From Arcobacter sp. (GTDB lineage Bacteria > Campylobacterota > Campylobacteria > Campylobacterales > Arcobacteraceae): a DNA stretch of 64,000 nucleotides. The notes below the pieces were generated by a model, which was not told the DNA's origin, did not search any database, and was given only the letters and a program-made list of their open reading frames with translations. Made by a program: the position numbers and the translations under genes. The stretch covers positions 62,001-126,000 of the forward strand of contig PKUK01000009.1 in the NCBI GenBank assembly GCA_002869535.1, read 5' to 3'. Shown piece by piece: positions 1 to 64,000 of this stretch (position 1 is the stretch's first letter; each line of letters begins with the position of its first letter).

Positions 1-58
1 TGTTCCAAAATCTAGAAGTATTTACTCTTTTCATAGATACGATTCTACTTTTTAATCA

Positions 59-76
59 AGAGTAATTAATTACTCT
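59..76. other. Perfect palindrome over the recQ stop codon
   Basis: An 18-bp perfect palindrome (AGAGTAATT/AATTACTCT) covers the last codons and stop of recQ. It has no loop and no following T-run on either strand, so it is at best a weak 3-prime-end hairpin or a protein-binding dyad. Confidence 0.3.
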
Positions 77-2174
77 GTTTTTTCATATACTCATACAAGT
101 ACAAGTATTGTCTTAGCTCTTTTAGCGTTTCATACTTTAGTCCTTGTTCAATCCATTGTTTAATCTCATCTGGGATTTCAAGTGGCTTTAGAAGTGCTTC
201 TTTTTTCTCTTGTGATATTTTTTCATGCTCACTTAAAACAGAAATATGAGATAAAACAGAGCTCAAACCCAAATCTCGTATTTGTGCTATCTCTTCAACT
301 GTCTTATTCTCTTGGATTAAATCAAAAGTCTCCAAATAAGTTTTTGTGAGTTTTTTTAGTGGTACTTTTTCTTCTAACTTTTCACTAAACTCTTCTTTGA
401 TACTTTTACATAAAGTTAAAAAGGCTTCTCCATATTTTTCATATTTTACAAGACCTACGCCATTTATATCTAGCATCTCTTCTTTTGTAAGGGGAAGTTT
501 TGAAGCTAACTCTTTTAAAGTCTTATCACCAAATATCACATAAGCTGGTACTTCATGTTCCAAAGCTATCTCTCTTCGCAAGGTTCTAAACTTCTCATAC
601 AACTCTTCATCAAAACTAAGCTCAGTCACTTCCTCTTCAATCTTTTGAGCAATACCTAGCTTATCACTATCTATTAAAAGTTTTTCTTCACCTTTTAATA
701 TTTGCATTCCTAGATTTGTTATTTTTAAAGCTCTAAACTCACCTAAATCTAGAGCTTTTAGGTCTATTAGTTTATCAGAAATTGCTATCCATTCATTTTT
801 GCTTTTATCTGCTCCCAAGCCATAAACATTGAGCTTGTCATGTCCAAACTCTAGTAGCTTTTGATTTTTTGAGCCCCTTAATATATCGATAATATGATTT
901 ACTCCAAATCTCTGTCCACTTCTATAAATAGCACTTAAAAACTTTTGGGCATCTACACTTACATCTACAAGTTCTACTTCACCCTTTGTACAATTATCAC
1001 ACAAGGTTTTACAATCATCTATCTCATCTTCAAAATAGTTTGCGATGATTTTATGCCGACAATTATTAGAGACACAGTATCGATACATAGCTTCAAGTTT
1101 ATCAAGACCAGTTTGCTTATATCCAGTATCTATAGCATCTTCTATTTGTATTTTTCTTTTTACCTCATCAGATTTTGAGTAAAGTAAGTACACATAAGAC
1201 ATATCACCATCACGCCCAGCACGACCAATCTCTTGATAATAGTTTTCAAGTGTTTTAGGCAAGCTTGTATGTATGACAAAACGAATATTTGACTTATCAA
1301 TTCCCATACCAAAAGCAATAGTAGCTACAACTATATCAATCTTCTCATAAACAAAAGCATCATAAACTTCATCTTTAACAGCAGGCGATAATCCCGCATG
1401 ATAAGCTTTTGAGGCATAGCCATTTTCACACAAAAACTGAGCTGTACCTTCTGCTTCTTTTCGAGTAAAGGTATAGATGATTACACATAAGCCTTTATGT
1501 GATTTTAGGAAACTTAATATCTGTTTCTTACCATTTGATATTCGTGGTTCTACTTTTATATCAAGATTATCCCTATGTGTTTTAGCACGAAAATGCCTAG
1601 CATTTTGCAAGTTTAAATTTGAAGCAATATCTGCTTCTACTTTTTTAGTAGCAGTTGCAGTAAATGCAGCAATAGGAGTACTAGGAAATAGTCTTTTAAG
1701 TTTATCAAGGTTCCTATACTCAGCTCTAAATTCATGTCCCCAAGCAGATACACAGTGTGCTTCATCTATTACAAAATAGTTTATATCAATTCGCTGTAAC
1801 ACTCCAACAAACTCATTAGAAGTAAATCTCTCAGGTGCCACATAAATAAACTTCAACTCACCTTTCAAAAGCTTCTGCATAGTAAAACCATTCTCTTCAC
1901 CACTTTGAGAAGAACTTATCATTTCAGCTTTTATATCTAAGTCATTGAGTGCTTTTATTTGGTCTTGCATAAGGGCGATTAGTGGAGAGATTACGACTGT
2001 TATTCCATTCATAAGGAGGGTTGGGAGTTGATAACAAAGTGATTTACCACCACCAGTTGGTAAGATGGTCAATACATCTTGTTTATTGATAATGCTATCT
2101 ACAACTTCTTCTTGGAAGCTTCTAAAGTGTTCATGTCCGAAAATATCTTTTAGTATTTTGTGTTTATTATTCAT
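66..2174 (-). CDS. recQ: ATP-dependent DNA helicase RecQ
   Basis: Superfamily 2 3'-5' DNA helicase for recombination and replication-fork repair in the cytoplasm. Walker A TGGGKS lies at residues 40-45 and the DEAH box at 137-140, followed by the RecQ-specific CVSAWGHEFR aromatic loop. Helicase motif VI appears as QEIGRAGRDG. A zinc-binding cysteine cluster (CRHK...CKTLCDNC) lies near residues 370-395, then winged-helix, HRDC (VPAYVIFGDKTL) and a C-terminal HTH-like extension. At 702 aa it is longer than the roughly 610-aa E. coli enzyme, and the extra length is this C-terminal region, as in some other RecQ proteins. I see no Shine-Dalgarno sequence before the ATG, but a TATGCT -10-like hexamer lies 11 bases upstream, so the mRNA leader may be very short. 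It is transcribed alone. Confidence 0.95.
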   Translation of the reverse strand: MNNKHKILKDIFGHEHFRSFQEEVVDSIINKQDVLTILPTGGGKSLCYQLPTLLMNGITVVISPLIALMQDQIKALNDLDIKAEMISSSQSGEENGFTMQKLLKGELKFIYVAPERFTSNEFVGVLQRIDINYFVIDEAHCVSAWGHEFRAEYRNLDKLKRLFPSTPIAAFTATATKKVEADIASNLNLQNARHFRAKTHRDNLDIKVEPRISNGKKQILSFLKSHKGLCVIIYTFTRKEAEGTAQFLCENGYASKAYHAGLSPAVKDEVYDAFVYEKIDIVVATIAFGMGIDKSNIRFVIHTSLPKTLENYYQEIGRAGRDGDMSYVYLLYSKSDEVKRKIQIEDAIDTGYKQTGLDKLEAMYRYCVSNNCRHKIIANYFEDEIDDCKTLCDNCTKGEVELVDVSVDAQKFLSAIYRSGQRFGVNHIIDILRGSKNQKLLEFGHDKLNVYGLGADKSKNEWIAISDKLIDLKALDLGEFRALKITNLGMQILKGEEKLLIDSDKLGIAQKIEEEVTELSFDEELYEKFRTLRREIALEHEVPAYVIFGDKTLKELASKLPLTKEEMLDINGVGLVKYEKYGEAFLTLCKSIKEEFSEKLEEKVPLKKLTKTYLETFDLIQENKTVEEIAQIRDLGLSSVLSHISVLSEHEKISQEKKEALLKPLEIPDEIKQWIEQGLKYETLKELRQYLYLYEYMKKQSN

Positions 2175-2206
2175 TTTAGGATGGTAGCATAGTTTGAGTT
2201 AAGGGT

Positions 2207-2338
2207 TTATGTAAATAAACTTAATAACATCTCAGTTAATTTTATTTTTAAATAAGAATAGACAATTCTTTTTAAACCTTTTATTGAAACATTTAAACAT
2301 ATTTTTATATCCAACTTTTGTATTTTTTCTCTTTCCAT
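2207..2338 (-). CDS. Possible 43-aa small protein
   Basis: A short ORF (begins MEREKIQKLDIK, ends LLSLFT) in the 329-bp gap upstream of recQ. It is preceded by AAGGA six bases before the ATG, which is a good ribosome binding site. The peptide is basic with a hydrophobic tail and resembles nothing I know. AT-rich gaps produce such ORFs by chance, so only the ribosome binding site supports it. Confidence 0.3.
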   Translation of the reverse strand: MEREKIQKLDIKICLNVSIKGLKRIVYSYLKIKLTEMLLSLFT

Positions 2339-2381
2339 TTTAATTCCTTATTAATTTTAAATTAATAATTAGCTAATTATC

Positions 2382-2411
2382 AGGAAACATATACTTACGA
2401 ATAAGTTTCCT
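2382..2411. repeat. Inverted repeat AGGAAAC/GTTTCCT
   Basis: A 7-bp inverted repeat with a 16-base spacer in the gap between the 312-aa gene and the small ORF. It could be an operator or a weak hairpin. The rest of 2339-2503 shows nothing else I can name. Confidence 0.3.
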
Positions 2412-2503
2412 TGTTTGTACAAATGGTATTATAGATTATATTTTTTGTTAAAAAAAGACATTTATAAACTAGCTATAAATAAAAGGTATTGTGAAAAAGT
2501 AAA

Positions 2504-3442
2504 TCAATAACGGTAGTTATTAAATAAATTTGTTTTTACTCCATGTAAAAAACATCTATATTGTTCTTCGTCAATTAATTCTTTTGCTTGTTTATAATAT
2601 GCATCAAAAGAATAAAACTCTTCAGTAGAAATTTTTTTTGTTTCCTTCCAATACTTTGTAATTTCATCAGTAATATATTTTTCAGATAGTCCTACAACTT
2701 TACAATCATAAATAAATAGTAAATCAACCATCTTCCCCTCTAAAGTTTTTGGGCTTTTATGTTTAAAAATTTCGCATTCTTCTATACTACACATAAATGC
2801 TGTTATATTCTCATCTAATTCCTCAAATGGTGATTTAATATAAGAAGGATCGCTATCAAATTTATCTTTAATAGCTTTTATTGTTTCCTCTATATCGCCT
2901 AAAGGCTTTGTAAAATCTATTTCTACTAATACTTTTTTTGATATTTCACCTTGTTTAATATAAGGTTGTACTAAATTGTATTTACGAGGTTGAATTATAG
3001 TTTTAATATCAAAAGTGTGGTCTTCAGTAGAATGATATATTATTTCTTCTAATTCGTCTTTTGTTAATTTTTCTTTCAGGCTTTCAAAACGCATAAATCC
3101 AATAGTAAACTCACAATCATTTACTATTTCATTATATCTTTCTTCTTCAAGGGATTCCCATACTGTTGATAAAGGAACTAATGATATAGGGGGAAAATCA
3201 TCATCAAGTAAATGTGATACCCAAGCAAGATATTTTCGTTTATTAATTTTCTCTAAATATTCAGAATCTTTTTCAACCCTTCTAATTTCACATGCTAAAC
3301 AAAAAATATATGGTTTTTCATATTTACTTGATTTGCTAAGTTCATTTTCAAAGGAAATATATATTTCACTATCTCTATTAACTAAACCTGTAGAGATAAT
3401 TTCTTGTAGTTTTAATTGTTGCTTTTTTGATGGTCTTGCCAT
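2504..3442 (-). CDS. Hypothetical protein, 312 aa
   Basis: I do not recognise this protein. It begins MARPSKKQQLKLQE, a basic start with a possible short helical DNA-contact segment. A mostly acidic alpha-helical body follows, with Lys/Glu-rich stretches, a few scattered cysteines and no signal peptide or membrane segment. A central segment (TFDIKTIIQPRKYNLVQPYI) and a Trp-rich motif (YLAWVSHLLDDDFPP) would be useful search seeds. It stands alone between a repeat-rich non-coding segment and recQ, a context typical of acquired DNA. The upstream AAGAGGTTAAA provides a ribosome binding site. The MARPSKK-type start resembles phage or accessory proteins of unknown function, but no role can be assigned. 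Confidence 0.7.
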   Translation of the reverse strand: MARPSKKQQLKLQEIISTGLVNRDSEIYISFENELSKSSKYEKPYIFCLACEIRRVEKDSEYLEKINKRKYLAWVSHLLDDDFPPISLVPLSTVWESLEEERYNEIVNDCEFTIGFMRFESLKEKLTKDELEEIIYHSTEDHTFDIKTIIQPRKYNLVQPYIKQGEISKKVLVEIDFTKPLGDIEETIKAIKDKFDSDPSYIKSPFEELDENITAFMCSIEECEIFKHKSPKTLEGKMVDLLFIYDCKVVGLSEKYITDEITKYWKETKKISTEEFYSFDAYYKQAKELIDEEQYRCFLHGVKTNLFNNYRY

Positions 3443-3559
3443 TTTAACCTCTTAATTAAAATTTTAATTTATTATTTATTCTAACAAAACTTTTTGATAA
3501 TTTTACAATTTATTTTATTTTCGATTTTTATAATATCATAAACACCTAAAGGTCTTCGC

Positions 3560-4080
3560 TTTATCTTACTTTGTGTGGACAAAGTAAGCAAAACCACCAA
3601 CGGTTTCAAAGCCCTTGGGGTTCCCTCACTTATTATTTTTATCTTTTCTGCTTGGCAAAACTCGTTTATTAAAACTTGCATTTAGCAACTTTTAAACACT
3701 CAAACAGTTGCCAATCTTGTTTAGAAAAGAGAAAAATAAACATTCGGCTTTTGCAAATGTTGGAATCAAAGGTGGGATAAGGACATTTACATTTTTGATT
3801 TGTTTAGATTCCTAACTTTTACTTACTCTAATTAATTGTCTGATAATACAGAGGAAATAGCAACCGTAGGAATTTCTTTCTGCCTTTGATGAAGCTAAAA
3901 TTTTAGGCTTTTTTTTCGGGGAACAGTGAGGACTGTTTGAGTAAATAATGACCTAAATGGTCATTATTTAGGAGTTCCGCAACGCAGAAAAAAAAGACTG
4001 AAATTTTAGGAAGCTTCGCCTTCATCAACTCGGCAGTCTTTTTTGCTTACTTTTTCGAGACCAAAAAGTAAGAAAGCGGA
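3560..4080. repeat. Non-coding segment bounded by inverted TTACTTT hairpins
   Basis: The 690-bp gap 3443-4132 holds no convincing gene. Its core is bounded by two related hairpins in opposite orientation: CTTACTTTG/CAAAGTAAG at 3565-3588 and CTTACTTTTT/AAAAAGTAAG at 4046-4072, each flanked by GC-TTTT on the inner or outer side respectively. Between them lies a nested inverted repeat (3886-4028). The 10-mer CTCAAACAGT also occurs in both orientations, near 3700 and at 3931-3940. The layout resembles a MITE-like or REP-like dispersed element, but a second genomic copy is needed to establish that. Confidence 0.5.
3886..4028. repeat. Imperfect inverted repeat enclosing a 12-bp hairpin
   Basis: The left arm runs TTGATGAAG..CTAAAATTTTAG.CTTTTTTTTC. 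The right arm, read on the opposite strand, runs TTGATGAAG..CTAAAATTTCAG.CTTTTTTTTC. The centre contains a perfect 12-bp stem (TAAATAATGACC/GGTCATTATTTA, 3942-3970, loop TAAAT) and a smaller hairpin AACAGT-GAGG-ACTGTT (3922-3937). As RNA this would fold into one long branched structure. Confidence 0.6.
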
Positions 4081-4132
4081 GAGGTTTACCTCTTCAAGAG
4101 AGTATTATAAAAAAATAATACCTTTAAACATA

Positions 4133-5053
4133 CTAATTGATTTTCCCCTCTTCTTCTTTCGCCCAAATACCAGCAAGAATAGAACCTGAAATATTATGCC
4201 AAATACTAAATATAGCTCCAGGAAGTGCACTTAAGGCACTAAAGTATTTCATAGCTAAAACAACAGCTAAGCCGGAGTTTTGCATCCCTACTTCTATGGC
4301 AACTGTTTTACATACAGTTTTATCATATCCAAACATTTTGGCAAAATAATAACCACTAAGTAGTCCTAAGAGATTATGACAAGCTATTGCTAGCATCAAT
4401 GATAATGCGATAGTAGAAATTCTACTTTCATTAAGCCCTATAATAATACCTATTATAAATACAATAGAAATAATAGACAATAAAGCAAAAATATCATGTC
4501 TTTTTTCGATATATTTATTAAAAAAATGATTTATTATAAGTCCTACAACAACAGGTATAAATACTATTTTTAAAATACTAAACAACATACTTAAAGCAGG
4601 AACTGGTACAGTTTGACCCACATAAAGAAGTGTTAGGTATGGAGTTATAATTATTGATAAAAGAGTTGATACAATAGTCATAGTAATAGAAAGTGCCACA
4701 TCAGCTTTTGCTAAAAATGCTATTACATTTGAAGCTGTTCCACCTGAAACTGCCCCTACTAAAACCATACCCACAAGTAATTCATCTGATAAATTAAACA
4801 ACTTAGATACTAAAAAAGCAAATAAAGGCATAAATAAAAACTGTAATATCACTGTCAAAGCTATGATTTTGGGTCTTTTAAAAACTCTTTTAAAATCATC
4901 AAGTTTTAGTGTTATTCCCATACAAAACATAATAAGAATCAAAAGAGGAATAATCCAAGACTTAAAACCAATTACCAAATTCGGTTGTAGATAGGCAAGA
5001 AGAGAAAATAGTATTGCCCATAAAGGAAATAAAATAGAAATCTTTTTTATCAT
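4133..5053 (-). CDS. BASS-family sodium-dependent organic-anion transporter
   Basis: Inner-membrane transporter of the bile acid:sodium symporter (BASS) family. It has 306 aa and about nine or ten hydrophobic segments. Family signatures are GTASNVIAFLAKADVALS in the sodium-binding crossover region and EVGMQNSGLAVVLA near residues 250-265. The name does not imply bile acids. Characterised bacterial members take up small organic acids, for example PanS for ketopantoate. It is the last gene of the minus-strand cluster, 70 bases after an isochorismatase-fold hydrolase and a D-2-hydroxyacid dehydrogenase, which suggests a 2-oxo- or 2-hydroxyacid substrate. That substrate is inference. Confidence 0.85.
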   Translation of the reverse strand: MIKKISILFPLWAILFSLLAYLQPNLVIGFKSWIIPLLILIMFCMGITLKLDDFKRVFKRPKIIALTVILQFLFMPLFAFLVSKLFNLSDELLVGMVLVGAVSGGTASNVIAFLAKADVALSITMTIVSTLLSIIITPYLTLLYVGQTVPVPALSMLFSILKIVFIPVVVGLIINHFFNKYIEKRHDIFALLSIISIVFIIGIIIGLNESRISTIALSLMLAIACHNLLGLLSGYYFAKMFGYDKTVCKTVAIEVGMQNSGLAVVLAMKYFSALSALPGAIFSIWHNISGSILAGIWAKEEEGKIN

Positions 5054-5123
5054 AATCTATCCTATATTTTTTCTTTATTCTACAAAAATAGATTTAAAGT
5101 TACTTATTTATTTCTACTAAATC

Positions 5124-5669
5124 TTAACTCTTTACGATTTCCTCTGCACATACAAGCTTATCAAATACACTTCCAATTGCAGCCATAAAAGAGTTATGTA
5201 CTTCACTAGCTTTTAGCTCTTTACCTTCAAATTCCAAATCTTTAGTTGTACAAGCATCATGTACAAGAGTGCAATCATAACCCAAATCAAAAGCTGCTCT
5301 TGTAGTGGAGTCTACACACATATGACTCATCATGCCACAAATTACTAGCTCTTTTATATTTTGTTTTTCTAGTTCTGCTTCTAGATTTGTTTGTAAAAAA
5401 CTATTTGGGAAGTTTTTTTCTATGATAATTTCATCTTCAAGGGGTTTTACATTTTCATGTATTTGTACACCTTTAGTATTTGCTAAGAAAAAACTTGCAC
5501 CTTCTCTTATATTTATATGTTGTACATGAAATACTGGTATTTTGTTTTTTCTAAAGTATTCTAAAAGTTCTTTTGCTCTTAGGCTTGCTTTTATAGGGTT
5601 TACCAACTCACTAGCTCCACCTTCAAAATAATCATTTTGGATATCTATTATAATCAATGCTTTACTCAT
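5124..5669 (-). CDS. Isochorismatase-family cysteine hydrolase
   Basis: Cytosolic hydrolase of the isochorismatase/nicotinamidase fold, 181 aa. The triad is visible: Asp in IIIDIQNDYF near residue 9, Lys in IIEKNFPNSF, and Cys in MSHMCVDSTTRAAFDLGY near residue 118, preceded by the usual cis-peptide region. Members cleave amides or C-N bonds of small molecules. Specificity cannot be read from sequence. It ends the 11-base spacing from the upstream dehydrogenase, so the two are almost certainly co-transcribed. A second, distinct isochorismatase-fold gene lies at 15390-15938. Confidence 0.85.
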   Translation of the reverse strand: MSKALIIIDIQNDYFEGGASELVNPIKASLRAKELLEYFRKNKIPVFHVQHINIREGASFFLANTKGVQIHENVKPLEDEIIIEKNFPNSFLQTNLEAELEKQNIKELVICGMMSHMCVDSTTRAAFDLGYDCTLVHDACTTKDLEFEGKELKASEVHNSFMAAIGSVFDKLVCAEEIVKS

Positions 5670-5680
5670 TATTTTTCCTT

Positions 5681-6610
5681 TTATTTATCTAAAAAATCTT
5701 TTATATTCTGTGCTACTTTTTTCATAAGTCTATTTCTAGCTTCACTTGATCCCCAACCTATATGTGGAGTTAAAAGTAACCTATCTTTGTTTTTTACTTT
5801 TAGTAGTGCATTTGTGCTCTCAACTGGCTCTTTTGCAAACACATCAATCCCGCAATAAATCTCTTTTTCATCTATAATTTTGGCTAAATCATCTTCATTT
5901 ATAATTCCACCACGTCCTAGATTTAATAAAATAGCACCCTCTTTTATCTTTTTCATATTCTCATATTTTAATAGATTTCTTGTATTGTCATTTAAAGGAG
6001 AGTGTATAGAGATAATATCTGATGTTTCTAACAACTCATCAAGCTCAACTCTTTTGTAAGTTGAGTTATTATTTTTCCCACTTGTAGAGTAATAGACTAC
6101 TTCACAATCAAAAGCCTCCGCTTTTTTTGCTAAGTTTGCGCCAATATCTCCTAAACCAATAACCCCTACTCTTTTATTATCTAGTTCAAAAAAGATTTCA
6201 TGCAAATTTGTAAAAGCTGGTGCTTTTTCCCATTTTCCAGCTTCTATAAAGGTTTTATAATAGTTTAGCTTTTGAACAAAATAAAATATCATCGCAAAGG
6301 CAACTTGAACCACACTAGAAGTAGAATAATCAGCCACATTTTTTACTTCAATATTGTTGCTTTTTGCATACTCTAAATCAACATTATCAGTTCCTGTTGC
6401 AGTTATACATATAAGTTTTATAGCTGAATCATCTATTTGCTCTTTTCGTAAAACTACTTTATTGGTAATTACTATATCTGCATCTTTTACTCTTTGTTTT
6501 GTCTCATTTGCATTTGTTTTATCATAAGATACTAGCTCTCCAAACTCTTTAAAAATATCTATGTTTATATCTGCACCTAATGTTGCTCTATCTAATATCA
6601 CTATTTTCAT
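5681..6610 (-). CDS. D-2-hydroxyacid dehydrogenase, NAD(P)-dependent
   Basis: Cytosolic dehydrogenase interconverting a 2-oxoacid and a D-2-hydroxyacid, 309 aa, the usual length for glycerate/hydroxypyruvate-type members. The Rossmann motif GLGDIGANLAKK lies near residues 147-158. The catalytic Arg is in NLGRGGIINEDDL, the Glu in FAKEPVE, and the His in LLTPHIGWGS. The GIG variant and the N-terminal domain fit the HprA-like subgroup, but lactate or glycerate specificity cannot be told. It is the first full-length gene after the TetR-type operators and lies just upstream of the isochorismatase-fold gene. Confidence 0.88.
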   Translation of the reverse strand: MKIVILDRATLGADINIDIFKEFGELVSYDKTNANETKQRVKDADIVITNKVVLRKEQIDDSAIKLICITATGTDNVDLEYAKSNNIEVKNVADYSTSSVVQVAFAMIFYFVQKLNYYKTFIEAGKWEKAPAFTNLHEIFFELDNKRVGVIGLGDIGANLAKKAEAFDCEVVYYSTSGKNNNSTYKRVELDELLETSDIISIHSPLNDNTRNLLKYENMKKIKEGAILLNLGRGGIINEDDLAKIIDEKEIYCGIDVFAKEPVESTNALLKVKNKDRLLLTPHIGWGSSEARNRLMKKVAQNIKDFLDK

Positions 6611-6676
6611 CTAGTACCTTTCTTTTTATTAATTAGTCTTATTACATTATTATAGTAATAATTCCTATAATTTCTT

Positions 6677-6757
6677 TTAAACATTTTGAACAAAGCTCAT
6701 AACAATCAATGCAACAAACGATGAACATAATATAATTACTCCAATAACTTGTGACAT
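6677..6757 (-). CDS. 26-aa single-helix membrane peptide
   Basis: A short ORF reading MSQVIGVIILCSSFVALIVM and ending SFVQNV. It is almost entirely hydrophobic and long enough for one transmembrane helix. AAAGGA sits seven bases before the ATG. It is the first ORF downstream of the operator/promoter region and lies upstream of the dehydrogenase, in the leader-peptide position of the operon. It could be a small membrane protein partnering the BASS transporter, or a leader peptide. The good ribosome binding site and the composition support translation, but there is no homology evidence. Confidence 0.45.
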   Translation of the reverse strand: MSQVIGVIILCSSFVALIVMSFVQNV

Positions 6758-6786
6758 TTGCTATCCTTTCTATCTTAAATTTTACT

Positions 6787-6844
6787 CTTGACTATATGGT
6801 CAAGTAAAAGTATAGCAAAGTCTTGACTGATTAGTCAAGACTTT
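6787..6844 (-). promoter_or_regulatory. Promoter with two TetR-type operators
   Basis: Two related dyads: TTGACT-GATT-AGTCAA inside a 12-bp perfect stem (6817-6844), and TTGACT-ATAT-GGTCAA (6788-6803). On the minus strand TTGACT (6833-6838) and TATACT (6809-6814) form a -35/-10 pair with an 18-base spacer. One dyad overlaps the -35 and the other overlaps the expected transcription start. This is the classical repressor layout for the 26-aa peptide/dehydrogenase/hydrolase/transporter operon, and the adjacent tetR is the obvious source of the repressor. Confidence 0.65.
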
Positions 6845-6851
6845 TTTAGAT

Positions 6852-7418
6852 TTATTTTTTTAGGGAGTTTAAAAAGAGTTCAAGCTGAGAGATACAAGTT
6901 TGAAAATAGCTTCCATCTTGTGATTTTTTTGCTGTACCTAAACACCCTTCAATAGAGGCTACTATGTACATAGAGAGTGCTTTTGTATCATCGTGTTTGA
7001 TTTCATTTTTCAAAACTGCTTTATCTAAAATCTGTTCAATAATATTTTCAAATCTTGTATAAACTACTTCTAAAGCTTGTTTAAAGTCCTTGTCTATTGG
7101 AGATCACTCTTGCATAAGATTGTTAAGTTTACAGCCACAAGTAAAATCAAAGCTATTTCTATTTTTAATTAGTTTTATTAATTCATCACAAATATTTTTT
7201 TCGTGTTTTAACAAAATACTATATTTATCTACAATATAAGAGTTTACTCTTTCATTAACTACTGCTAGTCCCAACTCTTTTTTTGATTTAAAGAAGTGAT
7301 ACATACTCCCTTTATTCATGTTGGCTTTTTTTAAAATCTTATCAACTGAAGTTGCGCTATAACCATTTTGATAAATCTCTTCAAAGGCTACATCTAAAAG
7401 TTTTTCTCTACTACTCAT
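6852..7418 (-). pseudogene. TetR-family repressor interrupted by in-frame TGA
   Basis: Residues 1-104 form a clear TetR N-terminus: HTH with YSATSVDKILKKANMNKGSMYHFF, then KKELGLAVV. The frame meets TGA at 7104-7106 just after GCKLNNLMQE, and then continues open for 83 more residues (SPIDKDFKQALEVVY...) to TAA at 6852. The downstream part matches the ligand-binding half of this TetR group, including SIEGCLGTAKKSQDG. The joined product of about 188 aa is normal length. A single base change, for example from TTA, would explain the stop. The truncated 104-aa product would keep the DNA-binding domain but lose most of the dimer and effector domain. It begins one base after the stop of the XRE-type regulator gene, so they form one transcript. 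Confidence 0.8.
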
Positions 7419-7419
7419 C

Positions 7420-8397
7420 TTAGTTTCTTCTTTGTCCTAATTTTGGTTCACTTACCTCTTTTTGTAAGTCCACACTTAAGTTATTATAAAATAGTTCACC
7501 ATAATCTGTCATTCTATTTATTGTTTCATATGCTTGTTTTATATCATTACCATACTTCAATGCATCTTGAAGAATTTTTATAATTTTTACAGACTCCAAA
7601 AAGTTAACATGACTTGGAGCTTCAATAGGTGAAGAGTAATACTTATGCATTCGCTCAACTAAATTCTTATTTCTTATTTCTATAAAAACTGATTCAATAG
7701 GTGATTTAAAAAATAGTACCTTTTGTTTTACATTGATTGAGATATAGGTTGTCTCCATCCCATATATTTTTCTTGAAAAGGAGTCAAATAAAAAAAGCTT
7801 TTTATTATAGTTGTTGTTAAACAACTCATAAATAAGCTCCAATATTTTTATCTTTTCCTCTTTTGTATAAAAGTTCCCAATACTAGCAAAACAAAATGAG
7901 AGTATAGATTTAATGGAGTACCACTCTGTAGTATCATAATCATATCTAAGCATTTGGGTAATTCTACTTTGTTTTAACTCTTCTATATCAGAACTTGTCA
8001 GTGTTCTATATATTCTTTTTACTGCTGTATCCCTATACATTGGACCTGGAAATTGTGCTTGTATTACAAATCTTCTATTTGCTTCCATCTCCATAATGTA
8101 CTTTAATCTTCCATAATAATCTTCATCTATGATTCTTACTTCTTTTTGGGGAATTTGAGTTATTGATTTTATAAACTCTTCGTCATTGCAAGCCTCTTCC
8201 CAAATATAATCTGGATATCTAAAGAGTGCACAAATTTTATCTTTGACATTTATTGAAGGTTCAACATCAGTTATTCTATCTACCCATGAAGTTACTGTTC
8301 TTCTATCTTTTTGGATTAATGAGGCAAATTTTGATATACTTAAATTTGATCTTTTATATATTTCTATTATTTTATCTATGCTTGTTTTATAAGACAT
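7420..8397 (-). CDS. XRE-type HTH regulator, probable control of prp operon
   Basis: A 325-aa soluble protein. The N-terminus (MSYKTSIDKIIEIYKRSNLSI then SKFASLIQKDRRTVTSWVDR) reads as a Cro/C1-like helix-turn-helix. The remaining roughly 250 residues are an alpha/beta region with no motif I recognise. There is no AAA+ domain, so it is not the sigma-54 activator PrpR, and there is no HExxH, so it is not the actinobacterial ScfR/RamB type either. It is transcribed divergently from prpB across a 174-bp region with repeated TTGTAY half-sites, the standard position for a pathway regulator. Regulation of propionate catabolism is inference from this position. The broken tetR follows it in the same operon. 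Confidence 0.7.
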   Translation of the reverse strand: MSYKTSIDKIIEIYKRSNLSISKFASLIQKDRRTVTSWVDRITDVEPSINVKDKICALFRYPDYIWEEACNDEEFIKSITQIPQKEVRIIDEDYYGRLKYIMEMEANRRFVIQAQFPGPMYRDTAVKRIYRTLTSSDIEELKQSRITQMLRYDYDTTEWYSIKSILSFCFASIGNFYTKEEKIKILELIYELFNNNYNKKLFLFDSFSRKIYGMETTYISINVKQKVLFFKSPIESVFIEIRNKNLVERMHKYYSSPIEAPSHVNFLESVKIIKILQDALKYGNDIKQAYETINRMTDYGELFYNNLSVDLQKEVSEPKLGQRRN

Positions 8398-8427
8398 CTC
8401 TCTTCCTATTCATTTTCTAAGTTCAAA

Positions 8428-8571
8428 TTGTACCATTATTATACATAAAAACAAATATTGTACATAAATCTAAATAAAGTCTAAAAATTGTATTTTTCAA
8501 TTCAACTATTATACAATACATAATCAACACTATAATGTATACTATCTTTACTAAAAATTTAAAGGATATAC
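8428..8571 (+). promoter_or_regulatory. prpB promoter region with 30-bp-periodic half-sites
   Basis: TTGTAC at 8428-8433, TTGTAC at 8458-8463 and TTGTAT at 8488-8493 are spaced exactly 30 bp apart. The inverted half-site ATACAA follows at 8511-8516. A TATAAT hexamer at 8531-8536 is a good -10, and the last half-site would overlap its -35. The ribosome binding site AAAGGA (8561-8566) precedes the prpB ATG. The half-sites are the natural candidates for binding by the divergent XRE-type regulator. Confidence 0.55.
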
Positions 8572-9456
8572 ATGAGCGCAGGAAAAAAATTTAGAGAAGC
8601 ACTTAAGGAAGAGACTCCTTTACAAATTGTAGGAACAATTAATGCTTACCAAGCATTACAAGCTACAAAAGTAGGATATAAAGCTATTTACCTTTCAGGT
8701 GGTGGTATTGCAAACGCATCTTATGGTTTACCAGATTTAGGTATGACTATGATTGAAGATGTTTGTATTGATATTAGAAGAGTTACTTCTATTTGTGATA
8801 CTCCATTAATCGTAGATGCTGATACTGGTTGGGGACATGCATTTAACGTAGCTAGAACTGTTAAAGAATTTATCAGATCTGGTGCTGCTGGATTACATAT
8901 TGAAGATCAAGTTGCTGCAAAAAGATGTGGACACAGACCAAACAAAGAGTTAGTTACAACTGAAGAGATGTGTGACAGAATTAGAGCTGCTGTTGATGCT
9001 AAAATGCAATTAGACCCAGACTTCTATATCATTGCAAGAACTGATGCACATGCGTCTGAAGGTCAAGAATCTGCAGTTGCTAGAGCAAAAGCTTATGTTG
9101 AAGCTGGAGCAGATGCAATTTTCGCAGAAGCTGTTCATACATTAAAAGAATACAAAGAGTTTTGTGATCAAATGTCTGTACCTGTATTAGCAAACATTAC
9201 TGAGTTTGGGGCAACTCCAATGTTTACTACTGAAGAACTAGGAAGTGTAGGTATTGAAATGGTACTTTATCCATTATCTGCATTTAGAGCAATGAACAAA
9301 GCTGCTTTACATGTATACCAAGAATTAAGAGATAAAGGTACTCAAGAAAGTACACTAGATACTATGCAAACAAGAATGGAACTTTACGATATGTTAGGTT
9401 ACCACGATTATGAGCAAAAAATGGATGCATTATTTTCAAAAGGTAAAGCTAAATAA
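8572..9456 (+). CDS. prpB: 2-methylisocitrate lyase
   Basis: Cleaves 2-methylisocitrate to pyruvate and succinate, the last step of the methylcitrate cycle (cytosol). The 294-aa length matches the family. The isocitrate-lyase-superfamily signature KRCGH is at residues 117-121 and the metal-binding aspartates are in VDADTGWGH (81-89). The start is fixed by AAAGGA five bases upstream. It is the first gene of prpB-prpC-acnD-prpF and ends inside a perfect hairpin. Confidence 0.96.
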
Positions 9457-9468
9457 TTTTAGCTTTAC
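9443..9468 (+). other. Intercistronic hairpin prpB-prpC
   Basis: Perfect 11-bp stem GTAAAGCTAAA/TTTAGCTTTAC with loop TAAT, straddling the prpB stop codon. It is not followed by a T-run, so it probably acts as an mRNA-processing or stability element rather than a terminator. Confidence 0.55.
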
Positions 9469-9507
9469 AAAAAACATAAATATTTATTAATTACAAAAGG
9501 AGACAAT

Positions 9508-10656
9508 ATGAGCACTACAACTACAGGATTTAAACCAAAAAAATCAGTTGCATTATCGGGGCAATCTGCAGGAAATACAGCTATTTGTACAGTTGGGAAA
9601 AGTGGAAATGACTTACACTATAGAGGATATGATATTTTAGAATTCGCTAACACAGCAGAGTTTGAAGAGATTGCACATTTAATCGTTCATGAAAAATTAC
9701 CAAATAAAGCTGAGCTTGCAGCTTATAAAACTAAATTACAAGGTTTAAGAGATATTCCAGCTGGAGTAAAAATTGCATTAGAGCAATTACCAAAAACTGC
9801 TCATCCAATGGGTGTTATGAGAACAGGTTGTTCAGTTCTTGGAGCAATTATGTCTGAAGATGAATCTCATCCAAAAGATGAAGCTCAAGCAATTGTAGAT
9901 AAATTAATGGCTTGTTTTGGTTCTATGTTATGTTACTGGTACCACTATGCATACAATGGAAAAAGAATTGATGTTGTAACTGATGATGATACAGTTGGTG
10001 GTCACTTCTTACACCTATTACATGGTGAAAAACCAAGAGAATCTTGGGTTAGAGCTATGCATACATCATTAATCCTTTATGCTGAGCATGAATTTAATGC
10101 ATCTACATTTACTTCAAGAGTTATCTCTGGAACAAACTCTGACATGTTCTCTTGTATCACTGGTGCAATTGGAGCATTAAGAGGTCCAAAACATGGTGGA
10201 GCTAATGAAGTTGCATTTTATATCCAAGAAAGATACTCTTCACCTGATGAAGCCCAAAAAGATATCTTAGAAAGAATGGCTAGAAAAGAGATTATTATCG
10301 GATTTGGACACCCAGTTTACTCTTCTTGTGACCCAAGAAACGTAGTAATCAAAAAAGTTGCTGAAGATTTATCTAAAGAAAACAACAATACATTAATGTA
10401 TGACGTTGCTGAAAGAATTGAAACAATCATGTGGGATAACAAAAAAATGTTCCCTAACTTAGACTGGTTCTCTGCAGTTTCTTACAACCAAATGGGAATT
10501 CCAACAGATATGTTTACTCCAATCTTTATCATCTCAAGAGTTACTGGATGGGGTGCACATGCAATTGAGCAAAGAGAAGATGGAAAAATCATTAGACCTT
10601 CTGCTACATATACTGGACCTGAAGACTTAAAATACGTTCCTATAGAAGAAAGATAA
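9508..10656 (+). CDS. prpC: 2-methylcitrate synthase
   Basis: Condenses propionyl-CoA with oxaloacetate to 2-methylcitrate. It belongs to the citrate-synthase fold, 382 aa, the short type-II-like length typical of PrpC. Active-site histidines lie in [11 protein letters not shown] (about residue 230) and [13 protein letters not shown] (about 267). [11 protein letters not shown] and the C-terminal [17 protein letters not shown] are family features. Methylcitrate rather than citrate specificity is called from its place between prpB and acnD. AAAGGAGACA gives a strong ribosome binding site. Confidence 0.95.
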
Positions 10657-10694
10657 GAACTTAAAATACTCTAGTGCCACCTTTGGCAAACACT

Positions 10695-10724
10695 AAAAGG
10701 ATGAGTCTTTGCACTCATCCTTTT
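10695..10724 (+). other. Intercistronic hairpin prpC-acnD
   Basis: Perfect 12-bp stem AAAAGGATGAGT/ACTCATCCTTTT with loop CTTTGC. Only four T residues follow before AAATAC, so it may attenuate expression partially or protect the upstream mRNA end. Confidence 0.6.
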
Positions 10725-10749
10725 AAATACAAACTAAATGGATATAAAA

Positions 10750-13344
10750 ATGACAAATGATAAATATCTTAAAAAACTAGAAGGTTTCGATACTAGCTAC
10801 TATGATGTAAAAGCAGCAGTTGAAGATATCACTCCTGGTTCTTTTGAAAAACTTAACTATACATCAAGAGTATTAGCAGAAAACTTAATTAGAAAATGTC
10901 CAAGTGAAGATTTAAAAGACTCTTTAATTCAATTAATTGAAAAAAGAACTGACAAAGATTTCCCTTGGTATCCTTCAAGAGTTATCTGTCACGATATTCT
11001 TGGTCTTACAGCTTTTGTTGACCTTGCAGGTTTAAGAGAAGCAGTTGCTTCTAAAGGTGGAAACCCTGATAAAGTTAACCCTGTTGTTCCTACACAACTT
11101 ATTGTTGACCACTCATTAGCAGTAGAGTGTGGTGGATTTGATCCAGATGCATTCCAAAAAAATAGAGATATCGAAGATAGAAGAAATGCAGATAGATTCC
11201 ACTTTATCAACTGGACAAAAGAAGCATTTAATAACGTTGATGTTATTCCTCCAGGTAATGGAATTATGCACCAAATCAACCTTGAAAAAATGTCTCCTGT
11301 TGTTCACAATATTGATGGAATTGCATCTCCTGATACATTAGTTGGTACAGATTCACATACTCCTCATGTTGATGCACTTGGTGTTATCGCTGTTGGTGTT
11401 GGTGGATTAGAAGCTGAAAATGTTATGCTTGGAAACCCTTCTTATATGAGAGTTCCTGAAATCATTGGTGTTGAAATTACTGGGGTAAGATCAGAAGGTA
11501 TTACTGCTACTGATATTGCACTTGCTATGACATCATTTTTAAGAGAAAACAATGTTATCTCTGCATACTTAGAGTTCTTTGGTGCTGGTACAAAATACCT
11601 TAACTTAGGAGATAGAGCAACTATTGCAAATATGACTCCTGAATATGGTGCAAGTGCTGGTATGTTTGCTATTGATTCTCAAACAATTGATTACTTAACA
11701 GTAACAGGTAGAGATGCACAGCAAGTTAAATTAGTAGAAGCTTATGCAAAAGCAAATGGATTATGGGCTGACCAATTTGACAATGCTACATATGCAAGAA
11801 CTATTGAATTTGATTTATCAAAAGTTACAAGATCTTTAGCAGGTCCATCTAAACCTCATAAATTAGTGCCAACTTCAACGTTAAAAGCTGAAGGTATAGT
11901 AAAAGAATGGACACAAGAAGGTGATTTCATCCCTGATGGTGGCATCTTAATTGCAGCAATTACTTCTTGTACTAATACTTCAAATCCAAGAAACGTTATC
12001 GCAGCTGGATTACTAGCTAAAAAAGCAAATGAACTAGGACTTTCAAGAAAACCTTGGGTTAAATCTTCATTAGCACCAGGATCTAAAGTAATCGAAGTTT
12101 ATTTAAAAGAAGCTGGATTATTACCTGAAATGGAAAAATTAGGATTTGGTGTTGTTGGATTTGCATGTACTACTTGTAATGGTATGTCAGGTGCCCTAGA
12201 CCCTAAAATCCAAGAAGAAGTTGTAAATAGAGATGTTTATACAACTGCTGTATTATCTGGAAATAGAAACTTTGATGGAAGAATCCACCCATATGTAAAA
12301 GAAGCATTTTTGGCTTCACCTGCACTTGTTATTGCTTATGCATTAGCTGGTACTATTAGATTTGATATTGAAAATGATGTATTAGGAAAAGATAAAGATG
12401 GTAATGACATTAAATTAAAAGATTTATGGCCATCAGATGAAGAGATTAATGCTGTTGAAAAATCATGTGTTAGACCTGAAATGTACAACAACATTTATGA
12501 GCCAATGTTCAAAAGAGAATTATTAGATAGCGTTAAAATTGACCCATTCTATAAATGGAATACTGCGTCAACATATATCAATAAACCTCCTTATTGGGAA
12601 GATGAATATATGCAAATGCCTGCACTTAAAGGTATGAGACCATTAGTTGTATTCCCTGATAATATAACAACAGACCACTTATCTCCATCAAATGCTATTT
12701 TACCAAGCTCTGCTTCTGGTGAATATTGTTTAAAAATGGGATTACCTGTTGAAGATTTAAACTCTTATGCAACACATAGAGGGGATCATCATACAGCTTC
12801 AAGAGCAACTTTAGCAAATCCAAAACTATTTAACGAAATGGTTAAAGATGAAAATGGGGAAACTAAACAAGGTTCTTTAACTAAGATTATGCCTGAGGGT
12901 ACAGAATCTAGAATGTGGGAAGCTATTGAGACTTATACTCAAAGAAAACAACCACTAATCATCATCGCTGGTACAAATTATGGTCAAGGGTCTTCAAGAG
13001 ACTGGGCTGCAAAAGGTGTTAGATTAGCTGGTGTTGAAGTACTTATTGCTGAATCAATTGAAAGAATTCACAGAACTAACTTAGTTGGAATGGGTGTATT
13101 ACCATTACAATTCAAAGAAGGTGATACTAGAAATACTTATGCTATTGATGGAAGTGAAACTTTTGATATCGAAGGTGAGATTACTCCTAGATGTGACTTA
13201 ACTGTAGTTATGACTAGAGAAAATGGTGAAGTTGTTAAATTCCCTGTTTTATGTAGACTTGATACTTCTGCTGAAGTTGATGTTTATACAAATGGTGGTA
13301 TTTTACAAAAATTCGCTAAAGATGTTATTGCTGAAGGTAAATAA
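10750..13344 (+). CDS. acnD: Fe/S-dependent 2-methylcitrate dehydratase AcnD
   Basis: Aconitase-family enzyme dehydrating 2-methylcitrate to 2-methyl-cis- or trans-aconitate. It works with PrpF and replaces PrpD. The 4Fe-4S ligands are the Cys in ITSCTNTSNPRN (about residue 405) and the pair in CTTCNG (about 473). The swivel-domain motif GSSRDWAAKG lies near 747. I chose the ATG at 10750, giving 864 aa, because it places MTNDKYLKK at the same distance from YTSRVLAEN as in known AcnD. An in-frame ATG at 10738 would add four residues. The ribosome binding site is weak (TGGA), so translation may depend on coupling or on the upstream hairpin. Confidence 0.95.
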   Translation: MTNDKYLKKLEGFDTSYYDVKAAVEDITPGSFEKLNYTSRVLAENLIRKCPSEDLKDSLIQLIEKRTDKDFPWYPSRVICHDILGLTAFVDLAGLREAVASKGGNPDKVNPVVPTQLIVDHSLAVECGGFDPDAFQKNRDIEDRRNADRFHFINWTKEAFNNVDVIPPGNGIMHQINLEKMSPVVHNIDGIASPDTLVGTDSHTPHVDALGVIAVGVGGLEAENVMLGNPSYMRVPEIIGVEITGVRSEGITATDIALAMTSFLRENNVISAYLEFFGAGTKYLNLGDRATIANMTPEYGASAGMFAIDSQTIDYLTVTGRDAQQVKLVEAYAKANGLWADQFDNATYARTIEFDLSKVTRSLAGPSKPHKLVPTSTLKAEGIVKEWTQEGDFIPDGGILIAAITSCTNTSNPRNVIAAGLLAKKANELGLSRKPWVKSSLAPGSKVIEVYLKEAGLLPEMEKLGFGVVGFACTTCNGMSGALDPKIQEEVVNRDVYTTAVLSGNRNFDGRIHPYVKEAFLASPALVIAYALAGTIRFDIENDVLGKDKDGNDIKLKDLWPSDEEINAVEKSCVRPEMYNNIYEPMFKRELLDSVKIDPFYKWNTASTYINKPPYWEDEYMQMPALKGMRPLVVFPDNITTDHLSPSNAILPSSASGEYCLKMGLPVEDLNSYATHRGDHHTASRATLANPKLFNEMVKDENGETKQGSLTKIMPEGTESRMWEAIETYTQRKQPLIIIAGTNYGQGSSRDWAAKGVRLAGVEVLIAESIERIHRTNLVGMGVLPLQFKEGDTRNTYAIDGSETFDIEGEITPRCDLTVVMTRENGEVVKFPVLCRLDTSAEVDVYTNGGILQKFAKDVIAEGK

Positions 13345-13350
13345 TATCTA

Positions 13351-13382
13351 AGTTAAAAGAAGAGAAAACTCTTCTTTTAACT
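13351..13382 (+). other. Intercistronic hairpin acnD-prpF
   Basis: Perfect 14-bp stem AGTTAAAAGAAGAG/CTCTTCTTTTAACT with an AAAA tetraloop, without a following T-run. It is the third intercistronic hairpin of the operon. Confidence 0.6.
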
Positions 13383-13445
13383 ATTTATTAGAGAAATCAT
13401 TGGATTTTTTTAATAAGTTTTAATCAAATATTTTAAGGAAACAGA

Positions 13446-14621
13446 ATGTCTTATAAACCACAATTTAAAGTAAAAGCAACATATATGAGAGGTGGAACTT
13501 CTAAAGGAACATTTTTTAATATAGCAGATTTACCAAAAGAGGCTCAAGAAGATTCAAGAAAAAGAGATAAATTACTTCAAAGAATTGTTGGAAGTCCTGA
13601 TATTTATAAACAACAAATGGATGGTATGGGAGGAGCGACTTCTTCTACTTCAAAAGCTATTTTAGTAGGTAAATCAGATGTTCCTGGGCATGATGTAGAC
13701 TACTATTTCTGTCAAGTTGCTATTGATAAAGATTTTGTGGATATGAGTGGAAACTGTGGAAATTTATCTAGTGCAGTTGGTCCTTTTGCTATTAAAGAAG
13801 GTTTAGTTGATAATGTGCCTGAAAATGGTGTTTGTTGTGTAAAAATTTGGCAAGCAAATATCAAAAAAACTATTCTTTGTTATGTAACTATGGAAAATGG
13901 AATAGTTAAAGAAATGGGAGATTATTACATTGATGGTGTTGCATTTCCTGCTGAAGAAATCGTATTAGAGTTTGCAGAACCTGTTGATCCTAGTGAAGAG
14001 TTATTTCCTACTGGAAACTTAGTAGATGATTTAGAGGTTCCAGGAATTGGTACATTTAAAGCTACTATGATAACTGCTGGTATTCCTACATGTTTTGTAA
14101 ATGCTTGCGATATTGGATACAAAGGAACTGAACTTCAAGCTGATATTAACTCTGATGCTGATGCACTAGCAAGATTTGAAATAATTAGATCTTATGCTGC
14201 ATTAAAAATGGGTCTAATTTCAGACTTGAAAGAAGCAGAAACAAGACAACATACTCCAAAAATCGCTTTTGTTGCACCACCAAGTGATTTTACTACATCA
14301 AGTGGAAAAGAAGTTAAAGCAGATGAAATTGATTTGCACGTGCGAGCTTTATCTATGCAAAAATTACACCATGCTATGATGGGAACAGCTTCAGTTGCTA
14401 TTGGAGTTGCTGCTTGTATTGAAGGAACATTAGTAAATATTGCTGCTGGTGGGGGAGAAAAAACTGCAGTTGAGTTTGGACATCCATCAGGTACACTTAA
14501 AGTTGGTGCAATTATTCAAAATAATGATGGTCAATATATAGTTGATAAAGCAACAATGAGTAGAAGTGCTAGAATAATCATGGAAGGTTATGTTCATGTT
14601 CCAGAAGGAACTATGGACTAA
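13446..14621 (+). CDS. prpF: 2-methylaconitate isomerase PrpF
   Basis: Isomerises 2-methyl-trans-aconitate to the cis form so that hydration to 2-methylisocitrate can proceed; required with AcnD. The 391-aa protein has the diaminopimelate-epimerase-like fold. The start KATYMRGGTSKGTFF and DMSGNCGNLSSAVGPFA, containing an active-site cysteine region, are diagnostic. AAGGAAACAG supplies the ribosome binding site. It is the last gene of the operon and is followed by an intrinsic terminator. Confidence 0.95.
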   Translation: MSYKPQFKVKATYMRGGTSKGTFFNIADLPKEAQEDSRKRDKLLQRIVGSPDIYKQQMDGMGGATSSTSKAILVGKSDVPGHDVDYYFCQVAIDKDFVDMSGNCGNLSSAVGPFAIKEGLVDNVPENGVCCVKIWQANIKKTILCYVTMENGIVKEMGDYYIDGVAFPAEEIVLEFAEPVDPSEELFPTGNLVDDLEVPGIGTFKATMITAGIPTCFVNACDIGYKGTELQADINSDADALARFEIIRSYAALKMGLISDLKEAETRQHTPKIAFVAPPSDFTTSSGKEVKADEIDLHVRALSMQKLHHAMMGTASVAIGVAACIEGTLVNIAAGGGEKTAVEFGHPSGTLKVGAIIQNNDGQYIVDKATMSRSARIIMEGYVHVPEGTMD

Positions 14622-14642
14622 TAGTCAAAGACTTTAAACAAC

Positions 14643-14677
14643 AAAAAGGGAAGAGATTAGTCTCTTCCCTTTTTTTA
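14643..14677 (+). terminator. Intrinsic terminator of the prp operon
   Basis: Perfect 14-bp stem AAAAAGGGAAGAGA/TCTCTTCCCTTTTT with loop TTAG, running into a T-tract. The GC core GGGAAGAG plus T-run makes this a confident Rho-independent terminator. Confidence 0.9.
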
Positions 14678-14719
14678 TTTTACTTTCGTCATAATACGGC
14701 TTTATTTTAAAGGAGTTGT

Positions 14720-15370
14720 ATGAAAACTTGGAATGAGATTATAAATAAAGAACAAAAGCAAGAGTATTATAAAAACTTAAAAAATGAGATTGATAAAAGA
14801 TATGAAACATCAACTGTTTTTCCTCCTCAAGATAAAATATTTAATGCCTTTGCGAAAACTGCTTTTGATGAACTAAAAGTTGTAATACTAGGACAAGACC
14901 CATACCATGGAAAAGGACAAGCACAAGGCTTATCATTTTCAACTCCAAAAGAGATAAAAAATCCACCCTCTATGCAAAATATATTAAAAGAGATAAAAGA
15001 GGATTTAGGAAAAGATTCATCTTGTCTTGATGGGGATTTAACTCCTTGGGCAGAAGAAGGAGTTCTTCTTTTAAATACTATTTTAACAGTAGAAGAATCA
15101 AAACCAAAATCGCATCATAAACTAGGCTGGGAGATATTTACAGATAATATTATCAAACATATCTCAGCAAACTGTGAAGATATAATCTTTTTACTTTGGG
15201 GAAGCCCTGCCATATCAAAAACAAAACTAATAGATAATAAAAGACATCATATATTAACAGCCCCACATCCTAGTCCATTATCTTCTTATAGAGGATTTTT
15301 TGGATGTAAACACTTTAGTAAAACAAATGAGATATTGGATTCTTTAGGAAAGAAAGGAATAAATTGGTAA
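14720..15370 (+). CDS. ung: Uracil-DNA glycosylase
   Basis: Family 1 UDG, which removes uracil from DNA at the first step of base-excision repair. The catalytic water-activating loop GQDPYHGKGQAQGLSFS lies near residues 58-74, and the DNA-intercalation loop HPSPLSSYRGFFG near 183-195. The 216-aa length is normal. AAAGGAGTTGT precedes the ATG. It is monocistronic, between the prp terminator and a convergent hydrolase. Confidence 0.96.
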   Translation: MKTWNEIINKEQKQEYYKNLKNEIDKRYETSTVFPPQDKIFNAFAKTAFDELKVVILGQDPYHGKGQAQGLSFSTPKEIKNPPSMQNILKEIKEDLGKDSSCLDGDLTPWAEEGVLLLNTILTVEESKPKSHHKLGWEIFTDNIIKHISANCEDIIFLLWGSPAISKTKLIDNKRHHILTAPHPSPLSSYRGFFGCKHFSKTNEILDSLGKKGINW

Positions 15371-15389
15371 AACACCCAAAGGTGCTTTA

Positions 15390-15938
15390 CTATTTAACTA
15401 AGGCAGATATACCTTTAAATTGTGGGTGTTTAGCATTAACAGTTAGTTCAAATAATAGTGACTCATAAGTTGTAGGTATTACCCCTGATTGAATCAATCT
15501 AGCAATTGCCATTTCTGTATCATTTTGTTTTCTTGAAGTAACACAATCAGTTACTAAAACTACTTGATATCCAGCTTCTAATAAATCAATACAAGTTTGA
15601 AGTACGCAAACATGAGTCTCAATTCCTGCAACTATGATTTGCTTTTTATCTAAAGAGTTAATTGCAATCATTGTTTCTTCATTTTTACAACAAGAAAATG
15701 TTGTCTTTTCAAAGTGTGGATACTCATCAACAAGTTCTCTAAGACTTGGAATTGTTTCCCCAATACCTTTTTTGTACTGTTCATTTACTATAAAAGGAAC
15801 CTCATGAAGCTGTAAACCTTTTACCAATGTTAGTAAATTTTTCTCTATCTCATCTTTGTTTGTCATATGCGGATAAAGTCTTTCTTGTACATCAACTAAA
15901 CAAAATGCCACATTATTTACATCTATTCTCATCATCAC
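15390..15938 (-). CDS. Isochorismatase-family hydrolase (YcaC-like)
   Basis: A 182-aa cytosolic cysteine hydrolase. The Asp is in CLVDVQERLYPHM near residue 13, the Lys in FEKTTFSCC, and the nucleophile Cys in AGIETHVCVLQTCIDL near residue 110. The ETHVCV motif and C-terminal TTYESLLFELTVNAKHPQF match the YcaC-like subgroup, whose substrates are largely unknown. It is converged on by ung with a 19-base gap, and nothing in the context reveals the substrate. Confidence 0.85.
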   Translation of the reverse strand: MMMRIDVNNVAFCLVDVQERLYPHMTNKDEIEKNLLTLVKGLQLHEVPFIVNEQYKKGIGETIPSLRELVDEYPHFEKTTFSCCKNEETMIAINSLDKKQIIVAGIETHVCVLQTCIDLLEAGYQVVLVTDCVTSRKQNDTEMAIARLIQSGVIPTTYESLLFELTVNAKHPQFKGISALVK

Positions 15939-16009
15939 TCCTTATAAATATTACTTTTAATAAAATAGTCAACAATACTACTTAAAATTCGTAACAAAAG
16001 TCTAGCATT

Positions 16010-16948
16010 TTATTGAAAAGCTACTTTTTCTGCACGTGCTAACAGCTCTTTTGCTCCTTGGTCAATAAATGTTTGTGCAACAGTTTGACCAATAGTTTCA
16101 AAATCATCAATATCAGCAGTAATATCTTCTTCAACATACTCACTACCATCAGGCATACCTACAATTGCTTGAACTCTAATAGAGTTTTCATCTAAAATTG
16201 TAGCTTTTACACCTATTGGAACTTGACAACCACCCTCTAAAGTTCTTACAAAATCTCTTTCGATAGTTGATTCAATATGTGCATTCTTATCATGTAAAAC
16301 AGATAGTAGCTCTACAAGTTCAGGATTATCAAGAGTCTCTATTCCTAAAGTTGCTTGTCCCATTGATGGAATCATATCATCAATAGAAATTGGAGTAAAA
16401 TATTTAACTTCACCTTCTATTTGAAGTTTTTGAACACCAGTTGCCGCTAAAATAATAGCATCATATTCGCCAGCTTTTAACTTAGCAATTCTAGTATTTA
16501 TGTTTCCTCTTAAATCTTTAAGATTTATATCTGGTCTTAAAAGTTTTAACTCCATTCTTCTTCTTAGGCTTGTAGTTCCTATAACTGCTCCCTTTGGAAG
16601 CTCATGTATACTTGCATACTTTTCACTTAAAAAAGCATCTCTTGGGTCAAATCTTTTTGTAAGAGCAGCTAATACAAAACCCTCTTCAAACTCAACAGGA
16701 ACATCTTTTAAAGAGTGAACAGCAATATCAGCCTCTTTACTTTGTAAGGCTACTTCTAACTCTTTTGTAAAAAGTCCTTTTCCACCTATTTTAGCTAATG
16801 GAACATCTAAAATCTTATCTGCTTTTGTTGAAAACTCTTGTAACTCTATTTGCATATCAGGATAGTGTTTTAAAAGTTCAGCTTTTATATATTCACTTTG
16901 CCAAAGTGCCAATTTACTCTTTCTTGTTGCAATTACTATTTTCTTCAT
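16010..16948 (-). CDS. hemC: Hydroxymethylbilane synthase (porphobilinogen deaminase)
   Basis: Polymerises four porphobilinogens to hydroxymethylbilane in heme biosynthesis. The N-terminal IATRKSKLALWQSEYIKA, the catalytic Asp region HSLKDVP, LRGNINTRIAKL, and the dipyrromethane-cofactor Cys in LEGGCQVPIG (about residue 240) are all present. The 312-aa length is standard. The start codon shares one base with the stop of the upstream thiol-disulfide gene (TAATG), which indicates translational coupling. Confidence 0.96.
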   Translation of the reverse strand: MKKIVIATRKSKLALWQSEYIKAELLKHYPDMQIELQEFSTKADKILDVPLAKIGGKGLFTKELEVALQSKEADIAVHSLKDVPVEFEEGFVLAALTKRFDPRDAFLSEKYASIHELPKGAVIGTTSLRRRMELKLLRPDINLKDLRGNINTRIAKLKAGEYDAIILAATGVQKLQIEGEVKYFTPISIDDMIPSMGQATLGIETLDNPELVELLSVLHDKNAHIESTIERDFVRTLEGGCQVPIGVKATILDENSIRVQAIVGMPDGSEYVEEDITADIDDFETIGQTVAQTFIDQGAKELLARAEKVAFQ

Positions 16949-17793
16949 TATCTATCCCCTAACGTCTCATATTTTAATTTTGTATTATCTTTTTCACCAT
17001 TTACAAAAATTGTTGGTGTTCCTCTTACCATAAGCTCTTCACCTATTTTTACATCTTCTAAAATAGAATTCATAATAGTAGGATTGTTTAACTCTTCTTT
17101 TGTAATTTCTATATTAAACTCTTTATTAAAAGCCTTTAATATCTCTTCTTCATCTTTTGAATCAACTTTAAAGTATCTGTCCCAATCGATTTGATAAACT
17201 TTACTCTCTACATCTTTTATATTCATACTTTTTGCTATATTCATAGCTTTTACTAAAGTTGCAGAGGCAGGATGAACTCTTAATAGTGGAAAATGATAAT
17301 AATAAAGAGCAATTGAATCTTCATTTTTATTAACATGCTCTATTACATCAGGAACATAATCCATACAAAATGGACATAAAGGGTCTGAAAATACTACTAC
17401 TTTATCTTTTGCTTTATGATTACCTGCTATTAAATGTTTTTCACTATAATATTTTGTATCAAATTTTGGTTCTAATAAATCTTTTAAAGATTTTCCAGTT
17501 TTTAAATCCAATAAATCAGCTGCAACAACTACTCCATTTGAAAAAACTATATCTTTAGCATTTATCTCTTTATCTTTTACCTTTGCTTTTACATCTATTA
17601 TATATCCATACCAATTATTTATTGGCATTTTCATTCTTAGTTTTGTATTTATTTTAACATCTTGAATCTCTACTCTAGCATTGTTTGAAAGTCTCTTTTT
17701 TTCAAAATTTATAATATCTTTATCAAGATCATTTGCATATAAACCTATAGCAAATATAGAAAAAATCATTAATACTTTTTTTAAATTTCTCAT
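16948..17793 (-). CDS. Periplasmic thioredoxin-fold thiol-disulfide protein
   Basis: A 281-aa exported protein with signal peptide MRNLKKVLMIFSIFAIGLYA. The N-terminal part resembles a dimerisation region. A DsbA/DsbC-type thioredoxin fold follows, with active site CPFC in FSDPLCPFCMDYV (about residues 138-141) and the cis-proline loop RGTPTIFVNGEKD near 260. It probably oxidises or isomerises disulfides of periplasmic proteins. The CPFC dipeptide does not separate isomerase from oxidase. It lies between dnaX (17-base gap) and hemC (1-base overlap) in a murI-dnaX-dsb-hemC string. Confidence 0.82.
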   Translation of the reverse strand: MRNLKKVLMIFSIFAIGLYANDLDKDIINFEKKRLSNNARVEIQDVKINTKLRMKMPINNWYGYIIDVKAKVKDKEINAKDIVFSNGVVVAADLLDLKTGKSLKDLLEPKFDTKYYSEKHLIAGNHKAKDKVVVFSDPLCPFCMDYVPDVIEHVNKNEDSIALYYYHFPLLRVHPASATLVKAMNIAKSMNIKDVESKVYQIDWDRYFKVDSKDEEEILKAFNKEFNIEITKEELNNPTIMNSILEDVKIGEELMVRGTPTIFVNGEKDNTKLKYETLGDR

Positions 17794-17809
17794 CTATTTC
17801 TCCTTACTT

Positions 17810-19627
17810 TTATACTTTTGTTTTAACTGTTATTTTTTTAATATCAAATAACTCTTTTGCTTTATTTAACATAGTTGAGTTTAATATATCTTCCATTTGA
17901 AGCTCTTTTTGGGAAGGTTTTGCTTGTGAAGAATCATGCATACTAGCTACACAACCTGCCCCCATCTCTATATCTTCTATCATAGAACCTACTTCCTCTT
18001 GAGTCTCATCTTCTTCTTGTAGTTCTAAGTTTATATCATCAATATTTGCTTCTGGCTCATCTATTGACGGATTTACATCATTTTTTTTTTGCTCTTGTAT
18101 TTCGCCTTTTTTAAACTCTAATTCAATGTTTAAGCCAAATACATCTTTAGCAAAGGTTTTTATAATACCAAAATGTTTATATAAAAACTTTCTATCCTCA
18201 TCTTGGTCATAAGATACTATATTTAAAATATTATTTTCAAAACTTTGGAAAATAAAGTTTTTCTCAAAACATACACCTAAGTCATGACTTCTCTCATAAA
18301 CTTTTTTTGTAAGTTCACTATATAATTCAACACTTGGGTCAACTATTTTTTCAATTTTCTCTTCTACTTTTGGTTCTTGTACAGGTATATCTTCAATAAC
18401 TTTTGGCTCTTCAACAACACTTGCTACAACTTGTTGCTCAAGCTTTTCTTCTACTTTTGGCTTTTCGACATGAGCGTGCTCTAATACAACATCTTGATTT
18501 ACTGCACTTGTCATTTTATTTGAATGACTTTGATGACTTACTTCTTTTACAGGAGAAGATTGCACCTCATCAATTAGCTCATCTAGAGTCTTTAGATTTG
18601 TAGCTTCACTCATTTTTGAGAGTGTCAAAATCAATACAAATGTTGGATCAGAGTTTAAAGATAATAGATGTTTGGCATCCCCTAGGATTCTAAAGAATCT
18701 ATCATATAAAAAGATATTAAATTTTGGGTCTTTTCCATAAAGCATTTTATTTTTAAGATATATAGTCATCTCATCACAAACAGAACCAGCTTCATACTCT
18801 TCAAGTGTTTCAATGATAGGAGTTATATCTCCACAAGATAAAACTACATCAAAAAGGTTATCTAAAAACTCTGGGTCAATAAGTCCTAACATATCCACAA
18901 CAGCACTTGTTGTAACTTTTCCTTTGGCGAAAATAATTGCTTGGTCAAGTAAAGTTAATGTATCCCTTAAACTTCCTTGTCCACTTATTGAAATTATGGC
19001 TAAAGCATCATCTTCAAACTCTATTTTTTCTTCATTTAAAATATGAGTTAAGTGATGCATTACATCTTTATGAGAGATTTTTTTAAATCTAAAGTGTTGT
19101 GTTCTACTTAAAATTGTAGCTGGAAGTTTTAGTGGGTCAGTAGTTGCTAAGATAAACTTTACAAACCCAGGAGGCTCTTCTAGTGTTTTTAGAAGTGCAT
19201 TAAATGCTTGTGTTGTAAGCATATGAACCTCATCGATTATAAATACTTTAAATCTAGCACTGCTTGGTTTGTATTTTGTATGTTCTATTAAATCTTTTAT
19301 ATCATCGATACCTCTATTACTAGCTGCATCCATCTCTATAATATCTAAGTGACGATTTGTATTTGCACTTACACAGTTTTCGCAAACCTCACAAGGCTTT
19401 GAAGTAGGACCACTTGAACATAATAAAGCTTTTGCCATAATTCTAGCAGTTGAAGTTTTTCCACTTCCTCTAAGTCCTGAGAAGAGATAAGCATGGGATA
19501 ATCTATTTGAATCTAAAGCTAAAGATAGTGTTTGAGAGACAGTTCCTTGACCAACTAAATCTTCAAATCTTTTTGGTCTATATTTTAGGGCTAAAACTTT
19601 CTTTTGTGAATTTTGATTCTCACTCAT
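17810..19627 (-). CDS. dnaX: DNA polymerase III subunit gamma/tau
   Basis: Clamp-loader ATPase, 605 aa. Walker A is GLRGSGKTSTA (about residues 51-61), followed by a four-Cys zinc module (CSSGPTSKPCEVCENC), the DExx box IIDEVHML and the SRC-like motif ILSRTQHFRF. A low-complexity Glu/Val/Pro linker (about 370-450) leads to the tau-specific C-terminus. Codons 513-516 contain a run of ten A residues (18081-18090). One extra A gives an immediate TGA, and one fewer gives Met-Met-TAA, so slippage would produce a gamma form of 516-517 aa lacking the last roughly 90 residues. The start overlaps the murI end by 8 bases. Confidence 0.95.
   Translation of the reverse strand: MSENQNSQKKVLALKYRPKRFEDLVGQGTVSQTLSLALDSNRLSHAYLFSGLRGSGKTSTARIMAKALLCSSGPTSKPCEVCENCVSANTNRHLDIIEMDAASNRGIDDIKDLIEHTKYKPSSARFKVFIIDEVHMLTTQAFNALLKTLEEPPGFVKFILATTDPLKLPATILSRTQHFRFKKISHKDVMHHLTHILNEEKIEFEDDALAIISISGQGSLRDTLTLLDQAIIFAKGKVTTSAVVDMLGLIDPEFLDNLFDVVLSCGDITPIIETLEEYEAGSVCDEMTIYLKNKMLYGKDPKFNIFLYDRFFRILGDAKHLLSLNSDPTFVLILTLSKMSEATNLKTLDELIDEVQSSPVKEVSHQSHSNKMTSAVNQDVVLEHAHVEKPKVEEKLEQQVVASVVEEPKVIEDIPVQEPKVEEKIEKIVDPSVELYSELTKKVYERSHDLGVCFEKNFIFQSFENNILNIVSYDQDEDRKFLYKHFGIIKTFAKDVFGLNIELEFKKGEIQEQKKNDVNPSIDEPEANIDDINLELQEEDETQEEVGSMIEDIEMGAGCVASMHDSSQAKPSQKELQMEDILNSTMLNKAKELFDIKKITVKTKV
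18081..18090 (-). promoter_or_regulatory. A10 slippery run in dnaX, possible gamma frameshift
   Basis: Read on the coding strand as GAG-CAA-AAA-AAA-AAT-GAT. Both alternative frames terminate at once (TGA, or ATG-ATG-TAA). Comparable A-runs make the short gamma subunit by transcriptional slippage in Thermus and by ribosomal frameshifting in E. coli. Function here is inference. Confidence 0.5.
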
Positions 19628-20420
19628 TTATATTCCTTACCACTATTTCCCCACCGTTATTCCATGAATTTAATATTTTACTTATCATTTCTAAATTAAT
19701 ATATGAAGTGAAGTATACATTTACTTTCAACTCACCATTATTAAAATTACCACAATCTTTTGATAAATCTTTTAATCTGTTTGCTATTGCATAACCTGTT
19801 TCGATTAGATTTATATTTTTACCCATAATTTTTTTTATTGTATCTTCTACCAAAGGATAATGTGTACAACCTAAAACTACTGTATCTACCCCATTTTCTT
19901 TCATAGGCTTTAACCAATTTTGTAAAAGTAAAAATGTCTTTTCATCATCTATTTTACCATTTTCAATTTGCTGAACTAGACCTGGACAAGCTTGTTCATA
20001 CAAAGTGATATGCGAACTAGAAGTTGACAAAACATCAACTAACAGTTGATACTTTTCACCCTTTAAAGTGGCAGGTGTTGCTAAAATCCCAATTTTTCCA
20101 TTTTTACTTAACTGTATAGCTGGTTTTATACCAGGTTCTGTTCCTATTACTATAAGTTGTGGAAAATGTTCTCTTAACTCTTTTATTGCAGCTGAAGTTG
20201 CTGTATTACAAGCAACTACTAAAGCATCAATATTATGAGTTTTAATCAAATAGTTAGCAATATCAAAACTATGTTTTAATATCTGTTCTTTTGATTTTTC
20301 CCCATATGGTGCAAACTTTGTATCTGCAATATAAAAAATCTCAGCACCTTTTAAAACTTCTGTTATGGCTTTAACAACTGTTAAACCACCAATGCCAGAA
20401 TCAAATACGCCTACTCTCAA
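19620..20420 (-). CDS. murI: Glutamate racemase
   Basis: Interconverts L- and D-glutamate, supplying D-Glu for peptidoglycan (cytosol). It has 266 aa. The Asp/Ser motif GVFDSGIGGLTVVKAI is at residues 3-18. The first catalytic Cys is in VVACNTATS (about 70) and the second in VLGCTHYPLV (about 181). It is upstream of dnaX with an 8-base overlap, so the two are translationally coupled. Confidence 0.96.
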   Translation of the reverse strand: MRVGVFDSGIGGLTVVKAITEVLKGAEIFYIADTKFAPYGEKSKEQILKHSFDIANYLIKTHNIDALVVACNTATSAAIKELREHFPQLIVIGTEPGIKPAIQLSKNGKIGILATPATLKGEKYQLLVDVLSTSSSHITLYEQACPGLVQQIENGKIDDEKTFLLLQNWLKPMKENGVDTVVLGCTHYPLVEDTIKKIMGKNINLIETGYAIANRLKDLSKDCGNFNNGELKVNVYFTSYINLEMISKILNSWNNGGEIVVRNINE

Positions 20421-20502
20421 TTTATACCTTTTTCATAATAAGCAAATATTCTATCATAAGTTTTTATATAAATTCATTAGTACAAAGAAATTAAATTTGA
20501 GA

Positions 20503-21714
20503 CTAAATTGTATAGTTAATATTCAAAGGAAGTTTTATAAAAAACTTAGCTCCATGTTCACTATTTTCAACATCTAAAGTACCACCTAAATGATTAACTA
20601 CAATATCGTAACTACTATATAGTCCAATACCAGTACCATGGGACTGATGTTTTGTTGTAAAGTATGGATTAAAGATTTTATCTATTATCTCTTCTTTAAT
20701 TCCACCTGCATTATCTTCTATCGTAATAACTACACTATGTTCATCTTTATATGCAGAGTATTTAACCCAATTATCAGAACTTTTTTTACTAGATAAAGCC
20801 TCTCTAGCATTATTTAAAATGGCAATAATTACTTGAAGAAGTTCTCCTAAAATAAGTTTGAATTTTATGGGCTCTTTTTCCATAGTATCTTCGATGATTT
20901 TTATATTTTCAATAGAAAAACTTGTTTCTACCATCTTGAAAGCCATCTTTACTCTATCTTGAACAATTATCTCTTTTTCTTTATGACTCTCTTTTATATA
21001 GTCTCTAAATTCATCAATAGTATCCGATAAAAAAGTTACATTATTTAATATACTATCAGCATAATGAAAAAAGTCTTCATCACTTAAAACTTCAAGCTCT
21101 TTTTTTATTTTCATGCCACTTGCAGCTGTGGAAATAACACTTAAAGGCTGTCTCCATTGGTGAGCAATATTTCCTATTAATTCACCCATTTGTGCCATCT
21201 TTAATTGCTCAAAAAACTGTTTTTCTTTCTCTTTTGTAAGTTCTATTGCTGTTTTTACTTTAGCTTTTAAATTTAAAGTCAAGTCTTCTAACTCAAGGTT
21301 TTTCTCTTCTAGTTTTTGTACATTTAAACAAGAGTTTATGCTTATATTTAATTTTTGTCTAAAGCTTTCATAAGTAGAAGTGATAAATTCTAAATCAATC
21401 TCTTTATCATAAAAAAATATTATCAAACCATTTTCAAGTTTGTATAATAAGGCATTTATTGTCTCTGAAAGAGAGGTGACTATTATTTTTTCATCTTTAC
21501 TTTTTTTGAGTAAATCATTTATATCAAAGTCTAGTTTTTTTCCATGGGAAACAATAGGTTCTATATTTTCTTTTGTTAGATAAAAACTTCCATAAATAGC
21601 ATCAGTTTCCATAATAAAGGTTTTTATTACTTCATTTATCATATCTTTTAACTTTAGGCTGTTACCTATTGAACTATGACATTTGTACGAGATTGAGAGT
21701 TGACTTAAAAGCAT
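20503..21714 (-). CDS. Soluble histidine kinase, partner of FIST protein
   Basis: Sensor kinase of 403 aa without membrane segments. The N-terminal 130 residues look like a GAF/PAS-type sensor (DAIYGSFYLTKENIEPIVSH). A coiled coil (about 130-170) follows, then the dimerisation domain with phospho-acceptor His in GNIAHQWRQPLSV (about residue 185). The ATPase domain has NNAREAL (N box), DNAGGIKEE (G1) and GTGIGLYSS (G2). I chose ATG 21714, which has AGGTGG just upstream; an in-frame TTG at 21732 is also possible. It overlaps the end of the FIST gene by 10 bases, so FIST is its likely signal-input partner. No response regulator is adjacent. Confidence 0.88.
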   Translation of the reverse strand: MLLSQLSISYKCHSSIGNSLKLKDMINEVIKTFIMETDAIYGSFYLTKENIEPIVSHGKKLDFDINDLLKKSKDEKIIVTSLSETINALLYKLENGLIIFFYDKEIDLEFITSTYESFRQKLNISINSCLNVQKLEEKNLELEDLTLNLKAKVKTAIELTKEKEKQFFEQLKMAQMGELIGNIAHQWRQPLSVISTAASGMKIKKELEVLSDEDFFHYADSILNNVTFLSDTIDEFRDYIKESHKEKEIIVQDRVKMAFKMVETSFSIENIKIIEDTMEKEPIKFKLILGELLQVIIAILNNAREALSSKKSSDNWVKYSAYKDEHSVVITIEDNAGGIKEEIIDKIFNPYFTTKHQSHGTGIGLYSSYDIVVNHLGGTLDVENSEHGAKFFIKLPLNINYTI

Positions 21715-22757
21715 ATACCACCTATTACACAAGTTTTATTTAAAAAATTAATATATTTATTACCTTCATTGGCTATCTCACCAATAGATATGGCTCCTAT
21801 AAAAGTAGAAGCATTTGTTTGTTGATAGATTGTACCTAACTCATCATCAAACTTATCTTCTAAAAAGCTTTTTCTTGTAGTACAATCAAAAACAAGTATA
21901 AATTCGCAACTATTTTTCAAAGCATCACTTATGGCTTCCCTTGATGCCTTCAATAAACTTTCGTTTTTACCTTTTAAAATATTTAAGACACTGTTATTTG
22001 AAACTTTTCCTACTAAAATTAAATTATCACCATCAAAAGCAATAGGATCCCTTACTACTTCTTCGCCTTTGTATTTTACAATACCAAAGGGATAATTTTT
22101 TGAGATTTCTAAAAAGTTCTCTTTTGTTAAGGCTACTTGATAATCTTTTTCAACTATCTCTTTATAGACTTCAAAAGCACTTCGGTGGTCAATAGTTTTT
22201 ACAATATTACCTTCTGCTGAAGTTACAACATATGGTCCATCTAAATATTCCCAGCCATGTTTTACACCTAAATCAATACTATTTTTTAGGCTAATCAAAA
22301 TCGCTGCATCTTTATAAAATCCACTATTATCAAAAATAAAAGCTTCGCTTTTATCCTCAAAAGAACCAGCGCCTGCTCCTAGTATATTTGTATGGATGTC
22401 TACATTTTCAAAAAGCTCTTGGATAAATGGTTCTGTGTAATTTGATAAACCTTCCAAAATAGTAATAACAGATTTTATATTCTTAAAATCATTTTTATCC
22501 AAGCAAGCATTACTTATATCTTTTATAAAGTTTGATTTCATATTATTGCTTATCTCTATAGCTATTACTCCATAGTCATATACTTTGTCTTTAAAAATTA
22601 TTTGAGGTAATATTCCACCATAGATTTTAATATCAGAGTTTTTTAAAAGATTTAAATCTACATCTGTTTTAGAAGCAACAAGCAATAAGTATTGGTGGTG
22701 ATTATTTTTCTCTATCAACTCTTCAAGTGTTTCAAAATAACTTGCTATTATTTTCAT
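21705..22757 (-). CDS. FIST-domain sensory protein
   Basis: A 350-aa soluble protein with FIST N and FIST C domains, a predicted small-ligand sensor module usually attached to kinases or cyclases. Recognisable segments are IYGGILPQIIFKDKVYDYG, NILGAGAGSFEDKSEAFIFD, SIDLGVKHGWEYLDGPYVVT and LVFDCTTRKSFLEDKF. AAAGG lies nine bases before the ATG. The gene overlaps the downstream histidine kinase. In the paralogous locus 51278-53167 FIST and kinase are one polypeptide, which supports a physical complex here. The ligand is unknown. Confidence 0.85.
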   Translation of the reverse strand: MKIIASYFETLEELIEKNNHHQYLLLVASKTDVDLNLLKNSDIKIYGGILPQIIFKDKVYDYGVIAIEISNNMKSNFIKDISNACLDKNDFKNIKSVITILEGLSNYTEPFIQELFENVDIHTNILGAGAGSFEDKSEAFIFDNSGFYKDAAILISLKNSIDLGVKHGWEYLDGPYVVTSAEGNIVKTIDHRSAFEVYKEIVEKDYQVALTKENFLEISKNYPFGIVKYKGEEVVRDPIAFDGDNLILVGKVSNNSVLNILKGKNESLLKASREAISDALKNSCEFILVFDCTTRKSFLEDKFDDELGTIYQQTNASTFIGAISIGEIANEGNKYINFLNKTCVIGGICF

Positions 22758-22989
22758 GTTAAACCTTTTAATTTGGTTTTCTAACTTATAAATAATTTAC
22801 TTAAAGTATGTAATCTTTGATTTTAGCACTTGTAGTTTTAAACGTGTTATATAAAATAATGTTAATAATTTAATTCAGCAAGAATTAATAATGAATATAA
22901 AAATTAGAAAATAAAAATTATTTTTTATATTCTAATTTTAATTTCTTTTTTGTAATAATTAAACTACACTATTAAAAAAGGGGTCTATT

Positions 22990-23646
22990 TTGTTTTTTCA
23001 TTTCCATCCATATAAACAGTTCTTAAATGACAAAACAAAAAAGATTTTAGTAGGAACTTTACCACCTCCAAGGTTTTGTAATAAACAGTTCAAAGAAAGC
23101 GATGTGGATTTTTGTTATGGTTCAAAAGATAACCTACTTTGGCAAGTCTTAAACAAAATCCATAATCTAAATCTACCCTTTGATAAGAGTATTGAATCTA
23201 CAAATTTAAGAAAAGAGTTCCTAATAAAAAATCAAATAGGCGTCTGTGATATTGTCCAATCGTGTAAAAGAGAAAAAATAGATGCTAGTGATATAGGTAT
23301 GAGTGAAGTAGTTTTAAGGGATATACTTGGTTTTATAAAAAAATACAAAAATATCCAAACTATAATCTTCACAGGCGGATTATGTAAAAACTCCCCAGAA
23401 TACTTCTTTAGACAAGTCCTAAAAAAAGAGAATATAGCCTTAAAACTCATCTGTGAGAACATCCCAAAAAAACATAAATTTACCTATGATAATAGAGAAA
23501 TCCAAACCATAAGTTTAACCTCCCCATCAAATGCAGCAAACAGAAGTATAGGAGCAAATGAGTACTACAAAAAGATGAAAAAAGAGAATCCAAACTACAC
23601 AACCTTTGACTTTAGAGTTGAGCAGTATGAAAAAGTTTTTAAATAA
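22990..23646 (+). CDS. Uracil-DNA-glycosylase-superfamily protein
   Basis: A 218-aa protein of the UDG/MUG superfamily, distinct from Ung. The N-terminal motif KKILVGTLPPPRF is the counterpart of the GxxPG loop, then FCYGSKDNLLWQVL. The C-terminal TSPSNAANRSIGANEYY is the counterpart of the second substrate loop. The substrate may be a deaminated purine or uracil in DNA, inferred from the family only. The start is TTG with AAGGGG eight bases upstream, as no in-frame ATG lies near. Its stop abuts, base to base, the stop of the convergent AraC-like gene. Confidence 0.72.
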   Translation: MFFHFHPYKQFLNDKTKKILVGTLPPPRFCNKQFKESDVDFCYGSKDNLLWQVLNKIHNLNLPFDKSIESTNLRKEFLIKNQIGVCDIVQSCKREKIDASDIGMSEVVLRDILGFIKKYKNIQTIIFTGGLCKNSPEYFFRQVLKKENIALKLICENIPKKHKFTYDNREIQTISLTSPSNAANRSIGANEYYKKMKKENPNYTTFDFRVEQYEKVFK

Positions 23647-24225
23647 CTATTGCAATAACTCTTTTCGAATACTTGCATAACTCTTTAAAGCCAAACCCAC
23701 ATGCCATCTAAAAACCTTATCAAAGATTTTCCTAGGTACATTAGCTATTCTCAACACCTCTTCCATATCATAGTCACCATCATTTTTTTCAACCAATTCA
23801 ATTATTCGCATAACACCAAACTGAGATTTACTAGGCTTAAATCGATTTTGAAAATAAACATCTAGTTCTACTTCAAAATTATCAAAACCTTTCAAAATAT
23901 CTTTTTGTAAATAAATAGGCTCAGTAGGATGATGCATAAGCTCATCCATAAACTCTTCATAAAAAAAAGAAGCCCCAGCCCCTTTAAATCTAACAGCTAC
24001 TAAAGTAATCTCTTCGGCTGATTGTATACTTACAGATTCTTCATAAGCATTGATTAACATAGCTTGAAAACTATCCAAAATAAAAAGTTCCTCCTGAATA
24101 AGAACTTCACATTTATCATTTTGATTGATTAAAACTATCATTCCACCATTTGGTTTTAGTTCGTAAGTATTTGTATTTTGTATTAAATCATATGATTCTA
24201 TATATTTTTGTAATTTTTTGTGCAT
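23647..24225 (-). CDS. AraC-like regulator with half HTH
   Basis: A 192-aa protein. Residues 1-120 look like the cupin-type sensing domain of AraC regulators (YELKPNGGMIVLINQ, AVRFKGAGASFFYEE). The C-terminus (DMEEVLRIANVPRKIFDKVFRWHVGLALKSYASIRK) aligns with only the first of the two AraC HTH subdomains, in the usual SxRxLxRxFxxxxGxxPxxY pattern. It may be a natural short regulator or a 3-prime truncation by the convergent neighbour. Target unknown. Confidence 0.65.
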   Translation of the reverse strand: MHKKLQKYIESYDLIQNTNTYELKPNGGMIVLINQNDKCEVLIQEELFILDSFQAMLINAYEESVSIQSAEEITLVAVRFKGAGASFFYEEFMDELMHHPTEPIYLQKDILKGFDNFEVELDVYFQNRFKPSKSQFGVMRIIELVEKNDGDYDMEEVLRIANVPRKIFDKVFRWHVGLALKSYASIRKELLQ

Positions 24226-24363
24226 GGGGGGATTATAGCAAATTATTTATTTAATGAATTTTTCATTTACATTGTAATAGCTTCAGAAAGCTGAATATTT
24301 TTGTAAAGTTCAAGGAAGTGGGGTAATTTTGTGTTGGAGTGTACAATTAGTACATGACGAGCA

Positions 24364-24390
24364 AAATTTCCGCAACTGACGCGGAAATTT
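24364..24390 (-). terminator. Hairpin downstream of rho
   Basis: Stem AAATTTCCGC/GCGGAAATTT (10 bp, 7-base loop) 25 bases beyond the rho stop. It is GC-capped and followed on the minus strand by a short T stretch. It is a plausible but weak terminator. Confidence 0.5.
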
Positions 24391-24414
24391 GCAAAAAGAG
24401 GCAGTTTTATGAAG

Positions 24415-25758
24415 CTATTCGTTCATTCCTGAGAAAAAATCATCATTATTCTTAGTCTTTAACATCTTAGAATAAAGAAATTTCAACGCTTCTACTTCAT
24501 CCATAGATGCGATTGCATTTCTTAGTATCCATGTTTTTTGTAAGATATCTGGAGTAAGAAGTAGTTCTTCTTTTCTTGTACCTGATTTGATAATATCAAC
24601 AGCTGGATAAACTCTTTTGTTTGAAGCATCACGACTAAGTACAACTTCTGAGTTTCCTGTACCTTTGAACTCTTCGAAAATAACTTCGTCCATTTTTGAA
24701 CCTGTATCTATAAGTGCAGTTGAGATGATAGTTAAACTTCCACCCTCTTCTATATTTCTAGCAGCCCCAAAAAATCTTTTTGGTTTGTGTAGTGCATTTG
24801 CATCAACCCCACCTGAAAGTACTTTTCCACTACTTGGTGTTACTGTATTATATGCACGTGCAAGTCTTGTGATTGAGTCAAGTAAGATAACAACATCTTT
24901 TTTCATCTCAACCATTCTTTTTGCTTTTTCAATAACAATTTCAGCAACTCTAACATGATTTTGAGCAGGTAAATCAAATGTAGAAGAGTAAACATCACCC
25001 TTTACACTTCTTTGCATATCTGTAACTTCTTCTGGTCTTTCATCTATTAGTAAAACCATTAAGTGAGCTTCTGGATGATTTCTTGAAATACCGTGAGCTA
25101 GTTCTTTTAAAAGTTCTGTTTTACCAGTTTTTGGAGGAGCAACGATAAGTCCCCTTTGACCTTTACCCATAGGAGAAAATAAGTCTAATATTCTTCCTGT
25201 CATTTTAGTTGATTCATACTCAAATTTAAATCTTTCTGTTGAATATAAAGGTGTTAGGTTATCAAAAAGTGGTCTGTTTTTTGATTCATGTATTGGTAGA
25301 TAGTTTATTGCTTCAATTTTAAGTAAAGCATAATATTTTTCACTATCTTTGTTTGGAGGTCTAACTTGTCCTGTAACAATATCCCCAGTTCTAAGTGCAA
25401 ACTTTTTGATTTGTGTTGCACTTACATAAGAATCATTAGAAGTATCAGAAAAATTTCCATCCATTGCTCTTAAAAAACCAAATCCACCATCTTTTACCTC
25501 TAAAATACCTGTAAAAAGAATAAATCCACCTTGGTCGATTTGTGTTTTTAAAATAGAGAACATAAGTTCTTGTCGTTTAAGTTCCTGAGGGTTTTCAACA
25601 TCGAGTTTTTTAGCTATTTGAAGTAGTTCTTCTAAAGGATATTCTCTTAGTTTTTCAATTGTATGCCCTTCTACAGGGATATGTGTCCTAGTTTTTCTGC
25701 CATTAGAATTTCCTTTTGAGGGAGTATTCTTCTTAGTTTGAGTTGTTGTCTCTTCCAT
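24415..25758 (-). CDS. rho: Transcription termination factor Rho
   Basis: Hexameric RNA helicase ending transcription at untranslated RNA, 447 aa. A basic, Thr/Lys-rich N-terminal extension (about 25 residues) precedes the Rho N domain ([16 protein letters not shown]). The cold-shock-like RNA-binding domain has [15 protein letters not shown]. Walker A is [11 protein letters not shown], then [13 protein letters not shown], the Q-loop [15 protein letters not shown], and the R-loop region. It stands alone and is strongly conserved; the start has no competing ATG. Confidence 0.97.
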
Positions 25759-25883
25759 TTATATTTAGACCTTTGTCATTTTCAGTAAAGTGATTTTTTG
25801 TAGTTAATTCTGTGTATAGAATTTTAAGTGGTGTAATTTTAGTCTTTATTTTAGAATTTGTCAAATATTATTTATATAAAACA

Positions 25884-25916
25884 AAAAAGGTGCCAATTAC
25901 TTGACACCTTTTTATT
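25884..25916 (-). terminator. Intrinsic terminator of peroxiredoxin gene
   Basis: Stem AAAAAGGTG/CACCTTTTT extended by CAA/TTG after one mismatch, loop TTAC. T-runs on both sides make it potentially bidirectional. It ends the minus-strand peroxiredoxin transcript just before rho. Confidence 0.8.
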
Positions 25917-25935
25917 CAATATTTAAAAATGATTA

Positions 25936-26532
25936 TTATAAATCAGCCTCATGTTTTCCTAAGTATTCTGCAACACCTTCAGTTGAAGCTTTCATACCTT
26001 CGTCACCTTTTGCCCAACCTGCAGGACAAACTTCACCATTTTCGTTTGTAAATATCATAGTATCTACCATTCTAATCATTTCGTCAATGTTTCTTCCTAG
26101 TGGTAAGTCATTGATTACTGCATGTCTTACAGTTCCATCTTTGTCAATTAAAAAAGATCCTCTTAGTGCTACAGCATCACCGAATAATACATCATAATCT
26201 TTTGAAATTTGTTTGCTTAAATCTGCAACTAATGGGTATTTAACTCTTCCAATTCCACCGTTTTCAACAGCAGTTTCTCTCCATGCAAAGTGAGAAAATT
26301 GTGAATCAACTGAAACACCAATAACATTTACACCTCTTGAAGAGAACTCTTCAATTCTTTTTGAAAATGCAATAATTTCTGATGGACATACAAATGTAAA
26401 GTCTAATGGGTAGAAAAATAAAACCGCACCTTTTTCACCAATGTTTTCATATAAATTAAAATCCTCAACAATTTGACCATCTGCAAGTACAGCTGTTGCT
26501 GTGAAATCTGGAGCTTTTTTTGTAACTAACAT
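25936..26532 (-). CDS. 2-Cys peroxiredoxin (AhpC/Prx1 type)
   Basis: Thiol peroxidase reducing hydrogen and organic peroxides in the cytosol, 198 aa. The peroxidatic Cys is in FTFVCPSE (Cys49) with the conserved Thr and Arg context. The resolving Cys is in GEVCPAGW (about 170), with the C-terminal extension retained, so it is a typical 2-Cys enzyme. AAAGGAAATAA precedes the ATG. It is monocistronic with its own terminator. No dedicated reductase is nearby, so thioredoxin is the likely electron donor. Confidence 0.93.
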   Translation of the reverse strand: MLVTKKAPDFTATAVLADGQIVEDFNLYENIGEKGAVLFFYPLDFTFVCPSEIIAFSKRIEEFSSRGVNVIGVSVDSQFSHFAWRETAVENGGIGRVKYPLVADLSKQISKDYDVLFGDAVALRGSFLIDKDGTVRHAVINDLPLGRNIDEMIRMVDTMIFTNENGEVCPAGWAKGDEGMKASTEGVAEYLGKHEADL

Positions 26533-26932
26533 ATTTATTTCCTTTTTTTAAGTTTTAAGTAATGTAAGTATAATACAATATTCTAAAATAAAACATCAAC
26601 TATTTTGTTTAATTTTATATTTAAGAAAAATTTTACTTTAGGATAAAAATTATCCTTAAAGTCATATATTATGAATATTTTCTCTCTTATATATAAAGAG
26701 TATTAAAATGTGTGTAAAAAAGATATCTCTATTACTCTGCTTAAAAATAAAATTTATTTTAAAATATTTATAAAAAACTACACTTTAGTGGCTACTTTAC
26801 ACATGAAGAAAAAAAAATTCTAAAAAATAGCTAAATTTCTTCAAATATAATTGCTTTTTGTTTAATAAATTTTAAAGATATATTTATATTTGATGTGATA
26901 AAGTTATTCAAAAGTATAACAAAGGAGTTAGA
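26533..26932. other. 400-bp intergenic region, no gene seen
   Basis: Very AT-rich spacer between divergent peroxiredoxin and ferredoxin genes, presumably holding both promoters. I see no clear dyad, RNA gene or convincing small ORF. A 21-codon ORF at 26708 lacks a good ribosome binding site. Confidence 0.5.
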
Positions 26933-27193
26933 ATGGCAGTAGTAATTACTGATACATGTATCAGCTGTGATGCCTGTTTAGATGAGTGTCCAGTTGAAGC
27001 AATTGTGGATAATGACGAAAATCCTACAGGTGAAGATATTTATTATGTATATGAAGACAAATGTGTTGAATGTATAGGTCACCATGACGAACCAGCTTGT
27101 GCTGAAGCTTGTCCTACTGAAGGATGTATTGTATGGGGAGAAAATCCTGATACAGAAGGTAAAGTAGCCGGAGAGCCTTGCGTAGAAGACTAA
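26933..27193 (+). CDS. 2[4Fe-4S] ferredoxin
   Basis: An 86-aa cytosolic electron carrier. The first cluster motif is C9-x2-C12-x2-C15-x3-C19 (CISCDACLDECP). The second is C44-x2-C47-x8-C56-x3-C60, with the long 8-residue insert GHHDEPA typical of the YfhL/Alvin-type ferredoxins, in which the two clusters have unusually low potentials. It ends in a short acidic tail. A strong AAAGGAG lies upstream and an intrinsic terminator follows. Confidence 0.93.
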   Translation: MAVVITDTCISCDACLDECPVEAIVDNDENPTGEDIYYVYEDKCVECIGHHDEPACAEACPTEGCIVWGENPDTEGKVAGEPCVED

Positions 27194-27220
27194 TATTATA
27201 ATATTTTTAATATAGTAGAA

Positions 27221-27257
27221 AAGGTAAGTAGTTTTAAACTACTTGCCTTTTTTTATT
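27221..27257 (+). terminator. Intrinsic terminator after ferredoxin
   Basis: Stem AAGGTAAGTAGTTT/AAACTACTTGCCTT with a single G-T wobble, followed by a seven-base T-run. It separates ferredoxin from ndk. Confidence 0.88.
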
Positions 27258-27305
27258 TTTTTAGATATAATCCGCGACTTGAAATTTAAAATAGGAAAAT
27301 ATCAT

Positions 27306-27719
27306 ATGGAACAAACGTTATCTATCATCAAACCTGATGCTGTTGCTAAAAATGTTGTAGGGAAAATCTTAGACAGATTTGAATCTGCTGGACTAAGAAT
27401 TGCTGCTACTAGAAAAATGCAACTAAGCAAAGCTGACGCTGAAGCTTTTTATGCTGTACATGCCCAAAGACCATTTTTTGGTGAACTAGTAGAATTTATG
27501 ATTTCTGGACCTGTTGTAGTTTCAGTTTTAGAAGGTGACAATGCAATGTCAATCAACAGAGATTTAATGGGTGCTACTAATCCTAAAGAAGCTGCTGCTG
27601 GTACAATTAGAGCTGATTTTGCTGATTCAATTGATGCAAATGCAGTTCATGGTTCTGATTCTTTAGAGAATGCAGCTAATGAAATTAAATTTTTCTTTTC
27701 AGATAGAGAAATCTGTTAA
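27306..27719 (+). CDS. ndk: Nucleoside-diphosphate kinase
   Basis: Transfers the gamma phosphate between NTPs and NDPs. I chose ATG 27306 ([16 protein letters not shown]) because it gives exactly the usual 137 aa and has AGGAAAA upstream; an in-frame TTG-type extension to 27243 would run into the terminator. The catalytic His is in [12 protein letters not shown] near residue 118, and the C-terminus FFFSDREIC is typical. Confidence 0.96.
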
Positions 27720-27728
27720 TAATTATTT

Positions 27729-28109
27729 ATGCAAATAGAATTTAGAAAAGTCCCTTTTACTGCAAAAGAGTTCTCAGTTGAACTTGCTTCAGTTAAATTA
27801 GAGGGTACTTTTTGTAAAATATCGCCTACGTTAGCTAAAGTTGAAGCAGCTTTAGTAGGTTCTGCATCTGTAGATTGTTGTAGATGCGGGGTTGAATACA
27901 CTATTGAACTTAATGAAAATTTATAATTTTTATTATCTGATAGAGTGTATAAAGATGAATCTGAGTTGGAAAACTTAGTAATTGAAATAGAAAACGATAT
28001 GATTGACTTTGATGAAATAATCTAAAGTGAAATTTCATCTATAAGAAGTGACTATCACATTTGTACTCTTTGTTTAGAAAATAAAGATAGTATAGAAAAA
28101 GAATATTAA
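27729..28109 (+). pseudogene. DUF177/YceD protein with two in-frame TAA stops
   Basis: The first 65 codons encode the N-terminus of a DUF177 (YceD) protein with the paired cysteines CCRCGVEYTIEL. TAA stops occur at 27924-27926 and 28023-28025. The same frame continues sensibly through LLSDRVYKDESELENLVIEIE and SDYHICTLCLENKDS to a third TAA at 28107-28109, which sits just before the rpmF ribosome binding site. The roughly 126-codon total is the normal family length. yceD-rpmF-plsX-fabH is the conserved order, and YceD is linked to 23S rRNA maturation in other bacteria. Two nonsense changes with no frameshift suggest recent inactivation or sequence error. Confidence 0.8.
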
Positions 28110-28121
28110 AAGGAGAATAAC

Positions 28122-28274
28122 ATGGCAGTACCAAAGAGAAGAGTATCACACTCAAGAGCAGCTAAAAGAAGAACTCACTATAAAATTACATTAAAAAGAC
28201 CTGTAAAAGATAGTGACGGAACTTGGAAGATGCCTCATACAGTTAACCCAAACACTGGCGAATATAAAAACTAA
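28122..28274 (+). CDS. rpmF: 50S ribosomal protein L32
   Basis: A 50-aa ribosomal protein beginning [20 protein letters not shown], a canonical L32 start, and ending [16 protein letters not shown] lies upstream. The stop shares one base with the plsX start (TAATG), so the two are translationally coupled. The cysteine pairs of zinc-binding L32 versions are absent, so this is the zinc-independent type. Confidence 0.95.
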
Positions 28275-29275
28275 TGCTTAAAATAGCAATTGATGCGATG
28301 GGCGGGTATTTCGGTCCCGAGCCTATCATTGATGGCCTTATAGCTGCACTACGAATTAACACAGCATTTTCTGCAATTGCTGTAGGTAAAAAAGACGAAC
28401 TACTTAAACTTATTCCAAATGAATACTTAAAAAGAATAGAAATCCATGATTGTAATGATGTAATATCAATGCAAGATCATGCAACAGATGCACTTAAAAG
28501 AAAAGACAGCTCAATTTACCAAGCTATTGAATTAGTAAAAACCGGTCTTGCAGATGCTGTTGTTTCAGCGGGTCACTCTGGGGCTTCTATGTCTTTAGCA
28601 ACATTAAGAATTGGAAGAATTAAAGGTGTTACAAGACCTGCAATAGCTACACTTATGCCAACAAGTGAAAACCAAAATACTTTGGTTTTAGATGTTGGTG
28701 CAAATGTTGATTGTGATGAAAAAAATCTTTTTGAATTTGCAGTTATGGGACAAATCTATGCTCAAGATGTTTTGAAACTTGATGAACCAATTATTGGATT
28801 ACTAAGTAATGGGGAAGAAGAATCAAAAGGTAACGAAGTTACAAGAGCAGCTTATGAATTACTAACTAATTCACAAATAAAAAACTTTGCTGGAAATGTT
28901 GAAGGTAGTGATATCTTCAAAGGAACAGTTGATGTTGTAGTTTGTGATGGATTTATTGGAAATATATTATTAAAAACTGCCGAAGGTGTAGCAGACACAA
29001 TTGGTCAAATATTGAAAAAAAATCTAAAAAGATCTCTAATCTCTATTGCAGGTGCTGTATTGATGAGAAAAGTTTTTAAATCTTTAAAAGTTAGAGTTGA
29101 TTATGCAGAGTATGGTGGAGCTCCTTTATTAGGTGTTAAAGCTCCAGTTATTATAGCCCATGGAAAATCAAATCCTAAAGCTATTAAAAATGCAATAAAT
29201 CAAGCTATAAGTGCAGCAAGTTCTAGACTAGAACAAGATATAGAAGATAAACTTGCAAAATATAGAAATTTTTAA
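28274..29275 (+). CDS. plsX: Phosphate acyltransferase PlsX
   Basis: Makes acyl-phosphate from acyl-ACP, the first step of phospholipid synthesis by the PlsX/PlsY route (peripheral membrane). It has 333 aa. The N-terminal [18 protein letters not shown], then [15 protein letters not shown] and [17 protein letters not shown], are family motifs. Near the C-terminus [21 protein letters not shown] is diagnostic. It is coupled to rpmF and followed after 9 bases by fabH. Confidence 0.96.
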
Positions 29276-29284
29276 GGACTAAGA

Positions 29285-30283
29285 ATGGCTTACGCAGCTT
29301 TTAGATCAATTGGTGCTTACATACCAGAAAAAATCATGACAAATGCAGATTTTGAAAAAATCATGGATACGTCAGATGAATGGATAACAAAAAGAACTGG
29401 TATCAAAGAAAGAAGAATAGCAGCTGAAGATGAATATCCATCTGATATGGGAGCTAAAGCTGCCACTCTTGCTATTCAAAGAGCAGGAATAGAAGTAAGC
29501 GATGTGGATTTAATCGTATTTGCAACTGTTACTCCTGATTATCTTTGTATGCCTTCTACTGCTTGTGTAACAGCATCAAAATTAGGTCTAAGAGATGTAC
29601 AAGCTTTCGATATAAGTGCAGCTTGTACTGGATTTGTATATGCTTTATCTGTTGCTAAAGCTTTTATTGAATCTGGAATGAAAAAAAATGTACTTATAAT
29701 CGGTGCTGAAAAATATACTTCTATTTTAAATTATGAAGATAGAGGAACTGCTTTTATTTTTGGAGATGGTGCAGGAGCAGCTATTATATCTGCAACTGAA
29801 AACAAAGATGAAGCAATAGTAGATGTAAAATGTTCTAGTGATGGGGATTATGACCATCTAATTATGACTCCTGGTGGAGGAAGTAAAAATCCATGTTCAC
29901 CAGAAGTTTTGGAGCAAAAACTAGCTTGTATCCAAATGAAAGGGAATGAGACTTTCAAACTAGCTGTTAAAACGCTAACTTCTGATGTACAAGTTATGTT
30001 AGAAAAACATAATTTAAAACCAGAAGATATTAAACACTTTATTCCTCACCAAGCAAACTTTAGAATAATCAAAGCTGTTGGTGAAGCTCTAAAATTAACT
30101 GAAGAACAAACTGTTGTAACTGTTGATAAATACGGAAACACATCAGCTGCTTCAATTCCTATGGCTATGAACTACGCATATGAACAAGGAAGAATCAAAG
30201 CTGGTGAGAATGTACTTTTTGATGCATTTGGAGCTGGCCTTACATGGGGAAGCGCTCTGTTCCCATTTTCACCAAACAAATAA
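29285..30283 (+). CDS. fabH: 3-oxoacyl-ACP synthase III
   Basis: Condenses acetyl-CoA with malonyl-ACP to start fatty acid elongation. It has 332 aa. The Cys-His-Asn triad is in SAACTGFVYAL (Cys114), HFIPHQANFRI and KYGNTSAASIP. WITKRTGIKERR at 33-44 is the CoA-binding region. It is the last gene of the yceD-rpmF-plsX-fabH cluster and meets a convergent sensor kinase gene after 10 bases. Confidence 0.97.
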   Translation: MAYAAFRSIGAYIPEKIMTNADFEKIMDTSDEWITKRTGIKERRIAAEDEYPSDMGAKAATLAIQRAGIEVSDVDLIVFATVTPDYLCMPSTACVTASKLGLRDVQAFDISAACTGFVYALSVAKAFIESGMKKNVLIIGAEKYTSILNYEDRGTAFIFGDGAGAAIISATENKDEAIVDVKCSSDGDYDHLIMTPGGGSKNPCSPEVLEQKLACIQMKGNETFKLAVKTLTSDVQVMLEKHNLKPEDIKHFIPHQANFRIIKAVGEALKLTEEQTVVTVDKYGNTSAASIPMAMNYAYEQGRIKAGENVLFDAFGAGLTWGSALFPFSPNK

Positions 30284-30293
30284 AACTCTACAA

Positions 30294-32567
30294 TTAAGAT
30301 AGAGATATCTTGATTGTAAATTTTGCACCCATATAATCTTCACCTTCATAATTATAACTATAATTTTCAACTACTATTTTTCCATTTAACTGTTTTTCTA
30401 TTATCTCTTGACTCATATACAGACCTATTCCTGTACCTTGAGACTTATATTTTGTAGTAAAATAGGGTTCAAATATTCTATTTATTATCTTCTCATCTAT
30501 TCCATTTCCATTGTCATAGATTTCTATAACTAAATCTTTACTCTTTTTAAAACTATTTATAAAGATATATTTCTTCTGTTTATTTTGTTCTGCTAATACA
30601 TCTCTGGAGTTATTTAAAATATTGATTAATACTTGAATTAAGCCATTTTTAGATGTCTTAAAACTTATATCTTCTATATTCTTGATAATAGATATACCTT
30701 TTGATACATATTGTGTATGAACTAAATTAAAAGTACTCTCAATAATATCTTCAATACTTACCATAGTAAAATTTTGTTGTGCTGGATTGAAGAAGTTTCT
30801 AAAGTCATCAATTGTTTGAGATAGATATTGAGTCGAATTATTTATATTATCCATTGTGTTAAGTAAATCTTCATCACTTAACTCTCCCATCTCTTTTTTT
30901 AGTTTAATACCTGTTGATGCTGTAGATATTACAGAAAGAGGTTGTCTCCATTGATGGGCGATATTCCCTATCATTTCACCCATTGCAGCCATTTTACTTT
31001 GATACTGTATTAGTTTTTCTTTTTCTTGTTTATCTATTTCAAACTGCATTCTTTCTGTAATATTTTGAATAGTACCTAGAATTTTCTTTGTTGAGGAATC
31101 ATATAAACCTTTGCATTCAACCCAAACAATTGAGCCATCTGGCTTGATAATTCTATAAGTACATCTATGTTCTTTATGCTCTTTAATTGCAGTATAAATG
31201 GAACTTTCAAAACACTTCCAATCATCTTTATGCATAATTGTTTTTAAAAACTCTGGACCTACTTTTTTAGGTACTTTTTCTATACCAAAGATTTTTATTA
31301 TGGAATCAGACCAAATAGCAGTCATACTATTCGTATCCATTTCCCAATTCCCAAAACCTCCTATTTCATGAGCTTTTAAAAGTAAATTTTGCTTTTCTTC
31401 AAGATTACGCGTATAATTTAAAAAACTTTTTTCTATATATTTTGATATAAAAGAAGAGAATATTAGAATAAAAAAGACAAAAGTAAAGCCTAATAAAAAT
31501 ATACTATTTAAATAATTTTTATATTTCTCTTCCAAATAGTTTTGTTTATCTTCTATAGTACTCTTTATAGAACTTAATTCAAATCCAGTTCCTAATACCC
31601 AATCCCAATTTTCAAAATATAAAAGATAAGATATTTTTTTGATAGGATCCACATATTCATCAACTTTTAAGCCATACTCTACATAAAATCCATCTGTTTT
31701 GTTTTTTTTCTTTATTAGGTCATCAATACTATTTTCCCAAAAATCACCATCTGTATTTTCCTGAATATTTTTATATAAAATACTTTTATATTTATTAACT
31801 ATTAAATTTCTGTATTCATCTATTACAAAGATATATCTATTATCTTTATATCTTAGTTTTGAAATATAGTTTGCAACCTCTTCTTTTAAACTATATTCAT
31901 AATCTTTATAATAAAAACCTGTTCCTATATAAATACCATAGGGTTCAAACTTTTTGAAGTATCCTATTTTTAAGCGTTCATTTCCCTCTTTTTTTAAAGG
32001 ATCTTTCCAATACCAATCATAATAAACTTCATTATTGTTTTTTAACAGCTTCTTCATATCTTGAAATATAAAAGTACCTTTTGCATCTTGATGATTCCAA
32101 AAACTCATTCCATTAAACTTTGGAAAAGCAGAGTTTAGTATTGTATTTGCATCCATCGTATAAACAAAGAAATAACCTTTGCCATTACTAAACCGTATAT
32201 CTTTTAGTGCATATTTAATCTGCTCAATAATCTCTTTTTTTGTTTTTTTATCTTTATTATTTTCATAAATTTAATTTAGTATTGAATATGCATTATTTAC
32301 TCTATTTCTTAAATCAATTTGCAAATTCTCTTTTGTTTTTTTCTCTTTATTATCTATATATTTATAAACTCTATTTAAATCTGCTTTTATTACCTCTTTT
32401 TGGTCGATTATATACTGATTTTCTATATACTCTTTTTCTGATTGAATATTATTTTTATGTTCATATGTAACTAAAATAGATGCTAATATTGTAATAAAGA
32501 TAATAAAAATAGGTAGAGAGTATCTAATAATTAATACTAGTCTCTTCTCTTCTTTGCTTATATCCAA
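30294..32567 (-). pseudogene. Cache-sensor histidine kinase with in-frame TAA
   Basis: Reading from TTG 32567 (AAAGG seven bases upstream): a membrane helix (IIRYSLPIFIIFITILASILV), then the start of a periplasmic Cache domain. TAA at 32271-32273 follows NNAYSILN. The same frame continues with IYENNKDKKTKKEIIEQ and YFFVYTMDANTILN, completing the Cache domain. A second membrane helix, a PAS domain (WVECKGLYDSSTKKILGTIQ), the H-box GNIAHQWRQPLSV (about reconstructed residue 538) and an ATPase domain with DNGNGIDEKII and GTGIGLYMS follow. The joined protein is about 757 residues. As it stands, only an internal ATG such as 32156 could yield a kinase with a broken sensor. It closely resembles the intact kinase at 44992. 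Confidence 0.8.
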
Positions 32568-32577
32568 GTTTTACCTT

Positions 32578-33021
32578 TTATTGAAATTTTTGATTGTTAG
32601 GGTTATTTTTAAATACATTTATAGATTTATGTAATGATGCTTTTGAACTATCGTTAAACTTCTCTACAGTTGCAACTGGATTAATCAATAAAATAGAATC
32701 TTCTATTACTATTTGAAAAATTGATTCCAAAGGAATAGTAACAGTTGAACCAAAATTTTCTGTTCCAAAACCAGCTTCAAAAGAGATAACTTTTTCATCT
32801 ATTTTTATAGTTGAATATGTATAATTACTCAAAACAAAAAGTGAAAACTTTGATAACTTCTTTTCTATGCTTGTAGGTAAAGTAGGCGAGAAAGTTGCCC
32901 CTTCTACATTTACAGTAATTGCAAACTCACTATCTTTTTCTAACATAAAATTTATCATTTCATAAATCTGTTTAATCATTATATTTTTAAAATCATTATT
33001 CTCAATTATGTCACTTATCAT
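32578..33021 (-). CDS. SspB-like protein (possible ClpXP adaptor fold)
   Basis: A 147-aa soluble protein. The core SFEAGFGTENFGSTVTIPLE followed by SIFQIVIEDSILLINP has the alternating beta pattern of SspB, the adaptor that hands ssrA-tagged proteins to ClpXP. The start has the helical KQIYEMINFMLEKDSEFAITVNVEG expected before it. A charged, Asn-rich tail ends the protein, as in SspB where the tail contacts ClpX. I recognise this by pattern only. It is 10 bases upstream of the interrupted kinase and may share its transcript. Confidence 0.5.
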   Translation of the reverse strand: MISDIIENNDFKNIMIKQIYEMINFMLEKDSEFAITVNVEGATFSPTLPTSIEKKLSKFSLFVLSNYTYSTIKIDEKVISFEAGFGTENFGSTVTIPLESIFQIVIEDSILLINPVATVEKFNDSSKASLHKSINVFKNNPNNQKFQ

Positions 33022-33064
33022 ATTTAATCCCTTTTTTTAAAAATCCATGTTATTATATTTTTCC

Positions 33065-33703
33065 ATGAAAAATTTTATAACTATTCTACTGCTTTCAACA
33101 TTAATTTATGGCAAAAGTATTGAGTTTACTAGAGCTGACATAGAAAAAATTAAAGCTAGTCCAAATAAAAATGCAATCATTATTAGAATCAAAAACTATC
33201 AAAAATTAAAAAAGAAAATTAAAAATTATTCTGTGATTAGAAAACTCTCACATATAAATAGTTTTTTTAATAATATACTTCCCCAGCAAGACCAACAAAA
33301 ATATGGTATAAGCGATCATTGGAGTACAAGAAAAGAGTTTATTATTGAAGGAAGAGGTGATTGTGAAGATTATACCATTGCCAAATATTTTTCACTTATT
33401 GAAAATGGATTTTCAAAAGACAATCTTTTTTTAGCTGTTGTAAAAGTTGAGGGAAGAGATACAGAGCACATGGTTTTGTTTTATTTTAAATCAAGAGATG
33501 AAATACCATATGTTCTAGATAATCTTAGCTTTAAAGTTATCCCCTTAAACAAAAGACCAAAACTCAATGTAAGGTTTATATTTAATGAAGAAGAATCTTT
33601 TTTAATGAATGGTTATAAAATAGGTAAAAAAGTAAATGTAAATTGGGGAGAGGATGACAAATGGCAGAATTTACTAAAAAGAGTTTATATAAATAAGGAG
33701 TAA
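33065..33703 (+). CDS. LapG-like transglutaminase-fold cysteine peptidase
   Basis: Exported bacterial-transglutaminase-like cysteine proteinase (BTLCP family), about 212 aa from ATG 33065; ATG 33047 adds six residues. Signal peptide MKNFITILLLSTLIYGKS. The catalytic Cys is in GRGDCEDYTIAKYFSL, the His in GRDTEHMVLFYF and the Asp in YVLDNLSFKV, all in family order. LapG members cut large surface adhesins in the periplasm under control of LapD. Neither LapD nor an adhesin is nearby. Neither start has a clear ribosome binding site. Confidence 0.82.
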   Translation: MKNFITILLLSTLIYGKSIEFTRADIEKIKASPNKNAIIIRIKNYQKLKKKIKNYSVIRKLSHINSFFNNILPQQDQQKYGISDHWSTRKEFIIEGRGDCEDYTIAKYFSLIENGFSKDNLFLAVVKVEGRDTEHMVLFYFKSRDEIPYVLDNLSFKVIPLNKRPKLNVRFIFNEEESFLMNGYKIGKKVNVNWGEDDKWQNLLKRVYINKE

Positions 33704-33717
33704 AATTACTCCATTAT

Positions 33718-34755
33718 TTACTTACTTTTCTTTTTTGGAACAAACACTTGGGCTACTTCTTTTGCATACTGTAATTCTGTTGTTATTCCCACACAAGAAC
33801 AGTTTATCTCTGATAAAACATATTTATCACTGCCATCTTCATTATAATCCAAAATATAATCCATAGTCCATAGAAGTGGATAATTTTGACCATTTAGATA
33901 GGGTTTTAAATCTTTTAGTCCATTCATTGTTAGCTCAACTACATCTTTCCATTTAGGCTCACTTGGTGATTCATAATTATATTTTGCCCCTGAGAAAAGT
34001 GTCGCAGAGAACTGTCCCTCTTGAGGTTTTTTATGAACAACAGAAATTGCTTTATCGTTTACAAGTAAAACTCTAATCTCACCTTCTGCAATTCTTTCTA
34101 AATATCTACATCCCACAAATCCTGTTTTTCCAGTAAAATATGCAGCATATTCTGATATGGTATCTTCAAAATTTGGTTCAAATTTATGTAAAAATTCATT
34201 TATGTCATCGTAATAAAACTTTTGATTATTTACAGCTTCCACAGAAAATATTGAACCATCTTCTTTTTTTGATACTAAATAAACACCCTCACCTGTTGAG
34301 CCATAATTTGTTTTTAAAACTCTAATGCCATGTTTATCTAAATCAGCTGGAAATCTTGTAGCAAAATCAGTAAAAGTGTGATAAAAATAGCTCTCATCAT
34401 CTCCCAACTTGGTCCCTTTTAGTTTGGCTAGGATATCTTTAAAATCAAGGTTAATCATAACATCTGGATGAGTATGCACTACTATTCCAGCATTTCCAAG
34501 TGCTTTTAAAAATTGGAAATATTCATCCGCTTCTTTTAGGTTTCCTGGATTGATTCTACTTATAATCGAAACTGCTTTTTCTTTTAAATAATCCAATAAA
34601 TCATATTTTCTATTTGGTCTATAAAAAACTATTTCTGTTTTATAATTAGTTAGCTCTTCTATAGCATCCAAGATTGGTTTTGTATCAGGTCTAAAACCAT
34701 CAAAGCCTTTATCACTTCCCTTTGCATATTCAATTATGAATATTGTATTTCTCAT
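33718..34755 (-). CDS. Cj0069-family ATP-grasp-like protein
   Basis: A 345-aa cytosolic protein of the Campylobacterota family named after Cj0069. It starts MRNTIFIIEYAKGSDKGFDG, with AAGGAG eight bases upstream; a GTG at 34776 would add seven residues without support. The layout resembles ATP-grasp ligases: an N-terminal alpha/beta domain, VLKTNYGSTGEGVYLV as the ATP-grasp lid, and CRYLERIAEGEIRVLLVND with late YVLSEINCSCVGIT as metal-ligand segments. That suggests ATP-dependent ligation of a carboxylate to an amine. The substrate is unknown. Confidence 0.7.
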   Translation of the reverse strand: MRNTIFIIEYAKGSDKGFDGFRPDTKPILDAIEELTNYKTEIVFYRPNRKYDLLDYLKEKAVSIISRINPGNLKEADEYFQFLKALGNAGIVVHTHPDVMINLDFKDILAKLKGTKLGDDESYFYHTFTDFATRFPADLDKHGIRVLKTNYGSTGEGVYLVSKKEDGSIFSVEAVNNQKFYYDDINEFLHKFEPNFEDTISEYAAYFTGKTGFVGCRYLERIAEGEIRVLLVNDKAISVVHKKPQEGQFSATLFSGAKYNYESPSEPKWKDVVELTMNGLKDLKPYLNGQNYPLLWTMDYILDYNEDGSDKYVLSEINCSCVGITTELQYAKEVAQVFVPKKKSK

Positions 34756-34812
34756 TTTTTCTCCTTTTGTAGTCACACAAAAGGATTTTATATTAGAAAA
34801 AAAACTTTTTGA

Positions 34813-35373
34813 TTACAATAGGATGTGCTTATGTAAAATATCAAAATCAATCATGGCATTCATAAGGGCAATTTTTTTTGCAGATTTTAAGTCAGCAACA
34901 CTTAGGTTTTTTTCAATTATATTTTGAAGTTTCAAATGTCTTTGTCTTGAAGTCCCATTTAATAAGGGTTTTTTAGGAGTATACCAATTGGTACCATCAT
35001 ATATTGCTATATTTGCAATAGATGTATCACTAACTAATCCATTCTTTATAATTATGATTTCATCGGCTTTTTGTTTTTTTTCGTAGAGTCTATCTAACTC
35101 TTCTCTATTTAAATATTTTTTTGAATACTCTATTTTATCATCATATATAATTTTGAAACTTTTTATCTCTTTCTTTTTATACTCAGTATATGATACATCC
35201 AATATCTCATCATCATTATATATAACTTTACACTTTAAAAGTTTGCTATTGATTGGGTAAATGTACTCATTTAAATCAATATTTTTGCCAATAGTTGCTG
35301 CAACTCTTGAGTTATGAAAATCTAAGTTAAAAATCTCTTTGTCATCACACTTAATAGTTTCAAAGTATTTCAT
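34813..35373 (-). CDS. Class IV aminotransferase-fold protein (PabC-like)
   Basis: A short (186 aa) member of the branched-chain aminotransferase/4-amino-4-deoxychorismate lyase fold. MKYFETIKCDD at the start, DDKIEYSKKYLNREELDRL in the middle (the Lys of SKKY being the likely PLP lysine), IIIIKNGLVSDTSIANIAI and KPLLNGTSRQRHL are the family landmarks. It probably makes 4-aminobenzoate for folate with PabB, encoded at 38282-39238. The two are separated by an oppositely oriented kinase/regulator pair. Confidence 0.75.
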   Translation of the reverse strand: MKYFETIKCDDKEIFNLDFHNSRVAATIGKNIDLNEYIYPINSKLLKCKVIYNDDEILDVSYTEYKKKEIKSFKIIYDDKIEYSKKYLNREELDRLYEKKQKADEIIIIKNGLVSDTSIANIAIYDGTNWYTPKKPLLNGTSRQRHLKLQNIIEKNLSVADLKSAKKIALMNAMIDFDILHKHILL

Positions 35374-35464
35374 TTATCTCACCTAAAATTTTTTAATATG
35401 ATATCAAAAAAAGTGTTTTTACTCTCTTTTTTGATAAAATGAGAGAAATATTATTAGGTTATAT

Positions 35465-37657
35465 ATGAAATTTATATTTTTTATTCTCATTTTTTTAGGC
35501 ACATTATTTGCAAATCCTCAAAAAGAAATCTTACTTCTACACTCTTATAATAATGGTTTAAAGTGGAGTGATACCATAACAGAAGGTATTAAAAGTGTAC
35601 TTTCAAGATATCCAAACTATGAACTCACCATTGAATATATGGATAGCAAAAAGATAACTAATGAAGAGTATTTTAATATCTTACATCAACTTTACAAAAA
35701 GAAATTTTCAAATAGAAACTACGATGTAATAATTACTGCTGATAATTTTGCTTTTAATTTTGCCCTATCCAATCATAAAGAGATATTTAATAACTCACAA
35801 ATCGTTTTTTGTGGTGTGGAAAATTTTGAAAGTATCAAAATTCCAAATAAACTTAAAAATACAATACCTGGGGTTATAGAGTACAAAGAGATAAAAGAGA
35901 ATATTGCATTAATCAAAGATGTTATAAAAGATCTAAATACCATATATATAATAAGTGATGATACCCTATCTTCAAAAGCTATAAAAAAGCAGATAGTAAA
36001 AGCAATGTCAGAGTTTAAAAATGATATTAATATAATTTTTGATAATAATATAGATATACATACTTTAGACAAAAAAGTAAAAAATCTCCCTGAAAATAGT
36101 GCTATTTTATTTACAAGCTTATACAAAGATATAAATAAAGAATATGTTCCCTATAGCCATCTAAGAGAGTTTTTTAATAACTCCGCATATCCTGTTTTTG
36201 CTTTAAATTCTATCCACTTAGGTCAGGGAGTTATTGGTGGGATTATGGTGGAGCCATTTGAACAGGGACGATTGGCAGCTTTAAAAACTGTAGATATTTT
36301 GCAAGATATACCTGTACATGATATTAATATTTCAACTCCTCCATCAAAATATTATTTTGATCATGAGGTATTAAAAAAATTTAATTTATTAAATTCAGAT
36401 ATACCACTTTTTTCAAACATAATAAATAAACCAAAAGGATTTTTTGAAAAAAATAGAAAGTTTATTGATAGTGCTTTTATTCTTATGCCATTACTTATTC
36501 TTTTAATTATTGGGCTTATTGTTAATATTATAAAAAAATTTAATTTAGAGATAAAACTACTAGAACAAAATAAATTGGATAATGTTTTATTAAACAACAT
36601 AAAAAGTATAATTTTTTGGAAAAGTAATGAAGGTATTATTCTAGGTTGCAATGACTATTTATGTGATTTTTTAAACCTTTCAAAAGATGAAATAATTGGA
36701 AGAAAACTAAGAGATATATCTCCTAATCTTTGTCTAAAAGTTGATGATAGTATAAGTTTTGTTGGTGAATTAGAGACTACTTTAGAAAAAGATGGAAAAA
36801 CTATTAATGTCCTAATAAGAAGAAAAAAATATCTAAATAAAAAAAATATTGAAGCTGGGATTGTTACAATTATAAATGATATAACCCAAATCAAAAAACT
36901 AGAAAACCGAAGAAAAAAAGATGAACAGTTTACAATACAGCGTTCAAAACTTTCTGAAATAGGAGAGATGATGACTTCTATTGCACACCAATGGAAGGCA
37001 CCATTAATAGAGATATCTACTATTGCACAAGAGCTACTTTATAAAAAAGAGAAAAAAAACTTCTCCTTAAATGATAGTAAAGAGTTTGTGGATGAGATTA
37101 TGACACAAGTTAAATATATGACAAATACAATTGATGATTTTAGGGATTTTATAAAACCATCTTTAAGAAAAAGTGAGTTTGAAATAAACTCCTCTTTAGA
37201 ACAACTTTTAAGAGTAATTGAGCATAATATTAAATATAACTATATAAATATTGATATAACATATGAAAACGATAAAAAATACCTTTTATATGGCTATGTA
37301 AATGAGTTTAAACAAGCAATTTTAAATATTATAAATAACTCAAAAGATAGTATCTTAAAAAGAAGACAGAGTGAAGATTTTGAAGGTAAGATATCTATAA
37401 AAGTCAATTCAATTAATGGGTTTACTTCTATTTATATACAAGATAATGGTATAGGGATAAAAGAAGAAAATCAAGATAAAATATTTGAACCATTTTATAC
37501 AACTAAAAAAAATGGCGATGGTTTTGGACTTTATATGGTAAAACTAATGATTGAAGAAAAAATGGGTGGGACAATAAGAGCACAAAAGAGTGATGTGGGT
37601 GCTTGCATCTTTTTATCCATAAAAAATCGGTTAGAAAATGAAAATATTACTACTTGA
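35465..37657 (+). CDS. Sensor histidine kinase with ABC-type binding-protein sensor
   Basis: A 730-aa inner-membrane kinase. A signal peptide (MKFIFFILIFLGTLFANP) is followed by a periplasmic domain of about 300 residues resembling the ABC-type substrate-binding fold (EILLLHSYNNGLKWSDTITEG, GVIGGIMVEPFEQGRLAA). A membrane helix (FILMPLLILLIIGLIVNI), a PAS domain (SIIFWKSNEGIILGCNDY) and an H-box variant SIAHQWKAPLIEIS (His at about 508) come next. The ATPase domain has INNSKDSI, DNGIGIKEEN and GDGFGLYMV. It overlaps the downstream response regulator by 20 bases, forming a complete two-component system. The signal is unknown. Confidence 0.9.
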   Translation: MKFIFFILIFLGTLFANPQKEILLLHSYNNGLKWSDTITEGIKSVLSRYPNYELTIEYMDSKKITNEEYFNILHQLYKKKFSNRNYDVIITADNFAFNFALSNHKEIFNNSQIVFCGVENFESIKIPNKLKNTIPGVIEYKEIKENIALIKDVIKDLNTIYIISDDTLSSKAIKKQIVKAMSEFKNDINIIFDNNIDIHTLDKKVKNLPENSAILFTSLYKDINKEYVPYSHLREFFNNSAYPVFALNSIHLGQGVIGGIMVEPFEQGRLAALKTVDILQDIPVHDINISTPPSKYYFDHEVLKKFNLLNSDIPLFSNIINKPKGFFEKNRKFIDSAFILMPLLILLIIGLIVNIIKKFNLEIKLLEQNKLDNVLLNNIKSIIFWKSNEGIILGCNDYLCDFLNLSKDEIIGRKLRDISPNLCLKVDDSISFVGELETTLEKDGKTINVLIRRKKYLNKKNIEAGIVTIINDITQIKKLENRRKKDEQFTIQRSKLSEIGEMMTSIAHQWKAPLIEISTIAQELLYKKEKKNFSLNDSKEFVDEIMTQVKYMTNTIDDFRDFIKPSLRKSEFEINSSLEQLLRVIEHNIKYNYINIDITYENDKKYLLYGYVNEFKQAILNIINNSKDSILKRRQSEDFEGKISIKVNSINGFTSIYIQDNGIGIKEENQDKIFEPFYTTKKNGDGFGLYMVKLMIEEKMGGTIRAQKSDVGACIFLSIKNRLENENITT

Positions 37658-38285
37658 AGATAATAAAAGATTATCAAATTTAATTATTGAGGCACTATCT
37701 CAAAAAAACTATAAAGTTGACTGGTTTGAAAATGGTAGAGATGCTTTAGATGCTATATATAATGGCTACGACTGTTTTATATTGGATATAAATGTACCTG
37801 GGATTGACGGTATTAGTTTATTAAAAGAACTAAGAGTTATGGATGAAAAAACACCAGCTATTATAATCAGTGCAAATGTTGAATTAGAGACAATAAAAGA
37901 TGCCTACAATAAAGGCTGTGATGAGTATATAAAAAAACCCTTTTATATTTATGAACTAGAGTTAAAATTAGACAAGTTTTGTAAAAAGTGCAACGATAGT
38001 ATAGTTTTACCAAAAGGTTATATTTATAATACAGATTGTGAGATTTTATATAATGAAAATAAAGAAGAGGTGAAGTTAGCAAAAAAAGAGATTTTACTTT
38101 TAAATCTACTAATTAAAAATTGTGAGAAAATAGTGACTTTTGAACAAATTGAACAATATGTTTGGGAGGGTGATTTAACAACAAATGAAAATATAAGAAC
38201 CTTGGTTAAAAGATTAATAAAAAAACTACCAAAAGAGGCTATCACTTCTCAAGTGGTGATTGGATATAAATTAGATATTCATTAA
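37638..38285 (+). CDS. OmpR-family response regulator
   Basis: A 215-aa transcriptional regulator. The receiver domain has acidic residues at LLLEDNK and phospho-Asp50 in CFILDINVPGIDG; the signalling Ser is in IISAN and the Lys in YIKKPFY. The C-terminal winged helix includes ILLLNLLIKNCEKIVTFEQIEQYVWEG and TLVKRLIKKL. It is translated by coupling from the overlapping kinase gene and is its cognate regulator. Its stop overlaps the pabB stop by a few bases, convergently. Confidence 0.92.
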   Translation: MKILLLEDNKRLSNLIIEALSQKNYKVDWFENGRDALDAIYNGYDCFILDINVPGIDGISLLKELRVMDEKTPAIIISANVELETIKDAYNKGCDEYIKKPFYIYELELKLDKFCKKCNDSIVLPKGYIYNTDCEILYNENKEEVKLAKKEILLLNLLIKNCEKIVTFEQIEQYVWEGDLTTNENIRTLVKRLIKKLPKEAITSQVVIGYKLDIH

Positions 38286-39238
38286 GATGGTATATAAATT
38301 TTATCAAGAAGCTCTTGATACTCTAATTTTGCACTACTATCACAAGTAATTCCTCCACCACTTTTATAAAAAAACTCTCCATCTTTATCTTTTTGAATAA
38401 ATCTAATCATGACAGAACTATCCAAATTTTTACCATCAAAAACTCCAAAAATACCAGTATAATACTCTCTTTCATACCCTTCTATATCTTTTAGTATCTC
38501 AACAGTTTTTTTCTTTGTTGTTCCTGTAATTGAGCCTGCTGGAAGTAGTGATATAAGAATATCTCCAAGTTTCTCATTCCAATTATCTTCCAACTCTCCT
38601 GATATTTTAGAGCTTACTTGTAGAAGTTTTTTATCGCCTGCATCTATTTGATCGATATACCTAAACTTTTCTACTCTTACTTTATTTGAAACAATTCCTA
38701 AATCATTTCTAAGCAAATCCACTACCATTGTATGCTCAGCCATCTCCTTCATATCTCCCAATATTTTAACACTAGCATTGGGGATTGAAGCATCAATTGT
38801 ACCTTTCATAGGATAGGTAAATATTTTGTTTTTTTTGATTTTTATAAATCGCTCAGGGGAAAAACAGACAAATTCATCTTTGAATTTTACTTTAAATTTT
38901 GCATTTGCTTTTTCATATATTTCATCAAGACTTAAGGTCGTTTCTATTTTAGTTTTTGCCGTTAAATTTAGTAAATAACTATTACCACAGGCAATCTGTT
39001 CTTGAATATAATCAAACTTTTTTTTGTATTTTTCAAAACTAATTGGATATTTTTTTATACTTTTATTTTTTGTAGTATAGTTTTTATCTTTAGATGAGAT
39101 TTCATATTTTATATCTTCATCTAAATCTTTTAGAGCTTTTACATAATAGTTACTTAAATCATAACTTATCATAAAAAAAAATGGCTCTTTTAAAGAGCCA
39201 TAATTATTAAGTTTATCGATTAGTTCTTTATTATTCAA
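38282..39238 (-). CDS. pabB: Aminodeoxychorismate synthase component I
   Basis: Chorismate-binding enzyme, 318 aa, making 4-amino-4-deoxychorismate for folate. Family motifs are YLLNLTAKTKIE, FSPERFIKI, YPMKGTID, DLLRNDLGIVSNKVRVEKF, LLPAGSITGTTKKKTVEIL and IEGYEREYYTGIFGVFDG. The short N-terminus omits much of the domain present in TrpE, as in many short PabB proteins. A PabC-like protein is encoded 3 kb upstream on the same strand. pyrB follows upstream within 8 bases of its start, so the two may be co-transcribed. Confidence 0.9.
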   Translation of the reverse strand: MNNKELIDKLNNYGSLKEPFFFMISYDLSNYYVKALKDLDEDIKYEISSKDKNYTTKNKSIKKYPISFEKYKKKFDYIQEQIACGNSYLLNLTAKTKIETTLSLDEIYEKANAKFKVKFKDEFVCFSPERFIKIKKNKIFTYPMKGTIDASIPNASVKILGDMKEMAEHTMVVDLLRNDLGIVSNKVRVEKFRYIDQIDAGDKKLLQVSSKISGELEDNWNEKLGDILISLLPAGSITGTTKKKTVEILKDIEGYEREYYTGIFGVFDGKNLDSSVMIRFIQKDKDGEFFYKSGGGITCDSSAKLEYQELLDKIYIPS

Positions 39239-39245
39239 AGATATT

Positions 39246-40127
39246 CTATTGATTGAGTATTAGTTTTTTTAGTATTGCCATTCTAACTGCAACACCATTT
39301 GTAACTTGTTTTAAAACTTTATTTCTAGGGTCAACTAACATCTCATCACTTATATCCACATTTCTGTTCACTGGACCTGGGTGTAAAAGTAAAATATCCC
39401 TATCACCAAAAGTATCTTTTGTAATACAATAATCTTTTGCATAATCATTTAATGATTGAAAAAATATCTCATTATGTCTTTCAAGTTGCGTTCTTAAACT
39501 CATTACAACATCAACCTCATCAATAATCTCTGATATATTATCATACTGTTTATACTCATCATCCTCTGCTTTAAAACAATCAGGAGCCACAAAGCAAACA
39601 TCTATACCAAATCGAGGAAGAAGTCTTTTATTTGAACCTGCTACTCTTGAACTTTTTACATCACCTACAATAGCAATCTTTTTTCCCTCTACATCATCAT
39701 TAAAATGTTCCATAATAGTAAAAAGATCAAGTAATGCTTGAGTTGGGTGAGCATGTTTTCCATCACCTGCATTTATAATAGGACAATCAACATAATCAAC
39801 TAAACTTCCAGGTAATCCACACTCTGAATGTCTTATAATAATAGCATCAGGTTTAGTTGCATTGATATTTGCAACTGTGTCAAATACTGTTTCACCTTTA
39901 CTTCTAGAACTAGTACCTACATCTAAAGCTATAATGTCTGCACCCAATCTTTTTGCTGCTGTTTCAAATGCACTTCTTGTTCTTGTAGAATTTTCAAAAA
40001 ATAAAATAACTATTATTTTACCCTTTAAAATATCCCGTGATTTCATATCTAAAAATACTTTCGCATCATCAAATAATGAAATAATCTCCTCTTTAGAAAA
40101 GTCTGAAGTTTTTATAAGATTTTGCAT
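39246..40127 (-). CDS. pyrB: Aspartate carbamoyltransferase catalytic subunit
   Basis: Carbamoylates aspartate, the committed step of pyrimidine synthesis. It has 293 aa. The carbamoyl-phosphate loop STRTR is at residues 47-51 (FFENSTRTRSAFETAAKRLG). HPTQALLDLFTI, DVVMSLRTQLERH and LLHPGPVNRNVDI are diagnostic. No pyrI or dihydroorotase-like pyrC is adjacent. It is the first gene of the pyrB-pabB pair. Confidence 0.96.
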   Translation of the reverse strand: MQNLIKTSDFSKEEIISLFDDAKVFLDMKSRDILKGKIIVILFFENSTRTRSAFETAAKRLGADIIALDVGTSSRSKGETVFDTVANINATKPDAIIIRHSECGLPGSLVDYVDCPIINAGDGKHAHPTQALLDLFTIMEHFNDDVEGKKIAIVGDVKSSRVAGSNKRLLPRFGIDVCFVAPDCFKAEDDEYKQYDNISEIIDEVDVVMSLRTQLERHNEIFFQSLNDYAKDYCITKDTFGDRDILLLHPGPVNRNVDISDEMLVDPRNKVLKQVTNGVAVRMAILKKLILNQ

Positions 40128-40215
40128 CTATTATCCTTGCCTTTTTAAAAACAGATTTTATCAAAAAAAAGATTAAATTGGTTATAATATTTTCTTATTC
40201 TCCATAAGGAACTCA

Positions 40216-42540
40216 ATGAAATTTTCTCTTTTTATCCTATTTGTTACCACTTTAATCCTTTCAAATGCAAAAGCAGAGTTTATTCAAAAAATCACCTTTG
40301 AAAAAATAAAAAAAGAAATTTCATACGAAAATGATACAAAACCAATTTTAGATAATAGATGTGTAGTATGTCACTCTTGTTATAATTCACCTTGTCAATT
40401 AAAAATGAGTTCACTAGAAGGACTTTTAAGAGGGGCAACAAAAGAGCCTATTTATAAAAATAGAATAGAAGCTGCTGAAATGACAAGACTCTTTGTAGAT
40501 GCCCATACAACAGAACAATGGAGAGAAAAAGGCTTTTTTGCAATAAATGAAAAAGTACCAAATCTAAATGCCTCTATTATGGCTTATTTATTAAACCAAA
40601 AAGAAGTTTTTTCCCAAGTAAAAGGTGACTATGCTCCTGAAGAGGATGAACTAACTTGTATAAAAGATAAAAATGAACTTGAAAAATATTTAGATAAAAA
40701 GCCTTATCACGGCATGCCTTATGGTTTTCCGTCTCTTAAAAAAGAGGAGTTCAACCTTCTTATGACTTGGCTTGATAATGGAATCAAAAAACCAAATATA
40801 AAAAAAGCAAACAAACCAAAAGAGATAAAAATATTTGAATATTTTTTAAATCAAGAAGATATAAAACATAAAGTAACAGCTAGATATATTTATGAACACC
40901 TTTTTTTAGCCCACATAAAATTTCCCAATAGTAAAGACTTTTATAAACTTGTTAGGTCTTACACAAAACCCAATACCCCTATAGAAGTAATAGCAACAAG
41001 ACTTCCATATGATGAAGCAAAAGAACCCTTTTATTATAGATTTCAAAAAATCACATCATCTATTGTGCATAAAACACATATGGTATATGAACTTGATACA
41101 AATAAACTAAAAAGATATCAAGACCTTTTTATAAATATAGAGTGGAAAAATAAACCAATACTTGTAAGTTATGACTCAAAAATAGCTGCAAATCCTTTAA
41201 CTGCGTATGAACAAATACCTGCAACATCAAGATATAACTTTTTGCTTGATAATATACATTACTTTATAATGACTTTTATTAGAGGTCCTGTTTGTAAAGG
41301 ACAAATTGCTTTAAACGTTATAAATGACCATTTTTGGGTTGCCTTTAAAGACCCCAAATATGATATAACTATTCATGATAGAAACTTCATACAAAATAAT
41401 TCACAAAATCTAAGCATCCCTAATGAATACGGAGCAAACACCGCTATTTTAGATACTTTTGACTTTTATAATTATGATAAAGATACTATTACTTATTATA
41501 AAAATAAGAATGAGCTATATGAAAAACATAATGAAAAAGCACTAGATATAAATAGTATTTGGAAAGGAAATCAAAGTAACAATAACGATGATGCCATGCT
41601 AACTATTTATAGGCATTTCAACTCTTCATCAGTTCATAAAGGAGCATTGGGAAATATTCCCAAGACCATGTGGATTATTGATTATCCTTTATTAGAAAGA
41701 CTTTATTATTCACTTGTAGCTGGATTTGATGTATTTGGTAACACTCCCCACAAGTTGCTTGTGAGAAAATATATGGATAGATTAAGAATAGAGGGTGAAA
41801 GCAACTTTTTAGAGTATCTTCCAAAAGATATTAGAAAAAATCAATTTGATAAGTGGTATTTAGGATATAAAGCAAGATGGCTAACAACATATACTCCTTC
41901 CCGAAATAAGACGCATATAAACTACACAACAAAAGAGTACAAAAAAGAGTTTATGCTAAAAATATTAGACCACACAAATACAAAAAAAGATAGTATCAAT
42001 TTTGTAGATAATGACCATAAAGAAACACCAATATTAGGAAGATATTCCACAAAAGAAAAAATAGAAAACAGTTTTAAAAATCTAACTTCAAGAAAGAACA
42101 TATCACTTTTTAAAAAATATACAAGTGATAATTTCAATCTTTCATATTTAAGAATACAGATGAATAATGGTCAGAATTATGTATATTCTATTGTTATAAA
42201 TAAATGGCATGACAATGTTGCATTTATGTTTGATGAAAAACAAAGATTAAATCCAAAAAAAGATGACATAAATATAATAGAAGGATTTGTAGGTTCATAT
42301 CCAAACCTATTTATTGTAGTTAAGGAAGATGACTTAAGCGCATTTTTTAATCTTTTGATAAATTATAAAAACGACGATGATGTAAAACTATCAAAATACT
42401 TTATTCTAAGGGATAATAAAAACTTTTGGGAAGTATATGATTGGTTTCAAAATGAGTTTAATAAACAACAACCAATCAACTCAGGAATTTTTGATTTAAA
42501 TAGATATTTTAAAAAAACCTTCAATCCTGTGACAAATTAA
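40216..42540 (+). CDS. cti: Fatty acid cis/trans isomerase
   Basis: Periplasmic heme protein converting cis to trans unsaturated acyl chains in membrane phospholipids, which stiffens the membrane under solvent, heat or other stress. It has 774 aa. Signal peptide MKFSLFILFVTTLILSNAKA, heme motif CVVCH at residues 49-53, then YNSPCQLKMSSLEGLLRGATKEPIY, which is characteristic of Cti. The long C-terminal part (EKPYHGMPYGFPSL-like region, FIRGPVCKGQIALNVINDHFW) is conserved family sequence. TATAAT about 30 bases upstream and AAGGAA give a good start. It is monocistronic. Confidence 0.92.
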   Translation: MKFSLFILFVTTLILSNAKAEFIQKITFEKIKKEISYENDTKPILDNRCVVCHSCYNSPCQLKMSSLEGLLRGATKEPIYKNRIEAAEMTRLFVDAHTTEQWREKGFFAINEKVPNLNASIMAYLLNQKEVFSQVKGDYAPEEDELTCIKDKNELEKYLDKKPYHGMPYGFPSLKKEEFNLLMTWLDNGIKKPNIKKANKPKEIKIFEYFLNQEDIKHKVTARYIYEHLFLAHIKFPNSKDFYKLVRSYTKPNTPIEVIATRLPYDEAKEPFYYRFQKITSSIVHKTHMVYELDTNKLKRYQDLFINIEWKNKPILVSYDSKIAANPLTAYEQIPATSRYNFLLDNIHYFIMTFIRGPVCKGQIALNVINDHFWVAFKDPKYDITIHDRNFIQNNSQNLSIPNEYGANTAILDTFDFYNYDKDTITYYKNKNELYEKHNEKALDINSIWKGNQSNNNDDAMLTIYRHFNSSSVHKGALGNIPKTMWIIDYPLLERLYYSLVAGFDVFGNTPHKLLVRKYMDRLRIEGESNFLEYLPKDIRKNQFDKWYLGYKARWLTTYTPSRNKTHINYTTKEYKKEFMLKILDHTNTKKDSINFVDNDHKETPILGRYSTKEKIENSFKNLTSRKNISLFKKYTSDNFNLSYLRIQMNNGQNYVYSIVINKWHDNVAFMFDEKQRLNPKKDDINIIEGFVGSYPNLFIVVKEDDLSAFFNLLINYKNDDDVKLSKYFILRDNKNFWEVYDWFQNEFNKQQPINSGIFDLNRYFKKTFNPVTN

Positions 42541-42588
42541 AAATATTTTTTCGATATAATAAAAATATTTATTTAGGAAGTTTATAAA

Positions 42589-43770
42589 ATGTTAGAAGAA
42601 TTAGATAAAAATTATGTATTAAATACCTATGCAAGAAATTATGTTAACTTTAAAAGTGGAAAAAATGCTACACTTTTTGATGATAAAGATAATAGTTATA
42701 TAGATTTTACTTCAGGTATAGGTGTTGTTAGTGTTGGTCATGGCAATAAGCAAGTTGCTGATGCTATTTATGAGCAAGCAAGTAAAATTACTCATATCTC
42801 AAACCTTTATGCAATCGAACCCCAAGCACTTTTAGCCCAAAAAATTGCTCAACTTAGTGGGCTTGATATTGCAACATTCTTTGCAAATAGTGGAGCAGAA
42901 GCAAATGAAGGTGCCATAAAAATTGCAAGAAAATATGGACAAACAAAATTTGCAAATAAAAAATATAAAGTTATAACTTTAGAGCACTCTTTTCATGGAA
43001 GAACTATCACAACAGTAAGAGCAACTGGACAAGATAAGTTTCACTCTGTAAACTTTTCTCCATATCCTGATGGATTCTCATACAATAAGCAAATCAATGA
43101 TATCTATAACTCAATAGATGAAGAGACAGTTGCTGTTATGTTAGAACTTGTGCAAGGAGAAGGTGGAGTTCAACCTTTTGAAAAAGAAGAGATTCAAAAA
43201 CTAGCAAAATTTTTAAAAGAAAAAGAGATCTTACTTATAGTTGACGAAGTTCAAACAGGAGTATATAGAACAGGTGAATTTTTAGCCTCAAATCTATATG
43301 AAATAGAACCAGATATCATAACACTTGCAAAAGGTTTAGGTGGTGGAGTTCCTATTGGTGCAGTTTTAACTACACACAAAGATATTTTCTCTCCAGGAGA
43401 CCATGGTTCGACGTTTGGAGGTAACTTTTTAGTAACAAGAGCCTCTTTAGAAGTTTTAGATATTTTGGATAAATATAAAGATACAGGTGCCCTAGATGAA
43501 GCAATTATCTATTTTGAATCAAAAATAAGTGCTATTTTTGAAAAATACCCTAATATCTTTAGCTCAAAAGTTGGTCTTGGACTTATGAGAGGACTTAGAG
43601 TAAAAGATGAAGAGACTTTAGCTGCTATTATTAAAAATAGTTTTGAAAATGGTGTACTTGTTTTAAAATCTGGAAGAAGTACTTTAAGACTTTTGCCAGT
43701 ACTTACTATTACAAAAGAAGAAATTGATGAAGGATTTAAAAGGTTAGATGATGCTATCTCTAAGATTTAA
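42589..43770 (+). CDS. argD: Acetylornithine aminotransferase
   Basis: PLP enzyme of arginine biosynthesis, class III aminotransferase, 393 aa. Motifs: SGIGVVSVGHGN, NSGAEANEGAIKIARK (phosphate pocket), HSFHGRT, LIVDEVQTGVYRTGEF, and the PLP lysine in LAKGLGGGVPIGA (about residue 247). The C-terminal arginine is in RSTLRLLPVLTI. TTAGGAAG precedes the ATG. Its end overlaps the start of the TolC-like gene by about 23 bases. It could also serve succinyldiaminopimelate transamination, as ArgD does in some bacteria. Confidence 0.93.
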   Translation: MLEELDKNYVLNTYARNYVNFKSGKNATLFDDKDNSYIDFTSGIGVVSVGHGNKQVADAIYEQASKITHISNLYAIEPQALLAQKIAQLSGLDIATFFANSGAEANEGAIKIARKYGQTKFANKKYKVITLEHSFHGRTITTVRATGQDKFHSVNFSPYPDGFSYNKQINDIYNSIDEETVAVMLELVQGEGGVQPFEKEEIQKLAKFLKEKEILLIVDEVQTGVYRTGEFLASNLYEIEPDIITLAKGLGGGVPIGAVLTTHKDIFSPGDHGSTFGGNFLVTRASLEVLDILDKYKDTGALDEAIIYFESKISAIFEKYPNIFSSKVGLGLMRGLRVKDEETLAAIIKNSFENGVLVLKSGRSTLRLLPVLTITKEEIDEGFKRLDDAISKI

Positions 43771-44947
43771 ACTATCACTAGCAACTATTTTTTTTCTTGC
43801 TAGTTCTTCATTTGCAGCTCAAACGACAGATAAACTTGATGACTCAATTCTTTCAAAAAAGAGATTAGAGATTTTTGATTTATCAAAAGAGCAAATTGAA
43901 GAAGATAGTTCAAAACTCAAAAAAGATTGGATAAATACAATCATGTATACTTACTCAAAAGTATATGGAGAGACTTATGATACTGAAAAATCTTTAGTAT
44001 CAATAGATCAGCCTATTTTTAAAGCTGGTGGAATTTATAAAGCTATAAAATATGCAAATGCCACTAGACTTTATTCACATTTGGATTTAGATTTACAGAA
44101 AAAAGCTCTTATAAAAGATACTACTACACTGCTTTTTAATATACATAAATTAATATTAGAGATAAAAAAACAAGAGCTTTTAGTAAAAAATGGACAAATA
44201 GATATTCAAAGAAAAAAAGAGCAAGTATTTAATGGCTTTGCAGATACATCAGTCCTTGATACTGCAATTTTAGATACAAATACAAGTAAAAATGCTTTGG
44301 CTGAATTAGTTTATCAAAAAGAGGAATTAATAAATCAATTTAACACTTATGCAGAGGGTGATTATACAAGTTTTGAATTACCAAAATTTAAGCTTTTAGA
44401 AAAAGAATCTTTTATAAAAAACAATCTAAACATCCTAAAGTCAAAAGCAGATATATCTAGTAAAAATGACTATACATGGATGACCATATCAAAATATCTT
44501 CCAACAGTTAGTGCAACTTTTGATTATACAAAATATCACGATAGTAATAACCCTACTATCAATATAGATCAAAGTGTTCAAAACTACGGTATAAAAGTTA
44601 CAATGCCCCTTGATACAAGAACATATAACGATATACAAAGTACAAGAATAGATTATCTAAAAGCAAAACTTGATTTTGATAATGTAATTTTAGAACAAGA
44701 GAATTTCTTCAAAAGTAAACTATCAAAAATAAAAATGATAGATTCAAAAATAACTATTGCAAAAGATGATTATGAGTTATATAACTCTTTATTGGATGTA
44801 ATTGTAGAAGAAAAAGAGGCAGAATTAAAAACTCAAAGTGATGTTGATACCTTGCTTAACTCTAAAAAAATAAGAGAATTAGAGCTTAAAATTCTGAGCA
44901 TTGAAAAGCAAATTGAGTTACTTGAAATATATTCAAAAATAAGTTAA
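43748..44947 (+). CDS. TolC-family outer membrane efflux protein
   Basis: A 399-aa exported protein with signal peptide ending ASSSFA (about residue 22). Long coiled-coil segments (KLILEIKKQELLVKNGQIDIQRKKEQV, LELKILSIEKQIELLEIY) and two half-repeats give the TolC pattern, with an N-terminal KSLVSIDQPIFKAGG segment typical of the first barrel strand region. No periplasmic adaptor or inner-membrane pump lies next to it, so its partner is unknown. It overlaps argD and is probably co-transcribed with it. Confidence 0.8.
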   Translation: MMLSLRFKLSLATIFFLASSSFAAQTTDKLDDSILSKKRLEIFDLSKEQIEEDSSKLKKDWINTIMYTYSKVYGETYDTEKSLVSIDQPIFKAGGIYKAIKYANATRLYSHLDLDLQKKALIKDTTTLLFNIHKLILEIKKQELLVKNGQIDIQRKKEQVFNGFADTSVLDTAILDTNTSKNALAELVYQKEELINQFNTYAEGDYTSFELPKFKLLEKESFIKNNLNILKSKADISSKNDYTWMTISKYLPTVSATFDYTKYHDSNNPTINIDQSVQNYGIKVTMPLDTRTYNDIQSTRIDYLKAKLDFDNVILEQENFFKSKLSKIKMIDSKITIAKDDYELYNSLLDVIVEEKEAELKTQSDVDTLLNSKKIRELELKILSIEKQIELLEIYSKIS

Positions 44948-44980
44948 TAATTATAAACTTTATCAGACGTTTTTTTATGA

Positions 44981-44992
44981 TATAATTTTAAA
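44981..44992 (+). promoter_or_regulatory. -10 hexamer abutting the kinase start codon
   Basis: TATAAT at 44981-44986 lies five bases before the ATG at 44992, which places the transcription start on or beside the start codon. No ribosome binding site is visible, so a leaderless mRNA is likely. Confidence 0.5.
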
Positions 44993-46509
44993 TGAATAAA
45001 AATGAAGCAAATATAATCAGATGGATGTTACTTCTTCCAATTATTGGTGTAGTGTTAACATCTTTTCTACTTACAAATATTTTTATATCTTCAAAATATA
45101 CTTCCCATGAAAAAGATATTGAATACCTAGAAAATACCCATAAAGAAAATTTAAAAGTTAAAATAAAAGAGAGAATTGAAGACCTTTCTCTATTTTTATC
45201 AAATAACAGTACAAGCAAGGATAAAATACTAACTTTTATAGATAAACTTAACTTTTCTGATGAAAGTTATATTTTTGTAGTAGATGCAAATAAGACTACC
45301 CTTGTACATAAAAATAAACAAATATTAAATATCCCCTTTGAATTAATAGAAGATGAAAAAATAAAACAGACTATTACAAAAGTTGTTGATACTGCTTTAA
45401 ATGAGGGCAGTAGCTTTCTTGAATATACTCAATCAAATAAAATTTTTAAAAATTTTAAACAATCAAAAAAAATCTCTTTTATAAAATATATCCCAAATTA
45501 TGATTTCATAATAGGAACTGGTTTGTATACTGATGATTTAGAAGAAGAGATAAATAGATTTGATGAAAATTTACAAACCAAACTAAGTGAAGATATTAAA
45601 AGCATACTTTTAATATCATTTTTAATTACGGGAAGCGTAATATTTCTACTTCTATATTTATCAAAGAAATTAAAGAATATCTTTGATTTTTACTCAAAAA
45701 AACTAGCCCAAAGTAATCAGGAGCTGGTACATTTAAATAATAGTTTAGAAGAAAAAGTTGAGAACCAACTCTCTGTTATTAGAGAAAAAGATATTGCTCT
45801 TAATCAGCAATCAAAAATGGCTGCTATGGGTGAAATGCTTGGAAATATTGCCCACCAATGGAGACAACCTCTATCTGCAATTAGTACACTAGCAAGTGGT
45901 CTAAAACTAAAAAGAGAACTTGGTGATTTAAATGAATCTAACTTAGAAGATGATTTAGAAAACATTGTGCAAACAACAATTATATTATCAAATACAATAG
46001 ATGATTTTAGAAACTTTTATTCAAGAGATAAAAAAGAGACAGAATTTTTCATAAGCAAAACTATACAAAGAGTACTAAATTTAGTTTCTGCTAATTTAAA
46101 AAATAATGATATTGAAATAGTCTTAGATATAAAAGAGGTAAAACTATATACTTTTGAAAATGAACTCATCCAAGTTTTATTAAATATTATAAATAATGCA
46201 AAAGATGCACTGCATAATATAAAAAATAAAAGATATATTTTTATAAGTTCTTATGAAAATAATGGAGTATTAATAATAAAAATTTATGACAATGCAGGTG
46301 GAATAGATGAAAAAATTTTACCTCGTATCTATGAACCATATTTTACAACAAAATTCAAATCTCAAGGTACAGGAATAGGTCTATATATGAGTAAAAATAT
46401 TGTTGAAAGTAACCTAGGTGGTAAAATCTTAACTAGTAATATTAATTTTAATTATAAAGACAAAGATTTTTTTGGAGCTTCATTTGAGATAAAATTACCA
46501 CTCAAATAA
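44992..46509 (+). CDS. Cache-domain sensor histidine kinase
   Basis: A 505-aa inner-membrane kinase. Membrane helix 1 at about residues 12-31 (MLLLPIIGVVLTSFLLTNIF), a periplasmic single-Cache domain (about 35-195, ending YIPNYDFIIGTGLYTDDLEEE), helix 2 at about 203-222, a coiled coil, then the H-box GNIAHQWRQPLSAIS (His288). The ATPase domain has INNAKDAL, DNAGGIDEKIL and GTGIGLYMS. It is an orphan kinase with no regulator adjacent. Its architecture matches the interrupted kinase at 30294-32567, which lacks neither helix but adds a PAS. It converges on pyk with a 5-base gap. Confidence 0.9.
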   Translation: MNKNEANIIRWMLLLPIIGVVLTSFLLTNIFISSKYTSHEKDIEYLENTHKENLKVKIKERIEDLSLFLSNNSTSKDKILTFIDKLNFSDESYIFVVDANKTTLVHKNKQILNIPFELIEDEKIKQTITKVVDTALNEGSSFLEYTQSNKIFKNFKQSKKISFIKYIPNYDFIIGTGLYTDDLEEEINRFDENLQTKLSEDIKSILLISFLITGSVIFLLLYLSKKLKNIFDFYSKKLAQSNQELVHLNNSLEEKVENQLSVIREKDIALNQQSKMAAMGEMLGNIAHQWRQPLSAISTLASGLKLKRELGDLNESNLEDDLENIVQTTIILSNTIDDFRNFYSRDKKETEFFISKTIQRVLNLVSANLKNNDIEIVLDIKEVKLYTFENELIQVLLNIINNAKDALHNIKNKRYIFISSYENNGVLIIKIYDNAGGIDEKILPRIYEPYFTTKFKSQGTGIGLYMSKNIVESNLGGKILTSNINFNYKDKDFFGASFEIKLPLK

Positions 46510-46527
46510 GAAGATTATTTCTTCTTA
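46507..46527. terminator. Convergent-end hairpin, kinase and pyk
   Basis: 8-bp stem TAAGAAGA/TCTTCTTA, five-base loop, covering both stop codons of convergent genes. It could act in both directions, though the T-runs are short. Confidence 0.45.
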
Positions 46528-47963
46528 CTTGGTAGATTTAAATAGTACTCAATCTCACCTTCTGTTAGGATTTTGATAGTATTTGTACTTCCAGGAATAC
46601 CAGCTGGATATCCAATAGTTGCTATATATGGTCCAGATTTGTCAAGTAAATTTCTTGATTCTAAATTTTTCAGCATCTTTTGAATCATCTTAGATGCCTG
46701 TCCTTCTTTTATTACACTAATAGGATAAACACCCCAAATAGCACATAAAGAGTTTAGAGTTTTTACTTCATGAGAAAATGCTAAGATTTTTGTTTTTGGT
46801 CTATATCTTGATATCTTCATAGCTGATTTTCCTGAACTTGTAAGTGCTAAAATACCTTTTGCATTTAAATCATCAGCAAGTTTTGTAACTGTTCCTTGAA
46901 TAACATCAAATTCATCTGTATACTCAAGTTTATCATGCTTATCAAAGTTATAAATCTCTTCTGTTTTTGCAATAATATTACTCATAGTTTCAACTACATT
47001 GATAGGGTCTGTTCCCACAGCACTCTCTTCAGAAAGCATTACAACATCAGTTCCATCTAAAACTGCATTTGCAACATCAGAGATTTCTGCTCTTGTTGCT
47101 CTTTCATTTTCAGTCATTGATAGAAGCATTTGAGTTGCTGTAATTACAGGCATACAAGCTGCATTTGCTTTTTTGATAAGTCTTTTTTGTATAGTTGGAA
47201 CTTCATAATAAGGAACTTCTATACCTAAATCACCCCTTGCAACCATAAGCCCATCACTAGCTTCTATAATTTCATCAATATTTTCAACAGCATCAAACTT
47301 TTCAATTTTTGCAATTAACTTTCCATTGTATCCATTTAAAAGCTCTCTTGCATGTTCCATATCTTTTTTGTTTTGTACAAATGAAATAGCAAAATAATCA
47401 ACTCTGTTTTCTACTCCCCATGCAATATCTATCTTATCTTTTTGGGTAATAACATCAATATCAATTACAGTATTTGGAAAGTTTACACCTTTTCGTGAAC
47501 CTAATTTTCCATGATTTTCAATTTCTGCTTTTACTTGAACTCCAGTTTCTATAACCTTTGCTCTTATAGTTCCATCATATAAATAAATATATTCATTTAT
47601 TTTTACTTTATCAAGTAATTCTGGGTAGTTTAGTGAAGCTACATAAGTATTTTCTGTTTCTTGATAACCCACTATATCTTCTTTTACAAATCTAATAGTG
47701 TCACCTTTTCTTAATTCAAAAGGCTCTTTTAAATCCCCAATTCTTACCTTTGGTCCAGATATATCTTGTAGAATAGCTACTGTTGTATTTAAGTTTTCCA
47801 TTGCTGTTCTAATATTATTTAACGTGTTTAAATGATACTCATGACTTCCATGTGAAAAATTAAGTCTAAACATATTTGCACCAGCTTTAATTAAACCTTC
47901 AATTATTTCTAATGTATCACTTGCTGGGCCTAATGTTGCTAATATTTTTGTTCTTTTATCCAT
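46515..47963 (-). CDS. pyk: Pyruvate kinase
   Basis: Converts phosphoenolpyruvate and ADP to pyruvate and ATP. It has 482 aa. Motifs: TKILATLGPASDT, FRLNFSHGSHEYH, DISGPKVRIG, the catalytic Lys in LIAKIEKFDAVENIDEI, and MVARGDLGIEVPYYEVP with ITATQMLLSM. The C-terminal allosteric domain is complete. A TGCTATAAT extended -10 (hexamer 47992-47997) and AAAGGAT ribosome binding site lie upstream. Monocistronic. Confidence 0.97.
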   Translation of the reverse strand: MDKRTKILATLGPASDTLEIIEGLIKAGANMFRLNFSHGSHEYHLNTLNNIRTAMENLNTTVAILQDISGPKVRIGDLKEPFELRKGDTIRFVKEDIVGYQETENTYVASLNYPELLDKVKINEYIYLYDGTIRAKVIETGVQVKAEIENHGKLGSRKGVNFPNTVIDIDVITQKDKIDIAWGVENRVDYFAISFVQNKKDMEHARELLNGYNGKLIAKIEKFDAVENIDEIIEASDGLMVARGDLGIEVPYYEVPTIQKRLIKKANAACMPVITATQMLLSMTENERATRAEISDVANAVLDGTDVVMLSEESAVGTDPINVVETMSNIIAKTEEIYNFDKHDKLEYTDEFDVIQGTVTKLADDLNAKGILALTSSGKSAMKISRYRPKTKILAFSHEVKTLNSLCAIWGVYPISVIKEGQASKMIQKMLKNLESRNLLDKSGPYIATIGYPAGIPGSTNTIKILTEGEIEYYLNLPSKKK

Positions 47964-47991
47964 AATATAATCCTTTCATATTTATTTTGTC

Positions 47992-47999
47992 ATTATAGC
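47992..47999 (-). promoter_or_regulatory. Extended -10 of pyk
   Basis: TGCTATAAT on the minus strand, about 30 bases before the pyk start, with the TG extension. No clear -35 is visible, which is normal for sigma-70 promoters of this phylum. Confidence 0.6.
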
Positions 48000-48057
48000 A
48001 CAATAGCAGTTACACTCTAGTAACATTTTATAAACAGATTTTAGATAAACTACGCCC

Positions 48058-49064
48058 ATGAAAAAAAAATTTAGTGATTATTTTAACAATTGGCTTTATG
48101 GACAAGATGGTTATTATACAAAATATAAGGCTATTGGAAAAGACGGAGACTTTTTACTGCTGTTTCAACTTCAATGTTTTTTGGTGGAAGCATAGCTAAA
48201 AAAATCGTTGATACTATATCTAAAAATGAATTACCAGCCAATACTACTATTTTAGAAATTGGTGCCCATCACGGCTATTTATTGGCTGATATTATACAAT
48301 TTATCTATACCCTAAATCCAAAACTTCTTGAAACTCTAAACTTCGCTATAGTTGAAAGGTTTGAACATCTTCAACTTGAGCAAAAAGAGTATTTACAAAA
48401 CTCTTTTGGAAATACTATAAAGGTTGATTTTTATTCTGATATTAGTGAAGTAAAACTTGACAATGCTTTTATTGTAGCAAATGAGATTTATGATGCTTTT
48501 GCTTGTGAATTAGTTTATACAAAAGATGAAAAACTCCAAACTGCAAGTGTAATAGATGATAAGATTATATTTGAAGATTGTTTTGATGAAGATATAAAAA
48601 CTAAATGTAAAAAATACAAAATCACAAAAGGTGAATTAGCCTTAGGATATGAAGAGTTTGCAAAAAATATTTGTACAAATATCAAAAACTTTCACTTTCT
48701 TACCTTTGATTATGGGGAAAAATATCCAAGAAATGATTTCTCATGTAGTGTTTATTCTAATCATGAAGTTTTCCCGATATTTGATGAAAATATTGAATTA
48801 ACTAAACTTTATAAAAACTCAGATATTACCTATGATGTAAACTTTTCTCAAGTAATTGATAGTTTTTCTGATATTTGTAAATGCGAGGTTGAATATCAAA
48901 CCCAATTGAAAGCTTTAGTAGAGTTTGGGATTTTATATTTACTTGAAATTTTACAAAAAAATGTAAGTGAAGAGAACTATTTAAAAGAGGTTCAAAAAGT
49001 AAAAACTTTACTTGACCCAACAGGTATGGGAGATAGGTTTAAAATGCTACTTATTAAAAAGTAG
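48058..49064 (+). pseudogene. MidA-like SAM methyltransferase, frameshifted
   Basis: Codons from ATG 48058 give MKKKFSDYFNNWLYGQDGYY then TKYKAIGKDGDF, the conserved start of COG1565/MidA methyltransferases. After GDF, at about 48151-48156, the frame shifts. The expected continuation YTAVSTSMFFGGSIAKK is found one frame over and runs to 49064. One missing base in a Phe-Tyr codon pair explains it. The downstream part holds the SAM-binding ILEIGAHHGYLLADI and NEIYDAFACELVY. MidA homologues methylate complex I subunit NDUFS2 in mitochondria; the bacterial role is less clear. As written, only an N-truncated protein could be made from the ATG at 48174. Confidence 0.8.
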
Positions 49065-49070
49065 CATTTT
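49041..49070. terminator. Bidirectional terminator, midA-like and DUF779 genes
   Basis: Perfect 12-bp stem AAAATGCTACTT/AAGTAGCATTTT with loop ATTAAA, overlapping the ends of two convergent genes. It has A- and T-runs at its feet. Confidence 0.7.
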
Positions 49071-49443
49071 AATTTAAATCTTCTATTTCTTTATACTCTT
49101 CATCTGTAAAAATTCTAGATCTTGTAATAAATTGATAACCTAAATCTATTTCCAATGAAAAAGAGTTTCCAAAAGCAGCTTTTTCTTTTTTTACGTCAAT
49201 AGTTATATGTGAATGCTTAAAATATTCAAATTGATCTTTATCTATAAAAAATTCACAGCCACAAATTTCACCCATTTTTATATTACGACTTGGAACATAA
49301 AAATCACTTTTAGCATAACACATAGGAGCTGTTCCATCACAGCATCCACCACTTTGGTTAAATACCAACTCACCTGTTTCTTCTTTTAATCTCTCTATTA
49401 CCTCAGCAGCAGCCGGGGTTACAGATAATCTTTCAGTTGCCAT
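49069..49443 (-). CDS. DUF779 family protein
   Basis: A 124-aa protein with TERLSVTPAAAEVIERLKEE, LVFNQSGGCCDGTAPMCY and GCEFFIDKDQFEYFKHSHITIDV, which are DUF779 hallmarks. The several conserved Cys (GGCCDG, MCY, CGCEF) suggest metal or thiol chemistry. DUF779 genes commonly sit beside aldehyde dehydrogenase genes, as here, but their function is not established. It is 96 bases after the aldehyde dehydrogenase, with an intrinsic terminator between, so its level may be lower. AAGGAAAAA serves as ribosome binding site. Confidence 0.85.
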   Translation of the reverse strand: MATERLSVTPAAAEVIERLKEETGELVFNQSGGCCDGTAPMCYAKSDFYVPSRNIKMGEICGCEFFIDKDQFEYFKHSHITIDVKKEKAAFGNSFSLEIDLGYQFITRSRIFTDEEYKEIEDLN

Positions 49444-49471
49444 ATTTTTCCTTTTCCTATTTTTATTCTTC

Positions 49472-49513
49472 TAGCAAAAAAAAATGCATAGAAGAGATTC
49501 TTCTATGCATTTT
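49472..49513 (-). terminator. Intrinsic terminator between aldehyde dehydrogenase and DUF779
   Basis: Perfect 15-bp stem AAAATGCATAGAAGA/TCTTCTATGCATTTT with a 3-base loop. On the minus strand a run of nine T residues follows, so it terminates the aldehyde dehydrogenase transcript, perhaps incompletely. Confidence 0.85.
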
Positions 49514-49539
49514 AAAATTATTTACTTTAAAGTAAAGGC

Positions 49540-51036
49540 CTAGAAAAAACCTAACGCATTTTTGCTGTAAGAAGTTAAGATATTTTTTGTGTGTCTATAA
49601 GAGTTTAACATCATCATATGAGTTTCTCTTCCGATTCCTGATTTTTTATATCCACCAAATGATGCATGAGATGGATACATATGATAACAGTTAACCCATA
49701 CACGACCTGCTTCAATCCCTCTTGAGAATTTATGTAATTGATGTGCATCTCTTGACCAAACACCAGAACCCAATCCATAAATAGTATCATTTGCAATAGC
49801 TAATGCTTCATCTTCATCTTTAAAAGTAGTAACAGCAAGAACTGGTCCAAAAATCTCTTCTTGGAAGATTCTCATTTTATTGTGACCTTTAAATAGTGTT
49901 GGTTGAATATAGTTTCCATTTGGATATTTTTCACTTTTATATTCATCACCACCGATTAATAGTTCAGCACCCTCTTCTTTACCAATTCTGATGTAATCCA
50001 TAATTTTCTCTTTTTGAGAAGTTGAACATTGAGCACCCATCATACACGTAGGATCTAAAGGATCTCCTAATTTGATAGCTTTAACTCTCTCTAATACTCT
50101 TGCCATAAATGGCTCATAGATTGACTCTTGGATTAATGCTCTTGAAGGACAAGTACAAACTTCCCCTGAGTTAAATGCAAACAGTACAAGACCTTCAATA
50201 GCTTTATCAAAGAACTCATCATCAGCATCAATTATTGATTCTAAGAAGATATTTGGTGATTTTCCACCAAGTTCTAATGTAGATGGGATAATGTTTTCTG
50301 TAGCATATTGCATAATAAGTTGTCCAGTTGTAGTTTCACCTGTAAAACCAACTTTTTTGATATCTGGATGAGTTGATAAATGTTTACCAATTTTTCCACC
50401 AGCACCATTAATGATATTTACTAAACCTTTTGGAAGAACACCTTGAATTGTTTCCATTAACATCAAAATTGACATTGGAGTTGCAGATGCAGGTTTTAGT
50501 ACTACTGCATTTCCAGCTGCTAATGCAGGAGCTATTTTCCATGCTGCCATTAATAAAGGGAAGTTCCAAGGAATAATTTGAGCAACAACACCTAAAGGCT
50601 CATATACTTCTTGAGAAATTGTATTTTCATCTAAATCAGCAACAGAACCAGCTTCTCCTCTAATAACAGAAGCAAAATATCTAAAGTGATCAACTACTAA
50701 AGGTACATCTGCTGCAAGTGTCTCACGTACTGCTTTACCATTATCTAAAGTTTCAGCAATTGCCAACGCTTCAGAGTTAGCTTCAATTGCATCTGCAATT
50801 TTATTTAACATAGTAGATCTTTCAATAACAGAAGAGTGTTTATAAGAATCAAAAGCTACCATTGCTGCTGCAACTGCTGCATCTACATCTGCTTCATTTG
50901 ATCTTGGAATTTTAGTTAAAACTTCACCATCAACAGGAGAAAGATTTTCAAAATATTCACCACTTTTTGGAGCTATCCATTCTCCACCAATGAAGTTCTC
51001 ATATTGAGATTTATATGTTGGTTTTACGTATGCCAT
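49540..51036 (-). CDS. NAD(P)-dependent aldehyde dehydrogenase
   Basis: A 498-aa cytosolic ALDH oxidising an aldehyde to the acid. IIPWNFPLLMAAWKIAPALA and GFTGETTTGQLI are nucleotide-binding segments. The general base Glu is in LELGGKSPNIF, the nucleophile Cys in FNSGEVCTCPSRAL, and IFGPVLAVTTF and ASFGGYKKSGIGRET occur near the end. The start AYVKPTYKSQYENFIGGEW matches the ExaC/AldB acetaldehyde-dehydrogenase group, for which acetaldehyde or related short aldehydes are typical substrates. Upstream lie four phased GCTATA motifs and a divergent FIST-kinase/regulator pair. Confidence 0.92.
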   Translation of the reverse strand: MAYVKPTYKSQYENFIGGEWIAPKSGEYFENLSPVDGEVLTKIPRSNEADVDAAVAAAMVAFDSYKHSSVIERSTMLNKIADAIEANSEALAIAETLDNGKAVRETLAADVPLVVDHFRYFASVIRGEAGSVADLDENTISQEVYEPLGVVAQIIPWNFPLLMAAWKIAPALAAGNAVVLKPASATPMSILMLMETIQGVLPKGLVNIINGAGGKIGKHLSTHPDIKKVGFTGETTTGQLIMQYATENIIPSTLELGGKSPNIFLESIIDADDEFFDKAIEGLVLFAFNSGEVCTCPSRALIQESIYEPFMARVLERVKAIKLGDPLDPTCMMGAQCSTSQKEKIMDYIRIGKEEGAELLIGGDEYKSEKYPNGNYIQPTLFKGHNKMRIFQEEIFGPVLAVTTFKDEDEALAIANDTIYGLGSGVWSRDAHQLHKFSRGIEAGRVWVNCYHMYPSHASFGGYKKSGIGRETHMMMLNSYRHTKNILTSYSKNALGFF

Positions 51037-51124
51037 TTTTTTTCCTTTTGTATTTAAATTAATGTCAAAATATGAAAAATTTTGATTACCAGAATTTTTC
51101 TGTATCGAAATCTTACATGAATTT

Positions 51125-51164
51125 TATAGCCTGAATATAGCGAAAAGTATAGCATGAATATAGC
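51125..51164 (-). promoter_or_regulatory. Four phased GCTATA motifs upstream of aldehyde dehydrogenase
   Basis: On the plus strand TATAGC starts at 51125, 51136, 51148 and 51159, giving spacings of 11, 12 and 11 bp. The longer unit TATAGC-n-TGAATATAGCG is repeated with one difference at a 23-bp period. All copies face the same side of the helix. OmpR-family response regulators bind such tandem repeats. The hexamer also resembles a -10, so stacked promoters are an alternative. It lies about 90 to 130 bp upstream of the aldehyde dehydrogenase start. Confidence 0.6.
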
Positions 51165-51277
51165 GTTGATATTTTTCTTATAAAAGCCCATTTTAAAGTA
51201 TTTACAGCATTTAAAGTCTATTGAAAATTAGCCTATTTTTTTATAAAAAAATTAATATTTTATGCTACAATATTTTT

Positions 51278-53167
51278 ATGAATACTTATAACTATACATA
51301 TCAAAATAATTCATTTAAAAAAGAGATAGATTATTCTTTATTTAAAGATGAAAAAAATATTCTAATACAAATTTTTTGTGGACAAAATGAAAATACTTTA
51401 CAATATCTGACTAATCTATTAGTCAATAATTTACCAAATGCAATTATTCTAGGAACCACAACAGATGGAGAGATAAAAGATAAAAAAGTCTCTACTTTTA
51501 AAACAGTTATTTCGATATCTATATTTGAAAACACTTCTATAAAAGTCTCTATGAAAGAGGGTACTAACTCTTTTAATAGTGGATATGAAATAGCAAAAGA
51601 GTTAGTAACTGAAAAGACTAAACTTATCATTACATTTACAGATGGAACAAGTACCAATGGAGAAGATTACCTAAAAGGAATTACTGCTTTTAATGAAGAT
51701 ATCATGGTTTGTGGCGGAATGGCTGGAGATAATGGACACTTTAAACAAACCTTTGTATCTTGTGGAAAAAAGATTATAAGCTGTGGAGCAGTTGCTGTAT
51801 CACTTAATTCAGATACTCTTCAAGTATTCAATGACCACAAGTATGATTGGTCACCTATTGGAATTGAGCATACTATTGATAAGGTAAAAGGAAATAGAAT
51901 CTATGAAATTGCAGGAATGGATGCAATAGCCTTTTATGAAAAGTATCTTGGTAGTTCTGATTCATATACAGAGTTTCCACTAATAGTTCAAAGAAATGGC
52001 ATCTCTGTTGCACGTGCTGTTCTTACAAGATACCCAGATGGAAGTTTTGGATGTGGAGGTAACTTATATAAAGGTGATAAAATAAGACTTGGATTTGCAA
52101 ATGCAGAGATGATTATGAAAAATCCCGTAAAATATTTAAAAAATATAAATAACTATCAAGCAGAGACATTTTTCATATACTCTTGTATGGCAAGACGAAG
52201 ATATATGCAAAGTCTAATCAAAGTTGAAATTGAACCTTTTGCATCCATTGCTCCAACTTCTGGTTTTTTTACCTATGCAGAGTTTTTCCATACAAATAAG
52301 AAAAATGAACTTATGAATCAAACTATTACCCTAGTAGGATTAACTGAAAATACTCAACATACAAGAGATAATTTAATAAAACCAAATAAACTAGTAAATG
52401 AAACAGAAAGCTCTTATGCAAAAACTATTCAAGCACTAACAAACTTGATACAACAAAGTGCAAAAGACCACAATGAACAATCAAAAATATTAGAAGAGCA
52501 GATGAAATATTCACAAAATATTCTAAAAAATCAAAAACTTTTTTTAAGACACGCAGTTCATGAAACCAACACTCCCTTATCTGTTATTATGAGTAATATT
52601 GAATTATATGAAATGCAGTATGGCAAAGATGAATATCTTTCAAATATAGAAGTTGCAATGAAGAGTATTTTTTCTATTTATGATGATTTGAGTTATCTTG
52701 TAAAAAAAGACCAAGTAGATTACAAGGTTTATTCACTGGATTTAGTTGATTTTGTACGAAGTAGAGTCTATTTTTTCAAGAGTGTAGCAACTCAAGTCTC
52801 ATCAAAATTTAACTTAGAGTGTAATTGTGATGAGATGAAGATTAATTTTAGTGAAACAAAACTCCAAAGAATAGTTGATAACACCCTATCAAATGCCATA
52901 AAGTATACAAACAATGGTGAAGATATAAATGTAAAGGTAGAAAAAATCAATACCTTTTTTAAATTTACAGTTTCAAGTCATTCAAAAAAAATACAAGAGC
53001 CAGAAAAAATATTTGATGAATACTATAGGGAAGAAAAATCAAAAAATGGTTTTGGATTAGGATTAAATTTAGTTAAAAGAATTTGTGATGAAGAGGGAGT
53101 TATTATAAATGTTACTTCTGATTTGGATAATACAAGTTTTACATATATATTTAAGGCAAATAAATGA
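51278..53167 (+). CDS. FIST-domain sensor histidine kinase
   Basis: A 629-aa soluble kinase. FIST N (about residues 15-210, with LGTTTDGEIKD and CGGMAGDNGHFKQTFVS) and FIST C (about 220-370, with GMDAIAFYEKYLG and FIYSCMARRRYM) form the sensor. A coiled coil follows, then an H-box of a different type, RHAVHETNTPLSVIMS (His428). The ATPase domain has DNTLSNAIKYTNNGE and NGFGLGLNLVKRI. No membrane segment, so it senses a cytosolic ligand. ATG 51278 is preceded by TACAAT (51266-51271) but no ribosome binding site, so the mRNA may be leaderless. It overlaps the response regulator by 4 bases. Confidence 0.88.
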   Translation: MNTYNYTYQNNSFKKEIDYSLFKDEKNILIQIFCGQNENTLQYLTNLLVNNLPNAIILGTTTDGEIKDKKVSTFKTVISISIFENTSIKVSMKEGTNSFNSGYEIAKELVTEKTKLIITFTDGTSTNGEDYLKGITAFNEDIMVCGGMAGDNGHFKQTFVSCGKKIISCGAVAVSLNSDTLQVFNDHKYDWSPIGIEHTIDKVKGNRIYEIAGMDAIAFYEKYLGSSDSYTEFPLIVQRNGISVARAVLTRYPDGSFGCGGNLYKGDKIRLGFANAEMIMKNPVKYLKNINNYQAETFFIYSCMARRRYMQSLIKVEIEPFASIAPTSGFFTYAEFFHTNKKNELMNQTITLVGLTENTQHTRDNLIKPNKLVNETESSYAKTIQALTNLIQQSAKDHNEQSKILEEQMKYSQNILKNQKLFLRHAVHETNTPLSVIMSNIELYEMQYGKDEYLSNIEVAMKSIFSIYDDLSYLVKKDQVDYKVYSLDLVDFVRSRVYFFKSVATQVSSKFNLECNCDEMKINFSETKLQRIVDNTLSNAIKYTNNGEDINVKVEKINTFFKFTVSSHSKKIQEPEKIFDEYYREEKSKNGFGLGLNLVKRICDEEGVIINVTSDLDNTSFTYIFKANK

Positions 53168-53823
53168 AAATACTACTACTAGAAGATGATATTATGCTAA
53201 ATAATGCCATTACCCAATATCTTAAATCAACAGGACATGTTGTAATTTCAGTTATGGATGGTAATCAATGTGTGGAAACTCTAAAAAATGAGAAATTTGA
53301 TTTACTTGTTTTTGATATAAATGTTCCAGATACTGATGGACTTACTATTTTAGAAGATTTGCATAAACAAAAAAGGATGGTTCCTACTATATTTATATCT
53401 GCACTTATTGACATAGAAGATATCACTAGAGCTTTTGATATAGGATGCCATGATTATTTGAAAAAACCCTTTCATTTAAAAGAGTTGACTCTTAGAATTA
53501 ATAAAATCTTACAAACAAGACAAGTTCCCCAAGAGCATAAAAGATTATCAAAATCATATAGCTATGACTCTAAAAATATGGTTTTATTATTTGATAATGA
53601 GCCACAAATACTACCAAAAAGACAAATACAAATCATAGATTTACTCTCAGCAAATAGAAGTTTAGTTTGCAATTATGATATGTTTAGAGATTATGTTTGG
53701 AATGATGATTACATAGACAATGCTACTATTAGAGCTGAAGTAAATCGAGTAAAAAAAGTACTAAAAGAAGACTTTATTATAAATATTAGAGGAATTGGTT
53801 ATATGATTGAAAGACCAAATTAA
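53164..53823 (+). CDS. OmpR-family response regulator, partner of FIST kinase
   Basis: A 219-aa regulator. The receiver domain has LLLEDD at 4-9, phospho-Asp51 in LLVFDINVPDTDG, the Ser in FISAL and the Lys in YLKKPFHLKEL. A winged-helix domain follows (PKRQIQIIDLLSANRSLVCNY, TIRAEVNRVKKVL, NIRGIGYMIERP). The 4-base overlap with the FIST kinase marks them as a pair. The phased repeats upstream of the divergent aldehyde dehydrogenase are a plausible target. Confidence 0.92.
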   Translation: MKILLLEDDIMLNNAITQYLKSTGHVVISVMDGNQCVETLKNEKFDLLVFDINVPDTDGLTILEDLHKQKRMVPTIFISALIDIEDITRAFDIGCHDYLKKPFHLKELTLRINKILQTRQVPQEHKRLSKSYSYDSKNMVLLFDNEPQILPKRQIQIIDLLSANRSLVCNYDMFRDYVWNDDYIDNATIRAEVNRVKKVLKEDFIINIRGIGYMIERPN

Positions 53824-53839
53824 CCAATTTCTATATATA

Positions 53840-54817
53840 TTACTCCCAATCTAGTAATCTTTTATCACCTTCTAGTTTTCTTATATCTGTCACATCTTGG
53901 GACATTTCAATTACACCTTTGTAAACTTTATCTTCATCTCTTACTGCAAAATATCTAATATGTATAAATTTGCCTTTAAATTGAATCCAAAACTCAGCAG
54001 TATCTTGACGACCTGCTTTGAACTCTTCAAGTATTTTCAAAACTTGGTCAACACTCTTTGGTGGATGACAAAACTTTACTTCTCTACCTATAATTCCAGC
54101 ACTTCTAGGAAAAACTCTATCTTCTCCCCTATTATAAAATACAACTCTGTCATTTTCATCTACATAAGTAATATCAACAGGTAAAAATTTAAATATAAAG
54201 TTAACTTGTTCTGGTGTTAAATATCCTTCATCATAGTGAGTTCTATCTTCTAATGAAAAGGGTAATTCTCTTTTTTTCTTATCCAAACTTGGGTGGATAT
54301 AATCCTCTTGCTCAGGCTCTGCATATCTAACAGGAGTCTTTGACAGCATCCAACCTATCTCTTTGTCTCCCTCATACATCTCTTTCCAATCATCCTCTTT
54401 TAATAAATTCATAGCATTTGGTAAAAGACGTTGTTCTTCTACAAGAATAAGTTGAGATAAACTGTTATATATAGTGATTACATCATTTAAGATATTTTCT
54501 AAATCTTTGTTTTCTATACTTTTTCTAGCAATCTTTATTTCATCTCTAATTTGATCATGGAAAGCCCACATACCTGTACTTGGATTTGTCCAACCATATT
54601 TTTCCAAATAAGGAAAAAGCTGATTTTCTTTTCTTGCAAAATGTTTTTCAACTTCACTTATTTGATTAAAAATATTATAGAATTTTTGGAAATCAACTTT
54701 TATATCAGTTTTAAATAGTTCTTCAAAGAGCTCTTTTATAAGATTATTTTCTTCAACATAAACTTTTACAGGGTGTCCATCAGGAAACTCATCAATATAA
54801 TTTGTTAAATTTTGCAT
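53840..54817 (-). CDS. DUF438-type hemerythrin/PAS protein
   Basis: A 325-aa cytosolic protein from ATG 54817 (MQNLTNYIDEFPDGHPVKVY). The N-terminal four-helix region has the hemerythrin-like histidines and acids (HPVKVYVEEN, EVEKHFARKENQLFPYLEKYGW, MWAFHDQIRDEI, EEQRLLPNAMNLL). A C-terminal PAS domain follows (VDITYVDENDRVVFYNRGEDRVF then GREVKFCHPPKS). This DUF438 plus PAS layout suggests a sensor of oxygen, NO or iron that signals to another protein. No output domain is present. It converges on the FIST kinase/regulator pair with a 16-base gap. Confidence 0.85.
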   Translation of the reverse strand: MQNLTNYIDEFPDGHPVKVYVEENNLIKELFEELFKTDIKVDFQKFYNIFNQISEVEKHFARKENQLFPYLEKYGWTNPSTGMWAFHDQIRDEIKIARKSIENKDLENILNDVITIYNSLSQLILVEEQRLLPNAMNLLKEDDWKEMYEGDKEIGWMLSKTPVRYAEPEQEDYIHPSLDKKKRELPFSLEDRTHYDEGYLTPEQVNFIFKFLPVDITYVDENDRVVFYNRGEDRVFPRSAGIIGREVKFCHPPKSVDQVLKILEEFKAGRQDTAEFWIQFKGKFIHIRYFAVRDEDKVYKGVIEMSQDVTDIRKLEGDKRLLDWE

Positions 54818-54991
54818 ATATAAAATACCTTTTATTTTTTGATAATATAACTTAATAAAAAAAGTATTCAATGATATTAATCAATGGCTTGTCTATTTTC
54901 AACTGTACATTTAGATTATATTTTCTATTTTCATATTTTAGAAACAATTGTTATTTTAAGTAATATATAAACGTAAAATAAAAGATTAAAT

Positions 54992-55837
54992 TTATATTTT
55001 CACTCCTCTTCCTAGTATCTCAGAAGCTTCAGTTATAACTAAAAATGCTTCTGGGTCATGCTTTGAGATAATATCCCTTAATAGTTGTATTTTATTGGCT
55101 TCAACTGTTATAAATATTACATTTTTTTCTTGACCTTTATGTAAACCTACACCACTTACAATTGTGCCATGTTCTTCAATTTTTTCTCTAATATGTGGAA
55201 TTAAATCTTCAATCTTATTTGATACAATATTAACTATTTTTTTAGAAGGGCGTCCTGTTAAAACCATATCTATAACTTTTGAAGTTATGTAAACTCCCAA
55301 CATACTATATAGAGACTTTTTTATATCTCCATATACAAATATTGAACTAATTAAAATAAGTGCATCTATAGCAAGTAAAACCTCAGCTACCTTAAACTTG
55401 GTTTTTGAAGCTAAAATCTCACCTAAAACAGATGTACTACCTGTGGAAGATTTGCCTTTTATAATAAGTCCTACTCCTAAACCTATAAAAATACCTCCAA
55501 ATATAGCTCCAAGAAGAATATCATCAACTAAAGGTTTTAACTCTAACACTTCTTTAAAAAAGTCCGTAAAAAAGGAGAGTAAAATCATTGTTATAAAAGT
55601 TTTTAGAGTATATTTCTTGCCATAATAAATAAATCCCAAGGCAATAAATGGAACACTTACCAATGCAATATACATACCTAAAGTTAGTGAAGGAAAAATA
55701 AAATGAAAAAGTAAAGCTATACCAATACCACCACCTGTAATAATCTCATTGGGAGATAAGAGAGTTACTGCTCCAAAAGATAAACAAAGTGCTCCTATTA
55801 AAATATAAAGATATTCTATTAAATATTTTTTTTTCAC
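54992..55837 (-). CDS. YitT family membrane protein
   Basis: A 281-aa inner-membrane protein with about five or six hydrophobic segments (YLYILIGALCLSFGAVTLL, GGGIGIALLFHFIFPSL, GAIFGGIFIGLGVGLIIKG, GKSSTGSTSVLGE), then a C-terminal soluble DUF2179 domain (IEEHGTIVSGVGLHKGQEK). Family function is unknown, with transport suggested by the fold. It is monocistronic. Confidence 0.88.
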   Translation of the reverse strand: MKKKYLIEYLYILIGALCLSFGAVTLLSPNEIITGGGIGIALLFHFIFPSLTLGMYIALVSVPFIALGFIYYGKKYTLKTFITMILLSFFTDFFKEVLELKPLVDDILLGAIFGGIFIGLGVGLIIKGKSSTGSTSVLGEILASKTKFKVAEVLLAIDALILISSIFVYGDIKKSLYSMLGVYITSKVIDMVLTGRPSKKIVNIVSNKIEDLIPHIREKIEEHGTIVSGVGLHKGQEKNVIFITVEANKIQLLRDIISKHDPEAFLVITEASEILGRGVKI

Positions 55838-55894
55838 AATAATCCTATAATAAATGAATTTTTGGGATTATACCAATATTAAATTAACAACTAT

Positions 55895-56767
55895 TTATAC
55901 ATGTGTAATTGGCAAATAATAATCCAAAATAAATTTTTCATCATCTTCTAAAAAATGATTCTTTTCATATATTGTATAAGAGGGGGTTGTTTTAGTTTCA
56001 TATCCACTATTTAATAGCCAAGTGTGATATAACCAACGCATAAACTTCAGCATATCTCCATAAACACCTTCAAGATGAAACTTTGCATAAACTCCTTCTG
56101 GTATTAAAAAAGTAGGAAGGGATGAGTCTAAAATTTTATCTTGCTCTTCTAATACAACACAAGCTATATATTGGCATTTGTCAAGTGGTGTAATTACTGG
56201 ATTGTCATGAAGTAGCCCTATTTGTTTATAGTTTTTAATATCTTTTATTAAAGTCCAAGCATAAAGTTTTTGCCATGTCTTTCTTATATTTCTATCATAG
56301 CCATCATGTCTTATATAATATGCCTTTAACCTTGGCATTTTTACAATTTTTGGCTCAAGATTAAAATCATATATATCTAAAGAGTCAATTGTCTTTCCTA
56401 GAATCTCTTTTGAATACTCTTTATAACCATCTTTTTTCCACTTTTTAGGAGTACAATTAAATCTTTGTTTAAAAGCTCTTATAAAAGAGGTTTGGGAACT
56501 ATACCCACATAGAGAAGCTACTTGTGTTATAGTTGAGTATCTATTTGTTATAAGTAAATTAGAAGCTTTTTGCAATCTTATAGCTTTTATTGATTCATAA
56601 ATATTTTTTCCAAACTCTTCTTTAAAGATGCGGTGCATATGAAACTTGCTAATATTTAAATCCATACTCAATGTATCTAAGTTTATATCAGTATCAATAT
56701 ATTGATAAATATAATACATAACATTGTTTGCTATCTTTACTCTTTTTTCTAATGTCTCTTTTTTCAT
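55895..56767 (-). CDS. AraC-family regulator with GyrI-like effector domain
   Basis: A 290-aa regulator. The N-terminal AraC double HTH (residues about 8-108) has NLDTLSMDLNISKFHMHRIF and ITQVASLCGYSSQTSFIRAFKQRFNCTPKKWKK. The C-terminal GyrI/effector-binding domain (about 135-290) has KAYYIRHDGYDRNIRKTW and PEGVYAKFHLEG, as in Rob and related small-molecule-responsive activators. It is divergent from the aminotransferase gene over a 106-bp region with a TTTACA-N8-TGTAAA dyad. Confidence 0.88.
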   Translation of the reverse strand: MKKETLEKRVKIANNVMYYIYQYIDTDINLDTLSMDLNISKFHMHRIFKEEFGKNIYESIKAIRLQKASNLLITNRYSTITQVASLCGYSSQTSFIRAFKQRFNCTPKKWKKDGYKEYSKEILGKTIDSLDIYDFNLEPKIVKMPRLKAYYIRHDGYDRNIRKTWQKLYAWTLIKDIKNYKQIGLLHDNPVITPLDKCQYIACVVLEEQDKILDSSLPTFLIPEGVYAKFHLEGVYGDMLKFMRWLYHTWLLNSGYETKTTPSYTIYEKNHFLEDDEKFILDYYLPITHV

Positions 56768-56805
56768 TAAATATTATATTATATTTTTAGCAAGAATAGA
56801 TAGTT

Positions 56806-56825
56806 TTTACAGCAAATAGTGTAAA
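56806..56825. promoter_or_regulatory. Dyad TTTACA-N8-TGTAAA in divergent promoter
   Basis: A perfect 6-bp inverted repeat with an 8-base spacer, centred between the AraC-GyrI gene and the aminotransferase gene. It is in position to control either or both, though the factor is unknown. Confidence 0.4.
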
Positions 56826-56873
56826 GAACTAATTCTTTAATTCATATATTATTATATAAAAAAAGAGGATTAA

Positions 56874-57983
56874 ATGAAACGTTCATTTATAAGAGAAATA
56901 CTAGAAGCAATAGATGAAGAGACAATATCATTTGCAGGAGGATTACCAAACAGCTTATTATTTCCAGTTGATGATTTAAAGTCATCTGCAAATAATATTT
57001 TAAAAAAAAGAGATGTTTGGCAATATAGTTTAAGTAATGGAATAAAAAGTTTAAGAAAAAAAATTGCAAAAGAGTACTGTAAGGAAGGCTTTGAAACCAC
57101 AAGTGATAATATACTTATCACAACAGGAAGTCAGCAGGCTTTATATATCTTAGCAAGATATTTTGAAAAAAGATCTATAGTTTTAGAGGCTCCATCTTAT
57201 CTTGGAGCAATCAATACCTTTAAACTAAATAATTTAAAAATGAAAATTGCTTTATTAAAAACAGATGGGATAGAAATAAAAACTTTTGAAAAAGCTTTTG
57301 AAAAAGCTAAATTAGCCTATTTGATTCCAGATTTTCAAAACCCCACAGGTACCACTTACTCTAAGAGCAAAAGAGAAGAAGTAGCAAAAATAGTTAAAAA
57401 AAATAATGGTTTAATAATAGAAGATAGTCCTTATAGTGAACTTTTTTTTGAAGAAAAAAACAGAAGTATAAGTTCTCTTATTCCAAACAATAGTTTTCAT
57501 TTGGGCTCATTTTCAAAAACACTCTCTCCATCACTGCGAATTGGCTGGATAAGAGCAAGTAAAAAGTTGATACAAGAACTTTTAGTAATAAAAGAGAGTA
57601 TTGATTTGCATAGTTGTGGTTTATCTCAACACCTTTTAAATGAGTATCTAAAAGATGATAAAAAATATCAAATGCATTTAGAAATTTTGAGAAAATTTTA
57701 TAAAGAAAAATCAGAATACTTTTGTAAACAGTTAGATACCTATCTTCCAGAATTTTCCTATATAAAACCAAAAGGCGGGATGTTTGTATATGGAGAGTTT
57801 AAAGGAATAGATAGTTTTGAACTTTTAAATAAGTGTATGAAAAAGAAAGTTGTATTTGTACCTGGCTGTGAGTTTTATTTAAATAATAAAAACTTCTATG
57901 AAATAAGATTTAATTTTACAAACTCTAGTCTTGATGATATTACAAAAGGAATAAAAATTATTGCAGAAGAGATAAGAATTTAA
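56874..57983 (+). CDS. PLP-dependent aminotransferase, MocR/LysN-like
   Basis: A 369-aa class I/II aminotransferase resembling the catalytic domain of MocR regulators and 2-aminoadipate aminotransferases. SFAGGLPNSLLFPVDDL, TTGSQQALYILARYF, YLIPDFQNPTGTTYS, the PLP lysine in LGSFSKTLSPSLRIGWI (about residue 214) and the late GGMFVYGEF are landmarks. No HTH domain is attached. GAGGAT precedes the ATG. The amino donor and acceptor are not deducible. Confidence 0.88.
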   Translation: MKRSFIREILEAIDEETISFAGGLPNSLLFPVDDLKSSANNILKKRDVWQYSLSNGIKSLRKKIAKEYCKEGFETTSDNILITTGSQQALYILARYFEKRSIVLEAPSYLGAINTFKLNNLKMKIALLKTDGIEIKTFEKAFEKAKLAYLIPDFQNPTGTTYSKSKREEVAKIVKKNNGLIIEDSPYSELFFEEKNRSISSLIPNNSFHLGSFSKTLSPSLRIGWIRASKKLIQELLVIKESIDLHSCGLSQHLLNEYLKDDKKYQMHLEILRKFYKEKSEYFCKQLDTYLPEFSYIKPKGGMFVYGEFKGIDSFELLNKCMKKKVVFVPGCEFYLNNKNFYEIRFNFTNSSLDDITKGIKIIAEEIRI

Positions 57984-58057
57984 TTTCTTCATTTGATTTA
58001 ACATAAAGATATTTTTGATAAAATCTTTATTTAAATAAACCTAATGGGATAATTATA

Positions 58058-58258
58058 ATGAACCTTATAATAAATGGGGAAGAGAAAACATTTCAAGAGG
58101 GAATCTCTCTACAAGAAATCATCACTTCACTTCAAATAGAAGATAAAGTAATGGCAGCCGCTATTAATATGGAAATTGTTAAAAAAGATGACTGGAACAA
58201 CTGTAGACCTGCCAATGACGATAAGTTAGAACTACTACAATTTGTTGGAGGTGGTTGA
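58058..58258 (+). CDS. ThiS-like sulfur-carrier protein
   Basis: A 66-aa beta-grasp protein ending LQFVGGG, the Gly-Gly tail that is thiocarboxylated in ThiS/MoaD-type carriers. MNLIINGEEKTFQEGISLQEII is a typical ThiS start. Its stop shares a base with the start of the molybdopterin formate-dehydrogenase gene (TGATG), so the two are co-expressed. Ordinary ThiS acts in thiamine thiazole synthesis with ThiG, ThiF and ThiH, none of which is present here. A role in molybdenum-cofactor or formate-dehydrogenase sulfuration is possible but speculative. Confidence 0.8.
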   Translation: MNLIINGEEKTFQEGISLQEIITSLQIEDKVMAAAINMEIVKKDDWNNCRPANDDKLELLQFVGGG

Positions 58259-60342
58259 TGAGTATGGTTGCTGATATAAACTCTGTTTGTACATATTGTG
58301 GTACTGGTTGTGATATTACAGCTCAAGTTCAAGATAACAAAATACTAAAAATATATGCACAAAATGATGGATATGTATCTCAAGGTAAACTTTGTATTAA
58401 AGGTTCTAAGGGATATGGATTTGTTGATTCACCAGATAGAATTAGAAACTGTAGAGTTAAAAAGTCATTTTTAGAAGATAATTTAGAAAAACTACCTCGT
58501 GATTTAAAAGCTAGAGCTAAGACTTTAAAAGAGTTTGATGAAGAGTATTATGAAACTCCTTATGAGTTTACAACTTCACTTGCTGCGTGGAAACTTCTAC
58601 AAATAAAAGAGAAGTATGGAAGACATGCCTTTTGTGGAATGGGAGGAGCTAGAACATCATGTGAAAGCTCTTATATGTTCCAAAAATTTGTAAGAGAGGG
58701 TATGGATTCTCCCCATGTGGATAACTGTGCTAGAGTTTGTCATAGCCCCAGTCTTAAGGGTATGAAGATGCTCATTGGAGAAGGAGCTGCTACTAATCCT
58801 TTTGATGATATTTATAAAACTGAAAATATTATTGTAATGGGTTCAAATACAACAGAAGCTCACCCTATAGTTGCCAATAGAATTTTAAAAGCAGCAAAAA
58901 CAAAAACTGCCTCATTGTCTATTATTGATGTTAGACAAATCCAACTTGGAAAGTATGGAGAAGAGTTAGTTATTCCATATGAAGCTAATCTTTTAGTTTT
59001 AAATATGATGGCATATGTAATTCTTTCAGAAAAGCTTTATAACAATGACTTTATTGACTCAAGATGCAAAGGTTTTGAAGAGTATAAAAACTCTATTTTA
59101 AATGATAAATTTGCAAATCCAGAGTTTATGAAAGAAGTAAAAGGTTATGAAGTTTTAGCTGAGCAAATTCCAGTTATCGCTAGACAATATGCTACAAAAA
59201 AATCTATGTTTTTCTGGGGCTTAGGAATAACTGAGCACCTTGATGGTTCTTATGCTGTTATGGCTATAGTTCATCTTGCAATGCTTACTGGAAATATTGG
59301 TAAAGAGGGTGTTGGACTTATGCCACTACGTGGTCAAAATAATGTTCAAGGTGCCTGTGATACAGGATGTTTACCATACTTTGACCCAGATTATAAAACT
59401 CCAAAAGAAATAGGTCTTATGACTCCACAACTTATGGATGAGATGATTGATGGAAAAGTAAAAGCTATGTATGTTATGGGAGAAGATATTGCTCATATTC
59501 ACCCAAACCAAAACAAAGTTCATAAAGCAATTGCAGAACTTGAACTAATTATTTCAAATGAACTTTTTGTAAATGAGATTACTAAATTTGCAGATATTAT
59601 TTTTGGTGTAAAATCTGCCTATGAAAAAACTGGTGTTTATGTAAATGCCATGAGAAGACTTCACTTATCTCAACCTCTTGTTCAAGCTTCCATGCCAGAT
59701 GATTGGGAAGTATTAAGAGATATTGAAAATAAAATCAATGGCGACTTTGATTATGCAACAAGTGAAGATGTGTGGAATGAAGCAAAAGAAGCAGTTGGAA
59801 CTAGATACAGTGGTGCAACATATCACAAACTATCAAAAAATAGAAATAGAGGAATGCAGTGGCCAATAACTAAAGATGACACACCTATTTTGCACCTTGA
59901 TAAGTTTAGAACTGAAGATGGAAAGGGTAATTTTAAATATCACCAATACCAATTAAGAGAGCAAGTTGAGAAACTAGTAAAAGGAATAAAAACTCCTAAA
60001 AATGAGTTTTATTTAACTACGGGAAGAACAATAGTTCACTATAACAATGGTGCTCAAACAATCCAATCTGAAGCTTTAAATTCAAGATATGATAAAGATA
60101 TAGTTTTAGCTTCAAAAGAGGATGAAGAGAGAATTGGTTCAAAAGAAATCATCATGAAAAATGAGTATGGTGAGACAGCTATTATGCCAGTAAAGTTTGT
60201 AAAAACGATCAAGCCTGGAACTTTGTTTACAACTTTCCACCATGCAAGTTCAAAAGTTAATTATATTTTTGGTGATGAAGCTGATGAGTTAATCATGACT
60301 GCCAGATTTAAATCAGTAAAAGTAAATGTCTACCCAGTATAA
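58258..60342 (+). CDS. Molybdopterin-dependent formate dehydrogenase-like catalytic subunit
   Basis: A 694-aa cytosolic Mo/W-bis-MGD enzyme, starting directly with the 4Fe-4S motif CTYCGTGC followed by LCIKG, and lacking a Tat signal. The active-site segment NCARVCHSPSL (Cys near 161) corresponds to the formate-dehydrogenase position where E. coli FdhF has selenocysteine, so this is a Cys form. GSNTTEAHPIVANRIL, LPLRGQNNVQGACDTG and the C-terminal LTTGRTIVHYNNGAQT fit FDH. ATG 58258 has GGAGG six bases upstream. No partner iron-sulfur, cytochrome or FdhD gene is nearby; an associated NADH or hydrogenase subunit would have to be encoded elsewhere. Confidence 0.88.
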   Translation: MSMVADINSVCTYCGTGCDITAQVQDNKILKIYAQNDGYVSQGKLCIKGSKGYGFVDSPDRIRNCRVKKSFLEDNLEKLPRDLKARAKTLKEFDEEYYETPYEFTTSLAAWKLLQIKEKYGRHAFCGMGGARTSCESSYMFQKFVREGMDSPHVDNCARVCHSPSLKGMKMLIGEGAATNPFDDIYKTENIIVMGSNTTEAHPIVANRILKAAKTKTASLSIIDVRQIQLGKYGEELVIPYEANLLVLNMMAYVILSEKLYNNDFIDSRCKGFEEYKNSILNDKFANPEFMKEVKGYEVLAEQIPVIARQYATKKSMFFWGLGITEHLDGSYAVMAIVHLAMLTGNIGKEGVGLMPLRGQNNVQGACDTGCLPYFDPDYKTPKEIGLMTPQLMDEMIDGKVKAMYVMGEDIAHIHPNQNKVHKAIAELELIISNELFVNEITKFADIIFGVKSAYEKTGVYVNAMRRLHLSQPLVQASMPDDWEVLRDIENKINGDFDYATSEDVWNEAKEAVGTRYSGATYHKLSKNRNRGMQWPITKDDTPILHLDKFRTEDGKGNFKYHQYQLREQVEKLVKGIKTPKNEFYLTTGRTIVHYNNGAQTIQSEALNSRYDKDIVLASKEDEERIGSKEIIMKNEYGETAIMPVKFVKTIKPGTLFTTFHHASSKVNYIFGDEADELIMTARFKSVKVNVYPV

Positions 60343-60661
60343 AGGTAAATATGCAGAAAAAAAAGCTTGTGAGTATCTAAGCTCACAGGGCTTTAAAATA
60401 ATTGAACAAAACTTTTTTGCCAAAAAAATAGGTGAGATAGATATTATCGCTTCAAAAAATAAAACATATCATTTTATAGAGGTTAAATCAGGTCTTGAAT
60501 ATGAAACTGCTATAAACAATATAACTCCTTCAAAACTATCTAAAATCAAAAGAAGTATTGACTACTATTTACAAACCAAAAAACTTGATGTTGATTTTTG
60601 CATAGACGCAATTATAGTTGTTGACGAAGAGTTAGAGTTTTTAGAAAATATAACTCTATAA
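60326..60661 (+). CDS. YraN family protein (UPF0102)
   Basis: A 111-aa protein of the predicted endonuclease-like family. GKYAEKKACEYLSSQGF, then GEIDIIASKNKTYHFIEVKSG, carry the E-D-ExK nuclease-like residues. Its start overlaps the preceding formate-dehydrogenase gene and its stop overlaps the convergent ClC gene by six bases. Function is unknown, with a link to DNA metabolism suggested by the fold. No clear ribosome binding site, so translation is probably coupled. Confidence 0.85.
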   Translation: MSTQYKGKYAEKKACEYLSSQGFKIIEQNFFAKKIGEIDIIASKNKTYHFIEVKSGLEYETAINNITPSKLSKIKRSIDYYLQTKKLDVDFCIDAIIVVDEELEFLENITL

Positions 60662-62065
60662 ATCCTCATCTTTATTTCTAGCTCTTTGCTCTTTTAATTT
60701 TGTATAAATTAACTTGACTATTTTAGCCATATTCCCAAAAAACTTAGTTGTATATGTGGCACTTGTATTATGTATCTCTTCTCCTAAGTTCACATCTAAA
60801 GCTTCTGATTTTTTCATAGCTAAAAGTTGAGAAGGGAAAACACTTCTATGTCCAGTCATTAAAAAGGCAATAATTATTGATAAAGAGGCATAATGTGCCA
60901 CATTCATACCAAAAAGTTCAACTGCCATAATCATAGCAGCAATTGGAGCACTTGTTGCACCTGCTAAAACACTTACAAATCCTAAAGCTGCAAAAAGAGG
61001 AATATAGCCATCAACTAGCCAGCCAAAGAAGTTTCCACTAGTTGCTCCCACATAAAATATAGGAGTAATAACTCCCCCACTTCCTCCAAAACCTAAGGTG
61101 AGTGCTGTGAAAATTGTTTTAAATATAAAAGCATACCAAGGTATATTTTCATGGTATTCAAAACTTGAAGATAAGGAACTTTTGATTGTTTCAAAACCAA
61201 GTCCTAAATAATCTGTTCCAAATATTAATGTAAGTATTACAATTACAACCCCACCTAAAAATGCCTTTAAGATATAGTTCATTTTTAAATTACTTGCAAA
61301 ACTATGAATTACTTTTAAAGCTGTAATAATAAAATCAGCAACAAGACCAAAAAATATTCCACCAAGTAAAATTTTTGCTATTAGAACATAATTAAAATCA
61401 AAAACAGTATAGAATGAAATATCAAAATATGTATAACTTATCCCAAACATTTTAGCTACAAAAAAAGCAGAAAATCCAGCCACAATAGAAGGAAGTAAGA
61501 TATCATACATTAAAGCGCCAACAATTAGTATCTCAACACCAAAAATTGCCCCTGCTAGTGGTGTTCCAAAAACAGAAGCAAACCCTGCACTAATACCACA
61601 GATTACCATCTTCTTTTTATCTCTTTTAGAAAACTTAAATAGTGTTGCAATATATGAAGCTGCTGCTGCACCTATTTGAGCACCAGGTCCTTCTTTACCA
61701 ACTGAACCACCAGAAAAAATTGTTATAACCGTAGCTATAAGTTTCACAGGAATTATTGCTAAATTTATCTCTCCAGATTTTTTGTGAACAGCTTCAATAA
61801 CTTTTTCTGTTCCATGACCTTCTGCTGAAGGTGCAAACTTTTTTACAATTATTACAGTAATAACCATAGCAAAGGGAAGAGTATAATAATAATCAAAGGG
61901 AAGTAAATCTCTTGAGTTTTCACAATACTCTAAAAGTTTTAAAAACAAAGATACGATTACGCCAATTACGGCACCTATTAGTGATGAAATTAAAATCCAT
62001 TTTGTGATACTTGCAAACATTACAGTTTGCTCAGCGAGATGTTTATGTACGTTTTTATTTGTCAT
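60656..62065 (-). CDS. ClC-family chloride channel/antiporter
   Basis: A 469-aa polytopic membrane protein from ATG 62065 (MTNKNVHKHLAEQ). The selectivity motifs are GGSVGKEGPGAQIGAA, with the gating Glu in GKEGP, and GGSGGVITPIFYVGATSGN. FASVFGTPLAGAIFGVE is also characteristic. A gating-glutamate ClC is usually a chloride/proton exchanger, but channel versus exchanger is not certain. There is no cytosolic CBS pair. Confidence 0.92.
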   Translation of the reverse strand: MTNKNVHKHLAEQTVMFASITKWILISSLIGAVIGVIVSLFLKLLEYCENSRDLLPFDYYYTLPFAMVITVIIVKKFAPSAEGHGTEKVIEAVHKKSGEINLAIIPVKLIATVITIFSGGSVGKEGPGAQIGAAAASYIATLFKFSKRDKKKMVICGISAGFASVFGTPLAGAIFGVEILIVGALMYDILLPSIVAGFSAFFVAKMFGISYTYFDISFYTVFDFNYVLIAKILLGGIFFGLVADFIITALKVIHSFASNLKMNYILKAFLGGVVIVILTLIFGTDYLGLGFETIKSSLSSSFEYHENIPWYAFIFKTIFTALTLGFGGSGGVITPIFYVGATSGNFFGWLVDGYIPLFAALGFVSVLAGATSAPIAAMIMAVELFGMNVAHYASLSIIIAFLMTGHRSVFPSQLLAMKKSEALDVNLGEEIHNTSATYTTKFFGNMAKIVKLIYTKLKEQRARNKDEDL

Positions 62066-62136
62066 GATAGCTACTTTAAAACAGGTGGTTAAAGAAATCA
62101 ATTATATCAGAAGAAAAATAATAAAAAGTTTGTATA

Positions 62137-62165
62137 AATCCTAAAAATCAAAGATTTTTAGGATT
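62137..62165 (-). terminator. Hairpin at the end of the DUF502 gene
   Basis: Perfect 13-bp stem AATCCTAAAAATC/GATTTTTAGGATT with loop AAA, covering the stop codon of the DUF502 gene. Few T residues follow, so it is a weak terminator or an mRNA-end protector. Confidence 0.5.
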
Positions 62166-62835
62166 CTTGAGTTTTAAGATACTCTTCAATAGTTTTATAT
62201 TTATCTATACTTTTTGGTTCTGTTTTTAATATATCTGCCATAGATTTTACACCCATTGATAAAAGATATTGCAAATTACTATCAAAAGTGGCCTCTTCAA
62301 TTACGAAGATTTTACTTTTATGCACTTCAAACATAAAGCCACCATTTGGTATTGGAGTCATTGATAAAGTTACAGTATAGTGATCTTTTATCACACTTTG
62401 TTTTGTTGAATACATAAGACCAATATTATAATCCTCTTTTGAAAATCCATGTATAAATACAACTAAAACCTTTTTTTCACCTGATTTTGAAGTATTGAAA
62501 ATATTTATTAGCTCTTTTATTGTCCCATAACCTGGTATTTTAGAGTATAATTTTTGAACAAAACTCCCCAAACTAGTCTCAACAAAAATTCCAACAACAT
62601 AAGCAATAAAAATAAGTAAACAAACCCCAACTATAGTCCAAAGAAAAGGAAATTTTTCAGGATTTAAACCAATAATCTCAAACAAGTACCCAGTAACTGC
62701 ATTTACTTTTCCATATAACCAAAGAATAATAGCTGTAATTGCAACAATTGGAGCTAACCAAAAAAGGCCCTTTAGTATAATTTCTAAAATATGACTTTTC
62801 CCATGACTTAAAAACTTTTTAATCCTATTCAACAT
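62158..62835 (-). CDS. DUF502 family membrane protein
   Basis: A 225-aa protein with two N-terminal membrane helices (ILKGLFWLAPIVAITAIILWLY and WTIVGVCLLIFIAYVVGIFVE), followed by VQKLYSKIPGYGTIKELINIF and a soluble tail. The IPGYGTIKEL motif is characteristic of DUF502. Function unknown. AAAGGATAAAT lies before the ATG. Confidence 0.85.
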   Translation of the reverse strand: MLNRIKKFLSHGKSHILEIILKGLFWLAPIVAITAIILWLYGKVNAVTGYLFEIIGLNPEKFPFLWTIVGVCLLIFIAYVVGIFVETSLGSFVQKLYSKIPGYGTIKELINIFNTSKSGEKKVLVVFIHGFSKEDYNIGLMYSTKQSVIKDHYTVTLSMTPIPNGGFMFEVHKSKIFVIEEATFDSNLQYLLSMGVKSMADILKTEPKSIDKYKTIEEYLKTQES

Positions 62836-62914
62836 ATTTATCCTTTAGGAAAAATTATAACACTTTTTGTTTACTTTTTATACAAAAAAATAGCTTTTTA
62901 GCCTTCTTTTTTGA

Positions 62915-62927
62915 TAATATAAAATTA
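62915..62927 (+). promoter_or_regulatory. -10-like hexamer abutting the antiporter start
   Basis: TAATAT at 62915-62920 lies six bases before the ATG at 62927, with no ribosome binding site between. A leaderless transcript is possible. Confidence 0.35.
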
Positions 62928-64000
62928 TGGAATCAATACTATTTATTTTATTTATATCACTTGCAATTGCAACCGTTTTAAACATCATCTTTAAAAGATT
63001 TAATATATCTCATATACTAGGTTACATCATAACTGGAACCATAATTAGTACTTTATTTAATTTTAATGGTGAAAATGATTTAGATGCTTTAGAGTTAATT
63101 GCAGAGTTTGGAATAGTTTTCTTAATGTTTAGTATAGGATTAGAGATGCCTATTGAAAAACTAAAAAGAATGAAAGATGCTCTAATATTTGATGGATTAG
63201 CACAAGTAGTTATAAGTGCTATTATAATATTTCTTGTCTCTAAATTTATTTTTTCTATAGATACCAATTCATCTTTGATTATTGCACTTGCTTTTTCTCT
63301 ATCTTCAACAGCTATTGTTTTAACATATTTAAAACAATCAAAAGATATATATACCCCTTATGGGCAAAGGGCAACTGCAATATTGATATTTCAAGATTTG
63401 GCAGTTATTCCTATACTTTTACTTATTAGTTTTTTATCAAATGACACTTTGAGTTTAGAAGAAGTACTTATCAAAACTGCCATCTCAGCTGTTGCTATTA
63501 TTGTGTTTATGTTCATAATTGGTAAAAAATTAATAGAGTGGCTCTTAAAATTTTCAACACAAACAAAACTTGAAGAGCTATTTTTAGCCTCAGTTTTATC
63601 AATAGTAATTGGTACTTCAATTTTAGCTCACTCATTAGGGTTTACTTACTCTTTAGGGGCTTTTATAGCTGGGATGATTATTGCAGATAGTTCATTTCAT
63701 GTAAAAGTAGAATCAGATATTTCTTCTTATAAAGATTTGCTTTTAGGTACTTTTTTCTTCTCAGTTGGGACAAAAATAGATGTGGCTTTTCTACTTTCAA
63801 ATATTCACTATGTTCTATTAATTTTTGTTGCTATTATGGCTATAAAAGCGTTTGTGATTTATTTTATAATAAAATTTAAAGAAAATAAAAGTGATTCAAT
63901 AAAATCTGCCATTGCACTTTGTCAAGTTGGAGAGTTTTCATTTGCAGTTTTTGCCTTAGCTTCTAGTAATAATTTATTATCAGAAGAGTTAAGTAAATTT
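62927..64000 (+). CDS. CPA2-family monovalent cation:proton antiporter, partial
   Basis: The 358 visible codons of a Kef/NapA-like antiporter, cut by the end of the window. It begins MESILFILFISLAIATVLN, then FRISHILGYI-like NISHILGYIITG, EFGIVFLMFSIGLEM, ALAFSLSSTAIVLTYL, AILIFQDLAVIPILLL, FTYSLGAFIAGMIIADS and LCQVGEFSFAVFA, all CPA2 hallmarks. About ten membrane helices are visible. Whether a RCK/TrkA-N domain follows is unknown. It probably exports K+ or Na+ in exchange for H+. Confidence 0.9.
   Translation, partial: MESILFILFISLAIATVLNIIFKRFNISHILGYIITGTIISTLFNFNGENDLDALELIAEFGIVFLMFSIGLEMPIEKLKRMKDALIFDGLAQVVISAIIIFLVSKFIFSIDTNSSLIIALAFSLSSTAIVLTYLKQSKDIYTPYGQRATAILIFQDLAVIPILLLISFLSNDTLSLEEVLIKTAISAVAIIVFMFIIGKKLIEWLLKFSTQTKLEELFLASVLSIVIGTSILAHSLGFTYSLGAFIAGMIIADSSFHVKVESDISSYKDLLLGTFFFSVGTKIDVAFLLSNIHYVLLIFVAIMAIKAFVIYFIIKFKENKSDSIKSAIALCQVGEFSFAVFALASSNNLLSEELSKF

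Follow-up and report, generated by a model that had tools for sequence, protein, structure and literature searches.

Described regulators of the methylcitrate cycle include the sigma-54 type PrpR and the GntR-type PrpQ. Enterobacterial PrpR, a sigma-54 activator, is encoded divergently to the prp operon. Operators of the MatR type read TTGTATACAA. The DNA-binding domain of TrmB is a winged helix. The HTH of the ScfR family is of the XRE type. Lambda CI binds inverted repeats as dimers and activates from a site at about -42; its action at PRM is class II activation. ScfR family members (MccR, also known as PrpR in M. tuberculosis, and RamB) are HTH proteins that regulate the methylcitrate cycle and acetate metabolism and are encoded beside their targets; their binding motif consists of two near-identical boxes, and RamB may both activate and repress (PMC6765138, PMC10370305). 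A C-X2-C-X4-C motif is described for the family (PMC6765138). Its members are further characterised by a [4Fe4S] cluster and by binding of CoA or acyl-CoA.

The locus considered here lies in a stretch of 64,000 nucleotides from Arcobacter sp. (the window). It includes a prpB-prpC-acnD-prpF operon without a hydratase gene of its own and a gene coding for a 325-aa regulator (Table 1), which, like enterobacterial PrpR, is divergent to the prp operon. In its presumed function the protein resembles the ScfR regulators MccR/PrpR and RamB, whose targets are propionate and acetate genes and whose motif is a pair of boxes. The sites described below resemble MatR-type operators as words, the CI-type HTH fold is shared with lambda CI and the restriction-control C proteins, and the joining of an HTH to a probably PLD-like domain recalls TrmB and TrmBL2. 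We regard the protein as an XRE-type regulator of metabolism that has an unusual putative sensor domain and whose regulon is newly predicted here. No description of a regulator of this operon in this group was found in the literature covered (mostly open access; titles and the beginnings of abstracts).

The prp operon and the divergent regulator gene

In the AcnD/PrpF route 2-methyl-cis-aconitate, the product of PrpF, is hydrated by AcnB, which in S. enterica is thought to be the main aconitase for this reaction (PMC5690661). The A. butzleri genome paper describes the AcnD/PrpF pathway and places AcnB in the TCA cycle. In C. jejuni, which belongs to the same phylum, sigma-70 promoters lack a -35 sequence (PMC3847290). 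Directly downstream of the regulator gene there is a 104-aa TetR-type ORF (7104-7418, minus strand), which looks truncated and matches AcuR-like TetR proteins in the N-terminal part only.

Table 1. Features of the regulator-prp locus (window coordinates)
Feature	Coordinates	Strand	Remarks
Regulator gene, 325 aa	7420..8397	-	XRE/Cro/CI-type HTH (residues about 2-81) and C-terminal domain, probably PLD-like without HxK
Site 1, ATTGTACCATT	8427..8437	+	TTGTAC in 34/35 aligned gaps; block identity 0.92 (33 gaps)
Operator A, a degenerate TTGTAC-N7-GTACAA (19-bp inverted repeat)	8428..8446		10/12 positions
Possible regulator-gene -10 (TATAAT on minus), within operator A	8438..8443	-	inferred; not strictly conserved
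Site 2 block, CATAAAAACAAATATTGTACAT, with inverted ACAA-N3-TTGT; rest of module I	8444..8465	+	TTGTAC exact in 28/35
Linker	8466..8481		random sequence, near-constant length; sites 2 to 3 are 30 bp apart in 31/35
Site 3, TAAAAATTGTATTTT	8482..8496	+	TTG invariant in 35/35
Module II (TTG...CA...ATACA)	8488..8516		spacings of 13 bp (G to C), 11 bp (C to C) and 24 bp (C to -10)
Site 4, ATACAA (TTGTAT on minus), at the would-be -35 position	8511..8516	-	C8514 invariant in 35/35
prpB -10, TATACT	8538..8543	+	TATAAT in 27/35 gaps, TATACT in 8/35
AAAGGAT, likely prpB ribosome-binding site	8561..8567	+	conserved block
prpB, methylisocitrate lyase	8572..9456	+	NCBIfam NF008455 and TIGR02317 above cut-off
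prpC, 2-methylcitrate synthase	9508..10656	+	NF009006 above cut-off
acnD, Fe/S-dependent 2-methylcitrate dehydratase	10738..13344	+	TIGR02333 above cut-off
prpF, 2-methylaconitate isomerase	13446..14621	+	TIGR02334 above cut-off

With E values up to 0.1 admitted, neither Pfam nor NCBIfam has a match to the regulator, and searches with it against the sequences of solved structures returned nothing credible. By sequence, the XRE-type HTH is seen in some members only, as sub-threshold Pfam matches. An AlphaFold2 model based on an alignment of 28 proteins (pLDDT 74, pTM 0.60) was the basis for a structural comparison. Residues 2-81 of the model match 3op9 (Z 8.0, rmsd 2.9 over 67 residues); the other leading matches are mostly of CI/Cro type, and the structures matched by this domain include 434 Cro, P22 C2 and C proteins. 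In the model, the N-terminal domain is a CI/XRE-type HTH fold.

Residues 82-325 modelled alone gave pLDDT 78.5 and pTM 0.79. The leading structural matches of this C-terminal model belong almost without exception to the PLD superfamily, with TrmBL2 (5bqt_A, Z 6.1, rmsd 3.9 over 123 residues, indicating a common arrangement only) at the head, followed by NucT (Z 5.5) and, at lower ranks, PLD3, PLD4, Zucchini and Nuc. The best Foldseek E was 0.1 for the C-terminal domain and 0.006 for the full model (NucT), and the domain has no Pfam match. Given Z values under 8 and weak Foldseek E values, a PLD-like fold is likely at most. The catalytic HxK(x4)D motif is absent: there are just two histidines (251 and 263), neither in an H-x-K context, nor is there an H-x-K among the invariant or near-invariant columns of the homologue alignment. 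Lack of the motif suggests a non-catalytic, ligand-binding role for the domain. Lambda CI and the C proteins are not known to have a comparable metabolite-sensing domain.

These properties set the protein apart from the regulators mentioned above. Unlike ScfR members, it has neither a DUF955/IrrE-like nor a DUF2083 domain (both absent when 28 members were compared with Pfam, E values up to 1 included), its C-terminal model resembles the PLD superfamily, and it lacks the C-X2-C-X4-C motif, with only three cysteines (56, 70 and 169) among 325 residues; without these domains and the cysteine motif, it is not placed in the ScfR family. Unlike TrmB, for which the regulator has no Pfam match, it has a CI-type N-terminal HTH instead of a winged helix. 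Unlike PrpQ and MatR, GntR-type regulators of propionate or malonate genes, it has an HTH of CI/XRE fold and no Pfam or NCBIfam match to the GntR HTH domain. It was proposed earlier that the regulator is not of the PrpR sigma-54 type, and this holds: no Pfam or NCBIfam match to the AAA+ sigma-54 interaction domain was found in the regulator, the prpB strand has no -24/-12 pattern (TGG-N8-10-TGC(A/T)) in any of 36 gaps, and the prpB -10 is sigma-70-like.

Repeats in the regulatory gap and their conservation

The regulator gene and prpB are separated by a gap of 174 bp (8398-8571). The original prediction described three TTGTAY half-sites at an exact 30-bp period in this gap, together with an inverted ATACAA over the -35. 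All of these words can be read from the sequence: TTGTAC at 8428-8433 and 8458-8463, TTGTAT at 8488-8493 and ATACAA, the C of which is 24 bp ahead of the T of TATACT, where a -35 box would be expected. In 20,000 dinucleotide-shuffled versions of the gap, three TTGTAY never stood at 30+30 bp or at another equal spacing between 7 and 59 bp, and 16 of the 20,000 had at least three TTGTAY of whatever spacing. Since TTGTAY is frequent in the window (178 observed vs 112 expected; the genome is AT-rich), the bare word is weak as evidence and conservation is decisive.

A scan of bacterial and archaeal species yielded 37 loci with a relative of the regulator in the window's family (f1), which we treat as Arcobacteraceae. 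The loci come from Arcobacter, Aliarcobacter, Poseidonibacter, Malaciobacter, Halarcobacter and some genomes named at a higher rank only; one (L030) is titled Sulfurospirillum. prpB divergently adjoins the regulator in 35 of the 37, the other two (L006 and L036) ending too near the regulator gene. The aligned set comprises 36 gaps including that of the window, or 35 without the divergent L037; block identities were calculated for 33 (also without L007 and L038).

G8430, C8452, G8460, C8463, G8490 and C8514 are invariant in all 35 aligned gaps, the window included. Mean pairwise identity in the 33 gaps is 0.92 for site 1, 0.86 for the site 2 block, 0.79 for site 3, 0.78 for site 4 and 0.81 for the -10, compared to 0.40-0.56 for linkers and leaders (0.40 in the linker following site 2). 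Distances between the cores are nearly constant: 30 bp between sites 1 and 2 (G to G) in 33/35 gaps and 31 bp in 2/35; 30 bp between sites 2 and 3 in 31/35, 29 bp in 3/35 and 31 bp in 1/35; 24 bp between sites 3 and 4 (G to C) in 24/35 and 23 bp in 11/35; and 24 bp between site 4 and the -10 in 30/35 and 23 bp in 5/35. Only 6 of the 35 gaps, that of the window among these, have an exact TTGTAY at each of the three sites; the commonest form of site 3 is TTGTAA (16/35) and that of site 4 is ATACAT (19/35). What stays constant is the distance between cores rather than a set of three equal half-sites, and the proposed 30-bp period is only half of the picture.

Judging from the aligned sequences, the sites form two modules: module I (8427-8465) beside the regulator gene and module II (8488-8516) located 23-24 bp before the prpB -10. 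The operon-side sites and the -10 are a fixed distance apart in the window's family. The basic operator would be the inverted repeat TTGTAC-N7-GTACAA (19 bp), present as such or in degenerate, overlapping versions. Operator A of the window reads TTGTACCATTATTATACAT; as its 10/12 matching positions were equalled by 22 of 1000 shuffles, this operator, taken alone, is weak as a site.

In other families of the order, the regulator is divergent to a prpE-like gene, which is followed by prpB and then by prpC where the stretch reached that far. The prpE-like protein passes only the broader acetate-CoA ligase cut-off and is below its equivalog cut-off. The gap ends of several distant loci were set by eye, and individual start codons could be misplaced by a few codons; three distant regulators (L043, L044 and L053) are blank in the protein alignment. 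The 19-bp inverted repeat is complete (12/12 positions) in 5 of 27 gaps (L039, L040, L049, L050 and L052) and reaches 11/12 in six more. The complete repeat is on the regulator side in L039, L049 and L050, comes after some 240 extra bases in L040 and sits behind the -10 of the prpE-like gene in L052. Eight loci with the most distant regulators (38-44% identity) have no TGTAC/GTACA words. Some of these retain a repeat that has drifted, for example TTGTTCAAAAAATATACAA in L062 (3 of 300 shuffles were as good), and in others (L060, L065 and L066) shuffle comparison found no repeat better than chance.

The distance that corresponds to sites 2 to 3 is 11 bp in L043 and L045, from two other families, and the linker between the modules varies elsewhere outside the family as well (both by eye). 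The 30-bp period is therefore a family trait of module spacing, and the alignment among relatives, proposed as a check, shows the spacing to be kept inside the family and lost outside it. Fixed-length PSSMs of modules I and II were also scanned in other families; most scores stayed inside the range set by random 250-bp stretches of the window, and a few exceeded its maximum. As the modules have changed spacing, such a scan is weak, and the other families were compared by word counts and by the 19-bp repeat.

All this bears on the model of the original prediction, a single cooperative array of equal half-sites with a three-turn period of 30 bp on one face of the helix. The model accounts for the three TTG at 30+30 bp which persist in most family gaps despite a random linker sequence. 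It does not account for the different conserved surroundings of the three sites, with site 3 being mostly TTGTAA, for the other conserved distances of 11, 13 and 14 bp, or for the change in inter-module distance outside the family; moreover, 30 bp make 2.86 turns at 10.5 bp per turn. We consider such an array improbable. The presence of several sites per promoter is consistent with binding of more than one dimer.

Co-occurrence of regulator and sites and the predicted regulon

Among 398 Campylobacterales genomes, the regulator is present in 71 and prpB in 80, with both found in 70, prpB alone in 10 and a homologue alone in one (G053, 27% identity). In a phylum-wide sample, 60 of 298 genomes have the regulator at E up to 1e-10, all 60 belonging to the same order. 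Within the window's family most genomes have a homologue of 79-94% identity, with G186 and G418 lower at 58-59%; in other families identity is 38-59%, G053 excepted.

TGTAC/GTACA words, counted in the gap before the first prp gene, are strongly over-represented next to the regulator: 107 vs 16.8 expected in 36 gaps of the window's family and 106 vs 12.6 in 27 distant regulator-bearing gaps, compared to 4 vs 2.5 in nine regulator-less prp upstream regions. The 27 distant gaps are 26 from other families plus L042, which is the same locus as L037 and so occurs in both groups; L057 (no upstream sequence) and L067 (the 27% homologue) were left out of 29 distant loci, and L068 (contig edge) out of ten controls. 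The comparison ties the sites to the divergent regulator, as originally proposed, though in the form of two different modules rather than one uniform three-turn array.

The genome to which the window belongs has three exact WTGTAC-N7-GTACAW palindromes. One precedes frdC, one separates acnB from an acyl-CoA ligase operon, and the third has ileS on one side and an mqo-like gene on the other. In 101 genomes of the family there are 161 such palindromes in the 77 genomes with the regulator and 12 in the 24 without it (4 of these 24 were assigned by elimination), and the reversed pattern has 14 sites in all 101 genomes. The difference between genomes with and without the regulator has a Mann-Whitney p of 5e-8 when genomes are treated as independent, regardless of descent or size. 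Looser searches were abandoned. The 15-bp core ACAAATATTGTACAT with up to two mismatches had 48 own-genome hits vs 20 with the control in reversed order, which is too unspecific to predict a regulon, and palindromes with up to one mismatch (48 vs 28 in the control) are largely chance, so the exact ones were used. A hit at 986-1004 of the window, inside a helicase-like ORF (named by eye), was discarded.

We assigned 42 distinct palindrome loci, a subset of the 161 sites without the three of the own genome (29 laid out plus 20 picked blind to genes, minus 7 duplicates). The palindrome is in the gap before acnB in 20, before pta in 11, before ackA in one and in the gap between the mqo-like gene and ileS in four; the rest are in other gaps (3) or inside ORFs (3). 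Many of the acnB-side palindromes are shared with a divergent gene and closer to it. Profile checks cover pta of L129 and ackA of L136; the remaining pta loci owe their name to the N-terminal sequence. The mqo-like gene passes the Pfam Mqo cut-off and fails the NCBIfam cut-offs for Mqo and L-2-hydroxyglutarate oxidase; the acyl-CoA ligase and the OadA-like protein mentioned below are under their equivalog cut-offs.

Alignment of acnB promoters revealed a second, stricter element near the -10, typically CTTGTACAATTCTTTACAAAAATTGTACA. Its distances are 13 bp (G to C), 11 bp (C to C) and 23 bp (C to -10), compared to 13, 11 and 24 bp in module II of prpB. The module II geometry occurs in 26 of 36 prp gaps (shuffles 1/1800) and, among acnB loci, in 23 of the 27 regulator-bearing and none of the 19 regulator-less (shuffles 2/2350); the strict pattern thus misses 10/36 prp gaps and 4/27 regulator-bearing acnB loci. 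The 27 loci comprise 20 reached via an exact palindrome, one of the own genome and six from genomes without an exact palindrome, and the geometry is present in 19 of 21 preselected or own loci and 4 of 6 not preselected for a palindrome. The 19 regulator-less loci remain from 22 (L184-L205) after removal of L204, which has a short upstream sequence, and of L199 and L202, which lack the start. As the regulator-less genomes of the family belong mostly to other genera, the acnB contrast is confounded with descent. One locus (L177, genome G431) has module II at acnB though no regulator was found; this assembly is 85% complete, so the regulator gene may be missing from it.

Word counts before acnB in the window's family are 37 TGTAC/GTACA vs 2.4 expected in six regulator-bearing promoters and 9 vs 9.6 in 20 regulator-less ones, with six of these nine in G431. 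Other families show no excess of these words before acnB, either with the regulator (2 vs 4.7 in 18 promoters) or without it (1 vs 2.2 in 8). Local control of prp would thus be widespread and acnB control a family extension.

Two other ideas about the sites have to be weighed here. One is that the conserved blocks are promoter DNA only, a periodic signal which replaces the -35 box in this phylum, as C. jejuni promoters carry periodic signals at -7, -17, -27 and -38 (PMC3847290). Since the gap is AT-rich and yet contains invariant G and C, the blocks reach about 110 bp before the -10, and the module is missing from the 19 regulator-less acnB promoters, this is hardly credible. The other is that a more general regulator binds at prp, acnB and pta. 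The targets do belong to central metabolism, and CemR is described as affecting energy conversion in Arcobacter butzleri and C. jejuni; acnB, methylcitrate and prp are absent as words from the main text of that paper, which neither supports nor excludes the idea directly (PMC11334517). The presence of sites tracks the 325-aa regulator, and so we judge CemR unlikely as the binder and a general regulator of any kind very unlikely.

Several other elements were observed near these genes. A second conserved element, probably the site of another regulator, is located about 80-120 bp before acnB; it reads TGTAACTTTTATTTACA in the window's family (e.g., L130, L131 and L153), and its forms in three other families (L206, L208 and L221) are ATGTTACTATTCTTAACAT, ATGTTACTCTTCGTAACAA and ATGTTACTTTATGTTACAT. 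Upstream of pta (L129, L137, L145, L150 and others) there is a conserved direct repeat GCTAT-N6-GCTA with an 11-bp step shortly before TATAAT, different from the TGTAC sites. Two ackA-like copies, one of them checked by profile, lie side by side in L136 (G446) and flank pta in L145 (G444), with a palindromic operator between the genes. In the regulator-less G406 (L203/L204), acnB is broken by several in-frame stops, possibly due to a frameshift or assembly error. The own genome has an exact operator-like site before frdC-frdA (C4:26545, L105) and one with a single mismatch before an oadG-oadA-like pair (C9:408224, L107); these frdC and oadG sites are single-genome observations outside the 42 loci. 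A palindrome with one mismatch precedes an RraA-like gene (L106).

Proposed mode of control and biological meaning

Overall, the repeats are probably operators of the divergent regulator, which would repress its own gene and serve as a class-II-type activator for the methylcitrate cycle and its helper enzymes. This reading draws on comparison, namely conservation, architecture, co-occurrence and shared geometry, from which binding, sign of control and ligand are inferred. Module I lies where the regulator's own promoter must be, some 30 bp ahead of the start codon, and autorepression is therefore its most likely role. A dimer on module II, in place of the -35, would most likely contact RNA polymerase and activate prpB, much as lambda CI does at PRM.

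Alternatively, the regulator could repress both prpB and acnB, with module II excluding RNA polymerase until an inducer such as 2-methylcitrate or propionyl-CoA releases it. Module II does overlap the -35 position and module I covers the regulator's promoter region. Further, in six loci of another family (L052-L056 and L058; f20, genus g33), an operator-like repeat is located directly behind the -10 of the prpE-like gene, a position that fits repression better, so that the sign may differ there. However, a near-identical site 23-24 bp upstream of two unrelated -10s is more typical of activators, and no conserved block covers the prpB transcription start. We regard general repression as unlikely, though deserving more weight than the other alternatives. 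The near-equal placement at prpB and acnB favours activation from about -41, and provided that the regulator binds these sites, activation seems to be the somewhat better supported sign.

In the window's family, the acnB module at a near-equal distance would mean co-control of aconitase with the prp operon. Since the acnB product supplies the hydratase step missing from the operon, shared control of prp and acnB would give a complete pathway. The further palindromic operators before pta and the mqo-like gene would mark targets of the same regulator, while the C-terminal PLD-like domain, devoid of catalytic residues, may sense a pathway metabolite.

More tentatively, we speculate that the protein represents an unnamed Campylobacterales family combining a CI-type HTH with a dead PLD-like sensor, which started as a local prp switch and later, in the window's family, became a regulator of the entire propionyl-/acetyl-CoA node (prp, acnB, pta and the mqo-like gene, here perhaps also frd, oad and the acyl-CoA ligase operon), its former phosphodiester site possibly now reading an acyl phosphate or CoA ester. 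If our interpretation is right, an unannotated protein gains a predictable operator, a predicted regulon and a ligand class, and the coordination of a hydratase-less prp operon with acnB would be explained, the propionate pathway being run as a unit.

Follow-up and report, generated by a model that had tools for sequence, protein, structure and literature searches.

Upstream of an aldehyde dehydrogenase (ALDH) gene of Arcobacter sp., four GCTATA boxes form an array that is, with a probability of roughly 0.86, the activating operator of the OmpR-family response regulator encoded beside it, or of an orthologue of that regulator. The initial annotation had predicted a response-regulator site at this place, and comparative genomics supports that prediction: similar boxes also precede enzymes unrelated to the ALDH that are associated with this regulator. 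The array provides a base-precise predicted operator for an apparently undescribed alcohol/aldehyde-oxidation regulon of environmental Campylobacterota, and would link the FIST sensor domain, for which the ligands are under dispute, to a defined metabolic output.

The GCTATA array and its locus

The array sits between the start codons of the ALDH gene and the divergent FIST-kinase gene (Table 1) in the window, i.e., the whole 64,000-nt stretch of DNA analysed here. On the plus strand, TATAGC occurs at 51125, 51136, 51148 and 51159, exactly as first described and with a spacing of 11, 12 and 11 bp. The motif itself is real; however, its informative strand is the minus strand, where the array reads GCTATATTCATGCTATACTTTTCGCTATATTCAGGCTATA towards the ALDH gene and each box becomes GCTATA. 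The proposed 23-bp period was confirmed by the 18-mer TATAGCCTGAATATAGCG (51125–51142), which recurs at 51148–51165 with 94% identity. Placement of all boxes on the same helix face holds only approximately, since, with 10.5 bp per turn, the boxes drift by ~2.5 bp from one end of the array to the other.

The arrangement is far beyond chance. When the 254-bp upstream region was dinucleotide-shuffled, four exact boxes at 11/12 bp never arose in 100,000 trials, and 4 of 20,000 contained two exact boxes. No other place with two exact boxes at 11 bp was found in the 2.68-Mb genome.

Pfam domains agreed with the initial gene assignments, according to which the repeats lie upstream of an aldehyde dehydrogenase and an OmpR-type regulator is encoded in the divergent operon. 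ExaC gave the best score of all NCBIfam families for the ALDH (823 bits), under the equivalog cutoff of 900; judged by this score, the enzyme is a close relative of ExaC and is not called ExaC here. The DUF779 gene is probably co-transcribed with it, and the leader of the ALDH-DUF779 mRNA is predicted to span about 66 nt from the putative start. PDB relatives of the regulator include BasR/PmrA.

A TACAAT motif 6 nt before the kinase ATG (51266–51280, plus strand) is kept in orthologues. Because this predicted −10 element lies so close to the ATG, the kinase-regulator mRNA is probably leaderless. A gene for a hemerythrin-PAS protein (53840–54829, minus strand) is convergent with the regulator gene; it was rejected as a part of the module, having no match among the loci of relatives.

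Table 1. Features of the ALDH-kinase locus and of the paralogous locus. Positions refer to the window unless a locus is named.
Feature	Position	Strand	Evidence or remark
DUF779 protein	49069..49443	−	Pfam; same neighbour in orthologous loci
NAD-type aldehyde dehydrogenase (ALDH), ExaC-like, 498 aa, proposed regulated gene	49540..51036	−	Pfam Aldedh
Predicted ALDH-DUF779 transcription start	51102..51103	−	placed 7–8 nt after the −10 from its position
Predicted −10 TAAGAT, preceded by TG	51110..51115	−	starts 15 nt downstream of box 4 start
Putative operator, four GCTATA boxes towards ALDH	51125..51164	−	sequence, shuffles, conservation in orthologues
Box 1	51164–51159	−	GCTATA
Box 2	51153–51148	−	GCTATA
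Box 3	51141–51136	−	GCTATA
Box 4	51130–51125	−	GCTATA
Predicted −10 TACAAT of kinase-regulator operon	51266..51271	+	motif beside kinase start in orthologues
FIST-domain sensor histidine kinase, 629 aa, divergent from ALDH	51278..53167	+	Pfam FIST, FIST_C, HisKA, HATPase_c
OmpR-family response regulator, 219 aa, proposed array binder	53164..53823	+	Pfam Response_reg, Trans_reg_C
Paralogous non-FIST kinase/OmpR regulator, then GCTACCCTTTTGCTAT pair	L271 (window genome C5) 509–4501

Conservation in Arcobacteraceae ALDH promoters

The ALDH is encoded in 74 of 104 family genomes, most of which also carry an orthologue of the regulator. From the Arcobacteraceae, 70 ALDH promoters were extracted: 55 adjacent to the regulator (in two of these the contig ends before the kinase, which lies on another contig), 13 from regulator-less genomes and 2 from genomes with the regulator elsewhere. 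At least two GCTATA boxes 11 bp apart were present in all 55 promoters adjoining the FIST-kinase/OmpR-regulator pair (four boxes in 48, five in one, three in one and two in five). None of the 13 promoters without the pair had two or more boxes, and the two promoters with a distant regulator had two boxes each. The association of boxes with regulator adjacency (Fisher's test, p = 3e-14) is inflated by kinship and overstates the independence of the genomes, because all 13 regulator-less ones belong to one genus-level group; their promoters may go back to one or two losses, at most to a few independent ones.

The initial annotation implied that the repeats should recur before orthologous ALDH genes. 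This held beside the regulator, where they are conserved; where the regulator is absent, they are degraded. Some regulator-less promoters retain a decayed pair in register, e.g., GTTACTATAATGCTATG-N9-TATAAT, as expected from regulator loss or rewiring to a paralogue.

Several promoters (L010, L028, L082, L084 and L089) have a second, weaker GCTAT pair, located ~50 bp further upstream than the main array; this pair perhaps serves cooperative binding or autoregulation.

Geometry of the proposed operator and its promoter

When promoters were anchored on the last box, the box columns mostly carried 1.2–2 bits of information and most flanking columns less than 0.8 bits. The box consensus was GCTATATTCAN, with box 3 often being GCTAAA. 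In 57 of 57 Arcobacteraceae ALDH promoters, TANNNT begins exactly 15 nt downstream of the first base of the last box; with promoters of a molybdenum enzyme (19/20) and of ALDH genes from other families (6/6), described below, the 15-nt distance to the −10 is kept in 82 of 83. The −10 element of the Arcobacteraceae ALDH promoters is weak (TAGAAT, TAAGAT, TAAACT, TAAAAT) and in most cases follows a TG, while TATAAT serves as the −10 of some regulator-less promoters. A recognisable −35 hexamer is absent.

Given the fixed 15-nt offset, the box pair covers the −35 region, an arrangement known from PhoB-like regulators in class II activation. A 12-bp spacing, where present, falls between boxes 2 and 3 (5/5 promoters); its constant middle position agrees with a pair of two-box dimer sites and accounts for the 23-bp period. 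Operators of the PhoB/OmpR type consist of 11-bp direct repeats, bind one dimer per pair and lie over the −35 region of a weak core promoter. The array shares with them the tandem ~11-bp direct repeats, the fixed position over −35 and a presumed cognate OmpR-family regulator that is linked or co-occurs; it differs in the sequence of the boxes and in their number, four in most ALDH promoters.

Other putative target enzymes and a predicted wider regulon

Sulfurospirillaceae carry the same kinase/regulator pair, where the divergent gene encodes a molybdopterin-dependent aldehyde oxidoreductase (NCBIfam, 1579 bits against a cutoff of 1100) that is non-homologous to ALDH according to Pfam. Its promoters (n = 20) carry GCTATATTCATGCTA-type pairs, with TATAAT at +15 in 19 of them by script; in the 20th, L189, the +15 offset is counted from the second box. 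Six promoters from further families with the ALDH adjacent have GCTATTTTCATGCTATTT-like pairs at +15. The sole exception, L136 (upstream of 2901), combines kinase/regulator and ALDH genes, yet has no recognisable box pair. At kinase/regulator copies adjoining neither enzyme, no box pair was found.

The pattern box pair-N9-TANNNT was then searched over the 104 family genomes, with the reversed pattern as a control. Many genomes gave 3–10 forward matches, clustering 5–30 kb from the ALDH gene, versus three matches in all for the reversed controls. Sites in genome G059 precede the gene of a PQQ-dependent alcohol dehydrogenase, followed by pqqB, pqqC, pqqD and pqqE, as well as a PedC-type alcohol ABC transporter operon, a TIGR03863 binding-protein operon, a cytochrome c operon with a SoxYZ-like protein and a transporter-DUF411 operon. 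Promoters of the PQQ alcohol dehydrogenase had the pair at the exact geometry in 32 of 33 cases, the remaining one being cut by a contig end; shuffles reached such pair scores in ~0.2% of sequences. Genomes with this dehydrogenase contained 5.8 sites on average, compared to 0.9 in the others, and the regulator orthologue was present in 30 of 30. No PQQ dehydrogenase was found in the genome of the window, where the ALDH site is the only one kept. On the best reading of these patterns, the ALDH promoter would be part of an alcohol/aldehyde-oxidation regulon reduced to one promoter in this genome.

Paralogous regulator

A paralogous OmpR regulator, 51–56% identical to the first, is paired with a non-FIST kinase. 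Just downstream, all 11 paralogue loci carry a variant pair with the same geometry and another flank (such as GCTACCCTTTTGCTAT), three of these loci having been chosen because the site had already been seen there. The flanks are of the GCTACCCTTTT type at paralogue sites versus GCTATATTCA in the ALDH arrays; as the recognition helices of the two regulators are nearly identical, flanks may decide specificity. In the window's genome, the pair of the paralogue precedes genes for a small membrane protein and a sodium/solute symporter, which we take to be DUF485 and the acetate permease ActP. The paralogous locus is a sister system, perhaps dedicated to acetate, to which acetaldehyde is oxidised.

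Comparison with known systems

Gel shifts with the OmpR-type regulator PceP of Sulfurospirillum showed binding to CTATA repeats over the −35 region, with a 6-nt gap equal to an 11-bp period (PMC7755780). The pceAB promoter of S. multivorans, with its start site at 1491183 (PMC7755780), reads GCTATAACTTTTGTA-TATCAT-N7-start and has the same 15-nt offset. The SMUL_1533 promoter, for which a start site is also published, fits too, its unit starting 15 nt before a −10 CATAAT. The PceP operator of S. multivorans/halorespirans (CTATW-N17-CTATW) resembles the array in CTATA units, 11-bp period and −35 position, and the array likewise shows the CTATA core at 11 bp and a unit start 15 nt before −10. 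However, the PceP site was interpreted in that study as two units 22 bp apart around −35 and not as boxes in tandem at 11 bp (PMC7755780), and PceP regulates tetrachloroethene respiration via a membrane sensor instead of a FIST kinase. At the pceP locus in G262 and G282, no regulator related to that of the window at E <= 1e-30 was found nearby. By sequence comparison, the site type is the same as that of PceP and the regulator is a different one, not a close relative.

Cross-binding between the sites of the regulator, the paralogue and PceP is possible, because the recognition helix of the paralogue is near-identical and PceP reads a similar core. These cases suggest a rule for the phylum, in which GCTATA-like 11-bp repeats exactly 15 nt before −10 would serve as sites for several OmpR-type regulators. 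If true, it would make regulons predictable from sequence.

The ped/exa cluster of Pseudomonas combines a FIST protein and a kinase with an ExaC-type ALDH, a PQQ alcohol dehydrogenase, pqq genes and ped transporters (PMC12997753). NosP-PedS1(ErcS'/NahK) and AgmR(ErbR) thus likewise place FIST protein and kinase genes among alcohol-oxidation genes (PMC12997753); however, the FIST protein there is separate and tied to nitric oxide/biofilm and the activator, AgmR, is LuxR-type, whereas the present system has a FIST-kinase fusion and an OmpR-type regulator. NosP also couples a FIST-FIST_C sensor to a histidine kinase (PMC12570481, PMC8846402), but its output is c-di-GMP enzymes rather than a DNA-binding regulator. 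A search of open-access full text returned no paper on a FIST-kinase/OmpR system in Arcobacter or Sulfurospirillum. Sites of this type have a precedent in the phylum; the open literature searched seems to contain no description of the system itself, its targets or how widely it extends.

Proposed mechanism and alternative explanations

In the proposed mechanism, the FIST kinase would sense a signal and phosphorylate the OmpR-family regulator, two dimers of which would bind boxes 1–2 and boxes 3–4. The promoter-proximal dimer, over the −35 region, would recruit RNA polymerase to the weak extended −10 (TGTAAGAT) and so activate ALDH-DUF779 transcription. In related bacteria, this regulator would drive the PQQ-dependent alcohol dehydrogenase, pqq genes and ped-type transporters (Arcobacteraceae) or the molybdenum aldehyde oxidoreductase (Sulfurospirillaceae).

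Binding of the boxes by a different OmpR-type regulator would make the FIST system a mere neighbour. The 52%-identical paralogue by the DUF485-ActP operon is a conceivable binder, as its adjoining pair has the same GCTA core and geometry, its recognition helix is almost that of the regulator and even the more distant PceP reads CTATA repeats. We consider this improbable: the paralogue also occurs in genomes without the FIST system, where the ALDH array is degraded, its sites carry the other flank, and arrays accompany the FIST system irrespective of which of two non-homologous enzymes is the target. Activation was also weighed against repression, in which the regulator over −35 would block the ALDH promoter. 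The overlap of the boxes with the −35 region, where a bound protein might obstruct polymerase, agrees with such a role, but the rest of the promoter makes it slightly less credible still. Its −35 hexamer is not recognisable, and regulator-linked Arcobacteraceae promoters have a weak −10 extended by TG, compared to TATAAT in some regulator-less ones; the offset is fixed at 15 nt, as expected for polymerase contact, and PceP promoters of like layout belong to induced genes (PMC7755780).

Chance, or a non-functional tandem duplication of AT-rich DNA, might be suspected from the short, AT-rich unit within a 23-bp near-duplication. It was rejected as having almost no likelihood, since shuffles yielded nothing comparable, the 55 orthologous promoters keep their boxes while the flanks have diverged, and the boxes occur independently before unrelated genes. 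Activation by the FIST-linked regulator thus remains the preferred reading of the array.

FIST domain and putative signal

According to earlier reports, FIST domains sense NO and/or heme (PMC12570481, PMC8846402). The FIST domain of the window scored 58 bits against a NosP equivalog cutoff of 450 (NCBIfam) and, by this score, is only remotely NosP-like. Its residues H198, C303 and H338 were invariant in 15 homologues. A PDB sequence search with the FIST half gave matches to kinase domains only. The structure model of the FIST part (mean pLDDT 75) matched the human FIST protein FBXO22 and, less closely, cyclic-amide hydrolases and chorismatase, at a TM of about 0.4; no ligand was indicated.

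Since the targets all oxidise alcohols or aldehydes, the signal is probably linked to these compounds. With somewhat less than even odds, we further propose that the FIST-kinase/OmpR system is a master regulator of alcohol/aldehyde oxidation across Campylobacterota, its operator being kept while non-homologous enzymes (ALDH, molybdenum aldehyde oxidoreductase, PQQ alcohol dehydrogenase) were exchanged, and that FIST senses an alcohol, an aldehyde or the oxidation state rather than nitric oxide.

Additional features of Sulfurospirillaceae loci

The leader of the molybdenum aldehyde oxidoreductase gene extends 230–270 nt after the predicted start (L133 about 2665–2925, and other Sulfurospirillaceae). 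An RNA element in this leader was considered and rejected, no Rfam family being found at gathering score in L133 and L135. A palindrome, ATATGC-N6/7-GCATAT, occurs near the gene of the enzyme (L133 2690–2775, L135 1660–1760) and also in the kinase upstream regions of L192, L199, L201 and L202. In addition, a gene for a chemoreceptor that combines a FIST with an MCP signalling domain adjoins the kinase/regulator genes in Sulfurospirillaceae (L133 5728–7731, L134 5630–7717), which suggests chemotaxis to the same signal as that of the kinase.
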